Source of the DNA: Fragilaria crotonensis
Taxonomy: Eukaryota > Bacillariophyta > Fragilariophyceae > Fragilariales > Fragilariaceae
Length of the DNA: 64,000 bases
Reading direction: 5' to 3'
Assembly (NCBI GenBank): GCA_022925895.1
Contig: JAKSYS010000138.1
Coordinates: 1-64,000, forward strand
In this document: in pieces, positions 1 to 64,000 of the stretch
How positions within the stretch are numbered: position 1 is the first letter of the stretch
Layout of the letters: every line of letters starts with the position of its first letter
Notes under the pieces: generated by a model
What the model saw: only the letters and a program-made list of their open reading frames with translations
Told to the model about the DNA's origin: nothing
The model's database searches: none
Position numbers and translations under genes: made by a program

Positions 1-374
1 GAGACGTTTAATTCGGGGGAAATGAGAAGAAACATAGGAAGTATTGTATGTCTTATGTCTATGTCGTTGTACATAAATGTGATAAAATGGGGGTTCAAGT
101 GAAGGGTCATTCATACCCACTACTTATTATGCATACAGCCATACAAGACGGAGGCAGCATGTTACAGTGTATATGATACACACCGTGGACATACGAGAAA
201 TACAAATCGACGATGATTATTCTTGATGTCATACGCATTTAGGAGATGAGACTCGGTCATGCCTCTATGTGTTAACTTCATATAAGGAAAATTTGCAGAA
301 GGGTTGGGTTTCGCAGCAATATAACGAATTCTTCTTTATGCGCACTATTTCATCCCCTTGATTTGAGGCAGATC
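1..374. other. Intergenic, no gene seen
   Basis: No reading frame here looks like a protein on either strand. The sequence is A+T-richer than the genes and runs up to the start of the left SET-gene copy. I see no repeat or RNA gene in it. Confidence 0.5.
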
Positions 375-2318
375 ATGCTCGAGTTGCAACGCCACCTCGC
401 GCTCCTGCTTGCGCTGCTGTCCCACGTTCACAGTTCTGATTGGAGGTGGAGCCTCCACTGTAGCGCCACCGATGGAAATTGTGCATCAGCAAAATGAGGG
501 AAATTCTTGGTCGAGCGACAAATGATAGTAGCAACGATCCAACATCATGCGGAATTTGGTTTGCCAAAAGCACTATTCCGAATTCAGGACTGGGGATGTA
601 CGCAGGACGAAGCTTTAATGAGGGAGAGGATATGATGGCATCAGGAGATATTTTGATCCCTATCGTTGACTTGGAAATGCATCAGGGAGATGATTGGTTT
701 TTTGTGTTGGACACGTATTCCTGGGGAATTCGAGGGCGCGAGAATGACGGCTTAAATGAAGTGCATTTTCTTTCTCCGGGCTTCGGAGCTGCGGCGAACA
801 GCTTTCTAGACTTACATAATGTTGAAGAACTGAAGATCGATCACTCGCTTGTGGGGGTGCATCGTAGCAAGGATCCAGGAGCCGGTGCATTCACTCCCTA
901 TCATAATCGCAGATCCATTGCGAAAGTGCCCATACGGCAGGCCAAGAACTATTCACGCATAGTAAGTTCGGGAGAATTTTTCTGATTGCTCTAATCGTAA
1001 AACGCAATCTGTGCTCTGAATCTCTCGACTCACATTCGGTCGCCTTGCGTTTTAGTCGGTGATTTCTGGTTCCATCAACGCGCGCATAACCTAGGCCCAA
1101 TCCCGACCACTGGCGATCTCCCGCAAATAATGCTTTATTAACAAAATGGGATACTTTGCGTCGACAACATGAGGGAAGGTATGATGCTGCTCTCAAGGAT
1201 TTGTGGGAAACCTTTGTTTGGACGTCGCCGTACAGCGACACCTCCAGACAATTCTTCGCCTTGCCCAAGAATTGGGAGGAGACGGAGCAAGTCCTACAGA
1301 TGGGTTTGGTCAATTTCCGCAAGCAGCAATCGACACGCTCTCTTGAATGGCTTCAAGAGCATGGTATATGTGCTGACAATTTACGAGAGGGTGTCTCCGA
1401 GATTCCTCAGGCTGGACGCGGTGCATTTGCGACCAGGTTTCTGAAACGAGGGGCCATCGTCGCCCCCTTGCCACTCATTCATGTTCCGAGCCGCGAGCGG
1501 CTTGAGATGTTTCAACCCGACTTTTCAGTTGAAAATGTTGTCAACAAGACCAAAGCTGTAGGGCAGCAGTTGCTCGTCAACTACTGCTTTGGACATCGGC
1601 ATTCCACGATGCTGCTGTGTCCGTACGGCCTCCTGACGGGTCTTATCAATCATAGGACACCCAACGTGAAGTTACAATGGTCTGACTCCGCGAAGTTCAC
1701 ATGCCCCGAATGGCTCAACAAGACCATCGAGGAATTCGCCAAACATAAGTTTGCTGTCTTGTCCATGGAGTTGGTGGCCCTCCGTGACATTGAGCCATGA
1801 GGAAGTCGTCCTGGATTATGGCGAGGAGTGGAAGCAGCTTGGGACGCGCACGTTGCATCGTGGAGTCCAGTTGAAGGAGCAGCGTCGTATGTTTCATCGT
1901 CCGAACTCAACGAGGGCAACGAGACAAGGATACCTGAGCCGATTATCAACAATTCTCAAAGCCATATCCAAAAAATGTGCATATCCGATTTGATTTGGCT
2001 TTCGCGAAAGAAAACTGGAAGGCAGATTGGGAAAATGGGGCACTTCTGAATCACACACTGGCATGGGATGCTGATGTGGCGCAGTGTACTGTTTTGAGTG
2101 TCCGCCGCGACAACGACGGCAACACTTTCTACAACACTGTGTACTGGACGGACGAACCGAGAAAGAGCGGGAAGGCCCGGGGAGTCCCTCGCGAGGCCTT
2201 CGTGTTCAGAGATAATCCGTACACGGCAGATTACCTTCAGCATAACGTATTTCGCCATGACATTCGCATACCAGATGAGATGTTCCCCGACGCATGGAAA
2301 AATCAGCTGACGCGGTAA
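375..2318 (+). pseudogene. SET-domain protein, duplicate copy A (frameshifted)
   Basis: The reading frames at 479-985, 1156-1800 and 1977-2318 align in order with the copy at 5502-7467. An ATG at 375 opens a hydrophobic signal-peptide-like stretch (LALLLALLSHVHS). Two SET-like halves are visible: GLGMYAGRSFNEGE, and the pair GRGAFATRFLKRG with a DYGEEW-type end. A conserved tail follows (FRHDIRIPDEMFP). SET proteins are lysine methyltransferases, but diatoms have many divergent SET proteins of unknown substrate and the signal peptide argues against a histone role. A GTAAGT donor at 962 and a TTTTAG acceptor near 1054 match the intron of copy B. Relative to copy B there are small indels near 490, 943, 1125 and 1796, and an in-frame stop near 1138. 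The alternatives are a decayed gene or sequence errors. Confidence 0.6.
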
Positions 2319-2466
2319 ACAATTCCTGCCTCTATTTCTTGCCCATTTAGTGATTTCTACGAGCATTCGATGATCAGACTGCATATTTTTTGTACAAACG
2401 AACGATGTAATCAATTATGTAACTGAATGCCAACCGATGGTCTTAACATTTTGTTGATCCCTCTAA

Positions 2467-2706
2467 TTGAGAGTGAGTTTCTGCAACCTTATTTCCCAGT
2501 CCACAAGAGCAGAAACCTCTGGTTTACGGAGGACGAAGACCTTCACAACAGCGTGTTATTCCAACTCCATGGTTGCACCATTCGAAACTGCCACGGGGCT
2601 TGAGGACTCGTTGGCGCCCGTGGTGACGACGCACTCAATCATGCCGTCACCTTCATGCTGTCGTCTTTCGATGCCCAGCCAGTGTCAACGGTAACTAGTT
2701 TCTGGT
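2467..2706 (-). pseudogene. Truncated 3' fragment of glucosidase II alpha
   Basis: This stretch is clearly similar to 7633-7862, the 3' end of the GH31 glucosidase gene on the minus strand. In minus orientation it encodes a relic of the C-terminal beta-sandwich (GWASKDDS against GWASKIDD in the full gene). No glucosidase sequence continues on its upstream (right) side. It therefore came along with the SET gene when the segment was duplicated, and it cannot make an enzyme. Confidence 0.75.
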
Positions 2707-2999
2707 GCCGCCTGCCGCCTCACAGAGACCAGAGCAATGGTCGGTGCCGTCGTACATTGCTCCACAACATTTTTGACAAAGAATTTCCACGTCCACTACG
2801 AAGCAAATTCTTGTCGGTTTAATGTCCATTCGGCGAACATCAAATTCAATTAAGTCCGGGGGCTCCTGGAGTTATGTTCACACGAACCTGCCTCGTCCTC
2901 CCTGCAACGTGCCGGTTCGTCCTACGTCCTACTACATTGAGTATTCCGAGGATGTCCTCCAACCTCCAACCCACGTTGGACGAACACTCGCAGCATCCC

Positions 3000-3030
3000 A
3001 CCTGCCACCTGCCACCTGCCACCTACTCGA
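3000..3030. repeat. Short 7-bp tandem repeat (CCACCTG)
   Basis: About four copies of a 7-bp CCACCTG-type unit lie in the intergenic DNA upstream of the TRM13-like gene. This is a simple microsatellite. Confidence 0.7.
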
Positions 3031-3264
3031 GTACCAATAGTGCGTTTTACATCTACTGTACTATCATACTGTAGAGAGAGCGTAGCGCTGTGAGATTGAC
3101 ATTATGTAAATAATAAGATTGTCTTGTGTCCCATAAGATAAAAAATTCCACAGACATGAAGAACCGGACGAAATAGATGGAGACAACGATGGCGTACATG
3201 TATACGGAACGCTGTGTACCAGTACCGTGCAAGCCCCGGCCAGACGTCTTTATCAATAATATTC

Positions 3265-3505
3265 ATACCTGAAATTCGGCTCCCATGGGCCGTTTACGCA
3301 TGGGCCGTTTCCGTCCGTACAAAAATATCCATACCTGAGATTGGGCTCGGATGCACAATAAATATCCATACCTGAAATTGGGCCCCATGGGCCGTTTCAG
3401 TCCGCCCCGGATGTACGTCCGACATCAAAAATGCATACAGTACAGTACGTACCTGCAATTGAGCTCCCACGGACGTTTCCGTCCGCCCCGGATGTACGTA
3501 TCCGG
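3265..3505. repeat. Imperfect tandem repeat, four degenerate units
   Basis: The phrase ATACCTGAAATTGGGCTCCC and relatives recur at about 3265, 3331, 3368 and 3449. Three units are followed by CATGGGCCGTTTC-like and TCCGCCCCGGATGTACG-like blocks. Units are about 37-80 bp with internal losses. The array sits 0.2-0.5 kb upstream of the TRM13-like start codon, so it could be regulatory, but nothing else supports that. Confidence 0.7.
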
Positions 3506-3730
3506 ACCAAATCTTGGCGTAGCCAGCACTGAGCACGGGCTGTTTGGCGTAGCCCGTATACCGATTGCCGCGCGGCCAACGGCCGCCCGTCAGACTGGTA
3601 TGCTAAAATTCAGTCTGTTCCCTCCCGAGCTCGAAGATTTTTTTGAAACATGTTTTCCCAGTTTTGCTCTTGATGAGTCCGCACTCCGCACTCTGCACAG
3701 TCATATTGTCATTTCTCAGCAGCCAACAAA

Positions 3731-4882
3731 ATGATATCCTCCCGTTCACTGTTCCACATCGCCGCCGGTTGCGCGGGATCCAGTGCCGCACTGCTATTGT
3801 CGTACCATCGTCTCCGACGTGACCGATGGGTCACATTTCGACGCCATCCTTGGTCTTCCGTACGATATGTATATCAATCTCTCGCCATTTATCAGTTGGC
3901 ATGGCGCGTCGACCGAATCCACAGTCGGTTGGTACCTCCCGTGGACGCCATGGCCGTTATGGAGGGTGGGGAGGAAATCTTAAGTGCCATTTTGGCAAGT
4001 GGGCCCGATACTTTTCAGTCAAAGCCGTCGAATCGGGCACAAATCCATTCTCTCATGGACTGTGTTTCCGATCTTGTCCAGCATGTTCGCCGAACCGGGG
4101 TGACGCCGATATTGCTGGACCTAGGGGCAGGCAAAGCGCTCTTCACAAGGGCAATCTACGAGGCGCTAGGTCGTCAAGTTTCGGCTGTTGCGATGGACCT
4201 GAGAGGACCGAAAGTGAGGGATCATTTCTATGACCCACCTGTTCGCATTGACGATGGTCATGATATGCGTAGTGCTGACGCATCTCCAGGAGAAGATAAT
4301 GATCCAAGATCATTCACTCGCGTAGTAGCAGATGTGCATCGCTTGTCACCAGATGGGTGGTTGCCACAGGATGGCGGTCGCCAACCAGGAAGCATCGTTG
4401 CCATGACGAAACACTTGTGCGGTGGTGCAACAGACGGCAGCATAAGGGCACTTTGCAATCCCCCCCTGACCGAATTGGTTGGTGCATGCTGCCCGCCCCA
4501 TGTTGCCATCAGAAGATACGCAAGTCACAGTATTGCAATGTTGCATTTTTGGAATCTAAAGGCTTCTGTCAGACTCATGTCGGATTACGAGGAAATTTGG
4601 AGGATCGGATTTTCGAACGTTTGGTATGCTGATAAGCATGTCCAAATCTGATGATTTAAAGAAGTGGGAGTACAAAAATCGACATTATTAAAGTTGCTTG
4701 GCATTCCGCGAGCGCGTCAGCTTGGTGTCAAAGTCAGGCGAATTCTGGAGGAGGGGCGGATCGAATACCTTAAAGCACATGGTTTCGAAGCACATTTAGT
4801 ACGATACTGCGATGACACTGTTACCTTTGACAATCTGGCAATAATAGCAACAAGAATCACCAGTGGGGAAACGCTAAGATAA
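3731..4882 (+). CDS. TRM13: TRM13-like tRNA 2'-O-methyltransferase
   Basis: TRM13 family enzymes use S-adenosylmethionine to 2'-O-methylate position 4 of the tRNA acceptor stem. Visible here are the SAM-binding motif ILLDLGAGKALFTRAI, the family signature TKHLCGGATD, and a cysteine/histidine core (APCCHQK, read in the next frame). The C-terminal block VRRILEEGRIEYLKAHGFEA at about 4730-4790 is also typical. The coding phase changes about three times after 4490: one base short near 4495, another change near 4610, and one A short in the A run near 4675. The C-terminal family block is then read in the frame of 4664-4882. The N-terminal CCCH/CHHC zinc fingers usual in TRM13 are not seen; the first 60 residues are instead hydrophobic and arginine-rich, possibly an organelle-targeting sequence. 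The gene lies between the two SET copies. Confidence 0.7.
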
Positions 4883-5501
4883 GAAGCGCAGTAGAACTTT
4901 GGTATTTGGTGGTCATGGTGGTTGCAGTCGTTGCTTGGCTTCAGGAATTCACACTGTACACTTCGTCGAAGAAACGCTGAGTCTCGGTTTTTTATCAGGA
5001 AGTTAAGCTAGTAGTACTTCGGCTACTCTCCTTCGCCGCCCCTGTTTTTCATTTTTATGACGGGTGGATGGAAGGTGAGCAGAGGCCTTTCGAGGTTTTA
5101 GCAGCTCCGTGTTAAGTGTTATGCGCTCCCTTATGCATACATCAGTGCAAGCGTGTCAAGTTTCAATGTGTGTGTCGCATCGAAATGGACACGTGGACCT
5201 GACTACATGTACCAGGAAATTTGTCCTCGGAGTATGAGATGTATGATAACAGTAGATGCAACACGTCAATTGAGTAGACATATCCGGATGGCCAGTTGAA
5301 ATAAGTTTTGTTTATCGAGTCGTGGACAAAAAAGATCTTGAGGTTCACGAGATATGCGTGATACACATACGAGACTCGTGCCTGTAAAGAGCGTCAAACG
5401 TCAAAACACATATATCGTGGTGTAGATATCAAAGTTGCTTGCAACTGACAGCTGACATCCAAGTGAATTCGACTGCACTTTTTCGTCTGCTTGGTCTGAT
5501 C
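4883..5501. other. Intergenic, no gene seen
   Basis: This stretch lies between the TRM13-like gene and SET copy B. The only reading frames are short and unconvincing, with no recognisable repeat or RNA. Similarity to the left duplicate fades upstream of about 5495. Confidence 0.5.
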
Positions 5502-7467
5502 ATGCCCGAGTTGCAACGGCACCTCGTACTCTACTTGCGTTGTTCTCCAACATCTACACCTCTGATTCGAGGCGGACCTCCTATATAGCGCCACGGATGG
5601 AAATTGTGCCTCAGTAAAGAACGAGGACCTACTTGGTCGAGTGACAAGTGGCTGCAACAACGATGCAACATCATGCGGACTTTGGTTTGCCAAAAGCAGT
5701 ATTCCGAATTCAGGTCTGGGGATGTATGCAGGAAGAAATTTTGATAAGGGAGAGCATATGATGGTATCGGGAGATATTGTGATCCCTATCGTTGACATGG
5801 AAATGCATCAGGGAGATAATTGGATCTTTCTTTGGGACTCATACACCTGGGACTTGAAGCGGCATGACAATGACGGATTGAAAGGCGTGTGTTTTGCCTC
5901 TCCGGGCTTCGGATCAGCGGCCAACAGCTTTTCAGATTTGCATAATGTCGATGAAATGAAGATCGACCACTCGCTTGTGGGGTTGCAACGCACAGGAGCT
6001 GGTGCGTTTACTCCCTATCATAACCGGAAATCCATTGCGAGTGTGTCCATACCGGCAGGCCAAGAACTATTCGTGCATTGTAAGTTTGGGCTGTTTCCTT
6101 TCTGCTTCCCATGTTCTTGCAGTGACAGACAGGACAATGCTTAGGAGGATGTGAATCTCTCGACTCACATTCGCTCGCATCACGTTCTAGACGGTGATTC
6201 CTGGTTTTATCATCGAGTGCAAGACCTAGGCCCAATCCCGACGACTGGCGATCTCCCCAAGGCCAATACCTTGCTAACGAAATGGGATTCTTTGCGTCGA
6301 CAACATGAGGGAAGATACGATCCTGCTTTCAAGGATTTGTGGAAACCTTTGTTTGGACGTCGCCGTACAGCGACACTCCAGAAGATTCTTCGCATTGCCC
6401 AAAATTGGGAGGAGACGGAGCAAGTCTTGCAGATGGGTTTGGTCAACCTCCGAAAGCAGCAATCGACACGCTCTCTTGAATGGCTTCAAGAGCATGGTAT
6501 ATGTGCTGACAATTTACGAGGGTGTCTCCGAGATTCCTCAGGCTGGACGCGGTGCATTTGCGACCAAGTTTCTGAAAAAGGTGCCATTGTCGCCCCTTTG
6601 CCACTCGTGCATATCCTGATTCGCAAGCGGTTTGAGATGTTTCAACCCGACTTTTCAGTTGGAAACGTTGTCAACAAGACCACTGCTGTAGGGCAGCAGT
6701 TGCTCATCAACTACTGCTTTGGACATCGGCATTCCACGATGCTACTGTGTCCGTACGGCCTCCTGACGGGTCTTATCAATCATGCTAGGACACCCAATGT
6801 GAAGTTACGATGGTCGGACCCCAAGCGAAGTGCGCATTCTCCGGAATGGCTCAACAAGACTGTCGAAGAATTCGCCGAGGTCAAGTTTTCTGTCTTGTCT
6901 ATGGAGTTGGTGGCCATTCGTGATATTGAGCCAGATGAAGAAGTTGTCCTCGATTATGGCGAGGAGTGGGAAGCAGCTTGAACGCGCACGTTGCATCGTG
7001 GAGTCCAGTTAAAGGAGCGTCGTCACACGAATTAGCGTCCGAACTCAACGAAGGCAATGACACTAAGATACTGCGAACAGTATTTGAGCAATTCGAAGAT
7101 CCATATCCTGATGCTGTACACATCCGATTTGATTTGGCTTTTTCAAAGGAAATTGGAAGGAATTCTGGAAGGAAGACTGGAAAATGGGACACTGCTGCAG
7201 CGTACAATTACATGGGATTCAGATGTGGCACAGTGTGATATTCTGAGTGTCAGGCATGACGACGACGGCAACACTTTCTACAACACTATCTACTGGAACG
7301 ATGAATTGGAGGAGCACGAAAAGGTCCAGGGAGTCCCTCGCGAGGCCTTCGTGTTCAGGGAGAATCCCTACACGGCGGACTACCTTCAGCAAAACGTATT
7401 CCGCCATGACATTCGCATACCGGATGAGATGTTCCCCGACTCATGGAAAAATCAGTTGAGTCAATAA
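5502..7467 (+). pseudogene. SET-domain protein, duplicate copy B (damaged)
   Basis: This is the second copy of the double-SET protein. Exon 1 ends at 6079 and the intron is 6080-6190 (GTAAGT...TTCTAG). Splicing gives the SET motif ELFVHYGDSWF, which is split by the intron. The frame at 6191-6981 keeps NYCFGHRHSTMLLCPYG and VVLDYGEEWE, and the tail at 7057-7467 keeps FRHDIRIPDEMFP. Between about 6330 and 6405, three separate one-base losses shift and then restore the frame. Between about 6510 and 6577 a two-base and a one-base loss scramble the block that copy A reads as GRGAFATRFLKRG. Further one-base losses near 6981 and 7150 break the C-terminal part, and the start region near 5530 also differs. 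It is probably non-functional if the bases are correct. Function and substrate are unknown. Confidence 0.6.
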
Positions 7468-7625
7468 ACGATTACTGCCTCTATGCTTGCCCATGTAGCG
7501 ATGGTTGGCTGCATTTGATGACCAGCCTGCACTTTCTTGTATTAATCAACAACTTAACGAGTACGTCACGGGATTCCAACCTATGCTCTTAACAATCGTG
7601 TTGATACCACTCATTGTGCGAGGGT

Positions 7626-10600
7626 TCATGCTATGGTTATCTCCCAGTCCACAAGAGCCGAAACGTCTGGTTTACGGAGGACCAAGACCTTCACAACACT
7701 GTCGTATTCAAACTCAATTGGTGCACCATCCGAAACGACCACAGAGCTTGGGGGCACGTCGACTCCCATAACGACGATGCGTTCAATCATACGGTCACCT
7801 TTCATGTCGTCAATTTTCGATGCCCAGCCAGAGCCAACGGTGACTGAGTTTCTGATGCTGTCCTCGTGGACCGAAAATGTCGCTTGAGCAAATTCAGACC
7901 GCTTCTGGTGACCAAACGTCTCTTCGTCGTCCATGTAGAGTGTCCCTACTGCATTTTTGGACGGATCGAGAGCAACATATATCGAGTACGGATCCTTTTT
8001 CATCATGTAGGCGCTGCGACGGAGTCGTAACTTACGCGGAATGATCGACCCTCCTCGTTGATACACAGGAATCTTGTCGATATCCGCAGCCACGGTCAGC
8101 GTTTTAACGCCGATTTCGGCGCCAGCTTGAGATACGACCATGCTCGTATCGACATCGTACCAAATATCCTGGAAGGAAGCGCACAATAGCCTCAGTGGCG
8201 CCAGCGTCTGTTACTGGACGGATGAGTAGGTCGGAACCGATCAAATATTGTCATCAGTAGCAAAGAGAGCCTCCGTTTTGGGGTATTGCATCCACATCGT
8301 TCTCATGACGGGCATCCCACTTTCACCAGCTTCGTGGAAGACTGTATACCACATGGGAAGCAGAGCATATCGCGCCATAGCAGAGGCTCGAGGCGTCTCA
8401 TAGTTTCTTCGCCAAACATCCAAGGCCTCGCCTCTTGGCATCGTGATGCGCGTGACCGCGGAAGAAGGGTTGGTAGGCGCCAGCCTGCATCCAACGTGTC
8501 ATGAGCTCAGCATCGGGGTTGCCGAAAAATCCACCGACATCAGCGCCGACGAACGACAGAGCAGCGACATTGAGACTCAAAAGCATGGGATTCGATACTT
8601 TCAAATGAGACCACTCTGCTAAGTTGTCACCAGTCCAGATAGCTCCATAGCGCTGACTCCCTGCAAAAAAGGCTCTGCTCAGGACGAACGGGCGGGCGTC
8701 TTCTTCGGGCTGGTTGCGACGAATCTGGCCCAAACCAGTAGCCTTGTGAAAGAGCATTCCATAAAGGTTATGCCATTCACGATGCTCTTCACCGTTCAAA
8801 TTAAGCAAGTCTTTCTGCATGCTAACTTCTGGACCGTTGAAAACAGACGGCTCGTTCATATCGTTCCAGGTGAAGAGACGGAGTTGACCCCGGTAGCGGT
8901 CGTAGGCAAACTGGTCAGCCCACCAGCTACGAACCTTGTCGGCGGTGAAATCAAGGTAGGACGACGATCCTGGCCAGCACCAACCGTCGAAATCCTTCTT
9001 TCCGTCTTTGTCCTTGATGTAGAGCCCCTTCGATGTGGCATCCTTATGAATTCGGTATGCATTGTCGCGGAAGATATGTGGGTCAATAATAGTTACCATG
9101 CGACGTCCTTGGCTCCATAGCCGATTGATCATTGTCTTCGGATCGGGGAAGAGATTGCTATCCCATGTGAAGTAACGCTTACCGTCGGTGTGTTCAATAT
9201 CAAGCCACAAGACATCGTACGGATAATCGAGCTCTTCGAATGTTTCATGAACGTAGAAAACATCCTTCTCATCTTTGTAATTCCAACGGCATTGATGGTA
9301 GCCCAAGCTAAACATAGGGGGAAGAGGCGTAGTGCCGGTGATCTTGGAATACTGTCTGTAGAGGTCACTTGGGCTCGAACCGGGAAGAAGGAACAGGTCG
9401 ATAATGCCACTTTCACTGATCCAATGAGTTGACTTTCCAGCATTCTCTGCAGCAACATCAACGTATGTTTCGGTAGGATTGAACCAAAAGAAGCCTGACG
9501 TTCCAGTCTTCGCGCTATGACTAACAATAAGGGGCACATGCCCATAGAGAGCCATGGTTTCATCCAATTCATACTGAAGACGTCGAGATTATACAACCTG
9601 TAGGGCTGCTGATAGTGGGCACCCTCGCCAAGTGTAGTCTTGAGCTCCGTTGACGAAGCATGCTCAGGAGTCCAAATAGATGGCTCGACTGAGGGAAGGT
9701 AACATCCATGCCGACACTCATTGGACCATTTGGTTTGGAATCTGTGTGACTGAAAGCTTTCTCCCACATTCCTTGGCGATCTAGTTCCGACGAGTCGGTC
9801 AATTTGCGGTGCTCATGCAAATCATTATCAACTTCTTTCTTTCTCACGAGTGCCATCAGCGTAAATCGCTGCCGTCTTCCCAGTATCCAACAATCTCTTT
9901 TTCTGGTTCATTCTCAGCTTTCTTCTGGTCCTCGACAGGAATTTCATCAGCCGCTTTGTCTGTTTGTTGATCCTTCGAACGTCGAACTTCAAAGTGCATC
10001 ATATCCTGTCCATTGATGACCATGATCGGCCCGAGCTCCAACGTGGCCTCACGGTATAGGACAGAGTAAACGGTTCAAGACGCACCACCAGCAACATGCT
10101 TTGCGTCGAACCTTTGGCATCTCCATACTGCAATGCTGTGAAATTCGTAATTTCTTCGTCAGCAGGCACCACTTTTGACAACAAGGCCTTGTGCTCGTCA
10201 TCGCTATCAGGACGAATCCATTGGGCGTGAGCGGCAGGTAGAAGCTTCTCGTCAATCAGAACTAGGTCATCGTAGGTGACACGGGCATGTTCATATGGCT
10301 TACCAGCTGCCCCGTACGATTCGTGGATACGGACGCGCAGCAACCCATCTGCCATGGCGTGGACTGACCAGTGCAATTCCTCGTGAAGACCAGTCGAGGT
10401 TTTGGGAGCAACATTAATCAAAGTACCAGTCAAGGTGGGAGGGGCTCCACGGACAAAAGGGTCTAACTTGCCATCGCCTTTTCCTCCCAAAATGCGGGAG
10501 GAAAATGATTTCCAAAGAGAGGACTCTTCTTCAGGTTCTTTTACTCCTTCGGAAGGGAGATGGAAGTGCAGACTGTCCTTCACAAGCTTGTATTTGTAAA

Positions 10601-10730
10601 GTGATGCCGAGGCTTTCTCACGATGACGGCGACAAAAGCTAGTTTGATCACAAGTGCGGAACTTGGATCGGTCAACGGCAAAGGCCGTTGCGTAGATAGA
10701 AAAGCAAAGAAGACTCCAAAGAGGCGTCAT
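7626..10730 (-). CDS. GANAB: Glucosidase II alpha subunit, GH31 (with frameshifts)
   Basis: ER glucosidase II removes the inner alpha-1,3-glucoses from N-glycans during glycoprotein folding. The ATG at 10730 opens a signal peptide ([18 protein letters not shown]). Family blocks follow in order: [41 protein letters not shown], the nucleophile motif [14 protein letters not shown], the acid/base region [33 protein letters not shown] and VLVLRKP. At about 1035 residues it is close to the family length, in one exon. The reading phase changes about eight times by one base, near 10060, 9870, 9665, 9572, 8435, 8395, 8232 and 8172. Conservation continues across every break, so either the sequence has base-calling errors or the decay is recent. 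The 3' end was copied to 2467-2706. There is no HDEL tail, as expected for the alpha subunit, which is held in the ER by its beta subunit. Confidence 0.85.
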
Positions 10731-11132
10731 GGTGGAAATGACTGTGGAAACTTCCGGGATGGGCACGGGAATTGTGCTCCGTACGACAGTACGCTTGTAC
10801 ATACTGGAGTAGAGTAATGTCAACTCCCCCCGCAAATACTGCTGTTGTCCTCAATATTCCACACAGCATCAATCCTGACCATGGCGGGATTGTATGGAGA
10901 GGAGGTCTTGACGACCACACTCCTTGATGAGTGGTAGGAGTAAATCATCCAGCAGATAGGTTTTGTCATAAAAATTAATGGCATAAACAATACGCTAATT
11001 AAGCACTCCACAAATCTCGGATGTAAACAAGCATCTCGCGATTCCTCCCAAGAGCATAGTACATGCATGTATGGGCTGTAAGACTCGCGGCGAGTGCACT
11101 CACGGGCCGCGCTACCAAGGGTCTTCGACTCG

Positions 11133-12421
11133 TCATTTCGCCAAAGGGTCAAACACTATTTTGTCTTCCTTCAGATCCATCAGGTCAGGTTCGTCCTCTG
11201 TAGCATCTTTGTCAGCAGTCGAGAAGCAAATTTCTGTACCGGATGCTTCACCATCTCCCATGAGATCCCGAGACGCGTTGTTAACCTCGGAATCGAAATC
11301 CACTTTGGCTCCCTGCATGTCAAGCAGGATGCCATCCTTTACGCTAGAGTAGCCGCTCCATTGTTCCTCGATTCCATCGTCTTCCTCTTCGTCGTCGTCA
11401 CCATCTTCACGAAAATTGTGTTGTCCACCTTCTTCCGCTTCCACAGAGGAATCGTCATCGCTCCGGCCTTTGTATCTTCTTAATTCAGTTTCCACTTCGC
11501 TACAGCGAAGCTTCCAGGAATTTACTTCAAGCTCAGAATTCTTTAGAGCCTTTTCCAAACGAAGAACCTTAAGGCGCAACTGATTCAATTCGGTCCGAAG
11601 ATTTGTGGCAACGTCATCGTGACTCGAAGCTTCCGCATCATCATCGGCATTCAATGCAACGGAACGGTACATGCCTAAATTACCATCTCCATCTTCGATA
11701 TCCGCGTACAACTCTGGAACCATAACAACAAGCGCTGCCTTACCAATTTGTTCTAACAACGTCTTGTCATCCTTCGTATCCTCGGTCGCCACCTTCATGC
11801 TGCGTAAATCATCAGCATCACCTCGACGGCGATGGTTGTGCCTCGTAAACTGCGCCACAATCCCACGAAGCCCTTCGACTCGTTATCGTTGAGAGGTTCA
11901 GGAGTACTCCCAATTCCCTCCATGCGCCATGACCGAGTTTCTGTCTTTTCTTCTTGCCAGGGATTCTCGTTGGGATCCCAATCATCCAGATTGCGGAGGC
12001 TTCGCTTGGGTGGAGGGCCAGCTTTGGCAGTCTCTTTTTTCCTTCGAGTCTTTTCTTTGTTGTTTCCACTACCCTCGTCGTCGCTACTATCGTCCTCGTC
12101 GCTACCATCGTCGCTGTCCTCATCTTGGGGTTCCTTTTCGTTGTAAGGTTCAGAAAGAGTTTCTGCGACTTCCGCCTGTGCTTTGGGGAAAGCAAAAGTG
12201 GTCACTTTGAGGGGCAATTTTTCTTCTTCTTTCGGCGGCTCGGGAGGAGGCCTACGGCTGAACAAAAAGCGCGACAAGCCACGCGACGAGTTGTTCGTGC
12301 TGGCGTCGTTTGTCGTAGGAATCATGGCCTCGCGGTCGCTCTTGACAGGCTCTGCGGATCGATGGAACGGCACCAACAATCCGTCGTCAGTCGACAAGTC
12401 GAGCATCATAATGTCCGTCAT
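11133..12421 (-). CDS. Acidic coiled-coil protein of unknown function
   Basis: I do not recognise this gene. The ATG at 12421 starts a roughly 430-residue protein. Its middle is Asp/Glu/Ser-rich and followed by a basic stretch (KTRRKKETAK). A heptad-like coiled coil follows (LRTELNQLRLKVLRLEKALK), and the tail is strongly acidic. The phase changes once by one base near 11845: the N-terminal frame ends SLRGTTIAVE and the next begins GDADDLRSMK. Such composition suggests a soluble scaffold or nuclear/cytosolic adaptor, but no domain supports a function. It lies 0.4 kb upstream of the glucosidase gene on the same strand. Confidence 0.55.
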
Positions 12422-13030
12422 GGAAACTCAAAAGATAATTTACAACGAATCCAGGGAAGGTTAGCAGTTCACTTTCAATAGGATTCGGCAAGGCTGAACA
12501 GTGACTTGTAACTTCTTAATCGTAACTGTCTGCTGGCGAGAGCGGACTGCGGAATCCTGCGGTACTAGCTCTAGCGCTACGGTAGTACAAGTGCTGCATA
12601 CGCTTATGATGCGAATTGTATTTATTAGCTTCAGTTTTTATCATTTATTATACTTTATTCGTGACCTTATGTCATTGACATTAGAAGAATGGTCGCGTCC
12701 AGTCGTCCACCAAATTCATTCTAAAAAAGTTATACTGTGCTACTGACACAGGATATATCGTTTATTCTTTACTGGCGTCTTGGGATACGACCACACAATA
12801 CTCGGCATGCAACAGAAACAGTAACCGAGATATGAGATATGTTATGATCTGGGATGGTGGAGCCAACACCCAATTCGATTTTGCTGCTGGATCACCAAAA
12901 ATCCTCCCAGCCTAACTTCACTTGTGATCAATTGGATGTGAATCATCTATCAAATTCATGGAGAAGTAGTAGTAATTGAACAATACTACTGGCAACATAT
13001 GAGTTTGTGGGCTCTGAAGTCTTCACTGCT
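12422..13030. other. Intergenic, no gene seen
   Basis: This A+T-rich DNA lies upstream of the coiled-coil gene. It holds no convincing reading frame, RNA or repeat. Confidence 0.5.
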
Positions 13031-13036
13031 TGAAGA

Positions 13037-13847
13037 ATGTCACTTCCATGCCACACTTGTTTCATGCAGCTAGACACCTCAATGTATGATACCAATCCTC
13101 CTTCAGAGCAGAACCTGAGAAAGAAGATGAAGGTAGCAACAAGTCTACTAGGTGTAGTACAAAACCGCGACGATACTAGCAGGAAGCTCATAATTGGATT
13201 GCTCGAATGTCACGGACTGGCACAATTTTGGTTTGCTATACCCACATCTTCATCTTCGGTGATTGGCAGTGTGTGGTGTGGAAGTTGGAGCATCAAAGAC
13301 TACAGTAAAGGGACCTCAAGCATTGAGAGCTTTGATGCAGTGCATTTTGGAGTCTTCATTAGAAGGCCATCTTGTCTTTTTGGGGACACCCTACTAGCGT
13401 GGCATTTTTCAAAGCATAGTCACCAGGGAAATTCACAATGGCATTACGCACCACAAGTCCGTGAGAAGACAATAAGTGGTTTTGTCTAGTAGCAAACCAA
13501 CGTTGGTGAATTTTTTTAGTACAAAGTGTTTTATAGGGCTGATTGCCTTTGAGCTTATGTTGAAAGCCCATCATGTTTTTTCATTCATTGGTGTTCAGGA
13601 TAAAGTCACTATCAGCCAAGGACTGCGTGGTCGGGCAAAGGATGTTGCCACTATGGTGCACCATTGGCCATGCACAGCAAACTATATTATTTGTCACACC
13701 AGCAGTATTAATGGAAAATTCAATCTTGCAGATTTGTGCACAAAGCATAAACAAATGTTGTATATTCCAGACTTTGTCCAGAGGGATGTATCAGCCAAAA
13801 AAGCAATTTGTGATGATCTACACCAGATAGCTAAGTGCTGCAAGTAA
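13037..13847 (+). mobile_element. Probable Ty1/copia remnant (RNase H end)
   Basis: The frame at 13476-13847 contains NGKFNLADLCTKH, which resembles the conserved C-terminal RNase H end of copia polyproteins (N-x-AD-x-x-TK). The preceding 450 bp are only weakly protein-like. No LTRs are seen. It looks old and heavily broken, with several interruptions, and is unrelated in detail to the full element at 21485-33219. Confidence 0.4.
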
Positions 13848-13849
13848 TT

Positions 13850-14383
13850 CCAAGATCTCGTGACTATAGTAAAGCTCCAAGTGATTCAAGAGGAGTGAAA
13901 AGATTGCGAGACCATGATTCAGAGCCAATGGCATACGAGGGTTTGACTGCCGATTGCCGATCATAGATGATGATATGAAGATGATGGTGTTCACGCGTTA
14001 TATGTTGTCACGAACGTGTTCTACTTGTACCGGTGTGCATATGTCATATCGTCATTCGTCATATCATGCAGAACACACAGCTCTTCAAAGAATTGTTGCA
14101 TCGTGCGGTCTGCGGATGGTCATTTCGCGTCATCCTCAATTGGCAATACCCCCAGTTAACGTTTTTTTTTTTACCCGGGGTATCTTGAGTTTTGACAATT
14201 GACACAAATGGAAATACCCCGGAGAATCCTGTAGTATACTACCGGGTCGTACTCCTCGTGCATCGCACGACCATCAGAAAAGGGGGGAATCACAGTTCCT
14301 CGTCACACTGAACACTGAATTTACACATCAAGATCTACAATCCAGCCTCCACTTCCCCAGCACTGAATGTTTGGTTGCTGACC
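13850..14383. other. Intergenic, upstream of pseudouridine synthase
   Basis: No gene is seen. A run of T residues at about 14163-14172 is flanked by repeated AATACCCC words. This is probably the promoter region of the downstream gene. Confidence 0.45.
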
Positions 14384-15868
14384 ATGAACTCTTGGACCCT
14401 AACATGCTTCCGTGTTGCCATGCTTCTCCCTAGCATCCTTCTGGTGCGGGAGGCTCATTGCTGGAATATGCTGTCAAGGACCACCCGGCGAACGTATCAC
14501 GTCGGCCATTCATCATGGCCCAAGTCGTCATCCGTACAGTCGTCCATGAGCCATCACCAGAGTCTATGCATGGTCCCGACTGATGCCAATATGGATCTTT
14601 CGGATATGTCGGAGAATCTTGACGTCGATGACGACGATCACGACGTATCGGAGCTGATACCGGGTATTCCATCAGAATTCTACATCGTAAAGTGGTACCA
14701 GGTGCATCAACACTGGGCGTTGGATGAATTCGATCCCGAGGAGATAGGGCGATTGAATTTGTTGCCTGGAAACGTCAGCCTTCCAGTAGCCTTGATGATC
14801 TTGGACCGTGACGAATTTCCCTCCTTCTCGAAAGCTCGTAAGGTTTGTCGTAAGGGAAACATATTGATACATCGAGGACCACTTCCAGAGGACTGCACTT
14901 TCGACTTAAGGAAATGTGTCATTGGACGAGTCGGTGATCGGGTGTTCCCCGGTGATGTTATTGCAAAACAAATCCGCATGGGGAGTGGGACCTATCCTGT
15001 CATGAGCTACAAACAACCCTTCGAACTGCCTGTCGTCTACGAAGACGACTATTTCGCCATTGTTAATAAACCTGCTGGTGTCGTCGTATACGCCCACAAA
15101 CAGGGTGGCTTTGGAACCATGACGGTTCGCAGTTGCCTTCCTTTCGTGTTGACACCACCAAAGATTGGTACATATTCAGTCCTACGTCGGCCTCAACCTG
15201 TCCATCGGTTGGATAAACCCACTTCGGGATTGCTTCTGATTGCCAAGACGAAACCAGCAATGCAGAATCTTTGTAAACAATTTGCAGATCGCCAGGTCCG
15301 AAAGACCTATACAGCGATCGTCAATGGTATCCCGTTCGAGACACATGAGGGTGCTATCACATCGCTTCGCGCAGCCCAAGACATGGATGTGGATGTTGAT
15401 CCTAAATCTGAGGACCAGTGGCAAATCATTAATGTCAGCTTGACGAGAAGGAGGCCTCACGTTATGGCGTTCTCAAAGGTTCACACAGTCCCTCAAGGCG
15501 CGAGATAACACTCTTACCATGGTAGAACTTAAACCGAAAACTGGTCGGTATCATCAGCTCCGTCGTCACATGGCTTGGTTTGCCAGACACCTTTGGTGGG
15601 AGATGATGACTACGATGGCGGCGGGGATGCCATGACCCTTCGTGACCGCGGCCTGTTCTTATGTTCGAATCGCGTCACCTTGGAACATCCACACTACAAT
15701 ACGGAGCAGGGCCGTACTATCTGGGATAATTTGAGTGACAACGAACGATTGAAGAATGGATTGCAAGTCATAAATGACAAGGTTATGGTGACAGCTAGTA
15801 TTGATCTACCCAACAAATTTGAAAGCTTTCTGACGCATGAGCAGGAGCGGGCTGCGAAGTTTGCTTAG
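14384..15868 (+). CDS. RluA-family RNA pseudouridine synthase
   Basis: The enzyme isomerises uridine to pseudouridine in rRNA or tRNA. The ATG at 14384 opens a hydrophobic presequence (about residues 1-30), possibly organelle-targeting. An S4-like RNA-binding region follows (FSKARKVCRKGNILIHRGP, about residue 145). The catalytic domain begins VVYEDDYFAIVNKPAGVVV and has the active-site motif HRLDKPTSGLLLIAKT near residue 275, where the Asp is catalytic. The family block VELKPKTGRYHQLRRHMAW lies at about 15525-15580. The phase changes twice by one base, near 15470 and 15580, with conserved sequence on both sides. The protein would be about 494 residues. It converges on MOCS3 with only 27 bp between stop codons. 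The exact RNA target cannot be told. Confidence 0.8.
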
Positions 15869-15895
15869 CCAGGTGGTTAGAGCTGACGGGAACTC

Positions 15896-17817
15896 TCAAT
15901 ATTTAGGAAACGATGGATCGACTTCGTCGGTCCAAGCGGCGAGGCCACCTGTGATGTTCCGGACCGAAAAGACTCGGCCGCTTTCATTAATGGCGTCCGC
16001 AATCACCTTTGTGGCCTCCACGGAAAAGATTCCTCGTCGACAAATACAGAAAATCGGCAAGTTGGCATCGAATGACGCCGATAATTGGATCCACTGGTTA
16101 CGTAACGTCACCAAGGGAATGTTGATAGCCCCACTCAGGGAGCACATATCGAACTGCAGCTTCTCTCTGACATCTAGTAATATATGTGGAACACGTTTCT
16201 GTCGAAGCTCGTTGTAGTCAGCGCATGAAATAGACAACTCGTCAGCGATTGGTGGACGATGAGGAATTCCCTTGCTGCTCTGCACACCGCCGCCAGCCGG
16301 TCCACGAAATGCCAGTGAGACAGCCTTGCTGTCTGCCATGGATTGGATGGAAGGCGAATCGCTACAAGCAGCACATGTTCTCGATTTCAGCGGTTTCTTG
16401 ATGCTGACAAAGGAACATCGCATCGAGTCATACATTAGCAAACGGTCGTGCATTGTTGCTCCGATACCTGTCAGGACCTTGAGAACTTCAAGGGATTGAA
16501 GAACTCCGATGAAGCCTGGGACTGGTCCAAGGACTCCATTGTCGGAACAACTTTTGCAACCCTCAGTAGCATTCGGCTTTGGATACAAACATCGATAGCA
16601 AGGTCCATCCTTATGATTGTAGACAGTCAATTGCCCCTCCGTGCCCATGGCGCTTCCAGATACGAGCGGTTTCTTAGCCAGCACACATGCGTCATTGATC
16701 ATGTATCGAGTTTGCGGATTATCACTCGCATCCACGATGCAGTCATGACGTGATACCAGATCAAGCGCATTGTCAAACGTCAACACGTCCGGAATTGGAG
16801 TGCACTTGATCGATGGGTTGAGAGCATTCATTGCCTGACAGGCGGATACAGCTTTGTTTAGCCCGACGTTAGTCTCGCTATGAATAACTTGACGGTGTAG
16901 GTTGGACACGTCCACAGAATCAAAGTCAACTACGCTGATGTGACCGATGCCCGACGCAGCAAGGTACATAAGTACGGTGGAGCCAATCCTCCGGCACCCA
17001 CCACCAACACAGAAGAGGACAACAGTAAGCACTGTCCCTTGATTCCGAATCCGTCTTGCAGTAGCAACTGTCGGGAGTAGCGTACGACTTGGTCCGTTGA
17101 GAGCTTGGTTACTTGTTGAGCAACCGCTTCCTGTTGTGTCGATGGCAAAGTTGCTTTCACGTTCAATGCCATCTGTTCTTTAAGACGCGCAGCAGCAGCA
17201 CTTGCCTGCGACCTCAAATCTTCATTGGAAATGCGAAGCGATTCATTCTCTTGTCGGAGCGATAGATTTTGCAATTCTAGCTCCTGAATGCGACTCTGAT
17301 AGACAATGGTATCCGTAGATTGCTCCAGTGATTTCTGTTGAAGTTCAAACTCAAGCGCCCGAATTCTCTTCTCATACTCAATTTCACAAGCTTCCAGGTC
17401 AATCTCAAGGCGATTGATTCGATTCTCCAGCATGAGCTCCACCATGGGATCAGAGTGAATATCTACCATCATGGACACTTCTAATCCTTCGACTTCGTGA
17501 GAATCGTCCAGACGAACATGATCAGATGCCAGCGAATCAGTGGCATGTACCAGACAATATTCATCTTCGTATGGTTCGTTTGAAGAGTTCGGTGCCGAGG
17601 GAGCCTTGAGGACACGTCGTTTGATATCATCGAACCACTCGCGCATGATGGCTGAGGGTCTCGCCATTCTCATCGCGAGAGGACCATCGTCTTGACAAAA
17701 ATCTCGAAGGTGCTGATTTTGGGCTTCTGCAACGGCAGACGATGAAAGTACGACATGGTCCGTCGATGCCGTGCTGTGTTCACTCAAGAACAACGTTTCC
17801 TGACTGTCTTCGACCAT
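15896..17817 (-). CDS. MOCS3: MOCS3/UBA4 adenylyltransferase-sulfurtransferase
   Basis: UBA4/MOCS3 activates URM1 (for tRNA wobble-uridine thiolation) and, in many eukaryotes, MOCS2A (molybdenum cofactor) by C-terminal adenylation and sulfur transfer. The first 200 residues or so are acidic and then a long coiled coil. The ThiF/E1-like domain follows, with VLVVGAGG, the acidic [33 protein letters not shown] and zinc cysteines (GPCYRC, RTCAAC). A rhodanese domain ends the protein with the active-site loop [10 protein letters not shown] and the family tail [17 protein letters not shown]. One base appears to be missing near 16983, inside the nucleotide-binding glycine loop; the E1 domain continues in the next frame. 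The coiled-coil region is much longer than the short helix of animal MOCS3. Total length is about 640 residues. Confidence 0.88.
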
Positions 17818-18661
17818 TGTGTGTGTAACTCAGCGCAATCAATTCGTACGAGGGAAATTGTAGTGAACTCAGAAACGAGAATGTATAATATGGGGTATAG
17901 GATGGACGTCGCAGTCGGGTTTGAGTTGAAAACGATCTTCAGCTATCAAGCGAGTGTGTCAGCGAGCAATGCAACAACGATACAGTTCTCTGAGGAACTC
18001 TATTACTAGTAGTGTATCTACTTCTCGGGTTTGTTTTCGTCAGAGTGGGAACTGCTATCAGCACTTCGTTTCAAACAACATGTTCTGATAAATACTGCGA
18101 GCATGTTCTGTGTTCGTTTCTCGAAGAAGCTGCGCCTGACGCTATTTTTACCTCTCGCTGACAAGGAAATCAGGTAAATCAACGTCACTGTGACGTCATG
18201 AATTGTGTAGACAGCAAACATCACGAATCACGACTCGTTCTTCGCGCTTTTCGCGCGTAACAAAAGTACGCGGTACTCCGAGTATGCCATAGTACATAGT
18301 ACTCGTCGTAGAGTCCTTGAACGGCCCTCTAATACCGGCTACCGGTATGCTTATTAGTGCAAACTTAGTACTGTACCTGAGCCAGTGCCAGTACGTGTTT
18401 TCCAGTGCGATTCCATCTGCCGGTAGTTTAGGTACCCAGTACTACGTAGTACCCACTCGGAGTACCAGGTACACAGAAAACATAAAGCGGTCCACATCAC
18501 GACCGCCGATCGCCCAAGCGTGCCGACAAAATGTGTTCACGATGCAAGTCAGGGAATGGCGAATGTGCGTCGAACGACACCTACTCCGAGACAACAAGGT
18601 CACCTACACTGCCTTATGAAACCGGTGACTCTTTCTCGACTATCCTCCTTTTTTATCGGCC
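17818..18661. other. Intergenic between divergent genes, GTAC-rich
   Basis: This is the shared upstream region of MOCS3 (minus) and the membrane protein (plus). From about 18260 to 18480 it is rich in GTAC and TACC/GGTA words such as GTACCCAGTACTACGTAGTA. No gene is seen. Confidence 0.55.
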
Positions 18662-20173
18662 ATGGTGTCTTGTGCTCGTTTTCTGTTCGTCTCGTCGCAC
18701 TTGTTATTACCCAGCCGCCTTGGAGCATTGTTCAACCAAGACATGGCTCGCGTTCGAGGTCTAGCGGGAGAGATTGGGGAACTATTGCCCTACTCAAATT
18801 CAACGATCATTACTTCGACTAGGTCATCACACAATAGCGCTATGCCTTCAATTTCTGGGCCTCGGGAAACCCAGCAAAGAGCTCCGACATACTTTCCAAG
18901 CGATCATCGAGAGCTAATGAGAAAAGATGAGATGGACAGCATTCGTATAATGATAACAGACAGGAATCCACCAACGCATCCAGTACGAGGCGTGTTACGG
19001 CCTACAGAGCATCTGTCTAGTCCAGCCACCACGTCACTAAACCCGCATCCGAGTCCATTAGGATTTTTTGACGCTGTATCTCAGCCAATGGAGCTTGCGG
19101 CTTCGATGACACCCTTTGAAACTCAAACTGCGTCTCAATCGAATACACCAACATGGGAATTAGCATCCGCCATGCCAAGTACGGAAGTAACCAGAACTGA
19201 TTCACAGTCTCAATCATCGAGTCCATCGAGGGTTTGGTCTCCCGCGGCAACGCCAACCAGGACTCCGTTTTCCTCCAGGCGAACTGTTCAACTCCCAAAG
19301 TTTGAGGTGGTTCTAGCGGGATCACTGATCGACGCGCATGCTCTGACCGATACTCTATCGGAGTATCTGGCATCGGTCTTCCTAGGCACGATCGGACTCG
19401 AGTCGTTGCAAGGGGTTGATCTCGTCCTGAGTAGTAACCACTCAGACAATTGGCTAATCGAACTCTCCTGGACCGGAATTGCTTCATTCGATCCTTCAGA
19501 CAATGCATCAACGGAGATGGTAAAAAGTGCTACCGTCACCGCGCTGGAGGATACATTGGCGTTGCAGTCTTGTTTGGATCACAAAGTCCTGCAGCTTGGG
19601 ACAGTGACAGTCGTTCGGGTCCACATTCTGGGAACGACCTCGTTCGAGCCATCCACTTCTCCCTCTCACATGCCATCGTTCCGGCCAAGCAGAGGTGTGC
19701 TTGTCACGATTTGTACAATCCAGAAAACGCAAACAAAGTGTCTCGCCAACGATTGCGAATGGCGCAATCAGTTTCGAAAATGCCGCGACTTCTTGAAGCG
19801 CGAGGAAATTGAGCAACACAATCGAACCGTCGCCCCCTACGCAAGCGATAAAGGCAGTGCAATGCCGCCAATCGACAGAGTGCCACCTCAAGACTCAGTC
19901 ACGCAAGCATTGATTATTCTTGCCATTTTTATCGGTTCCATTGTCGTTCTCGCCATTGTTGGGTACGTTGGAAAGGTCTTAGTTGTAGGCTGGAACAAAG
20001 ATACGCCGTCTGAGCACGAAGGCAAAGCATCTTTGTTGGCAGAACTGTACGGGAATGCCACGTTACCAGTGTCCGCATCGACGCCACCACTTCCTACACC
20101 GCTGTCGAGGCCTTCCGCAGGTGTCCAGGACGAGGAAGGCTTGCAAGATGTGTATGTGAGATCACAGGATTGA
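18662..20173 (+). CDS. Single-pass membrane protein, Pro/Ser/Thr-rich (unknown)
   Basis: This 503-residue protein from an ATG at 18662 is one intact frame. The N-terminus is hydrophobic (FLFVSSHLLLPSRLGAL) and resembles a signal peptide. Residues of about 60-210 are rich in Ser, Thr and Pro with repeated SPS/PSR words, typical of diatom surface proteins. A folded region follows (about 215-330, beginning FEVVLAGSLIDAHALTD), then a cysteine cluster (CLANDCEWRNQFRKC). One transmembrane helix comes next (ALIILAIFIGSIVVLAIVGY) with a short cytoplasmic tail. The layout is that of a type I surface protein, possibly with an SEA-like extracellular domain. I do not recognise the family and assign no function. 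It converges on the GNAT gene. Confidence 0.7.
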   Translation: MVSCARFLFVSSHLLLPSRLGALFNQDMARVRGLAGEIGELLPYSNSTIITSTRSSHNSAMPSISGPRETQQRAPTYFPSDHRELMRKDEMDSIRIMITDRNPPTHPVRGVLRPTEHLSSPATTSLNPHPSPLGFFDAVSQPMELAASMTPFETQTASQSNTPTWELASAMPSTEVTRTDSQSQSSSPSRVWSPAATPTRTPFSSRRTVQLPKFEVVLAGSLIDAHALTDTLSEYLASVFLGTIGLESLQGVDLVLSSNHSDNWLIELSWTGIASFDPSDNASTEMVKSATVTALEDTLALQSCLDHKVLQLGTVTVVRVHILGTTSFEPSTSPSHMPSFRPSRGVLVTICTIQKTQTKCLANDCEWRNQFRKCRDFLKREEIEQHNRTVAPYASDKGSAMPPIDRVPPQDSVTQALIILAIFIGSIVVLAIVGYVGKVLVVGWNKDTPSEHEGKASLLAELYGNATLPVSASTPPLPTPLSRPSAGVQDEEGLQDVYVRSQD

Positions 20174-20309
20174 TATTCATAGAAAACTCTGTATATCCAC
20201 AACTTTAGACCAATAACATCTACCATAGGGCAGGTACGCCGTATGAGTTGGCCTCAAAACGCGTCAGAGGGCCAAATAAGGTGCGGTGGATTTGGTGACT
20301 TCCAGCATG

Positions 20310-21329
20310 TCAACGGCTCCTTCGGAGAGGAACGTACATCCAACCCAAATCCTCCTCCTCAACAACACCTTGAACATATTTGCAATGAGCAGACCCAAGT
20401 GAGCGCAACACGAATGCTGGTAGATGTAATTCAATCGTGGTGGTCGACGGCGCGTTAAAATCCAAGAGACAGGTCTTCACGAGGTGCGGCAATGCCAGTT
20501 CAACCGGGCAATTCGCTGTATCGCAACCAAACTCTCGCATTTGAAATCGATCTCCACGCTGACGTAGGGACATCCATGCTACAACACCCTTGCTGTTGTC
20601 CTCGAGAACGTGAAGCGCACCATCCAATTCCTGCGATAGATAGATATTCCAGTACTCTTCTGACCTTACGATGCAGCCAGCAAACTTCTGTTCAGAGTAC
20701 TCCTTGTGCAACAATTGCAAACGTTTTGTATCTTTTGGGAATTCAGCGAGTCGAGTAGAGTACATGGACAACGAATCAGTCCCTGCAGCAATGAGTTGGT
20801 CAAGTTGCAGAGTTGCCACAGACCATTCCGAGTGAGTCGACGCGTACCCTCCACCGCGTTCGTACACAGGAAAGAATTCAGGTGCAGCATGTAGGAATGA
20901 AATATCCATCCGACGAAGCTTCATAATGTCCATCGCATTGTGCAAGAGGTATTTTGACAGGCCACGACGTCGGTGCGCTGCGGAAGTACACACTTCACCG
21001 ATTCCACCTGCCGCAACCGTCGCGCCATTTCCCAATGACACTTCCTTCTGAAAGATACGACAGGAGCTGACAATAACTCCGTCATTACACAGTATAACTC
21101 GTACAAGATCGGCTTCGGCAAGCGGGTCGTTGCGATAGTGTCGCTCAAAGTAACTCGAAGGAGGGGGGTTGGGCTTGTAGCTAAAGACTGAAGCACAAAA
21201 TCTAGCCCAAGCTCCAATCTCATGCTCGTGTAGTCCTCTCATGGTATATTCTACGATTGATCCATCTTCGACCGCGACGGAGAATGCATGCTGAGAAAAC
21301 GGCGTCGTCGGTGGATCGGAAGATGACAT
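20310..21329 (-). CDS. GNAT-family N-acetyltransferase (Eis/LYC1-like)
   Basis: A 339-residue intact frame from an ATG at 21329. The N-terminal half is a GNAT fold with the acetyl-CoA loop GIGEVCTSAAHRRRGLSKYL, followed by PEFFPVYERGGGYASTHSEW, which resembles the Eis and LYC1 group. The C-terminal half (about 190-339) looks like a second, degenerate lobe. GNAT enzymes transfer acetyl groups to amines; the substrate cannot be told. The gene is intronless, and its stop codon is 136 bp from that of the convergent membrane-protein gene. The copia element begins about 155 bp upstream of its start codon, so its promoter region may have been disturbed. Confidence 0.8.
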   Translation of the reverse strand: MSSSDPPTTPFSQHAFSVAVEDGSIVEYTMRGLHEHEIGAWARFCASVFSYKPNPPPSSYFERHYRNDPLAEADLVRVILCNDGVIVSSCRIFQKEVSLGNGATVAAGGIGEVCTSAAHRRRGLSKYLLHNAMDIMKLRRMDISFLHAAPEFFPVYERGGGYASTHSEWSVATLQLDQLIAAGTDSLSMYSTRLAEFPKDTKRLQLLHKEYSEQKFAGCIVRSEEYWNIYLSQELDGALHVLEDNSKGVVAWMSLRQRGDRFQMREFGCDTANCPVELALPHLVKTCLLDFNAPSTTTIELHLPAFVLRSLGSAHCKYVQGVVEEEDLGWMYVPLRRSR

Positions 21330-21479
21330 GGAGATAAAAGAATTTTAAACGTTCATATGCTTGAGACTTGCAACAACTATCATCGCGAGTACAACTTCAT
21401 CAAATGTATGAGTACAAGTACTCGTATGGGTCGTACTTGGGGTTTCGATGCTCAGTGCGCCGGTACGTACAAGTACCTG

Positions 21480-21484
21480 GTACC
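21480..21484. repeat. Target-site duplication, left (GTACC)
   Basis: These five bases directly before the left LTR are identical to the five bases after the right LTR (33220-33224). This is the 5-bp duplication expected of a Ty1/copia integrase. Confidence 0.85.
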
Positions 21485-22084
21485 TGACAGTATTCGTGTG
21501 ATCGGTACGCGAGTACTGGCCGACGGTAGACCTAAGGTTAGTAGGACCTAGAAGTCTGCCGTCGGACTTGACGGGAGAGGAAGCGAACGTGACGGATCGT
21601 CCAGCTTTGGGCGTAGGAGTCCTGAAGATGTGGACCATGATGGTAGATTTGTTGTTACAAATATGTAGAAGATGTAGAACTAAGTAGTAAAGGCCTTTAC
21701 TGTTTTTGGTTTGTGGAAATTATAAGTTAAAATGTAGATGAAAAATGAAAGTGAGATCTCCAATATTAGTTGGAGTCTCACAAAAGTTATGTTGCTTTAA
21801 TCCCACTTGTTGAGTGGTGTTTGAGTTATGAATCCCATAGTAAAAGTTGTGTTGTCAATAAAATTGACAACATAACAGATTTGAATACTTAGGGAAACTC
21901 AGGGCAACATGATTTAAATTCCTTGTGTGGTCGCGGGATCCAGAGTTCTGATTCGCAGAACTACTGGCACGAGTCACGGACAGACGAAGGAAAATAAAGG
22001 ACTGTCTACCGTATTACCGTATGGTATTTAACCTTACAGTAATTACGAGTGACAGTGTGACAGAGTGACAGTAGATCTCTAACA
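21485..22084 (-). repeat. 3' LTR of the copia element
   Basis: This 600 bp LTR starts TGTTA and ends TGTCA on the element strand and matches 32620-33219 without length change. The purine-rich tract AAGAGGGG lies directly inside it (about 22085-22093). Confidence 0.93.
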
Positions 22085-22095
22085 CCCCTCTTGGA

Positions 22096-24184
22096 TCAGA
22101 TCTCTGGTCCCGGTGATGAAAGCATGTGGTCGGGGAGAACACAGAAGATCTTGGTGAGGTGAGGATCAATTTTGCCGGAGTGTTGAGTCTTGGTGAGGAT
22201 ATCGGCAAGTTGGGAGTCACAGGGAATCCAATGAAGTTGGTGGATGCCGTCTTGTTGGCCTTGACGGACGAAGTGGAAACGGCGTTCAATGTGGCGAGTT
22301 TTGCGAGTGAGTTTGCCATTCTTGGCGATTTGAACAGTTGCTTCATTGTCAATCATGAGGATGGCAGGGATAGAAGGGAGACGTTGAGTGGTTTCACGCC
22401 ATTGTTTGGTGCCAAGATAGAGCATATCATAGAGAAGCATTCGGATGTGAGCGGTGGCCATGGTTGCAGAACATGCAGCCATGTATTCTGCTTCAGAGGT
22501 AGACATAGCGACAGGAGTTGGCATGGTAGAATTTGCTTCAATAAGAGCACCATTGTAGAAGATCATGTATCCAACAGTAGATCGGCCAGTATCGGGGCAG
22601 TCTTGCCAGCTGGCATCAGAGAAGACAGTGAGATCAGTGTATGGAATGCGATGATGGATGCAGATGTCATAGATGGGGTTTGAAGTGCCATCGGGATAGA
22701 ATTTGAGGGCATAGTAGGGACGACGTCGGAGGTAGCCAATGAGCCAGGTGAGAGCTCGAAAATCAGGTATGCCAGGAGAGATGCATGCTTTAGCAAGTTT
22801 GCAGACAGCAAATAGGATGTCAGCTCTTGTGTTGTATGCTAGGTAGAGGAGAGTGCAGACAGCAGAGCGGAACGGAAGGCGTTGTTGCTTTTGTTCGACG
22901 AGAGTCAGGTCGGAGGCGGTTACGGGGCGGTTATCCTTGCTGAAAGTATAATCGGGAGGGAAGGGAGTATCTCGTTCTGGGAATTCGGAGTTTGGATCGT
23001 ATCGTTGAAGAGTATTCAAAACATAGCGGTGCTGGTCGAGGGTGTAGCTTGAGTCGGAATGTTTGTGGATACGCATTTGTAGGAACCATTGCGCAGGGCC
23101 GAGGAATTTGACATCAAAGCGATTGCGGACGGAATCTTCAAATTGTTTTTCGATGGAGTCGTTGCTTCCAGCGTAGAGCATATCGTCGACGAAAAATAGT
23201 AGGCGGAGCCATTGATTGTGTTTGTCGTATCGGACAAAATAGGACGGTTCGGAAGGAGACTGGATAAAACCTTGGGAGTAGAGCCATTCCGAAAATTCAA
23301 TGTTCCAATATTTTCCGGAGTAGACAAGACCGTAGATTCCTTTGTTCAGTAACATTGGGGAGCCAAAGAATTTAGCGTATTCAGGAAGTGATAGGCGTAT
23401 TCCAATGGCAGTTTCACAAAGTGGCGACCAATAACTTTGGCTTGGAGGTAGGCACCAATGAAGTCAGCACTCTTGACACTTCTTCTGGATGCACAATGGT
23501 TGCAATGAATAGTTTGACCCCTCTTGCAGATGCACAGGGTGACCAGGTGTCTTCATACATGAGTGGTTCAACAGGTATAGGTTTTGGAGTGCCAGGTGAA
23601 GAGGTAGCAGATTCAGCAATTTCTTGACGTTGTTCAAGGAGTCGTTGTTGGTTGATGGCTTTAACTCTTTTCAGGAGACGTTTCTCCAGGTCGCCACGGG
23701 CGACAAGGCGAGCTTTTAGTTTGTCAAGTTTTCCAGATGCAGTTTGTTTTGCTTTGAGCACAAGTTTGACTGGGATAATGAGTTCATCTTTGTGTGGGGT
23801 TTGTCCAAGGATGAAGGTATCATGGTCAATGAGGTTCTTGATTTCCATTTTGATGGCATGTAACCAAGCATTGCGGACATCATCATCAAGTTTGAGGACA
23901 GCTTTCAGAGATTGTGGTTCTGGAAGGTATTTGTCCACAGATTCCATGGGAGTTGCTTGTGAATTGTTGCTGGGAGAGTTGTCAATAGTCATCATGGCAG
24001 AATGAATGGGATCAATAGTTGGTAGATCTTCATTGCATTCTTGGAAGTAGATGGTCATCATCTTGTGGAGTTGGGAATGATGTTGTTGATGGGTGACAAA
24101 GTTGATTTGATGTGGTGTGGGTGGTGTTGGACCATGTTGGATGATTGCTTCATTGTTATGGTCAGCATGGGTTGGGTTAGGCAT
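22096..24184 (-). other. Copia reverse transcriptase and RNase H region
   Basis: Within the element, 23414-24184 carries the start of the RT domain (KARLVARGD). The segment 22096-23355 carries the RT palm (LLFFVDDMLYAGS), then RNase H (VFSDASWQDCPDTGRSTVGY, MSTSEAEYMA), ending in LADILTK. Its state is covered in the entry for the whole element. Confidence 0.9.
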
Positions 24185-24516
24185 GGTTCCAGGTGGTTGT
24201 TCATCAGTATTGTCATCAGTTGATTCAGGGATGGCAGTCAGGGAGGGCAGTGGATTTGTGTCATCAATGAAGGTTGATGGTGGATTGCCAAGGTTGGCTG
24301 CAGATCCAGTTTGGTGAAAAGTAGATGGTTCAGAGTTTTCGGGAGTGTTGCAGAGTCCATTTGGGTTAAAATGGGAGCGGATGGGGACGGCTCCAGCGAA
24401 GGGTTTGGAATCAAAACATAGAGCTGAATTGAAGTCTTCATCAAAGTAGGCATCGCGGGTGATGACAAGGCTTTGGGGTTGGTCAGGGGGAGTAGACTAG
24501 CCAGCCTGCGGAGTTG

Positions 24517-26335
24517 TCAGGGGAAACCGAGGAAAATTCCGCGAGAGGCTCGTTGGAGTTGTTGCTTATATGTGATAAGCTTGTTGCGGAAAGTTGGTTC
24601 ATAGCGTTTGAAGAAGGTAGGACATCCAAAGACACGAAAGTTGGCAATGGAAGGCTTGCGTTGGAAGCTGTATTGATAGGGAGTTGTTGGGTTGCCATCT
24701 TGATCAATAACATTCTTGGCAGGGCAGACATTTAGGATTTGAACTGCATAGGCATGGGCATGATGGAAGAAGGCACCTCCAAGTCTTGCATTGTTGAGGA
24801 GAATGTTGGCAGTGTTGTGGACTTCACGCCATTTTGCTTCACAAATACCATTCATTTCTTGATGTTCAGGGGCTGCAGCTTCAACTTTGATACCAAGTGA
24901 GGTGCATTCAGAGATGAATTTTGTTGATGTAAAAGCAGATCCAGCATCAGTGCGGATGAAACGGACGGATTGGGTGCGGCCAAGTAGTTCTGTATCAGTC
25001 AGCCATTGCTTCAGAGCAATAAGGATGGAAGTTGTGCTTTCAGTTGGAAGACCAATCCAACCTGTTAGTTTGCCTGGGGTTGTGACAATAAACAGATAGG
25101 CTGAGTAGTTGGAATTGGTGGTGAGACCGTAGCGGAAAGGATTGCGCATAAGGTCAAGATGAAGGCGATGGAAGGGTTCTGTGCCTTGGCGTTGAGGCGT
25201 TTTGTTTCTGGCGCGTTTTTGACTGATGGAAATGCGGAGAGGCCAGGAGTTGTGGTCAACAGTAGGTGTGAGTACATGATCATTCCATGTTTGGTGAAGG
25301 GATCCAACCATGAGATTTCGAAAATTGCGGTAAGCAAGTCGTCGATAAATCAGTTCCAAAGGTAAGGCAGTGACTGAGCGGCGTTGATCAGTGTCAATGG
25401 GGGTTGTAGTGTCATCAAAGTGTTGCTCTTCTGGTTCAGAGTCAAGGTCAAAGGGAACTTTGGGGTTGGAAGTGGTTGAAAAGGCTTGGTGTGGATTTGG
25501 TACTTCTCTGGTGATAATTGGCCAAGTGTAGGTGGAGCCATTTGGGAGTTGAATGGTGGTAGCTCTGTTCTTGATCAGTACACTGAAATTTTGAGTGCAT
25601 GATAGAGCAGTCAGGGAGAGTAGTCTGTGACTTAGGCCTTCAACAAAGTAGACATCAGTGAGACCTAGGATGGATTTGAGGCCATCATCAGTGGTGAAGT
25701 GACATTCAGTTGTGCCTTTGTGGGTAGACATCTTGGTGCTGCCATCAGCTAGGGAGATTGGGACACTGCAGGGTTCAACATCACTGAGGTCGCTGAAAAG
25801 TGGTGTGTAATGGCTGGTAGCACCACTGTCAGGTAGCCAGTTTGCAAGGAGTGGGGGACCAAATCTTTGGTATGGTGATTGGGGGGTCATCAGGGAAATA
25901 AGCTGTGGCTCCAGAGTTGGGAGGAGCATGGTTGGCAGTTGGAAGATAATCTCTATCAAGTAGAGGTTGATTGATAGGCATCTGAGGTAGAGTGGGATTG
26001 GGCCATGGGATGTTGTCTTGTTGATCATCAAGTTGATCAAGGGAGGAAGCTTTGAAAGCTTGGTGATGGTATCTTGAATGATTTTGGGAGTCTTGACTAG
26101 AGTCAGTAACAAAGTAAGCGCGTTGTTGATTGCGAGGAGCAGCGTTTTCATTGTTGGTTGAACGTTGCGGGTTGGATGCGCGATTGTTTTGGTTGGATCT
26201 TGGGTTGGTACAGTTGCGCGAATAGTGGCCGAGGCGTCCGCAGTTATTGCAGACGATGGTAGCTGCGTTGGATGCAGAGTTGCGCGATTGATTGATGTTA
26301 GATCCATTGGGTGATGGTCGTTGATTTGGATTCAA
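24517..26335 (-). other. Copia zinc knuckle, protease and integrase region
   Basis: Within the element, 25829-26335 contains a CX2CX4HX4C zinc knuckle typical of Gag nucleocapsid. An overlapping frame at 24517-26307 contains the aspartic protease site (DSGATSHYT) and the integrase core, with LHLDL, FIRTDAGSAFTS and NGICEAKWREV as the catalytic D-D-E blocks. A frame overlap between gag and pol is usual in this family. Confidence 0.9.
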
Positions 26336-27302
26336 CGTTGGTCGGAAAGGTGGTCGATTGTTCCGTTGGGGTTGGTTGGATGGGCGAGGCGAAGGAGGTG
26401 GTGGGCGACGTTGATTCGGGTTGTTGAAAGGTGGTCGCGAAGGATTTGTAGGAGGTCGGAACGGGCGCGAATGGTTTTGCGGTGGTCTCGGTGGATGACT
26501 TCTGTTTTGATTGTTGCCATTAGGGTTTGAATATGGGCGAAGGATGGAGCTGAAAGCTTGTTGTTGACGTTGTGTGAAAACACGATGGGTAGTTTGGGGT
26601 GGCGCGATTGAAAATGGTGAGATTGTTGACGGGTAGAATGTGCGTGCTGATTGTAGTTGCGTTGATTCTGAGACGGTAGTGTGAGACCACGGGATTCGTC
26701 AATGTTGAGGAGATGGCTCTCAAGTTCGGCGAATGGTGGCAGAGCTTCGTCGTTTAGTTCAGCTCGGCGGATATCGGCGTCGAAGCGTTGATAAGATGCG
26801 GCGTAAAGGAGTGATTGCTTCCACCACGAACGGTGCGTTTGATGAGTTCGGCGTCGGTGTTGGGGATTCCAGCATGATAGCAGTCGCGCGTAAGGATGCG
26901 GATGCGGTTAAGGTAAGAGGTGGCGACTTCATGATGTGGTTGTTTGATGGAACAAAAGCTTCTCGAGTGCGCTCGACATGATCAGGAGTTAGCGGTGCAC
27001 AATGGCGTCGCAGAGTAAGAATCGCGGTGCGGGCGTCTGGTGGGCCATCAATGATGTGTTTTGGCAGGGTCGCAGACGTTTGTAAAGATCAGGTTGTAAA
27101 GTGCGGTGCCGACAAATGGGTGTGAATAAGAGACTTGTTTCGGCCAAAGATCAAAGACTTGGCGCGTCCACGGGAAATGTTGCAAACAATTCGAAGGTTG
27201 TCGATGAAGGTGTTAAAATGGCGGCGTGTGAAGATCGGTTGGGTAAGCCAATTTGCGAAGGTTTGCATTTTGGCGTACTTCAAAAGCGTCTTGGTTAGAT
27301 CT

Positions 27303-30300
27303 TCAATTGGGGATAAGTGAAGTCGGTTCGCGTGGAGGATGTGAGTGCGTCAGGCGATGTCTGCTGGATGTGTTTTGGCTCTTGCTCTGAGTCATGATCG
27401 GTGTCGTCGTCAAAGAAGGTGTCGACAGTTGGTGGGTATGCAAGGTGGCATGGGTCGCCTGGCGCGGAGTTGGGCGTGCGGGCGAGTTTTGAGTTTCTGG
27501 AGGAGTTTGGTGATCATTTTCAGAATTGGCCGTTTTTTGTGTAGATTTGGTAGGTTTCGTATTGGGAGGTTGAATAATTTTGCTTTGTTGAGTTTGGGGT
27601 TGCGAAAGATTTTGTGACGGATTTGGTGGTTGAGGGTTCGAATTCCGGGGTGGTAAGTTTTTGGAAGGTATAATTTTGGGCGTCGTCGAAAAAGTTGTTG
27701 AAATCGGAGGTTGTGGGTTCGAGTCGGTTGTGGCCGGATCGTGAGGTAATTTTACGTTTTTCGGCGTGAGAATGCCTGAAAATGCATCGGAAATGCGTTG
27801 AAGAGGGCCAGAAGTAGGTTTTGCAGTTGGAGGTGAATTCGAGGGTGTTTTGGCTTGTGAACTGCTTGTTTCGGGCGAGTTTGGTGGCAAAAACGCGAGA
27901 TTTGGTTGAGTTCCGGTAGTTGTTGAGTTTCTTGTGCGTGTTCGTCGTATGTAGTTTCTGCGTCGGAAATTAGCTGTTGGGAGTGAGTTTCCGTGCTGTT
28001 CGCGTCGTTTTGTGTTGGATTTTCGCTGGTAGTGTCACTTTGTGTGGGATTTTCGCTGTCAGGGTCGTCGTGCGCGAAAACTGTAGTTTCAGGTTCGTTT
28101 GCTGCAAGATTTTCGTTTTGTGGGTCGTTTTGTGCAGAAAATTCGTGCTGGGGGTCCGGGGTTCGAGTCGGATCGGAAAATAAAGCGGAACGGCGAGTTT
28201 TTACAGCAAGACATGCGAAATGTGGTCCAGAAAATGTAGTTGTATCCTGTTGGAAGGTAATTATGTTGTTACTTGTAACTAATTCCATCTGATTGGGACA
28301 GCCTAGGCTATCACAGATAGAAAAGGTAAGTAACCAGCATAACAACCAGGATAAGACAGACATTGTAGACTAGACTCACCATTGTAGCCATTGGCTGAAA
28401 AGGGTGAATCAGGTCCCATTTGATCAATGAATGGAAACTCAGGATGAGACTCTTTCTCATTATAATAATAAGAAAGATGATTGTTGAAAAGTTGGATCTC
28501 AGGGTCACGGAGGGCATCAATGAGATGTGGCAATGCCCAGGCTTGATAGATGGATTCCTCAAGTGGACCAGTTGTGAAAACTGGTATCATGCGAATAGCC
28601 AAGGAAAAGGGGACCGTTTTGGGATCGCGAGCGACGTGATACTTACTGGAATCAGGGTGGCGACGCAGGTTAGCGGCGCTGGTTGGAATCCAGTCGGGGT
28701 CGCCAATGTGATAGGAAAGAATTGGTTTGGCAAGTTGGGCTTTGAACAAAGCTTGGACTGACAATCTGTTGTAGGGTTCTCCATCTCTGTTGCTGATGAT
28801 TGGTTGTTGATCATGGTTGAAAGTGGTGGGGAAGATTCCTGCTCTTGCTGTAGGTTTAGCAATCTCAGTTGATGAACCATTAGAGTAGGAGTTGGACGCA
28901 AGTGGGAGCCTTGGAACATGATAACGTGGGGAGGAGGATGGTTCCTGGGAGAATGCCGGTCGGGTCCTTTGGATTCACAAGTTGCGCAACTCGGTAGAGG
29001 ATATACTCGAAGTGCGGAAGGAAGTCAATCGAGAAGTTGATGCCGTTGGTAGGGACTGGAGTGAGGTCAGAGTAGACATCCATGTAGTAGGTTTCCTCAT
29101 TTGCTTCAGTTGGTTGCAGGGTAAACAGTTGGAGGAAGTCCAGAGGTTGGCAGACCACATAGTTGATTGCAAGTGTGTCATCATTGACATCATCAAGATC
29201 CAATTGAACAAGGGAGGGCCTGGTAATCATGGGAAGCAGGTTGCAAAGTTGGACAAGAATAGATCTGCAGGTGGAAGGTTGCCAATATGGAAGCGGTTGT
29301 TGGATAATTCTGGTTCCTCGATCGTCGTCGCGTCTTGCGATTAATGAGACCATGTTCGAATAAGGCAAGGCGGATGATTGTCTGGGCAGTTCGCAAGGCA
29401 ATCGATCGTTGTTCCTCGTCGTCCAATCGAAAAGAATTCGTGTATGCGACAAGATAGGGATTCGCGCGCGCGAAATTCAAGTCCACGCGAAACATTTTCC
29501 GGTAGCGTTTCAATCCGCGATAAGGAATGCAAAAGGTAGGGAAAAGATCGGCTTCAAAGAAGGCATGGTTAGCAAAGCGGGGAGCGTCCGAAAAGTAGTG
29601 GTATCAGGAACAAACTTAGAGCGGCGGCGGTAGACTTGATATCTTTTGCGATCTGGAACAAATGTTTCGGGTAGAGGTCGTGTTGACGAAAACCGTGTCG
29701 GTGGTAGGTGCTGTGGCGGTGGTGGGTTATGTAGTAGAGTCGGAGCGCGTAGATGAGTCCGACAGCACATGTCGTTTCCATCGGGCAGTAGGGAGGGTTT
29801 TCGTAGAAGTCGCGGGTGATGTCGTAGTACTTATCCGGGATGCCGAAGGTCAAAAGGGAGCGTTGTTCGTCTGTGAAATGCTGGGTTAGCAAGTTGGTAG
29901 CGCGGTTCAGAGTGTGAATCATGCCGAGTAGGTAGAACTTGTCGTCGCGGGAATACAGAGGGGAGTTAGGACTTGGCATCTGGTGTCTGAGAGTGATGTG
30001 GCGCGATATAGGCTTCATGTCGGATGACGTGATGTCGCGAATGTGATGAACTTCCGGTGGAGCGGCGAGAAAGTTGAGACAGAAAGCTGCAATAGTGGTG
30101 CTGATTTCGATGCAAAGCGGTAGGTCGCGTAGATGGATGGTACCGTTCAGTGGGTCGTCCAGCGTAGCTTCTGAGAACATCAAGGCCGACGATGGATGGT
30201 GAGCTGGGTCCTGGAACATTGCATAAGGGCGGTGGTGAACTGGGGCAAGAGGATTCAAATGCCTTAGGGGTGGTTCAGGAAAAAGTGGGGGTAGCATCCG

Positions 30301-32773
30301 GACTGGTTGTTGAGTTGCTGCTTTGGGTAGCTCATTAAGTGCCTCCAAAATTGGGTTAGTTGCTGTTTCTTCCACAAATTCCTCTTCAATGCTTTCAATG
30401 ATCATGGGTTCTGGCATGATTTCAACTTCTGGTAAGACTTCAGGGTCAGGAACAGGGTCAGAAGCAGGGTAAAGTTAACAGATGGCTTAGTTGGTGAATT
30501 ATCACTGGGGAGTAATAATTTTCACCAACATCAGCACAATCAGAGTCAGGGAAGAGGGTAAATCTTCCAATTTGATAGGAACAGGATGCTGGACACTCAA
30601 GGAAGTGGAGGAAAGGCTGGGATCAGTGGGATTGTGGGCTCTGTAGGCACACTGGGGTGGACTGGATTGGATCGCCGTACCGTCCACGACAGTAAACTCG
30701 ACAGTATCATCATCATCACAGTACGATTCCAAGGCCTTTTCTTCAGCAGTTAGGGGCCGCGTGGTGCAAAGTGGACAAAGGGTCGATATCAAACGAGTCA
30801 TCGGTAGGCGAAGCGGGCTGGGAAAATGGTCGAGTGGATGCGTCATCGGCAGAATGGTCATTGACGTTGGGACGCGGGGACGGTGTCTCAGGATAACACG
30901 GACTGTAAATACGGCGGTTGTCGGGGACTGTGGCGCTGACGCGAAGGGAGTTTGGACGGAATCTGGGTTTCGGCACAAAATTACGAGTCCCGAGTTCAGC
31001 ACTGCGGTCATGACACGTCATAGTTTTCGTTCGCGAGGCTGCAGAGTTGTCGACGTCCACCAATACGCGCGGGGGCGAGGGAAAATTTTGAACAGTCATT
31101 TCTCGAGAACCATCTGTCGGAATTCGCTCAAATTTGGCCAGGATGTCGACCATACGGTGTGCTGGCGGCACGGAGTGTGAGTTTCGTTGCCCGATTACGC
31201 TGCGAACGAGGATGAGCAAATCAAGAATGGGCATCAACTGTTCATCTCCAGTCATCTTGATGGCAATTATGACAAGGTCTTCAAGGTCATCATGATGCTG
31301 TAGAAAGCCAGTGAACTCAGCAAGGGTTGGAGTATAACCGAAGGAAGCAATTCTGTGGGTAAAAGTGGCGATTTCTGACTCCAGGCCAGGATGACTGGGG
31401 TGGATGAGTGTGGGAGGTTCTTTGGATTCTCCCTGGCATTGCTTTCTGGCTGGGGGAGGCTGATACCTTGATGGTGAAGGATGGAATGGGAGGTTAAAAA
31501 GATGAGCAAAGAGACAGTCATGGAGATCTTTGCATGTCTTCTGAAGGGTGGTGAAGCCAGATGGATTCATGCACCCGGGAGCTTGAAAAATTGGATGGTG
31601 AGCAGGTTGGGCAAAGTTGGTCAAGGTGGTAACTTTTGCGGAAGGACTGCTTGGAGTGTTGGCTCTGGACTTGTAGGTGAGCGTGGGAGGCAAGTTTGGA
31701 GCGTTCTCGGGCGTTTTCAAGTCGTTCGTATCATCGGTGAGATCGATTACGTTGTGTTTGTCGGGGTTAGTGCGGCGCTTGGCGGCAGTAGTAGTGTGCT
31801 CCTTTGTAGTGGATACATCATTAGTTCCAATGTTATTGTCCTTAACATTGGTAGATGCATCAGGTAAGGTAGTTGGACCGTTTTTGTTTGTAGTTTCGCC
31901 CATTTTGTTGTAGTTGTTGTCCATGGTAGTTGTGGTTGTAGTGGTCTGCATCTTTGCAGCCTTCTTGGTGGTAGAAGTAGCCCTGTGGCTAACTTTAGTG
32001 TCCTGCTGTGGTGGAGCTGCAAAAGCCTGCTGCTTGCGCTCGTCGGGGTGGAGGTTGCGATCCTCTTCAATAATATCATCGATGTCGTCGGAGGTTAACT
32101 TGCAGACGTCAAAATAGGCGGGACCTTTCTCAGAGGTGCGCCTCTTCTTCTTGTTGTTTGGGAGATCCTGATCGTCATCAGGGGTAGTGGTTGGAGAAGG
32201 GATGTAACGGACACGGGAGGGGAGCTTGGATTTCTTCGGAGATCCATAGGCTAGGGCACCTTTGTAGAGGGCGGGATGGGTGGGCGTGTCAGGAGGGACA
32301 GGAGATGCGCCGAGTTCGGCGGGGTAGTCGACGTTAGCGTCGAACGCGTCAGGGTTATCGCCTTTGGGGGCGGACCTAGAGGGGCGAGGGGCAAGGGAGG
32401 GCGGAGGTAAGTTCTTCATGGTGGGCTTGAAAAGTTCTGTTGCCTTCAAGGGTGAGTTTAAATCCGTTGCTGGCGAATCCAAAAGGCGAGGGAAATTAAT
32501 AGCAGTTAAGCGTAGGTTCTTAACGGCCGTAGGTAGATTCGACCAATGATCGGAGACATTGGTCGAGTATTTTTCCTCGACGGTAGAGCCTTGGACCGGT
32601 GGTACGAGGCGAGCAACCATGACAGTATTCGTGTGATCGGTACGCGAGTACTGGCCGACGGTAGACTTAAGGTTAGTAGGACCTAGAAGTCTGCCGTCGG
32701 ACTTGACGGGAGAGGAAGCGAACGTGACGGATCGTCCAGCTTTGGGCGTAGGAGTCCTGAAGATGTGGACCAT
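27303..32773 (-). other. Extended Gag-like and accessory region of the copia element
   Basis: About 5.4 kb lies between the 5' LTR and the zinc knuckle. The largest frame (30743-32773, 676 residues) begins inside the 5' LTR. It is Pro/Ser/Thr-rich with a basic patch (NNKKKRRTSEKGP) and a YGSPKKSKLPSRVRYIP block. Smaller low-complexity frames follow (29569-30417 and others). No known domain is recognised. It may be a large Gag or an accessory protein. Confidence 0.6.
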
Positions 32774-33219
32774 GATGGTAGATTTGTTGTTACAAATATG
32801 TAGAAGATGTAGAACTAAGTAGTAAAGGCCTTTACTGTTTTTGGTTTGTGGAAATTATAAGTTAAAATGTAGATGAAAAATGAAAGTGAGATCTCCAACA
32901 TTAGTTGGAGTCTCACAAAAGTTATGTTGCTTTAATCCCACTTGTTGAGTGGTGTTTGAGTTATGGATCCCATAGTAAAAGTTGTGTTGTCAATAAAATT
33001 GACAACACAACAGATTTGAATACTTAGGGAAACTCAGGGCAACATAATTTAAATTCCTTGCGTGGTCGCGGGACCCAGAGTTCTGATTCGCAGAACTACT
33101 GGAACGGGTCACGGACAGGCTAAGAAAAATATAGGACTGTCTATCGTATTACCGTATGGTTTTTAACCTTACAGTAATTACGAGTAACAGTGTGACAGAG
33201 TGACAGTAGATCTTTAACA
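32620..33219 (-). repeat. 5' LTR of the copia element
   Basis: This is the 600 bp partner of 21485-22084, with the same TG...CA ends on the element strand. The first long element frame opens inside this LTR at about 32773. The right target duplication GTACC follows at 33220-33224. Confidence 0.93.
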
Positions 33220-33224
33220 GTACC

Positions 33225-33900
33225 TCAGTACTTCACCATACGATGGCAGGAGAAAGCCATTTGTAACCGTACTTGCAGAGCACTCCGGTACTGTAGTCGT
33301 CCTCTACCGGCATAGCGTTTTTAATCTTGAAAATTCTAACACCCTGTCTACTGTCGTATGTGCATGATAATCAAGTACTGAGTACCAGTACAGGAGTACA
33401 ATAGTACAGTACCGGTAGTAGTCTACAGTACTTCGCGTTTACCCGCAACTCGGTGCTCCCTCGTACTTGTATGATAGTATTACTTTGACATACTACTTGT
33501 ACCAAGTAGCAGCATGTCCTTCAATTTAAAACGCGAGTTCCGCAGTTTGTCAATTCAGTGTCATCATCCAGATCTGAATGTCATCATGCGTCGAGTGAGC
33601 GCGACAGCGCGATGCATCATTGATGCACGATAGCACGATTTTCTTTCACTTCTTCCAATCCGCCTTTGCCCTCTTTCCTTGTTCCCGTTTGACGCCTTTA
33701 TAGCTTCCGCATGGTTGATGCTCACGCAGAATTCTCTAACGATGATGACATCATCAAAAATCTGGGACTCGTCGCGGTGTCATCGAAATGCGGGTCGATG
33801 CGTCGTCTTCATTCGTGCCAAATGACATGCCAGTTTCAACCAGACGTGCAGTCCTGAAGTCTTGATCACGACTACCGCAGACGAGGATCTCACAACTTAA
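33225..33900. other. Intergenic, GTAC-rich then helicase 5' region
   Basis: From the element boundary to about 33510 the sequence is packed with GTAC, AGTAC and GTACC words. The rest is the upstream region of the helicase gene. No gene is seen. Confidence 0.5.
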
Positions 33901-35282
33901 ATGAAAACATCATCTTCCCACGAAATTCTTAAGGGTTTTACCCAAACCAACCACAATGTCGCCAACCACAACCTACTTCCAGAGACCAGCGGCGACACCG
34001 ATCTCCGACCGAGTGACGACAATGAAAAAATGAAGGATAATGCCACAAATGATGAAAGCATTCAATCCGAAGGGAGTGAAGCGATCGAAACCTTCGATGA
34101 CATGAATTTGCCAGATGCTATCCTTCGTGGCATCTATGCATATGGCTTCGAGAAGCCATCGGCCATTCAGCAACGTGCTATCCGACCCATCATAGAGGGA
34201 CGGGATTTAATCGCACAAGCCCAGTCTGGAACAGTAAGTAGACTTTTTATCACACCACCTGCAATCGACTGTTTCTTACACGCTCCGCTAATTTCACTTT
34301 TCAGGGCAAAACTGCGACCTTTTCCATTGGTGCGCTCTCTGCTCTGGCCCCAAACCTCCGGGAATGTCAGACATTGATTTTGGCGCCCACGCGCGAACTG
34401 GCAAGCCAGATTGCAAGCGTCGTCGAAGCTCTCAGTGACTACGTGAATATCACTGTCCACACCTGCGTCGGAGGTGCGGCAGTTCGCGATGACATTCGTG
34501 TCCTTAAAGCCGGCGCCCATGTCGTCGTGGGCACCCCTGGTCGAGTTTCATACCTAGTTCAGCGTGGTGCCCTTCGTTTGGAACACCTGCGTCAAATTGT
34601 CCTGGATGAAGCTGATGAGATGTTGAGTACTGATTTCAAGGTTCAAGTTTACAACTTGTTTCAGTACGTTCCCGAATCCACTCAAATCTGTCTCTTTTCG
34701 GCCACATTGCCGTTAGACGTTATGGAGGTTGCGCAGCGCTTCATGCGCAATCCCATGCGAATCTTGGTGAAAAAGGAAGAATTGACTTTGCATGGTATAA
34801 AGCAATTCTACATCGCCGTCGGAGACGAGAAATGGAAGTTTGAAACTCTCTGCGATCTTTATGCGACCTTGACGATTGGTCAGGCAATTATTTATTGCAA
34901 TACACGCCAGAAGGTCGATTGGCTACAGGACGAATTGCAGAATAACGATTTCACTGTTTCTTGCCTACATGGAGACCTGGACCAGCGCGAGCGAAACATC
35001 ATCATGCGCGAATTCCGTTCGGGATCCTCCCGCGTTTTGATTGCGACCGACCTGTTGGCTCGTGGTATTGATATCCAGCAAGTCTCGTTGGTCATTAACT
35101 TTGACCTTCCCAGGAATCGCGAAAACTATATTCACCGCATTGGTCGTTCGGGGCGATTTGGTCGCAAAGGAGTTGCAATCAACTTTGTGGCCAATGCTGA
35201 TGTACGTTACCTGCGCGATATTGAGCAGTTTTACACCACTGAGATCGTCGAGATGCCACAGAATGTAGTCGATCTTCTTTAG
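33901..35282 (+). CDS. eIF4A-like DEAD-box RNA helicase
   Basis: This is an ATP-dependent RNA helicase of the eIF4A group. Exon 1 is 33901-34233, the intron is 34234-34304 (71 bp, GTAAGT...TTTCAG) and exon 2 is 34305-35282, giving 436 residues. The intron splits motif I; splicing restores AQSGTGKT. All core motifs are present: the Q motif ([13 protein letters not shown]), PTRELA, GTPGR, DEADEM, SAT, ARGID and [10 protein letters not shown]. The tail ([13 protein letters not shown]) matches eIF4A's EEMPxNVADLI. The 70-residue N-terminal extension, rich in Asn, Asp and Ser, is longer than in typical eIF4A. It could act in translation initiation or, as an eIF4A3-type protein, in the exon junction complex; the tail favours eIF4A. 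Confidence 0.9.
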
Positions 35283-36060
35283 ACTGCATTCAGCAGAGCT
35301 TGGACCGGGATGCATTGCCTCGAAGCTGGGAGTTGCTGATCCCTTCTACCAGTACATAATATTTATAGGATTAGTGGAGTTTTAAGGCCAGTACATGTAG
35401 ATTACTCGGAATAATTGATCCGATGCAGTTAAGTGTATTCCAGTACCAGTTATAGACTATAGACTTGGCAGACCTTTGTACAACGCTCTCACCCTTGCAT
35501 AGCCTATAGCCTGAGTGCAGAGGGCTAGAAACGATTATGGCAAGAACATAAAACGCCAGTAGTCGAACTGCACCTGATGCTTTAGCTCCAACTTTCTACC
35601 GGTAGTAGCCAGCGGTAAAAGTACCTGGTACAGTACATAGAAACGAGAGGGCAGTACTTGTACCAGAATTCGAACGTGTATTGTACTGTAGTACCTCGTA
35701 TGCTGTACAAGTACCTGGTACCTGGTACCTGGTACGTACGCGTGCATATAATAATCTATAATCCGAGTACATGTATGGGTGAAGTTGTGCGGGGAGTATG
35801 ACTTTCGACACGCTACGCGTGGCGAAAAATCACCAGGCACCCAGTGTTCAATGCATTACCGTAAAACAGTATAGGTATGTACGGTACCATATAGCCCGAG
35901 TACAAATTGCTCGATGTGCACGGTCAGCAAATCTACCTCCACACGTTCCAACTTGCATTATCGCGGCGGATGTCCGATGCGTCGAGCCATTTGAGGATTT
36001 TTTTCGCCGTGGTTGATGCTCTACCGTAGATAGCTCACAAATTGACATCTTGTCACAAGC
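35283..36060. other. Intergenic, GTAC-rich
   Basis: This region lies between the helicase and the TRIC-like gene. A dense run of GTACCTGGTACC-type words lies at about 35600-35760. No gene is seen. Confidence 0.55.
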
Positions 36061-37101
36061 ATGGACGTCCTCTTTAGTCATGTCGTTCATTTCTTGACGG
36101 GAGACTTCCCTTTCTCATCTGAGCTACAATCCTTCGGAATGGCATACCAGGGTCACGTTTTGGTCCGTAACGGTCGCAACAAGGATCTCACCATGAACTG
36201 GTTCCATGCATTCATGCTGGGCGTCGTGAGTAGCTTCGGCGGATCTGCCTTTGCGCCCTTGTGGATGGGTCGACCCTCGGCGATCTTATCGAATGATATT
36301 GGTCTCTTCTGTCTCATCTCCAGTTTCCTTTTGACCTACTATACGCCGTTTGATGTTGGCTACAAATTTGGAAATTCCTTTGTTGGATCTCTACTTTGCA
36401 CTTCCTTCGCGACTCTCTTCCGTACCATGGGGGTGGTAGGATACTGTTCGATCGCCTTTGAACTTTTCAAAGCTAGCCCTAGTGCGTACTATCCAATTCC
36501 CATCTTTGGACCTATTGTGTGGGCGACACTCTTGGGCAATATGAGCGCCTTTTTTGTCAAGGGATTCGATGGACACTTGAGCGCTGGCATGCCGTGGAAC
36601 TTTCAGAACGGTGAGTTTCAAGAGGCGCTTTTGTCTCCACCATGGACTTCGGGCATTTTCCTTTGAACTACTGACCCGTTGTTTCGTTCCTTTGAATCTC
36701 GACCAGGTCTCTTTTGTGCCTCATTCTTTCACTTTTTCGTTCACGATAAGACAGGCCCCATTGGCATGGCACTCCGAGATGTGGTCCGACTCATCCCTGA
36801 CGTGCAGATGGGACTTGATGACAGAACCTTTTGCGTCGTCGTTATTTCTTTTTTCATGCAAATCATGTACATTTTGCAAATGCCGGAGTTGCTAGGCCCG
36901 TCCTTGAGCCCATTTAGTACACTTCAATCACTCCTGGTGCGTGTTCTAGCAACGCAACCGAGCGTGCCACAAGTCGAGAAAACAATTATCCCAAATGGCG
37001 GTTCGAAAGTGGAAGCGTCCAGCAACCAAAACAAGGAGAACGTTGTGGAGAACACCAAAGCCAAAAAGAAGAAGAACAAGAAGAAGGCAAAGGTTCAATA
37101 G
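36061..37101 (+). CDS. TRIC-like trimeric intracellular cation channel
   Basis: Exon 1 is 36061-36610, the intron is 36611-36706 (GTGAGT...ACCAG) and exon 2 is 36707-37101, giving 314 residues. The protein has about six or seven hydrophobic helices. A TRIC-like block reads LLTYYTPFDVGYKF and is followed by a basic-hydrophobic helix, comparable to the YCPLDLFYK block of TMEM38 proteins. The C-terminus is a lysine-rich cytoplasmic tail (KAKKKKNKKKAKVQ), also as in animal TRIC. TRIC channels carry K+ counter-currents across the ER/SR membrane during Ca2+ release. The assignment rests on the overall layout and one motif, so an unrelated multi-pass membrane protein remains possible. Confidence 0.6.
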
Positions 37102-37416
37102 GCACGAGTGACCATAAACCAGTGCTTATTCAAAACCGATTCGCTAGAATGCATACACATTTGACGAACATCTTACGCACTTACTCCACTGCTCCTTAGT
37201 GTCAAAGTTAATGCATTCTTTTTGTTTTCTGCCGTTCTGGCCAATTTTCCCGCGTCCGCGCCCTACGTGACAAGTTGGCACTCTCGTTCTACATATAAAC
37301 AGTTAACTATGTATGATAATGGGGACATTCGTTGTCATGTCGCCATTTCCGCCGCAATAGTCAGGCACCCCATAATACCATCGTTACTTTAGGAGCTCAG
37401 TTTTGTTACAATGTGC

Positions 37417-40400
37417 TTAGCAAAAGTATATTGACGCTTTCATTAAAGGGAGCAAAGTGAAGGTGTTGGTGAGAAGGACCGGTTTCAGGGGCAGGGGGAC
37501 CATGCCGTCTTGACTTACCAATTGTGCAGAATGTGCATTTAGTTCCTCCAAAAGCAATCTCTTCTCCTCACCCTCGGAGACAACATCCAGGGTGGTTTGA
37601 ACAACATAATTAGCGTAGGCATCTCGAACCATGAGCAACACAACAGAGGACCCTCCGGAGTTAGGATCGTCCACAACAACCAGCATTTCTCTAACCAGAA
37701 GATTTCTTTGCGCTGGTGTTCCATATTTCAGGAGCTTTTCGACGACGTTTGATGCAAATTTCTGTTTCGAAAGCGGCAGCAGCCCGTTCGCGATCACAAT
37801 GTGCATGATCGATTCTCTATCCTGGTGGCGACCATGCTGAAGAACATGCTGAATCACGTAGTTTCCGTATTGGTCGTCAAGAAGGACCTTGTGACACTTG
37901 GCAATTTCGTCCAACGCCAGAATCTTTTTCGGTTCCACGCAGTGCTCTAGGATTCGTTGGAGAACACGGCAGCCGTACGGATGACAAGACAAAGAAGTTA
38001 CGTTGTCCAGGACATCATTGATGATGAAATCAATTTGCTCACCAAAGAAGTTTGCTCTTTCTCCGTCATGCATAGAATACGCTTGCTTTGCCTTGGTGCT
38101 CATAACCTCGATGCATTTCTGAATAACGTGGTTGCCATTCTGATCATGAATGCAGCTGAGCACATTGTGATGAAACTCGATCAGCAATTTTGGAAGGTCA
38201 TCTTCGTCCAGCGTCTCGAGGGCCTTCTGCACAACACGGCATCCATACATTTGCAATGACAGTGGCAACATCTCGCCTTTCAAGGTATCCCTAAGCTGAG
38301 CTTTCATATCGCTTGTTCCGAATTCGAGGAGCTTTTGTACAACATAATTTCCGAACACGTCGGTGCGAAGCTGGCGGACTGCTGGGAGTACTTCAGCCAT
38401 GACAACATTCTGCTCGCTTGCGTTTCCAATCTCCAACCGCTGCTGAATGAAACGCGATCCATTCTGGTCTTGACAAAACTCCATCACATGACCCGTAATG
38501 TCCAACATTGTCCAGTCTCGATTCTTTGTAGAACGGAACTCATCGAGCAGAGGGCTCGTGGTGCTTTGTTTGGCTCGCGGGTCATCGCGACGACCACTGG
38601 CTGGCCCTGCCCCGCCACGGCGACCTTTCGTGGCAGCCTTTCCACCGCGATCAACCTCCTTGGCACGGCCTTGGACGGGAGCAGCTTCCACACCTCGAGG
38701 ATACGTGACTGGTTGATTTAAAATCACTTGCGGACCCCTTGAGTTACCCTCAACACCCTGATAGTAAGCAATGTGCCCACCGGGTTGCATAGGCATGACA
38801 GTCATGTAGTCTTGTCCTTGCACTTGATGTTGTGCATGGATCATATGCGGCTGGTGGTGTGGAGCCTGGTACTGCACAGGTTGAGCCGCAGAATAACTGA
38901 ACTGCGACGCATTCAGGTAAACTGTCTGTCCATTGGGCAGAACCGCCGTTGTGTAGGACGGAGGTTGATCGACAACTACAGTGGGGAGTGGCTGGCTGGG
39001 TGCATAGTAGACTTGTTGGCCGTCGAATTGACGAGAATGCTGTGGGTGCTGAGATGGATGAGGTTGAGAGTAGATCACCCTCGGTTGTGTTCGCGAGTGC
39101 TCATGGAACATGGGCTGCTCTTGGTGCGGGTTCATCGGTGAGACGCCTCTCGGTACAGGCACACTCAAATATTGGGTTCCAGGAGCACGTTCAATCTGCA
39201 ATACGGTGAAAATAAAAGTTAACAGGCGCAGCAGAAATCTTTCAACAAGACACGTTCAGGCTTACCCTCGTTTGCGGAAGTCCCACTACGTAGGGTTGTC
39301 CTCCCGGCCCAACCTGCAATCGTTCCATTTGTTGTGTGATGCCGCCCATTCCGTGCCCCTGTGAACCAGATGACTTGTACCCCCTCGACTCGGCATGCGG
39401 CTTCTGCTGATACTCGTCCATGCGGTGATTTTCATAATGATCATTTGCAAAGGTGTCCAATGGCGATGCTGTTGTTGCACGCTTCTCGTAATCAAAGTCG
39501 TTGCGCTCGTAGATTGCGCCTGCAGGCAGAGATCGGGGAGGAGGAGCGTGGCGGTCGATGCTGTGATTGTTGTTGTTGTTGTAGCCCGAGAACGGATCTC
39601 CGTGGCTGTACGGCGGCGGAGAATCTTCCTTGATCAAATCCATCAACGTCTTGGGAGCAGGCCTCACCGCCTCACTTCCACCGTGCTTTGGACCAATACC
39701 TAGGGAAGCCAAGACCGAAGACGAAGGTTCATATCCCGTCATGGAAGGTCCAGCTGAGGTTGATCTTCGTATCCCCTGCTGGGCATATGAATCGCCACCG
39801 ATGTACGTATCGCCGCCAGTCAATTCCCGCAAATGACTACTGCTTCTTGAAGATAGACCAGGAGGAGGAGCAACTCGAGGAGTGTCGCTTAAGAAAGTAG
39901 GTGCTGCAGATCGAGAACGAGCAAAATGAGGTTCATCCGGTAATCCTGTTGATTCTCTTGGCGAATGATGATCGACATGATAATCAAATCCCGAACTAGA
40001 AGATCGCGACGTTCCTCTAGCCACGGATGATGGCCCATCGGAAAGACCGCTGCTTAGCAATGCGTTCGATAGCGACGTTCCGGCATAACTCAGGGGGGCG
40101 GTGGAGCGTCCGGTGTCGTCCTCCAACCCACCATTGAAGGCAAACGATGACGAGGTCAGTGGCGCCGAATCTCTCCCTCCCATGAACAAGCCCACATCCC
40201 TATGGTTTGGAGTACTGTTTCTGAACAAAACCTGGAAGCACAGGTGAGATCAGATATGTACTCACTTCAGCTTCAGTTTCAATGCTATAAACATATTCCA
40301 CATAGGCACATAGGGCAACAACGTAACGTACCTCCGAATCCTCCATCAAAGTTCCACCACCATTGAACTTATGCTGATCGGTGGAAACCGGAGGGGCGGA

Positions 40401-40493
40401 CGTTGACCTTTCGATGAAGTGGCCAAGAAGTACCTGATGTTCCAAACGTTCCTCCCGAGACACGTGCTGTTCCCCGTGCCATGGACTCCGCAT
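37417..40493 (-). CDS. Pumilio-family (PUF) RNA-binding protein
   Basis: The exons are 40332-40493, 39266-40231 and 37417-39195, with introns of 100 bp and 70 bp, giving 968 residues. The first 600 residues or so are low-complexity, rich in Ser, Gly, Pro, Gln and His. The C-terminal 340 residues are eight PUF repeats. Their RNA-contact helices read, in order: SRFIQQ, NYVVQK, CRVVQK, NHVIQK, CRVLQR, NYVIQH, SNVVEK and NYVVQT. This is the canonical Pumilio code and predicts recognition of UGUAUAUA-type 3'UTR sites. PUF proteins repress or localise mRNAs in the cytoplasm. The next upstream in-frame codon is only a TTG, so the ATG at 40493 was chosen; an earlier non-coding exon is possible. Confidence 0.93.
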
Positions 40494-41782
40494 GCTGGAT
40501 GGCTTTTCGTTTCTTTTTGATGGTGATTGAGAGCCTGAATGCTTCCAGTTTTGGGTGTTGCAACGAAGTTGCAATATATATATATATGTTTATGTTATGT
40601 ACAAATCCCTTGGAGCCGGGCCTTTTTCAACAGAGCATCGCCGGTGAGATCGTTGTCACAATCAAAGACGTAAGACTTTGTATACGTGAAGCGTGAAGGA
40701 CGAAGGGACACTACTTGCGGCGGGAATGCTATCAGCCTCTCAAGTTTTATTCCCAACTCCCAACCAAGCTAAAAACCTCAAACGAATGTAAGGCGATCAG
40801 TGCATCCGCCGAAAGGAATGTCTGCCGGTTAGGTTGCATTTGTTCTACCAGCAGGGTCCGTGGAGGATAGTACTGGAAGACCTCCAAGGAAAATCTACAT
40901 GAATCCAATACCAGATACGCACGCCATCCTACGAACACCCATACTGCAACACACATAGGATGAACGCAGTGGCAGGGATTGTTGCATCCTCTCCACCACA
41001 GATTCTAAACATGGTCGGAAACTTGCTCCGAAACAGCCGAATTTTGATTGGTGAATTCTAGCAGCTGGACTTTCTATGCATATAAGGAATGCAGCAGGGA
41101 TGTCGCCGGCTGCAGGGCCTGGTCTTCCGAGGAGACATAGCGAATATGTCAACAGCAACGACTCTGCTATATTTTGCTTACCTGTTACGACTATTCCGCT
41201 TATTCTAGTTATTTTTCAAGATGTCGTTTTTTTCCGAGAGTCGTAGTGTCGAGATTGTCCTGGTGCCAGAGGGAGTTATTTCTGTGGTGTTGTATTCCAA
41301 ATATTTCGAGGTTCAATGAATAATAGGTCTGTGGTGGACGGAGTGGTGTCTGTTGTCATACAGTGTACAGTGTACAGTGTACAGTGTACAGTGTACAGTG
41401 TACAGTGTACAGTGTACAGTAGTCAATACTGCATGTCTGACGTCCGTGTAAAGATACTACAATTCTTCTACCGGTAGCTGTAGCAGTCGGCGAAGGGTAT
41501 CAGTGTATGGAACGAATGGAATCAATGAAGTTCAGGCCCAAGCAACGCTGTGCCAGTTGAGAAAACAGAAAACACCGGTAGAATTAGACTACCACACATA
41601 AAAAAATGATCTCGGAGAACTACAACTCTATAACCTCAACTATGCGTACCGATGGGGTGGAATGTGGGTGGAATGTGTTCGGGCCTCAAGAGGAGCATTT
41701 CGCGAAATAACATTGTTCTATGTTGGACTTATTACCTGGTACTCTACATCCGCAACGAGCTTAATCTTCGTCCGCAACGAGC
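40494..41782. other. Intergenic, 1.3 kb with microsatellite
   Basis: This is the upstream region of the Pumilio gene and the downstream region of plastid EF-G. It holds a short TA repeat at about 40577-40588 and the CAGTGTA array listed separately. No convincing gene is seen. Confidence 0.5.
41361..41420. repeat. Tandem repeat (CAGTGTA), 8.6 copies
   Basis: This is a perfect 7-bp tandem array of 60 bp. Each unit junction contains TGTACA, a palindrome. Confidence 0.95.
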
Positions 41783-41792
41783 TTAATCTTCG
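41749..41792. repeat. 22-bp direct duplication over the EF-G stop codon
   Basis: Two identical adjacent 22-bp copies cover the last EF-G codons and the stop. The first stop in the transcript still ends the protein normally, so the second copy is untranslated. Confidence 0.9.
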
Positions 41793-44264
41793 TCCCTGGC
41801 GACGAAACCCTTCTTCAATTCATCCTCGATATTGGGAGGGCAGAAATCGTAGTTTGCAAGCTTCATGGAGTAGTTAGCACGTCCCTTCGACATGGAACGG
41901 AGAGTAGACACGTACTGGAACATATTGGCCAAAGGAACTTGGGCAGAGATTGTCTTGACGTTTCCTCGCTCTCCAAGATCTCCAACCATACCACGGCGAG
42001 CATTGATATCTCCAAGAATGTCTCCCATGTATTCCTCAGGCGTGGTAATATCGACTTGCATGAGGGGTTCCATAAGGCGAGCCTTGGCCTTTCGAAGACC
42101 TTCACGAGTGGCGGCGCGTCCGGCAATCTCGAAAGCCATGACGGAGGAGTCGACGTCGTGGTAAGCACCATCAACGAGAGTTGCCTTCATGCCGAGCACC
42201 GGGAACCCAGCAATCACACCCTGTCCGAGGACGGACTCGATACCCTTTTGTACACCAGGAATGTATTCCTTTGGAACACTGCCTCCCTTAATATCAGAAA
42301 CGAATTCGAAATCCATAGATCCTTCTTCATCCGAAAAATCCTTAGGCTCGAAAACCAACTTAATGCGAGCGTACTGTCCGGAACCTCCAGACTGCTTCTT
42401 GTGGACGTAGTCAATCTCAGCCTTGGTAGTGATAGCTTCTCGGTAAGACACTTGTGGCGCACCAACGTTGGCCTCGACGTTGTACTCGCGCTTCATTCGG
42501 TCGACAATGATCTCAAGGTGGAGCTCTCCCATGCCCTCAATGACAGTCTGGCCGGTCTCCTCGTCGCGCGAGAAACGGAAGGAAGGATCTTCAGCAGCAA
42601 GGCGCATGAGGGCCTCGCCCATCTTCTGTTGATCGGCCTTGGTCTTGGGTTCGACCGCAACCTTGATGACAGGTTCAGGGAAGTCCATCTTCTCAAGAAT
42701 CACGGCGTTGTTCTTGTCGCAAAGGGTCTCACCGGTGGTGGTATCCTTAAGGCCAACGAGGGCAACAATATCTCCAGCGACGGCAGACTTGATCTCGGTA
42801 CGCTCGTTTGCGTGCATCTGAAGCATACGTCCAATACGTTCATTCTTACCCTTGACAGAGTTGTAGACACTGGTTCCGGCCTCCATGACACCAGAATAGA
42901 TACGAGTAAAAGTCAAGGTGCCCACAAACGGATCGGTGGCGATCTTGAAGGCAAGAGCCGACAAAGGGTCGGCATCTGAGGATTGACGACTGGTTTCTTC
43001 ACCGTCTTCGGTAACTCCAGCGATAGCCTCAACATCCAAAGGCGAAGGCATGTAGTCTACGACAGCATCCAAAAGCGGCTGAACACCCTTGTTCTTGAAT
43101 GCAGTTCCCGTGACAACAGGAACGAAGGAGAGGTTGAGAGTTCCCTTGCGGATGAGCTTCTTCATGGTAGGAACATCTGGTTCCTCTCCCTCGAGGTATG
43201 CCATGAGGACGTCCTCGTCTTGTTCAACAGCAAGCTCGACAAGCTTCGCATGCCATTCGACAGCCTTCGTCTTGAGCTCGGCAGTGACAAGGGGATGGTC
43301 GCATTCATCAAGTGGGATTACATCGAAAGATGCTCCGAGGTCCTCCCCTCCCCAGATAACAGCCTCCATGGTAACAAGATCGATGACACCTGTGAATTCA
43401 CCCTCAGTTCCGATAGGAAGTTGAAGAACTGCGGGAGTGGCAGCGAGTAAACTGATGATAGTGTCAACGCAGAAATAGAAGTTGGCACCCGTTCGGTCCA
43501 TTTTATTGAGGAAGCACATTCGTGGAACCTTGTACTTGTCAGCCTGACGCCAGACAGTTTCGGTTTGTGGCTCAACACCGGCAACACCATCAAAAACAGC
43601 GACAGCACCATCAAGGACACGAAGGGAACGTTCAACTTCAAGAGTGAAATCGACGTGACCAGGTGTGTCAATAATGTTGATGCGGTGGTCCTTCCATGCG
43701 CAAGTGGTAGCAGCAGACGTGATGGTGATACCACGCTCTTGTTCTTGCTCCATCCAGTCCATTGTGGCTCCTCCCTCGTGGACTTCACCAATTTTGTAAG
43801 ACTTGCCCGTGTAGTAAAGAATACGTTCGGTAGTGGTGGTCTTTCCTGCATCAATGTGGGCCATGATACCAATATTACGGTAGAACTCAAGGTCGATTTC
43901 ACGTTGTTTGGCCGACGAAGCAACCTTCTTGTCGACTGTTTGAGCGACCATATTGAGAGCAGTAAGGCTCTAAGAGTGGGAGTGACGGCAGCATCAGAAA
44001 ACGAAGCAACAGATCATACTCCAGATAGGAAGGCATCACTGCGAAAAGCAATCTTCCACAAGGATCGATTCATTCCATCCTTCAGTGTATGAACTCACCT
44101 TGTCAGACGCGACAATTGACCCTTGAGCATTGACAACACGGTTGAACCCGTGAGTTGCTGGGCTCAACGGCGCTTTCAAGAAAGCAGCCCCGGGGGGCAA
44201 AAGCCCCAACCGAGGCGAGCGCCATGGCGAGAGCAGCAGCTCCTGCAAGTCCCTTGGAAACCAT
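41783..44264 (-). CDS. Plastid translation elongation factor G
   Basis: This GTPase drives ribosome translocation in the plastid. Exon 1 is 44099-44264, the intron is 43970-44098 (129 bp) and exon 2 is 41783-43969. The mature part is one clean frame with G1 [16 protein letters not shown]3 DTPGHVDF and G4 NKMDR, then domains II-V to the end (GFVARDED). The sequence is closest to bacterial/plastid EF-G. Exon 1 encodes a bipartite presequence: a signal peptide ending ASVGAFAP, the diatom cleavage motif for import through four membranes. The transit part ([17 protein letters not shown]) is read one base out of phase, with one base too many in the C/G run at about 44188-44197. That is probably a sequence error, because the rest is intact. 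Length is about 783 residues. Confidence 0.93.
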
Positions 44265-44893
44265 TGTGCTAAGTGGAGTGACTAAGAGAGGAGTGAAGGG
44301 GAAGTGAACTCGTAGGTGGTACAAGCTACTTGTTCTATTCCGAATGTGGTCAGATCTGACATCGGAGTGGATCTGATGGAGGAAAGGTAAACTGACGCAT
44401 CTTCCACTCGTACGACAACGCAATATCACGACGGAAGGACGGTGTGCGTGGCACTCCAACTCATCCACAAAATTCCTGTCGTCCTACAAACCACCGTGCA
44501 ATGCAGGAATGACGAATCTCAGACAAATCAAAAATGAGCAAGAGCAGCAGATTCTTATCTATGGGTGCACGTGACACGCGACTGCACATCATTTCATAAT
44601 ACGACTGTACAGTAGCTTTCACAGCATGTCGGTACATCAACTGATGTACTGGAGTATTCTATACCGGTAGCGTTGCTCAACGGTAAATAGTTGCTTGATC
44701 TCATCAGTAGACGAGAATCTGTTGGAAACCTTGATCCACTCAACGAATCTTGTCTTCAGACGAAGTCCGTCGACCATGGCGCCATTGGAAAACCAACGAG
44801 CAGTCTCAACCAGCCAACATTAAAGTATATAAGCATCAAAAAGAGCCTGCACAAGTTCGATGATCCCCTGTACAGAGCTATTTGTTGCATTAA
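44265..44893. other. Intergenic between EF-G and CK2 beta
   Basis: This holds the upstream region of EF-G and the 3' flank of CK2 beta. No gene, RNA or clear repeat is seen. Confidence 0.5.
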
Positions 44894-46298
44894 CTACTTT
44901 CTGTTTGGTCGGGCCTTCGATTTGCGGGTTGAAGGACGCTGCTGTTCTATTTGTTGAGGCCCCTCCTCACGATGCTTGTGGTAAAGCGAGGAGCTGTGGA
45001 TCCTAAATCCGTAGACACGAGGAATATAGAACTGCGTCGGCTTGGCTGGGACCATGTCCTGTAGGAAGGAGAGAAATTAGCCTACAGAGTTGAGATCAAG
45101 ATTGGGCAATTGGAACCACAGCACATACCGGGTGGGTCATTAAATACAAGTGAGGAAACGTTGTCCCAAAATAGGCACCATCAATGTTGGCCTGCCGAGT
45201 CGACTTCGGAAAGAAAAGTCCGTGGCAACGAGGACAGAAAACGTTGACTGTGTAATTACGAGGTAAATCACTTAATCCCACGGGCAGAACCGGCTGGCCC
45301 TGACAGAAAACGTGAGGACATCGCCCGAAGGACGCAACTCTATACTTTTCGTACATCGCATGCATTCCTCGGTTGGTAACGATGTATCTGAAAGGTTGTT
45401 AGCAATGAAATCCGGACGTGCGAACGGTAAAACACAACATCAGCTTACCTGGCATGAATCAAGCCGTAGAGCATCTCCACTGCTGACTCAACGATCTCTT
45501 GTTGTTCCTAGATATAAACAAAAGACGTTAGTCCACATGAGAAACCAGAATTGCATCTTCACTTGCAACAGCAATTTGTGCATTTTACGACGTCCGCCAA
45601 TCAGCACATGCTGTCGACGATGGCCTTGTATAAAAGGCACAAGAAGTAGGACCACGGGTGCAATGATGCCTTTTGAACACAGAAAAACCTACCTCCGTCA
45701 GAGTATCCTCCATCGGCATTTCCACGTCGAGCACCATATCAAGAGCATGATCATAATACGGCACCAAACCGTACAGTCCAGTCAGATTGAAGTCGTCTTG
45801 AATGTAGTCTTCATCAACTTCACAGAAGAATTCGTTTCCGCGGAGCGAACAGAACCACGTAATCCAACATCCATCATCATCACTGGCTGAGATTTCCGAC
45901 GACTCTTCCTCGTCATCTTCGTCTTCCTCATCTTCTTCTTCATCTGCAAATTTCTCAGCAGCGGCAGCTTCAATAGTTTGGCGTCTTGTTGGTGCCTTCG
46001 CCTGCGGTGGTTGAGCCGCCGCAGCTGCAGCAGCAGTATTCTGAAGAACTTGAAGCGCCTGCGAAGCTTCAGCCGATGCATTTGTGACAGTAGGATCGCG
46101 GGCACTGGGGGGCAAGGCTTCCAGAGAATCAGCAGTCCTAACCATGGGTATGTCTTCCCCAAATTGTCCACCTTCCAAGGACAACCGCTCCATCATGTCA
46201 CCCGGAACTTCGGATTTTCGTTTCATGGGACGATCAATCTCGGCTATATCATCTTCCTCTGTATTTGGTTTCGATTCTATGCCGCCATTGCTTGACAT
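44894..46298 (-). CDS. CKB: Casein kinase 2 regulatory subunit beta
   Basis: CK2 beta dimers assemble and steer the CK2 holoenzyme. The exons are 45693-46298, 45449-45507, 45129-45387 and 44894-45058, giving 362 residues. The introns are 185, 61 and 70 bp. The conserved domain starts at about residue 143 with [20 protein letters not shown] and continues with the acidic loop region, [17 protein letters not shown] and the zinc finger. Finger ligands are C-P-H-V-F-C and C-P-R-C, followed by [12 protein letters not shown] and the VYGFRIH end. The 140-residue N-terminal extension is unusual: alanine-rich, then a run of Asp/Glu just before the domain. The C-terminal tail is basic ([11 protein letters not shown]). 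Confidence 0.95.
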
Positions 46299-47317
46299 TG
46301 TATTGAGAACACTACTACACAAGAGTCGGAAATGCACGACACGAACCTCCCAAAGTCGTTATCGTTACAACAAGTCGTTTGCTGCGAACACCTACAAAAA
46401 GCTCCCACCCCAATTTCAGCATGACTTCCGCCACTTCCGCAACTTCCCAATGCCGGATCAAGGACAGAAAGCAAAATCCTCTTGTCATTTTATTGAGTGC
46501 AGCTTGGAATATTAAGTATATATGCAGTATAGAGTAAATATAACTTGAAAAACAGGTGGTTTGCAATCGAACAGATTTTTAAACGGCGCAACGATGCAAA
46601 GAACTAAACATTCGTATGTCATATATACGAGGGTCTCTACTAGAGCATGACTACTGGATATATATGTGTTGCAGGTTAGGCGTTAGGCCGACCACTTGTG
46701 CAGGACTCGTATGTCTCCTTGCAGTATTCAAATTTACATCGAATTTGCTTTTGTGATTTGGTACGGAGTACACCTATCCTCTAGAGTAGTAGAGTCAAGA
46801 GTACTACATGTGTGTATAGTTGGAATACCCCACACATTTATGATGATGCATAGTTGCATAGATGACGGACATTCTGAACCCATGTGCAGTTCCGTTGTAC
46901 AGTATGCATATCAGCAACGCATAACAGTACGGTACCCTTGTACTGTCTCATGTGAACACTGGCGAAATCCGACCAGTTCCTGTCTGTTGCGGATACTTCA
47001 CATCGTATGTCATTTATGTCAGATAGTTATAGACACCAAAACGAGGGTACCAGCTCTACCAGCTACTCGTACCAGGTACTCGTACTGGTACTAGTACTGT
47101 ACCAGCACCTGAATTCACAATTCACACTCAGTCTGTCCACAGCCCACAGCCCACTGCCCACTCTGCCCACTCTCGTCCACGACGAATGCAAGAGTGTTAC
47201 AAATTCGACTCGGGTCCTGCACCGATTACCGTGTCATTCCGTCATTCCCTTTCGACATCCAGCAGGTTCCCACCTTGTTTCTCGACCATCTCTCCCTGTT
47301 CATTCGTTTAATCCATC
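46299..47317. other. Intergenic between divergent genes, GTAC-rich
   Basis: This is the shared upstream region of CK2 beta (minus) and prefoldin 5 (plus). Repeated TATATA words lie at about 46620-46670, and a dense GTACCAGGTACTCGTACTGG-type run at about 47040-47110. No gene is seen. Confidence 0.55.
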
Positions 47318-47794
47318 ATGACCGATCGAAACAGCATAGATCTGGATAATATGAGTTTGGACGAACTCAATAACTTGAAACAGCAACAAGAACAGCAACT
47401 CCAAGCGTTCACCCAGCGGTACGCTCAATTACGTGCGGCTGCCGCGCGTTTGGCAGCGTCGGACCGCGCCGTCCTCGAGTTGGGACCAGATTCGGAAGGG
47501 AAGCAAGTCATGGTGCCACTCACCTCATCACTCTACGTTCCGGGCAAAGTTAGAGATCCACAATCCCTACTAGTCGAACTGGGAACTGGATTTTATGTGG
47601 AGAAGAGCACCCAAGATTGTTCCGAGTTTCTACAGAGGAAACTCAAGCTTGTGGATGCAAATTCGGAGAATGTTATGAATGCTATTCAAGATGTGAGGAC
47701 TAACATTGAATCGATTCATTCGGCTATGCAGGGCAAGCTTTTGGAGATTCGGGCTAGGCAAGAAGGTCGAAGATTACAAAGTATTCATGAGTAA
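47318..47794 (+). CDS. PFDN5: Prefoldin subunit 5
   Basis: Prefoldin is the hexameric chaperone that passes unfolded actin and tubulin to the CCT chaperonin; subunit 5 is alpha-type. The 158-residue intronless frame starts at ATG 47318. It has an N-terminal coiled coil (LDELNNLKQQQEQQLQAF), a central beta-hairpin region (VMVPLTSSLYVPGKV, VELGTGFYVEKS) and a second coiled coil to the end. Length and order match the family. The neighbours are unrelated. Confidence 0.9.
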   Translation: MTDRNSIDLDNMSLDELNNLKQQQEQQLQAFTQRYAQLRAAAARLAASDRAVLELGPDSEGKQVMVPLTSSLYVPGKVRDPQSLLVELGTGFYVEKSTQDCSEFLQRKLKLVDANSENVMNAIQDVRTNIESIHSAMQGKLLEIRARQEGRRLQSIHE

Positions 47795-48475
47795 TCATCC
47801 TGATTCATGTCCATCCTTGCTTTGCAGATGTGATGAAAAATAAGAAAGTAAAGCACATCCTCTTCCGTTATGTTCATTACTCTGATGAGAGCGTAATAGT
47901 ACTCAGAGAACAGTGTACATAATGATGTAAATCGCCGACATCAGTAGTTACAATTCGGTCATTCCTGATCTTGAAAACGGCGTTCTCGGGTTGTCTCCAT
48001 AGTCCGTAGGGCACTCATATTTCTCTAACAATGGCAATCCAGTAAATACGAATTGATGTCACGCACCATGCGTCGAATGCAACGAAAAGAAGTGGATGCC
48101 GATTCGGGGTTCGGAACCGTGAGATGGAAGGACGAGATTTCCGTGTTTCGATGAGAACCGTCAGATGTCATCACGTGGCCATGGGCTTCAGTCACAGTCG
48201 TGAGTTCTTAGCTCGCGTCTCCACCGGGACTCTTGTGGTCGATAAAGATGCGCTTCTGTTAAGAAGGAACGGACACGATCGCACTCTCAGCATGTCCTTG
48301 CAAGTCAGACGATGCGTTCTGAGAAGGTTTAATCGGATCTATTTCCCGACTACCAGGTACTGGGACTACTTTGTTGGAGAAGGAAATTCTTAATGCAGTA
48401 TACTAATCAGTGGGAGATGCAATGAAGCTTGCAACACTCAAAACTCTGACAACCGTAGCTGCATCAAAGGCACGC
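47795..48475. other. Intergenic, no gene seen
   Basis: This lies between the convergent prefoldin 5 gene and the small basic-protein gene. A frame at 48124-48393 looks random in composition and has no recognisable motif. Confidence 0.45.
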
Positions 48476-49379
48476 TTAGACTCGTCGAACGAACTCTGCG
48501 CGAGGATGCAGACCACGATAAAGGTAGAGCGTTCCCGTCAACATGTTAACTTTGACAACTTCTTCTCCATCGTCAGACTTGATTCGTTTCGCGCTTTGCT
48601 TTGGGGGTGATATACGCCGCTTCTTTAACACATTGGATTCAACGGATCCTGGTGCTGCAACGAGTGATGGGTTGACATCACTATCAATTTTGGCCTGACG
48701 ACGAAGGCTGCGTTGTTCTCGTGCGGCCTGTCTGACCACAGGGACGAAGCTGCTTGGGGCTTCGGCGTGGATCTCAGTGGAGACTTGAATGTCGGAAAAT
48801 GAAACAGATTTGTTTTCCTTCTTCTTATCACTCTGGTCGTAGCTCCCCTTTTCATCAGGCTTGTCTCCGTCGTCTGATGACACTGAACTCTTCGATGTTT
48901 TCTTGGATTGGATGGAGGAGCTTGATGATATGGACGTACGAACACGACGAGGTGCTTGTCCATGTCCAACAGGTGTACCGTCTTCGTCTGCGGCCTTGAT
49001 TAGCTCTCCGAACGCCTTCTCGTAGAGTTCCTCGTCCTTGTGCGGGTGGTCGTCGAAAGTCACCAGCCATCTCGGGTTTGGAGTTACACCAACTGAAAGC
49101 CTGTACGCGAGCCTTCCATGGACGACAGCACCATTGCGAATTATCTTGAGGAGCGATCAAGAAGAGGGATAGTCAGAAATCGGATTGCGGTACAAGAAAT
49201 GCCGACCCACTAGGTGCCTACACACTGCTCCGCCTCGAACTGAAATCTGACGCTTCGATGATGTATTGTCGCCCACCCCAACTGCTGAACACATTTCTTA
49301 CCTCAACAACATCACCAACACTGTATGAGGAAGTTTTTTTCCGAGTACCGCGGCTTGAACGGCGGAGTGGAGGTCCCAT
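48476..49379 (-). CDS. Small basic protein, paralogue 1 of a divergent pair (unknown)
   Basis: Exon 1 is 49302-49379, the intron is 49145-49301 (GTAAGA...TCAAG) and exon 2 is 48476-49144, giving 248 residues. I do not recognise the family. It begins basic (RRSSRGTRKKTSS). The block YSVGDVVE, joined across the intron to the segment ending NPRWLVTFDD, has the look of a small beta-barrel such as Tudor or chromo-barrel. A conserved KDEELYEKAFGE follows, then a long Ser/Lys-rich disordered region. The C-terminus is VVKVNMLTGTLYLYRG. It shares both conserved blocks and the intron position with the plus-strand gene at 50113-50931. A nuclear role is plausible but unproven. Confidence 0.75.
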
Positions 49380-50112
49380 GGTCAAAGTTTTCTCAACGAA
49401 GACGATTATCATCATTCGGGGTCACGAGCATCAAACGAGCGATTTTTCAACATCCTCCACTCACGTTCCAAACTAATATAATAATACCCTATAATGGTAC
49501 GGGACCCACGTGGACGATTAGAACACGCCGGCCGACTTCACTTTTTATCAATGAATTCCTAAATCCGGGTTGTTCTTTGTCTATCTCTTAATTGTTTCAT
49601 TCCCCTGTCGTAGCTTCAGGCAATATGCAGTATTCGAAGTCCGTTCATACTACGGTCCTGTACATTGAACGTTAGAAGTCGGAAATGCTGCCAAACTCCA
49701 ACCTCCTCGTCCCCCCGGCCCCCGGTTGTCCTCACCAAAATACAAATACGCTGTAGCATATATGAATATAGAATATAGTATGTCATATATGTACAGTTGT
49801 ACTCCGAACTCCGAGTACAATACCAGTACTCGTACTATGTTGTTGTGTCAGTACTTGCGGTATGCCATTACATAGGGAGCGACAGTTACTCCGAGCTCCG
49901 AGTGCATGACTAACCAATGTGTAGATACATACGTACTCCAGTACATAGTACTCCAAAGTACATGACCTTTATCCCTCTCTGTATATGACAGTGAAATCCT
50001 TAACTCTACTATTCATGAATTCCGCCACGAAAGTGCTTCAACCCGATTTCGAAGCATAAAGCAACCCAAGTGACAGGAAACGAGAAATCAGTTGTATTGT
50101 ATCACTCCCACC
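49380..50112. promoter_or_regulatory. Shared upstream region of the divergent paralogue pair
   Basis: This 733 bp region lies between the two start codons. It contains a C-rich stretch (about 49710-49730) and a GTAC/TACTCG-rich run (about 49790-49960). It probably serves as a bidirectional promoter. No specific element can be assigned. Confidence 0.5.
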
Positions 50113-50931
50113 ATGTCATCCGAGACCGTGCGTAGATCGGCTCGTCGCACGACGAAACAGGTGTCAGCCTACAACGTCGGCGACGTTATAGAGGTGAGTC
50201 TGTCGCATTCGCTTTGTCCCGCGTGATCTTGGGTCAAAATTCCACTGGTTCGGTGTGATTACGCGTTTACACGCCATCCTTCTGACATTACCATTGTTGG
50301 AACGTGTCGACTCTATCAGGTTACAAGAAACGACACAGTTGTCAAGGGAAGGCTTCTTCAGCAACTCTTTGAAGGAAAAACTGCAAATCCCCGTTGGCTC
50401 GTGGCATTCGTTGATGAGCCATCGTGGAAGGATGAGGAGCTCTATGAAGCGGTGTTTGGAAAGCACTGGCCAAAGGAAACAGAGGCCCATCCGAAGCCAG
50501 CACGATCTCGAAGCAAGCCCCCTGTCAAAGAGTCACAGAAAAAGACTTCCAAGAACGGAATCGTTAAAAACTCACCATCCTCTGACGCCGAAGCCTCTCA
50601 CACGTCCAGCATAAAGGAGAAGTCAGTGTCATTCACCGAGACCACTCGCGCTGTTTCCGAAGGTGATTCCTCCCCCAGAGAGAATCGCTCGGAAAGGTCA
50701 TCGGCACGAGAACAACGATCGAAACGCCGACACGCTCAGGTTGAGCAGCATGTTGTGGGTCAACCCCAATCTAATCACAAGAGACCCATGCCCCCTCCAA
50801 AGTCCAATCCCGACAACAAGAAATCGCGCAAAGACCAGAATCAAGAAGTCGTCAAAGTGCCAATGCTCACGGGAACTCTCTACCTTTATCGTGGTCCAGT
50901 TCGACGCGCTGAATTCATTCGACACGTCTAG
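50113..50931 (+). CDS. Small basic protein, paralogue 2 of a divergent pair (unknown)
   Basis: Exon 1 is 50113-50193, the intron is 50194-50319 (126 bp, GTGAGT...TATCAG) and exon 2 is 50320-50931, giving 230 residues. It matches paralogue 1 in the basic start (RRSARRTTKQ), in YNVGDVIE followed by NPRWLVAFVDEP, in KDEELYEAVFGK, and in the C-terminal VVKVPMLTGTLYLYRG. The intron falls after the same Glu in both genes. The middle is rich in Ser, Lys and Glu and has diverged freely, while the two ends are conserved, so those ends are the likely functional parts. Function is unknown. Confidence 0.78.
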
Positions 50932-52068
50932 CGAATAGTGTCAACGACCGAGAACAGGCCTTCTCTCAGCACTTCTTTACATCGTCACCGCTCGGCGCGC
51001 TTGCATTTAGCGCCACTCCTCATGAACGTGTGCTATCTGATCAGCAATTTCCTATTATCTAACAAATCCGTTGGTTGTATCAACCTTACCTAGAAATTAT
51101 CGGCATACCACGCCTCTACTCTATCATGTTCGGTAAAATGAGCCCACTAGCCCAAGGTCAGGCGCCTTGGTTGATGCACTAAAACTTTCCCGTCTACACG
51201 CATACGTAGGCCAAGCATTCAACGCTCGAGTCGTTCGTGTATCATGAAAGCTAGGAATGGAATTGATCGTTCACCTCGGTCAACTTGGTGAGAGCTTTTC
51301 AATCATACCCATGCCTTGCGTAGAAAAGTGCCAGATAACATGCTCAGAAGACTGCCTTCCTCGTCATTCGTCGGGATGGAAAATGTGCCGTAAACTTGGT
51401 CATGGCTTGGATGGATAATCTGTTTCCCGAATCTCTTTTGGTCTTCGCAATTGGAGTTGTTCGAATAGATGCGTTTCAAGACGCTTGTACCCAGCGTGTT
51501 ACACCATCGACAGAGTTCGTTTCAGACGACAAAATTTTCAATCTGGCAGGTCAGAAAGGGGCTCGCACTGAGTAAAAACATGCGAACCCTGATAACCCGC
51601 GCTTCATTCATCATTCCCTTATCTTGCGCGGCAATAACACGTCAAACCTCTACAGTAGAGTATGTGATCTCCTCTTAGTCTGACATAAGTAAAATTGAAG
51701 GCGGGCTCTACTTCGAAAAATGACGTCACCTTAATCCAATCCGACACACCCCGAGCCGATGTCAGTATAAATAATTAAACAAACTCGAATACAGTTTATA
51801 TTTTCCTAAATAAACGTTTCGGCGAAGATATCATCTGCCCGTTAATACAACGGAGTAGTCAAGTAGAAGGCACTCACAAAACTGTCGACCGTAGTTCTGT
51901 GAAAAACTGGAAGACCACGGTCGCCAAAGCCTTCCATCACATTTGCTCCAAAGCGGGTGGTGTGTTGAGTGTTCATATCCAACTCACAATTTTAGCCATC
52001 TGAATCCTTTTCTTCTTTGATTGTCGCTTCAGCGTGTAGGTCCATTTCGAGACCGGCGTGTTGACACA
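50932..52068. other. Intergenic, 1.1 kb, no gene seen
   Basis: This lies between paralogue 2 and the first FYVE-like/RING gene. Only short frames without recognisable motifs occur. Confidence 0.5.
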
Positions 52069-54273
52069 ATGGTATTGAATCCAACGCACGCCACGCAAAG
52101 TCCGGCCCCGCATCGGCGTTCTGATAATGCCACGGGTGGCCCTTCGCGAGATGATGGAGAATGGACGGACTTTGACTCCTCATCTTTCTCGGGCAGTATC
52201 AAGCAGAGTCGTAAGAAGGGCACTGATCGAGTTGCGGCAGGAAAGCGTGGAGCGGTCCGATCATCTGCAACATCGTCAGTGACACCAAGCTGGATGAAAG
52301 CACCCATCAACAGCGATGCCTCTTGGATACCGCTTGCACCTCCTTTAGTTGCAACACAAGTCGATCATAGACTCACTATCAACGAACACGAAGGAGATGA
52401 TGCTCCTCGCGAGGGACCAGAGTTGATAGCTCCGCCATCGCCTGCCGTGCACCGGAGAGCTGCTCGCCAGGAGCAAAATCATCATGACGAATATGAGTCC
52501 AGGAATGACAAGGAATTAGGCACGATATCATCGAGCTCGCAGTACCCCAGGCGATCTGGGTTGGCGCATGGGGTCGAAACGCAATCACGCGACAACAATG
52601 GAACCCCGGTCCGCAGGGGTCGAACCACTACACGCGTTCCTTCAGAACCTCGACCTCGATCCAACAGTAGATCGAGTCCGGCGTATATCACTCAAACTCA
52701 GGACTCACGGACGAGACCTTCCACTCCAACCGGTAGGGGACGTTCGCGAAGCCACACCCCAGCGGCAGGCAACCGTCCTGCCCGTATGGCTCTAGCTGAA
52801 CGTTCACCGGAATTGATCCAAGCAGTTGATACTGGATGCTCAAGCAGTGTCGGACGAAAGCTTCCGAGACCTACCCGCACTCCCCGTGTGCCAAGGAGCG
52901 CCGGCGATGACAGAAGTGTCCGAACCATGGAAAGCGCCCGAACTCTGGATGCCAATATCGGTCGTAACGTCACATTCGGCTCTTCCTTACCCCCAAAATG
53001 TGAAATGTCGCCAATGTCCGCAAGGAAAGAAGGCGGCTTCATGGAAAAACTATTCGGTACACAAGGTGGCGCCGAGGCAAAAAAGATGTTCCGCAGGGAA
53101 AGCTCGTTGACAACGGGCAGTGACGTTTCTTTTCGGCTCCCTCAGCGAATTCATACAAGGATCTTGCTATCGGCCACTGTTTATCACAATACTGCAACAA
53201 ATTTATGGATAACCACCATCAACACGAACCAACGAGGCGTCAATACGAATCCTGCTGCAGCATCGAAGTTCCTTAAAGCGTTCTCCTTCTCGTCTGAGAA
53301 AGAAGCCCGCGAGTCTGCGATTGCAAACGCGCCTCCAAAGATGCTTCCATTCAGCGAAAATGAGAACTGCTTCATTTGCAGTGGAAAGTTTGCCGTCTTC
53401 CGACGTCCGAGTCATTGCAGGAATTGTGGGGTGTGTATCTGCAGTGGATGCACGACGACTTGGCCGTCAAGAATGATTCCTGAGATGTACAATCTCAAGA
53501 ATGAGACCAATGTGAATATCTGTAATAGCTGTGATTGGCTGAGCTATGCCTTCAAGAAAGCTTTGATCAAGGGGGACATTGAGGAAATAATCGCACTGTA
53601 CGGAACTGGAAACATCAACGTGCGATCTCCCTTCCCTGCGGGAAAGAGAGACAAGAAAGGGGAAACCATGCACCCTATTCACTGTGCTGTCGAGGGGGGC
53701 AACCTCAACGTCCTAAGGTGGCTGCTGGAGGAGCGATTTTGTCCGGTCAAAAGAATTGCAAGCGGAAATGGCAAGCAGAAGAGAGGAGAAGATATCCCTA
53801 TTCTTACATCCAAGGGTCGCTCGGTTTTGAGCATTGCAATGACTAATCTCAACGTGGAAATCGTCCGATACTTGGTTATCGATAAGAATGTTTCTGTCTA
53901 CGAAATGAAGGACTTGACCTTGTGTTTGCGTGTTCTTGAGTCTGCGTTAGTGTCGATTCCACGCCGCACTGTTCCGCTGCGAACCAGGGATATTGTGGCT
54001 CGATGGGCAGACGACGGATATGCTGGCGACGTCGCCTCCGACATCTCTGGCAGCATTCATGAGGTCGCAACTCACAATGAAGAATCCACTTTCGCGGGAA
54101 GCCGATGCACCACTGAGGTCGGCGACGCATGCATTATTTGCTATGATAGGGCTATTGATTGTGTCATTACGCCATGTGGACACCAAATCTGTTGTATGGC
54201 ATGCGCGGAGAATATGAGGAGTTGCCCAGTTTGCAATACAGAGTGTGCATTTATTCGCATCTTCAAACCATGA
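52069..54273 (+). CDS. FYVE-like/ankyrin/RING protein, gene 1 (predicted E3 ligase)
   Basis: A 734-residue intronless frame from the ATG at 52069. Residues 1-360 or so are disordered, rich in Ser, Arg, Pro and Thr. A conserved lead-in follows (LWITTINTNQRG, PPKMLPF). From about residue 434 comes an eight-cysteine FYVE-like finger: CFICSGKF, RRPSHCRNCG, CICSGC and CNSCDW. Ankyrin-like repeats run from about 534 to 640 (MHPIHCAVEGGNLNVLRWLL, GRSVLSIAMTNLNVEIVRYL). A C-terminal C3HC4 RING starts at residue 688 (CIICYD, CGHQICCMAC, CPVC). FYVE-like plus RING resembles animal CARP/RNF34 E3 ligases, which lack ankyrin repeats. The likely role is ubiquitin ligation at endomembranes, which is inference. 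Genes 2 and 3 share the architecture. Confidence 0.9.
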   Translation: MVLNPTHATQSPAPHRRSDNATGGPSRDDGEWTDFDSSSFSGSIKQSRKKGTDRVAAGKRGAVRSSATSSVTPSWMKAPINSDASWIPLAPPLVATQVDHRLTINEHEGDDAPREGPELIAPPSPAVHRRAARQEQNHHDEYESRNDKELGTISSSSQYPRRSGLAHGVETQSRDNNGTPVRRGRTTTRVPSEPRPRSNSRSSPAYITQTQDSRTRPSTPTGRGRSRSHTPAAGNRPARMALAERSPELIQAVDTGCSSSVGRKLPRPTRTPRVPRSAGDDRSVRTMESARTLDANIGRNVTFGSSLPPKCEMSPMSARKEGGFMEKLFGTQGGAEAKKMFRRESSLTTGSDVSFRLPQRIHTRILLSATVYHNTATNLWITTINTNQRGVNTNPAAASKFLKAFSFSSEKEARESAIANAPPKMLPFSENENCFICSGKFAVFRRPSHCRNCGVCICSGCTTTWPSRMIPEMYNLKNETNVNICNSCDWLSYAFKKALIKGDIEEIIALYGTGNINVRSPFPAGKRDKKGETMHPIHCAVEGGNLNVLRWLLEERFCPVKRIASGNGKQKRGEDIPILTSKGRSVLSIAMTNLNVEIVRYLVIDKNVSVYEMKDLTLCLRVLESALVSIPRRTVPLRTRDIVARWADDGYAGDVASDISGSIHEVATHNEESTFAGSRCTTEVGDACIICYDRAIDCVITPCGHQICCMACAENMRSCPVCNTECAFIRIFKP

Positions 54274-56126
54274 GGTCTATGCTTCAAGGAGCTCTGTCTG
54301 CAGAGAACAAGTAGCGTATCCTCTCTGATGTGACGCATTCCATTGGAGTGTTTCATGAGACAACAGATTTTGTCCAAATAAACTTACTCCGGCATTTTTA
54401 GTGCAGCAGGGCTACCTCTACTACTACTAGGAGTACTTCTAGTAATGACTTAAGCAAGATACAGAGCTTTTGCGCACAGATGCTCTCATCATCAATAGTT
54501 GCTGGCAGAGTACTTGTACCGCATAGAACGTTATGGTGTGTAGCAAAGTTCGTAACGACCATCCCGTACAACAGCAAAGCTTGCTTAAGCATGAAGAAAC
54601 GCGCTTATCGTTGTTTGGTTCAAATGCCGTGCTGAAATGCCTATCATGCACGACCACCTTCCTATAGTACGAATCTCCAGAGCTCCGCCCACCGTTTCTA
54701 CAACGGAGGGTGCAATCCAACTTCACCTTGTTCCACAAATGTAGCAGCATCATGCAGTTTTTTTCAAGACATGCTTTACAGCTTGACCGACCTTCGCGTT
54801 ATTTTTGTTACATTGCATGATGAGTTGACAGACAAACTGACTTTTTGGGATAGTCAACGGGGTCGATGAGAAGGCGAGTCAGAGGAAGGAAGGTAAAGCA
54901 ACCAAACACGTCATCAAACAAGCTGAAGTTGCCTCATCAGCGTCAATGTGCGAATAAAGGTTTTGACTTGAAACAGTACAAAAGAAGCATGAGGCGAACG
55001 CATTCTTCAAGCACTTTGTTTGAGCATGCGACATGGTACTACTCTTGTATTGACTTTCTGTGCTTGGAATTCGTTTCTACTCCAAGTATTGGTCAGTGTT
55101 CTGACACCAGCAGGAGGTTGAGCTCGGATGAGTTGTCATTCGGACTTGGATCCTCCATTATCAAAACAGGAGGGTTCATCACCGGTAGATACATTTCAGA
55201 GCAGTCTTTTGTGTCTTCAGTGGTCTTGGACCACGACATTGCTGTGGTGGAAACAACAATCCCGTCTACACTGATTTGAAGCATTGCACTGATTTCGAAG
55301 GCCGCACCACTGTTAAATGAAATCCTGATGGGCAGCAGGCACAGTTTGTTTGAAATTGTGGTATCTCGGTGCTTTATTCCTTATCATTCCCTCGAGCATG
55401 ATGCGTAATCTAACACTAACTATGCATCCCTGCAATTTTTTCGTTACGTGCCTTCGAACTCGGAATATTACGTATCGTCAGGTAAAAAGTAGCAGTATTC
55501 TTGTTGTTAACCATGGCACATGCACTACGGTTACCAGCCTCGTTGTTCAGACAAGTGCTGTGTGCTATCTTGGCTCTGATCACCTTCGTCCTGCCATGAG
55601 ATGTCATCCGATACACGCGACAATGGAGGATATATCCGATATCTCGGGTATCGCATAGATGACGTCGGTTAGTCGTAGTACCGTTACATATTGATACAAC
55701 GGTACAACGTACTCCAGTACTGTGCGTAAGAATTTGGGCTTACCGTACTATTTGTACAGTATTTGAGTATCAAAGTTGCTTGTACAGTACGCATGTACTG
55801 TAGTGCAATGTACCTTGTACGAGTACTGAAGTATCACGGACACCACAATCTCACCTCGAACCCTTAACACTCTATTCCCCGGAAACCCTAATCCTGAGAT
55901 GCTTTAAGTCGTATGCATGTACTTGCATTGTAACGGGTCGAAGTTGGCAGGCCAGAGTGTTGGCCAGTTATCAAGAGTGCAGACCGAAACAGCACACGCA
56001 ATACCACGCTCGAGAGGGGGCCCATCGATGAGGGACAGTTTCGATCGAACTACGATCGCTAGAATTGATTCACAGCCATAGCAAGGAGTCTGAGCTTTCT
56101 GAATCAGAGCAATAGATTCTAAGTCG
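54274..56126. other. Intergenic, 1.85 kb, no supported gene
   Basis: This lies between FYVE-like/RING genes 1 and 2. A frame at 54866-55279 is basic but shows no motif or sensible composition. A GTAC-rich run lies at about 55670-55830. I see no paralogue remnant. Confidence 0.5.
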
Positions 56127-59100
56127 ATGAAACGAAGAAGCGAAATGGACAAGAAACGAAAACCGTCGTCCGCTTCTTCGCTCCCACCAGCATTATCATC
56201 CTCGTCGCAGCACTACCTGACCAATAACGAGGATCTGCAATGCTCATCAACGGGATATTATTTGCATGGAGGTCCTGACGAAGCACACGCTACCGCAGCA
56301 TGTGGAGTCCAGGTGGAAGAGTCAGCGGAAGAGGTACTTCAAGCATCGATTAACTTTAGGAACGCACGCTCAAGTAATTCTTCTTATCTCAGGAATGGAG
56401 GGACCGTATACGCCCGAATGTTGTACCCATCCTTGGATGCAACGTCTTTTGACGCTCTTTCAGGAGAAGAGAAGCGAGAGGAGACAGAATTTGTCACGGT
56501 GGGAGCGTCAGCGCTCCCTGACGTAGTCTCTGTTTACTTCGAGGACGACGATCCTGTAACCCGAAAGCTATTGGAAGAAGAGCGTTTGATGCAGTCTGTG
56601 CGAACTGGATCTATGATGACATCCAAGGCGGTAGCGTCCCACGTGGAAGCTGAAGACTCGAAGCCTCCAGCTCAACAAGTTGCGTACGCATCAGCATATA
56701 ACGAGGATGAATCTCCTGACGATATAAACCTCGGAGTGAGAGCTGAGTTGGTTGGTGAATCGGACTTCTCGTCGTATCATGCCTTTTCCTCATCGTCCAT
56801 GAATGCAGTTGCGATGTCGAACGACGGCATTTTGACAGAGGAAGCGATAGTTCTCGACTCGAAGCCTGCTGCGTTACCGTCCCGGTGGAGCAATGAATCT
56901 GCGGAAGCAACTGTTCTTGGAGATTCCCCGCAAAATGTAGCTGTGTGGACAACACGTCATACAGGAGAAAATCTCGAAGAAATAGCAGTGACTGGAAGAG
57001 ACGAAGCAGAGGCAACGATTGTGGAAATTGCTGAAGACATTCATCCGGCGGATTTAGACTCGGATGGTGTTCAGGCTGAACTTATCGGGAGGGATTTCAG
57101 CCATGTCGCATCTCATCAAGGACATCAGTCTTGGGACATTTCAGAGCGAAGAGCTGTTGTATCAGAAGTATCGCCTGGGTATGCGATTGCGTGCGTAGAA
57201 AATGCTGTTGCCGACGAATCAATTCAAGGGACCATTGTTAGCTTCTCTGATGATTTTCACTCGGCTGGTCAAGGCGCATCGAGCCTGACAGCTCAATATG
57301 TTGGTAGGGATTACAGTCAAGGTGACTCGCTGGTTTGGACTGATTCTGATCAGCCTTTCGTGAATTCCGCAAGTCAAGTCTTTTCGGCGGGGGAACAACA
57401 CGCAATGGTCGTCGAGATTACGGAAAACCTCCACCCCGCCGACCTTGATGAGCCGGCAGTCCAGGCGGAGTTTGTCGGGCGCGACTTTAGTCAAGGTGAG
57501 CTTCTCGAAGGAAGTCAGGCTTGGGCTGAACCTGCCGGTCGACAGGCGAATGTTGTATTCGACGATTTCGCGGTGGTCACCGCGTCTAATTTTGATAGAG
57601 TAGGTGGTGGCACGGGTAACGTTGAGGCAGATGCAGCTGTTGTGGCGTTCGCTCATGGAATGGAACGCAATGGTCCTAGTGCGGAACCGGTAGGACGCAT
57701 TGTTGGGCGTGCTGAGTCGTTTCCGGGAACCCCTCAGCACGCGCATGCTCTGCTGGTATCTCCGGTCGGAATCGGCCACAGATCCGTGTCTGCTCCAGGC
57801 TGTCACACTCCTTTGGAATATGACCACAACAATCTGACAGCAAGACTTGCCGCAGATACGCACCCGATGAATGCCATGCATCCAGTGAAGGAAACGCCCC
57901 CACCGATTCCACCGCGTTCTGCAGCTGGACGGGAACTCTCCTATAATAGCAACGGAAGTCAGTTTTCGATGGGTAGCTCTAATGGAGAAACCGGGAATGG
58001 CGTTCAACAGTCCGCTTCCTCTCGAAGCGCAAGTGCTGGTAGCGTCTCAAACAGCGGAGAGCTCCTATCACAGGCTCAGAGGGCTGTTAGTCGGAGTAGA
58101 GCAAATGTTTTGAGGCACACAAACAATGTCAGAGATCGATGGTTTGGGTGTGATCCAAACAGGACCAACTTTGATTTATCACACTCGGCGGGATCGATTC
58201 TGTCCAGGACCTTGTTGCCGTGGTCTGTGTTTCCGAGTGAAACAACAGGAATGTGGGTAGCCACTGTCAATACGAACCAGAAGGCTTTGGATAGCAATGA
58301 CATTGTGGAAGCGTCGAAAGCTCTCCGAGCGTTCTCAGTTCCGACAAGAGAGCAGGCTGAGGCATTGGCCAGTGCATGGGCGCCGCCGCGTATGCTTCCA
58401 TTTGCCAAGAATAGTAGGTGCTTCATCTGCGAAGCCAGATTTGCTGTTTTCAAGCGACCTTGTCACTGTCGAAACTGCGGCGTGTGCGTGTGCTCTGCTT
58501 GTACAGTGCAGTGGCCCTCAAAGATGATTCCCGATACCTACAATATAAAGCAAGAAAGCATTGTAAACATTTGCAAGAGCTGCGATTGGTTGTGCTCAGC
58601 CTTTCGAATGGCGTTACTTGATGGTAATCTTGAGCAGGCCGTTGTCATTCATTCAACGAACAACGTCAATTTAGTGACTCCCTTCGCAAACGTTAAGGGC
58701 GAACTCTTGTAAGTACCGTTGCAGTAATAATCAGAATCGATCGCTGATCCTCACAATTTTCATCCTCAGCTATCCGGTCCATTGCGCCGTGCTAGGTGGT
58801 AGTCTAGACCTCCTCCAATGGCTTGTGGACACTCATTGCTGTCCATTGCGCTCCATACGTATCAGCGGGAAAACAAGACAGTCCTCTGGGAGCTTCACTC
58901 CGATTTTAACCTCGCGCGGACGTTCGTTGCTTGGGATCGCAATTGAAAAAGAAAAGATTGACCTGGTAAGGTACCTCGTTGTGGACAAGGGTATGCCTCT
59001 TGCAGGAGAAAAGGATTTGAATACGAGCACGCTGATTCGTCTGCTCGACCGGATACTTCGAGAACTCCCGCCATACAACAAAAGTGAATTGTTTCCACCC

Positions 59101-59528
59101 ACGTCTCCAAGACCAGGGAAGAATGCTTCTTCCGGAAATATGACACCGGTTCCACCGACGGTTCCACCGACTCCAACTCGTTTGGGTTCGGTTGCCGATT
59201 CCGGCTCAGGTCGGCAATCGGAAGAATCGTGGCGTGCTGATGAGGCCCTCGCCTACGAATTGGCTGAACAAGCACGGCGCGAACAGGACTCACAAGGGTC
59301 TGTCGACGATGCCGTAAGTGGATGAATGATGAAGGAGCATTTGTCTGATTATGTCTAACCTTGTTTCGTTTTCGCCATCAGTGCATCATTTGCTTCGCCA
59401 ACTCAATCGACTGTGTGGTCACACCATGCGGTCATCAAATTTGTTGTATGCAGTGCAGCACTAATATCTCTCGCTGCCCCGTATGCGGTGTGGACTGTTG
59501 CTTCATCAAAGTCTTTCGAGCCAACTAG
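56127..59528 (+). CDS. FYVE-like/ankyrin/RING protein, gene 2 (predicted E3 ligase)
   Basis: The exons are 56127-58708, 58770-59313 and 59382-59528, giving 1090 residues. Introns are 61 and 68 bp. The long N-terminal part (1-620) is acidic and contains several diverged copies of a module like HPADLD, VQAEFVGRDFSQG. The same core as gene 1 follows: lead-in (MWVATVNTNQKA, PPRMLPF), finger from about residue 765 (CFICEARF, KRPCHCRNCG, CVCSAC, CKSCDW), ankyrin-like repeats (YPVHCAVLGGSLDLLQWL, GRSLLGIAIEKEKIDLVRYL), and RING from residue 1043 (CIICFA, CGHQICCMQC, CPVC). The introns fall just before YPVHCAV (phase 2) and just before the RING (phase 0). A ubiquitin-ligase role is inferred; substrates are unknown. 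Confidence 0.92.
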
Positions 59529-59674
59529 GCAGGCTTTACCTAAATGCCGCTCCTGGATGTTGTTCATGTAACTTTTACTTTGCAAAATGTGTACCTTATT
59601 CTACTTGTTGATTAGATTGGCAGTCTCAAGTCCCGGAAGCAGATTCTCCGATGCAAACATCCCCAGTCTCATAT

Positions 59675-60890
59675 TCATTGTCGAAAGATTTTGAGCGTGT
59701 TGCATTCTACGTTACAAAGTGGGCACCTTGTGAGCTTGCTCCCGCAACCGAAGCAGCAAAGTTGATGTCCACATGGGGTCATGACACAATCCATGGGATG
59801 TTCGAAACACAAGTTGCACTATACGTGAACGATGTGTGTGAGCGACCTTACATGATGCACTAGGCATTGCACGGCCATTGTCCACACTTACGGCATCATC
59901 AATAGTGGCGACAGATTCTTCGGCGAAGCTCTCAACTATGGCAGGCATGTCCGCATTAACTTCTGACGCGTCCCGAGTAGTAGAAGCCCCGCATCTTAGG
60001 AGGGCCTCCAGGGTACTAGTCGCTAGATTTGGATTGCTGGCGTCCTTGAGAGACATATTATGTTTGACGACGAGGTATCTGAGGATGTCGATCTTTGGCT
60101 TGCCAGTCATTGCAAAGTCGATCAACGTGTTGTCGCAAGAAGTTCGAAGACTCAGATTGCGACCAGTCCTAGGATTTCGCTTGACAGAGATCGGGCATTC
60201 GTGTGTCTCCACCAACCATTGAAGGAGCTGAAGGTTCCCTCCTTTGACAGCGCAGTGCACAGGGAACCTAGTCGAAGGCGGGACGAAAGTTAGTGAAACC
60301 TATTGGCTGAAGGAAAGGGGGCATGCGTCGTATCTCACTCACATTGCTTCGTGGTTGATATCTGCGAAGCAAGACCTTAAATTCACGTTTCCGGAGGCAA
60401 ACAACGTCTTTGCGTCTAGTATACTTCCTCCCTTGAGAAGAGTTATACAAAACGAATTGCTTAGCCAGTCACATCTGGTACACACACGGGCAGTGAGCGA
60501 TTGCTGTGAAACGTAGGTCTTCGGTAGCATGCGAATTGCCCACCTAGTGCTGCACTTGTCACAAATACAAACCCCGCAATTCCGACAGGAACATGGTCGA
60601 CATTTAGTGGTGTAGCGGACTGCACAAATATGACAAGTTTCAGTGAAAGGATGCATCTTGGGGGGAGAGTAGGCCTTTGCAAACTTCTTTGCTTCAATTT
60701 CTGAGGCGAATTTAAAATACATGGTTCTCGATTGGGTGATACCTGTTGGCTCTGTTCGCTCGTGACGTGAGATTGTTGCAACCCAGTGCCTCGTCATTGT
60801 GTTGAAGTGAACAGAATATGGCTCCAACGTACGCCGCTGGACCCCCTCCGGCATTAACGAAACATCAAAGCGCGTCGACACAGGAGCCAT
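59675..60890 (-). CDS. FYVE-like/ankyrin/RING protein, gene 3 (predicted E3 ligase)
   Basis: The exons are 60343-60890, 59892-60267 and 59675-59818, giving 355 residues. Introns are 75 and 73 bp. It has almost no N-terminal extension: lead-in (HWVATISRHERT, PPKMHPF), finger from about residue 85 (CHICAVRY, CRPCSCRNCG, CICDKC, CTRCDW), ankyrin-like repeats (FPVHCAVKGGNLQLLQWLVE, KIDILRYLVV), and RING (CNLCFE, CGHQLCCFGC, CPLC) ending KIFRQ. The RING is found only after splicing out 59819-59891; the unspliced frame runs on into unrelated sequence. Both introns sit at the positions seen in gene 2. It converges tail to tail with gene 2, 146 bp apart. The start may lie further upstream, since a frame at 60865-61185 precedes it. 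Confidence 0.85.
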
Positions 60891-61623
60891 TTTTGGTGTT
60901 GCATAAGCTGTCTGGAGAGGAAGCGATGGACGTTGGTGCAATCAACTCAGAGTAGAATGGAAGGTGGTGCCTGGTTCTATGTACTGGCTTCATGAGTTCA
61001 ATGGAGACGTCTTCGGTGCAAGCTGCAACAACGAACGATTCTTCACGGATAGAAAAGGATTCCTGTTGCCTGTCGCAAATTAACCGCTTCCATGTCTCCT
61101 TGAGGTGAGACGACATCAAACACATGTAGACACCGAACTCCGACGATGCATTTTCAATTTGCAATAGCCCAAACGTGAAGTGCATTGATTATGCAAATAC
61201 AGTACTTCGAGTACGACAAAGCCACTCTTTTGGTGTGACGCTGATGACATCTTGTACAAAGCATAGATATATCATATATGCATACACATGATAAATCTAC
61301 GTTACACCTTAGTCTCTAGTAGTACGTTGTACTTGTACCCAAGTACAAGTACGCCGTACTCGCTAAACAGCTGGTGCGTCCGTCCAACGGTTGCCTTGTC
61401 ACATCCATTGTACTAGTACTCGTACCTGGTACTAGTACCATAGTCGTGGTCAGTAGTCAGTAATGCAATAATTACACCTCATGCCCAACGTAACTATCAA
61501 GCAGAAGAACCTCAAGGCCAACATGCTGGAACTCTAACAACTTAAGCTGAGAAAGTTTAGACCTAACCGAATACTTGGACTACCGATAGAAGCAGTTATA
61601 GCAGGTCTCCAGGTGCTTTCTCA
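60891..61623. other. Intergenic, GTAC-rich
   Basis: This lies between gene 3 and the mitochondrial EF-G 3' end. A frame on the minus strand (60865-61185) could be a 5' extension of gene 3 if a base is missing, but it shows no motif. A dense GTACTTGTACCCAAGTAC-type run lies at about 61320-61440. Confidence 0.5.
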
Positions 61624-63928
61624 TTACTCCTTAGCCTCGCGCTCCTTCTTGTACTTGGCCATCAATTCCTCTTGGACGTTTCTTGGAACCGGGACATGTT
61701 TCAAATACTCCATAGTAAATTCTCCCTTCCCTTGCGTTTGACTGCGAAGCTCTGTGGAGTACCCAAACATATTAGCAAGTGGCACCTCGGCTACAATCTT
61801 GATACCACTTCCATCGTCGTTGACATCGCTAGATTGAATCATACCCATTCGCTTGTTCAAACCAGCCACCACAGTTCCCTGAAAATCGGAGGGCACTTCT
61901 ACCTCCACGGACATAACGGGCTCCAGCACGGCGGCGTTCGCTCGCTTCATGGAATCTCGAATTCCGTTTGCCATAGCAATGCGGAATGCCATATCAGAGG
62001 AATCAACGGCATGGCTGGCACCATCTAGAAGGACCACACGAACACCTTCAACTTCTGCGCCAACCAAGGCACCAACTACCATGGCGTCCTCCATTCCTTT
62101 TTGGCACGACGAGTAGTATTCAGGAGGAATGTTTGTTCCGGTACAGCGATTGACGAATTCATTCACCTTGTTGGATTCCTTCATTTCTTCTTCAGTTAAA
62201 GGCTCGATGAAGCCAATAACTTTGGCATACTGACCAGACCCGCCAGTTTGCTTCTTATGCAACCAGTCGTACTCGACCTTCGTGCTAATTGTCTCTTTGT
62301 AGTTGACATTCGGTTGTCCGACTTCACACTCGACTTTATATTCACGATTCATTCGTTCAATGTACACTTCCAGGTGAAGTTCGCCCATCCCACTGAGGAT
62401 CGTTTCCTTCGTTTCGGAATCAACCTTGACTCGCAAGGTTGGATCTTCCTTGGAAAACTTGTTCAAAGCCTTGGCAAAAGCGTCTTGCATGTCCTTCTTT
62501 TTGGGCTTGACAGCCAAACTCATCACTGGTTCGGGCACAAACATGCTACTCATAGCCAGGTTCATTGCTCCGTCTGAGAAAGTATCCATGGACTTGCAGT
62601 CCACCCCAAACATGGCTACAACTTCACCTGCGACGGCCTCGTCAATCTCTTCCATATCATCCGAATGCATTCGAACAATACGAGCCAACTTGATTTTCTT
62701 TCCGTCGCTGACATTTGTTATCACTTGACCCTTCTTGAGCTTTCCTTGGTAAACACGCATATATGTAAGTTGTCCGAAGTTAGTTTCTTCCAGTTTAAAA
62801 GCAAGGGCCAAAAGAGAGCCGTTGCTATCGCCCGATACCTTCACAGGGATTTCATCGTTGTAGCGATCCAATGCGAAGTTTTCTTTCTCTTGTGGTGCTG
62901 GAAGGTAGTCTACAACACCATCTAACAGCGACTGAACACCCTTGTTCTTGAAAGCAGACCCCATAAAAACGGGAACAAATTTGCAAGCAACCGTCTGACG
63001 GCGAATCGCTGCCTTGAGAAGCTCGGTGTCCGGCATTTCTTCCATCAGAAACATTTCAGCAATTTCATCATCGCAGTCCGCAACTCGCTCAACTAATTCA
63101 AGTCGCTTTTCTTCCACTTGCTCCATAAGTTCAGCAGGTATATCTTTCTCGATAACCTTTTCACCTTTTTCCCCGTCAAAGAAGTAAGCCTTTTGCTCTA
63201 TCAAGTCCACGACACCTCGGTGCTCGCCTTCAAGTCCAAGAGGAATCTGAACAGCAGCCGCATTCAACTTTAGCTGATTTCGAAGATCACCAATAACTTT
63301 CCAAGGGTTTGAACCTGTTCGATCCAACTTGTTGACAAATGCTAGGCGAGGAACATTGTACCGCTTCATTTGACGATCCACGGTCAACGATTGCGACTGA
63401 ACACCCGAGACCCCGCAGAGGACCATAATGGCTCCATCCAAGACACGCAAGGCGCGTTCAACCTCAATAGTAAAGTCAACGTGACCGGGAGTATCAATGA
63501 TATTAATGTGGCAATCCTTCCATCGGCAAAAAGTGGCAGCCGATTGAATGGTGATACCTTTTTCTCGCTCTAGATCCATAGAGTCCATCTTGGCTCCGAC
63601 GCCATCCTTGCCTCGAACGTCATGAATCGAATTGATTCGCCCAGTATAGTAAAGAATGCGCTCAGTGAGAGTTGTTTTGCCGCTGCGAATTAGATGTAGG
63701 AAAATTTCGTGAGTACAGTGGCACGAACCCGCAGATGCATTGGCATTTCAAGGAGAAGCAAATTTGATTAGTGTACCTGTCAATGTGAGCACTGATGCCT
63801 ATATTTCGGTGCTTGTGATTTTCAGAAGAGAACCAGCGCTGACCATTGATTATGGATGAACACATTGCCGACCGAAAGACCGGTGCTCTGTGGGACGCGA
63901 GACGAAGCATCGTCGCTACAGTCGCCAT
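61624..63928 (-). CDS. Mitochondrial translation elongation factor G
   Basis: This GTPase drives translocation on mitochondrial ribosomes (EF-G1 type). Exon 1 is 63777-63928, the intron is 63683-63776 (94 bp, GTACAC...TCGCAG) and exon 2 is 61624-63682. The intron splits the P-loop; splicing gives [13 protein letters not shown]. Also visible are [40 protein letters not shown] and a Lys-rich C-terminus. The N-terminus is basic and hydroxylated without acidic residues ([19 protein letters not shown], then RWFSSE), a mitochondrial presequence. Another in-frame ATG at 63970 could serve as start. Length is about 736 residues. It is a paralogue of the plastid EF-G 18 kb away but clearly diverged. 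Confidence 0.93.
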
Positions 63929-64000
63929 GGTGTTAAAGGTCGTTGTTTTGGAGGAATGGTGGATATTCACTCCTCAGTGATGCTTGTGGATCTGAGAGTT

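Follow-up and report, generated by a model that had tools for sequence, protein, structure and literature searches.

Three neighbouring genes of the diatom Fragilaria crotonensis, here called A, B and C, raise the question of what kind of protein combines a FYVE-like zinc finger with ankyrin repeats and a RING, and what it may do in the cell. A first, sequence-only reading of the window (the whole stretch of 64,000 nucleotides that was analysed) had placed the three genes between positions 52069 and 60890. This span was confirmed: gene A begins with its ATG at 52069, and the ATG of gene C, which runs on the minus strand, lies at 60890. Gene models derived from the DNA gave one exon for A and three exons each for B and C, with the following features.

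52069..54273, plus strand: gene A, single exon, 734 aa (open frame 52021-54273)
53131..53352, plus strand: A lead-in module, 74 aa, orphan (alignment of the trio; no match in Pfam or PDB)
53368..53532, plus strand: A FYVE-type finger, eight Cys, residues 434-488 (Pfam FYVE, 39.2 bits)
53641..53889, plus strand: A ankyrin repeats, residues 525-607 (Pfam Ank_4, Ank_3 and Ank over cut-off)
54124..54273, plus strand: A C-terminal RING and tail, ends RIFKP (Pfam zf-C3HC4_3; best PDB match XIAP)
56127..58708, plus strand: gene B exon 1, long N-terminus, lead-in (58170-58403) and finger (58419-58583) (gene model, Pfam)
57024..57524, plus strand: B N-terminal degenerate repeats (HPADLD...VQAExxGRDFS)
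58709..58769, plus strand: B intron 1, 61 bp, phase 2 (gene model)
58770..59313, plus strand: B exon 2, ankyrin repeats (Pfam Ank_3, with this exon alone)
59314..59381, plus strand: B intron 2, 68 bp, phase 0 (gene model)
59382..59528, plus strand: B exon 3, RING and tail, ends KVFRAN (Pfam, gene model)
60343..60890, minus strand: gene C exon 1, lead-in (60645-60869) and finger (60471-60635) (gene model, Pfam)
60268..60342, minus strand: C intron 1, 75 bp, phase 2, position as B intron 1 (gene model, alignment)
59892..60267, minus strand: C exon 2, ankyrin-like repeats (homology to A and B; Pfam below cut-off)
59819..59891, minus strand: C intron 2, 73 bp, phase 0, position as B intron 2 (gene model, alignment)
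59675..59818, minus strand: C exon 3, RING and tail, ends KIFRQ (gene model, Pfam)

Three diverged genes with a common core

As the sequence-only reading had proposed, gene models, alignment and Pfam showed the order lead-in, finger, ankyrin repeats, RING in A, B and C. The N-termini do differ greatly, the first finger cysteine being preceded by 433 residues in A, 764 in B and 85 in C, and the alignment of the trio supports the idea of a shared core behind unlike N-termini. Core identity was 46% between A and B and 41% between A and C, and 137 of 346 aligned residues were identical between B and C. Changes at codon positions 1/2/3 numbered 162/126/259 over 376 codons for A-B, 158/112/222 over 343 codons for A-C and 166/124/228 over 346 codons for B-C. 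The similarity of the trio exceeds chance, and all 16 zinc ligands of finger and RING have been retained despite divergence to 40-46% identity.

Both introns of B and C lie at identical places and in identical phases. In a DNA alignment of B and C, the splice donor sites of intron 2 lined up, while those of intron 1 were not lined up by the alignment alone. A second possible acceptor was seen inside C intron 2, and its use would lead to a truncated product. No clear membrane helix was found in the trio (top 19-residue hydropathy means of 1.45, 1.29 and 1.14), and for the degenerate N-terminal repeats of B a genome search gave no further match (E<=0.1). NCBIfam, scanned with A and with exons 1 and 2 of B, gave no match.

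Ten FYVE matches were found in the genome, and only those in A, B and C lie near a RING match. With 10 FYVE and 25 RING matches, counts that are lower bounds, 0.016 FYVE-RING pairs within 2 kb (<=2 kb) would be expected by chance, a figure to be read knowing that the three genes, as duplicates, do not count as independent events. An additional or broken copy was sought with tblastn in the window, where nothing else scored below E 0.3, and in the genome, with the 266 residues of A from lead-in to ankyrin part (RING excluded) as query. Five of the six genome matches at E<=0.01 lay within A, B and C themselves, and the sixth was a frame with FYVE plus Cpn60, which we take to be Fab1-like. Pattern searches for relatives gave 47 matches in viral contigs and 49 in prokaryote genomes, none of which was confirmed; since neither collection is meant to include diatoms, these scans are silent on conservation.

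Taken together, the domains and their order, the intact zinc ligands, the tail motif described below and the gene structure, all read from the DNA, lead us to consider it probable that A, B and C are paralogous RING-type E3 ligases, in which an IAP-type RING is joined to targeting parts made up of lead-in, finger and ankyrin repeats.

The finger is of a degenerate FYVE type

The idea that the finger is FYVE-related was borne out. With a Pfam FYVE cut-off of 27.8 bits, A (39.2) and B (31.1) scored above and C below (25.2 with exon 1, 22.3 at full length), and the A finger matched solved FYVE domains in single-sequence comparisons (best E 4.4e-06). None of 1000 shuffles that preserved Cys and His reached the real score in A, in B or in C. 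The profiles of this test were small (7 finger and 4 RING sequences), and it favours A because five of the former and one of the latter had been picked for matching A. When shuffled A fingers were run against Pfam FYVE, three of five still matched at E<=0.01, and with 29.1 bits one of these exceeded the cut-off; as one of five shuffled A RINGs also matched Pfam at E<=0.01, part of the Pfam score reflects cysteine spacing. All three fingers have eight cysteines with FYVE spacing and a likeness to FYVE domains that goes beyond the cysteines.

PI3P-binding FYVE domains carry a W-x-x-D motif before the first cysteine. This motif is absent upstream of the first finger cysteine in A (PKMLPFSENEN), B (PRMLPFAKNSR) and C (PKMHPFTET) and is present as WMPD in another protein of the genome, C238. 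The canonical lipid site is R-R-H-H-C-R (PMC2837644), and Vps27 has RKHHCR. At this site A reads RPSHCR, B RPCHCR and C RPCSCR, so that none fits R(R/K)HHCR: both canonical histidines are gone in C and one in A and B, and Pro replaces the second basic residue throughout the trio. Six of the seven other FYVE matches of the genome were read at this site, and RRHHCR is found in C238, C199 and C103 and not in C7, C24 and C173. We class the finger as a degenerate FYVE type that lacks the canonical PI3P-contact residues.

These substitutions bear on the first alternative, in which the trio would be ligases on endosomes, recognising PI3P with the finger and ubiquitinating trafficking cargo. The FYVE kinship of the finger fits this reading, and there are precedents: the FYVE domain of Upa1 drives its localisation to endosomes (PMC4466420), the FYVE-like domain of RFFL together with palmitoylation is stated, in the introduction of one paper, to confer PI3P binding (PMC12211564), and there are plant FYVE domains whose sites are altered, one from Arabidopsis being described as preferring PtdIns(3,4,5)P3 over PI3P in vitro (PMC2837644). 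Against them stand the lost histidines, the Pro at the second basic site, the missing W-x-x-D and the conservation of R-R-H-H-C-R in three other FYVE matches of the same genome, if not in three further ones, and we regard PI3P reading as unlikely. In the ligase model that we prefer, the finger would probably be a zinc-stabilised protein or membrane contact instead of a canonical PI3P reader.

Ankyrin repeats and lead-in module

The ankyrin repeats are clear in A and weak in B and C. Three of the five Pfam ankyrin families matched by A were over cut-off (Ank_4, Ank_3 and Ank). B reached 24.5 bits for Ank_3 (cut-off 22.3) when exon 2 was taken alone and stayed below all cut-offs at full length, and C, below every Pfam cut-off, was homologous to A and B by alignment. 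A census of ankyrin repeats in the genome gave 209 matches at E<=1e-6 and was too broad to be informative.

Directly before the finger, A, B and C share a lead-in of about 75 residues, which is a defined orphan module. Its A copy had no match in Pfam, a profile of the three sequences had no match in the PDB, and one of the three copies gave a chance-level Pfam match to Nup35_RRM_2 (E 0.13). The pattern of a tryptophan and a helix had brought an AP2-like module to mind; this was dropped, as neither the Pfam search with the A copy nor the PDB search gave a match, and no AP2 match was found in the genome for comparison. Lead-in, degenerate finger and the short stack of ankyrin repeats stand in immediate succession and would form the targeting and substrate-binding half of the protein, to which the differing N-termini would add regulation.

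The RING and its tail

All three RINGs scored over the cut-off of 27.0 bits for Pfam zf-C3HC4_3 (A 38.4, B 29.7, C 32.6), and in each of them the real score was matched by 0 of 1000 Cys/His-preserving shuffles. Their best solved relatives were XIAP, cIAP1/2, BIRC7 and MYLIP, whose RING type and basic-x-Phe tail they resemble, while the rest of the protein differs. The complete C3HC4 zinc ligands have XIAP spacing, the proline of CP[VL]C is kept, and near its end the chain carries a basic-x-aromatic motif (RIF in A, KVF in B, KIF in C) with Phe third or fourth from the C-terminus. On these features we assign the C-terminal RING to the IAP/XIAP type.

In cIAP1, Arg614-x-Phe616 of the tail is described as packing on the donor ubiquitin in trans, and the F616H variant as defective in E2 discharge (PMC6349121). 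By analogy, the RINGs of the trio are predicted to dimerise, and the basic-x-Phe tail would hold the donor ubiquitin on the E2 in trans. Two details do not favour ligase activity: the residue after the last RING cysteine is N, G and N, so that there is no Arg linchpin, and the tail aromatic lies at +10 from that cysteine in A, B and C, whereas two of three other RINGs of the genome have it at +11 (the third has none in the first 20 residues). XIAP, with Tyr in place of the linchpin Arg, is reported to be a ligase still, and to gain activity when Arg is added (PMC12326332).

The same two details, the missing linchpin and a Phe register one short of the two other RINGs, would be expected if the trio were pseudo-ligases, with the RING as a dimerisation or scaffold piece that has no transfer activity. 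We consider this quite improbable, given that three copies at 40-46% identity have all retained zinc ligands, CP[VL]C proline and basic-x-Phe tail. In favour of active ligases are three RINGs over the Pfam cut-off with complete zinc ligands, the tail resembling that of cIAP1 and the pairing of a FYVE-related finger with a RING that is also seen in RFFL and RNF34; against them count, besides linchpin and register, the weak ankyrin scores of B and C and the finding that the RING of Upa1 was dispensable under the conditions tested, where FYVE-driven endosome binding mattered (PMC4466420).

Relation to known proteins

The sequence-only reading knew of no described family with the three parts in this order. 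Order, FYVE-related finger and common core stood; the view that the combination itself is undescribed had to be given up when two fungal proteins came to light. Upa1 of Ustilago maydis, an endosomal mRNA-transport adapter, combines PAM2 motifs at its N-terminus with five ankyrin repeats, a FYVE domain and a RING (PMC4466420), and a Piromyces finnis protein is tabulated with ankyrin, FYVE and RING (PMC9324892). Because the three domains are known in one protein from fungi, the kind is not new. Upa1 and the trio have ankyrin, FYVE and a C-terminal RING in a single protein, but the order in Upa1, as inferred from its published truncations, is ankyrin-FYVE-RING, while that of the trio is finger-ankyrin-RING, with an orphan lead-in and a degenerate lipid site in addition; this comparison is one of domains, not of sequence kinship. 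General Pfam scans of full-length A, B and C gave no PAM2 among their matches, and we found no published description of the order finger-ankyrin-RING.

Other known proteins share two of the parts. Ankyrin-RING ligases of plants are known as the XB3 type. These ANK-RF proteins, of which soybean is reported to have 17 (PMC7658197), have no FYVE finger, whereas one is found in A, B and C. A FYVE-like finger and a RING are common to the trio, to RFFL (CARP2/rififylin), which is endosomal, and to RNF34 (CARP1) (PMC12211564), and FYVE and RING also to yeast Pib1 (PMC4466420). The authors of the Upa1 study describe Pib1 and rififylin as having no ankyrin repeats, unlike Upa1 (PMC4466420). The trio differs from the CARP ligases, again compared by domains and not by sequence kinship, in having the lead-in and ankyrin repeats, the latter over cut-offs in A and homologous in B and C. 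ANKFY1 (rabankyrin-5) has ankyrin and FYVE, and its row in a published table has no RING (PMC9324892).

Ankyrin and FYVE are also found together in the AF proteins (PsAF1-10) of oomycetes, diatoms and others, with four counted in Nitzschia inconspicua (PMC10912746). Animal and fungal AFs are said to carry a third domain; those of stramenopiles appear in the text with ankyrin and FYVE only, or with TPR (PMC10912746); the trio adds a RING. The trio could be stramenopile AF proteins fitted with a RING, one-piece adapters and ligases for selective autophagy including mitophagy. AF proteins have been counted across the group (10-12 in oomycetes, 4 in a diatom, 2 in a brown alga), PsAF5 connects prohibitin 2 to ATG8, H2O2 raises mitochondrial ubiquitination in the wild type and is blocked from doing so in PsAF5 deletions, and a ligase other than Parkin is suspected in that system (PMC10912746). 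At residue 86 of A there is also a W-x-x-L preceded by an acidic residue. But the genome has a separate ankyrin-first ankyrin+FYVE frame with no RING match (L012), which resembles the A core weakly (E 0.004 over 36 residues), and ATG8-type pattern matches number three in A, five others in B and none in C, the pattern being so short that it carries little weight. This reading seems very improbable to us.

About as improbable are Upa1-like adapters, that is, membrane scaffolds whose ankyrin repeats and N-terminal motifs would hold cargo such as mRNA-protein particles, the RING being minor. Upa1 itself couples mRNA transport to endosomes with a dispensable RING (PMC4466420), and the diatom N-termini are also long or variable; the ankyrin repeats of the trio, however, lie between finger and RING, the finger has lost the canonical lipid-site residues, and the strongest solved relatives belong to the RING. 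Least probable of all is a gene-model artefact with finger/ankyrin and RING on separate transcripts, as might be suspected from models made from DNA, the separate RING exon of B and C and the second acceptor in C intron 2, because A carries all parts in a single uninterrupted frame and the introns of B and C match in site and phase.

Significance of the trio

The ligase reading is the one we retain, with ligase activity, dimerisation, cellular place and substrates as predictions. What the trio adds is the different domain order in a diatom, the three diverged copies, the orphan module and the degenerate finger. We give very little credence to a wider view in which a stramenopile family would unite an AF-type adapter with its own E3 in one polypeptide and have a Parkin-like role in organelle quality control of diatoms. 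If true, it would point to a partnership of AF and RING proteins in oomycetes, behind the PsAF5-dependent mitochondrial ubiquitination, and the rearranged order would be independent of the one in fungal Upa1. With ordinary targets, the trio would be relevant mainly for algal cell biologists. It also offers a concrete test of whether stramenopile ankyrin+FYVE adapters work with a ligase.

Three neighbouring genes share one core

The sequence-only reading had proposed three neighbouring paralogues, and the trio is real: the cores, running from an orphan lead-in module of ~75 residues through finger and ankyrin repeats to the RING, aligned over their whole length, with 46% identity between A and B and 41% between A and C.

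Genes of the cluster (positions in the window)
52069-54273, plus strand: gene A, one open frame, 734 residues
Exons 56127-58708, 58770-59313 and 59382-59528, plus strand: gene B, 1090 residues
Exons 60890-60343, 60267-59892 and 59818-59675, minus strand: gene C, 355 residues

Changes at codon positions 1/2/3 numbered 162/126/259 for A-B (376 codons), 158/112/222 for A-C (343 codons) and 166/124/228 for B-C (346 codons); the maximum at position 3 fits coding sequence under selection. The four introns of B and C (61, 68, 75 and 73 bp) are all GT-AG. According to the coordinates, intron 1 is in phase 2 in both genes, two residues upstream of the ankyrin motif P-V-H-C-A-V, and intron 2 is in phase 0, directly ahead of the first RING cysteine. 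Gene A (52069-54273) lacks both, through either intron loss or a retrocopy. In intron 2 of C (59819-59891, minus strand), an upstream AG is followed by TGCATCAT, the letters opening the RING exon of B; this may reflect alternative splicing or an acceptor that has shifted, and splicing to this AG would yield a protein ending before the RING.

The C-terminal RING claimed for each protein was borne out, scoring over the Pfam cut-off in A, B and C, while the FYVE-like finger did so in A and B and fell below it in C. Since Cys/His-preserving shuffles of A also matched Pfam at E<=0.01 (finger 3/5, one over the curated cut-off; RING 1/5), each domain of each gene was compared with 1000 such shuffles, scored on small profiles built from canonical FYVE fingers (n=7) and IAP-like RINGs (n=4). 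The real score was reached by 0/1000 shuffles in 6/6 cases (finger and RING of each gene), in a test that favours A because some profile members were chosen as A matches. Pfam ankyrin was clear in A and weak in B and C taken alone, so that this part of the claim stands directly for A and by homology to A for B and C.

Finger, lead-in and RING

The finger of A aligns with solved FYVE domains. W-x-x-D, a motif of FYVE lipid-binding fingers, is absent from A, B and C, and their lipid site has lost one of its basic residues together with one histidine or both, which makes canonical PI3P reading unlikely. For RFFL, with a FYVE-like finger, PI3P binding aided by palmitoylation has been described (PMC12211564). 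The lead-in has 17 invariant residues in 78 columns and gave no convincing match in Pfam or PDB. The finger passes into the ankyrin part without a gap (C-x-x-C-D-W-L, then the first helix-like stretch), which suggests a single targeting block. The long N-terminus of B carries, at 57024-57524, several degenerate repeats around HPADLD...VQAExxGRDFS, with no further genome match at E<=0.1.

The RINGs resemble those of XIAP, cIAP1/2, BIRC7 and MYLIP. Their tails (R-I-F-K-P, K-V-F-R-A-N and K-I-F-R-Q in A, B and C) share the basic-x-Phe pattern with cIAP1, where one subunit uses Arg614 and Phe616 to keep the donor ubiquitin in place on its partner's E2, and F616H is defective (PMC6349121). The Arg linchpin is missing, as in XIAP, where the position is Tyr (PMC12326332), the diatom residues being N, G and N. 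Judged from these features, the trio are probably E3 ligases, and their RINGs would work as active dimers. Elsewhere in the genome, two genes on contig C12 (L014:2-1066 and L015:445-1752) combine a ubiquitin-like domain with an IAP-type RING ending in RVYM and RVFM; their middle part looks 2OG-Fe(II) oxygenase-like by eye.

Rarity within the genome

In the genome to which the window belongs (62.1 Mb, 881 contigs), a query from lead-in to ankyrin part of A matched, at E<=0.01, only A, B, C and the FYVE of one other gene. Only A, B and C had a FYVE match within 2 kb of a RING match (3/10 FYVE and 25 RING matches, both lower bounds), versus 0.016 pairs expected by chance, the three being duplicates and not independent events. 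One further frame, L012 on contig C173, matched the A core marginally, with ankyrin repeats ahead of a degenerate FYVE and no RING match.

L012:1041-2888, minus strand: frame of 616 aa with ankyrin repeats, degenerate FYVE and a C-terminal Synaptobrevin match below cut-off

The Synaptobrevin match reached 22.7 of 26.4 bits, giving an ankyrin-FYVE-SNARE-like arrangement. Two other loci (L010 and L011), on two contigs, hold near-identical FYVE-like fingers with R-S-L-H-C-R at the lipid site position.

The silicon transporter family gave 19 matches in the genome, the ground for treating it as that of a diatom, and one 1456-aa frame (C97:29749-33762) holds three transporter units; such fusions occur in other diatoms. 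In the window, Copia-type retroelement-like pieces were seen by eye (22096-26698, minus strand; zinc knuckle, integrase, reverse transcriptase, RNase H) inside a GC-skew island at ~22-33 kb, as were two EF-G-like genes ~18 kb apart (41783-43969 and 61624-63747, minus strand), one just past gene C.

Relation to known proteins

The earlier statement named no described family with all three domains in this order; in the papers searched no description of the order was found, but the combination itself is described. Upa1 of Ustilago maydis has PAM2 motifs, five ankyrin repeats, FYVE and RING, its C-terminal architecture being likened by its authors to yeast Pib1 and rififylin; it connects mRNA transport with endosomes, its endosome binding requires FYVE, and its RING was dispensable under the conditions tested (PMC4466420). 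Its truncations imply that ankyrin precedes FYVE. A Piromyces finnis protein is tabulated as ankyrin, FYVE, RING in a survey that places RING finger and ankyrin repeats alongside FYVE in fungi and its plant set (PMC9324892). Pairs are known as FYVE-like plus RING in RFFL/RNF34 (PMC12211564) and ankyrin plus RING in plant ANK-RF (PMC7658197). For proteins joining ankyrin to FYVE (AF), the count is 10-12 in oomycetes, and Nitzschia inconspicua has 4. Those of animals and fungi are said to carry a further, third domain; in PsAF5, PsAF6 and N. inconspicua the additional domain given is TPR, and no word starting with 'ring' was counted for this paper (PMC10912746). FYVE partners in another survey include Ank and zf-C3HC4, its text not saying whether in one protein (PMC2837644), and RING FYVE proteins appear in a plant survey (PMC6118397). 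No report of FYVE, ankyrin and RING (or E3 ubiquitin) in diatoms, Phaeodactylum or protists was found; subscription papers, figures and supplements lay outside the search, so a prior description of the diatom order is conceivable. The three-domain combination was already known from fungi; the diatom trio differs in its domain order, its orphan module and its degenerate finger.
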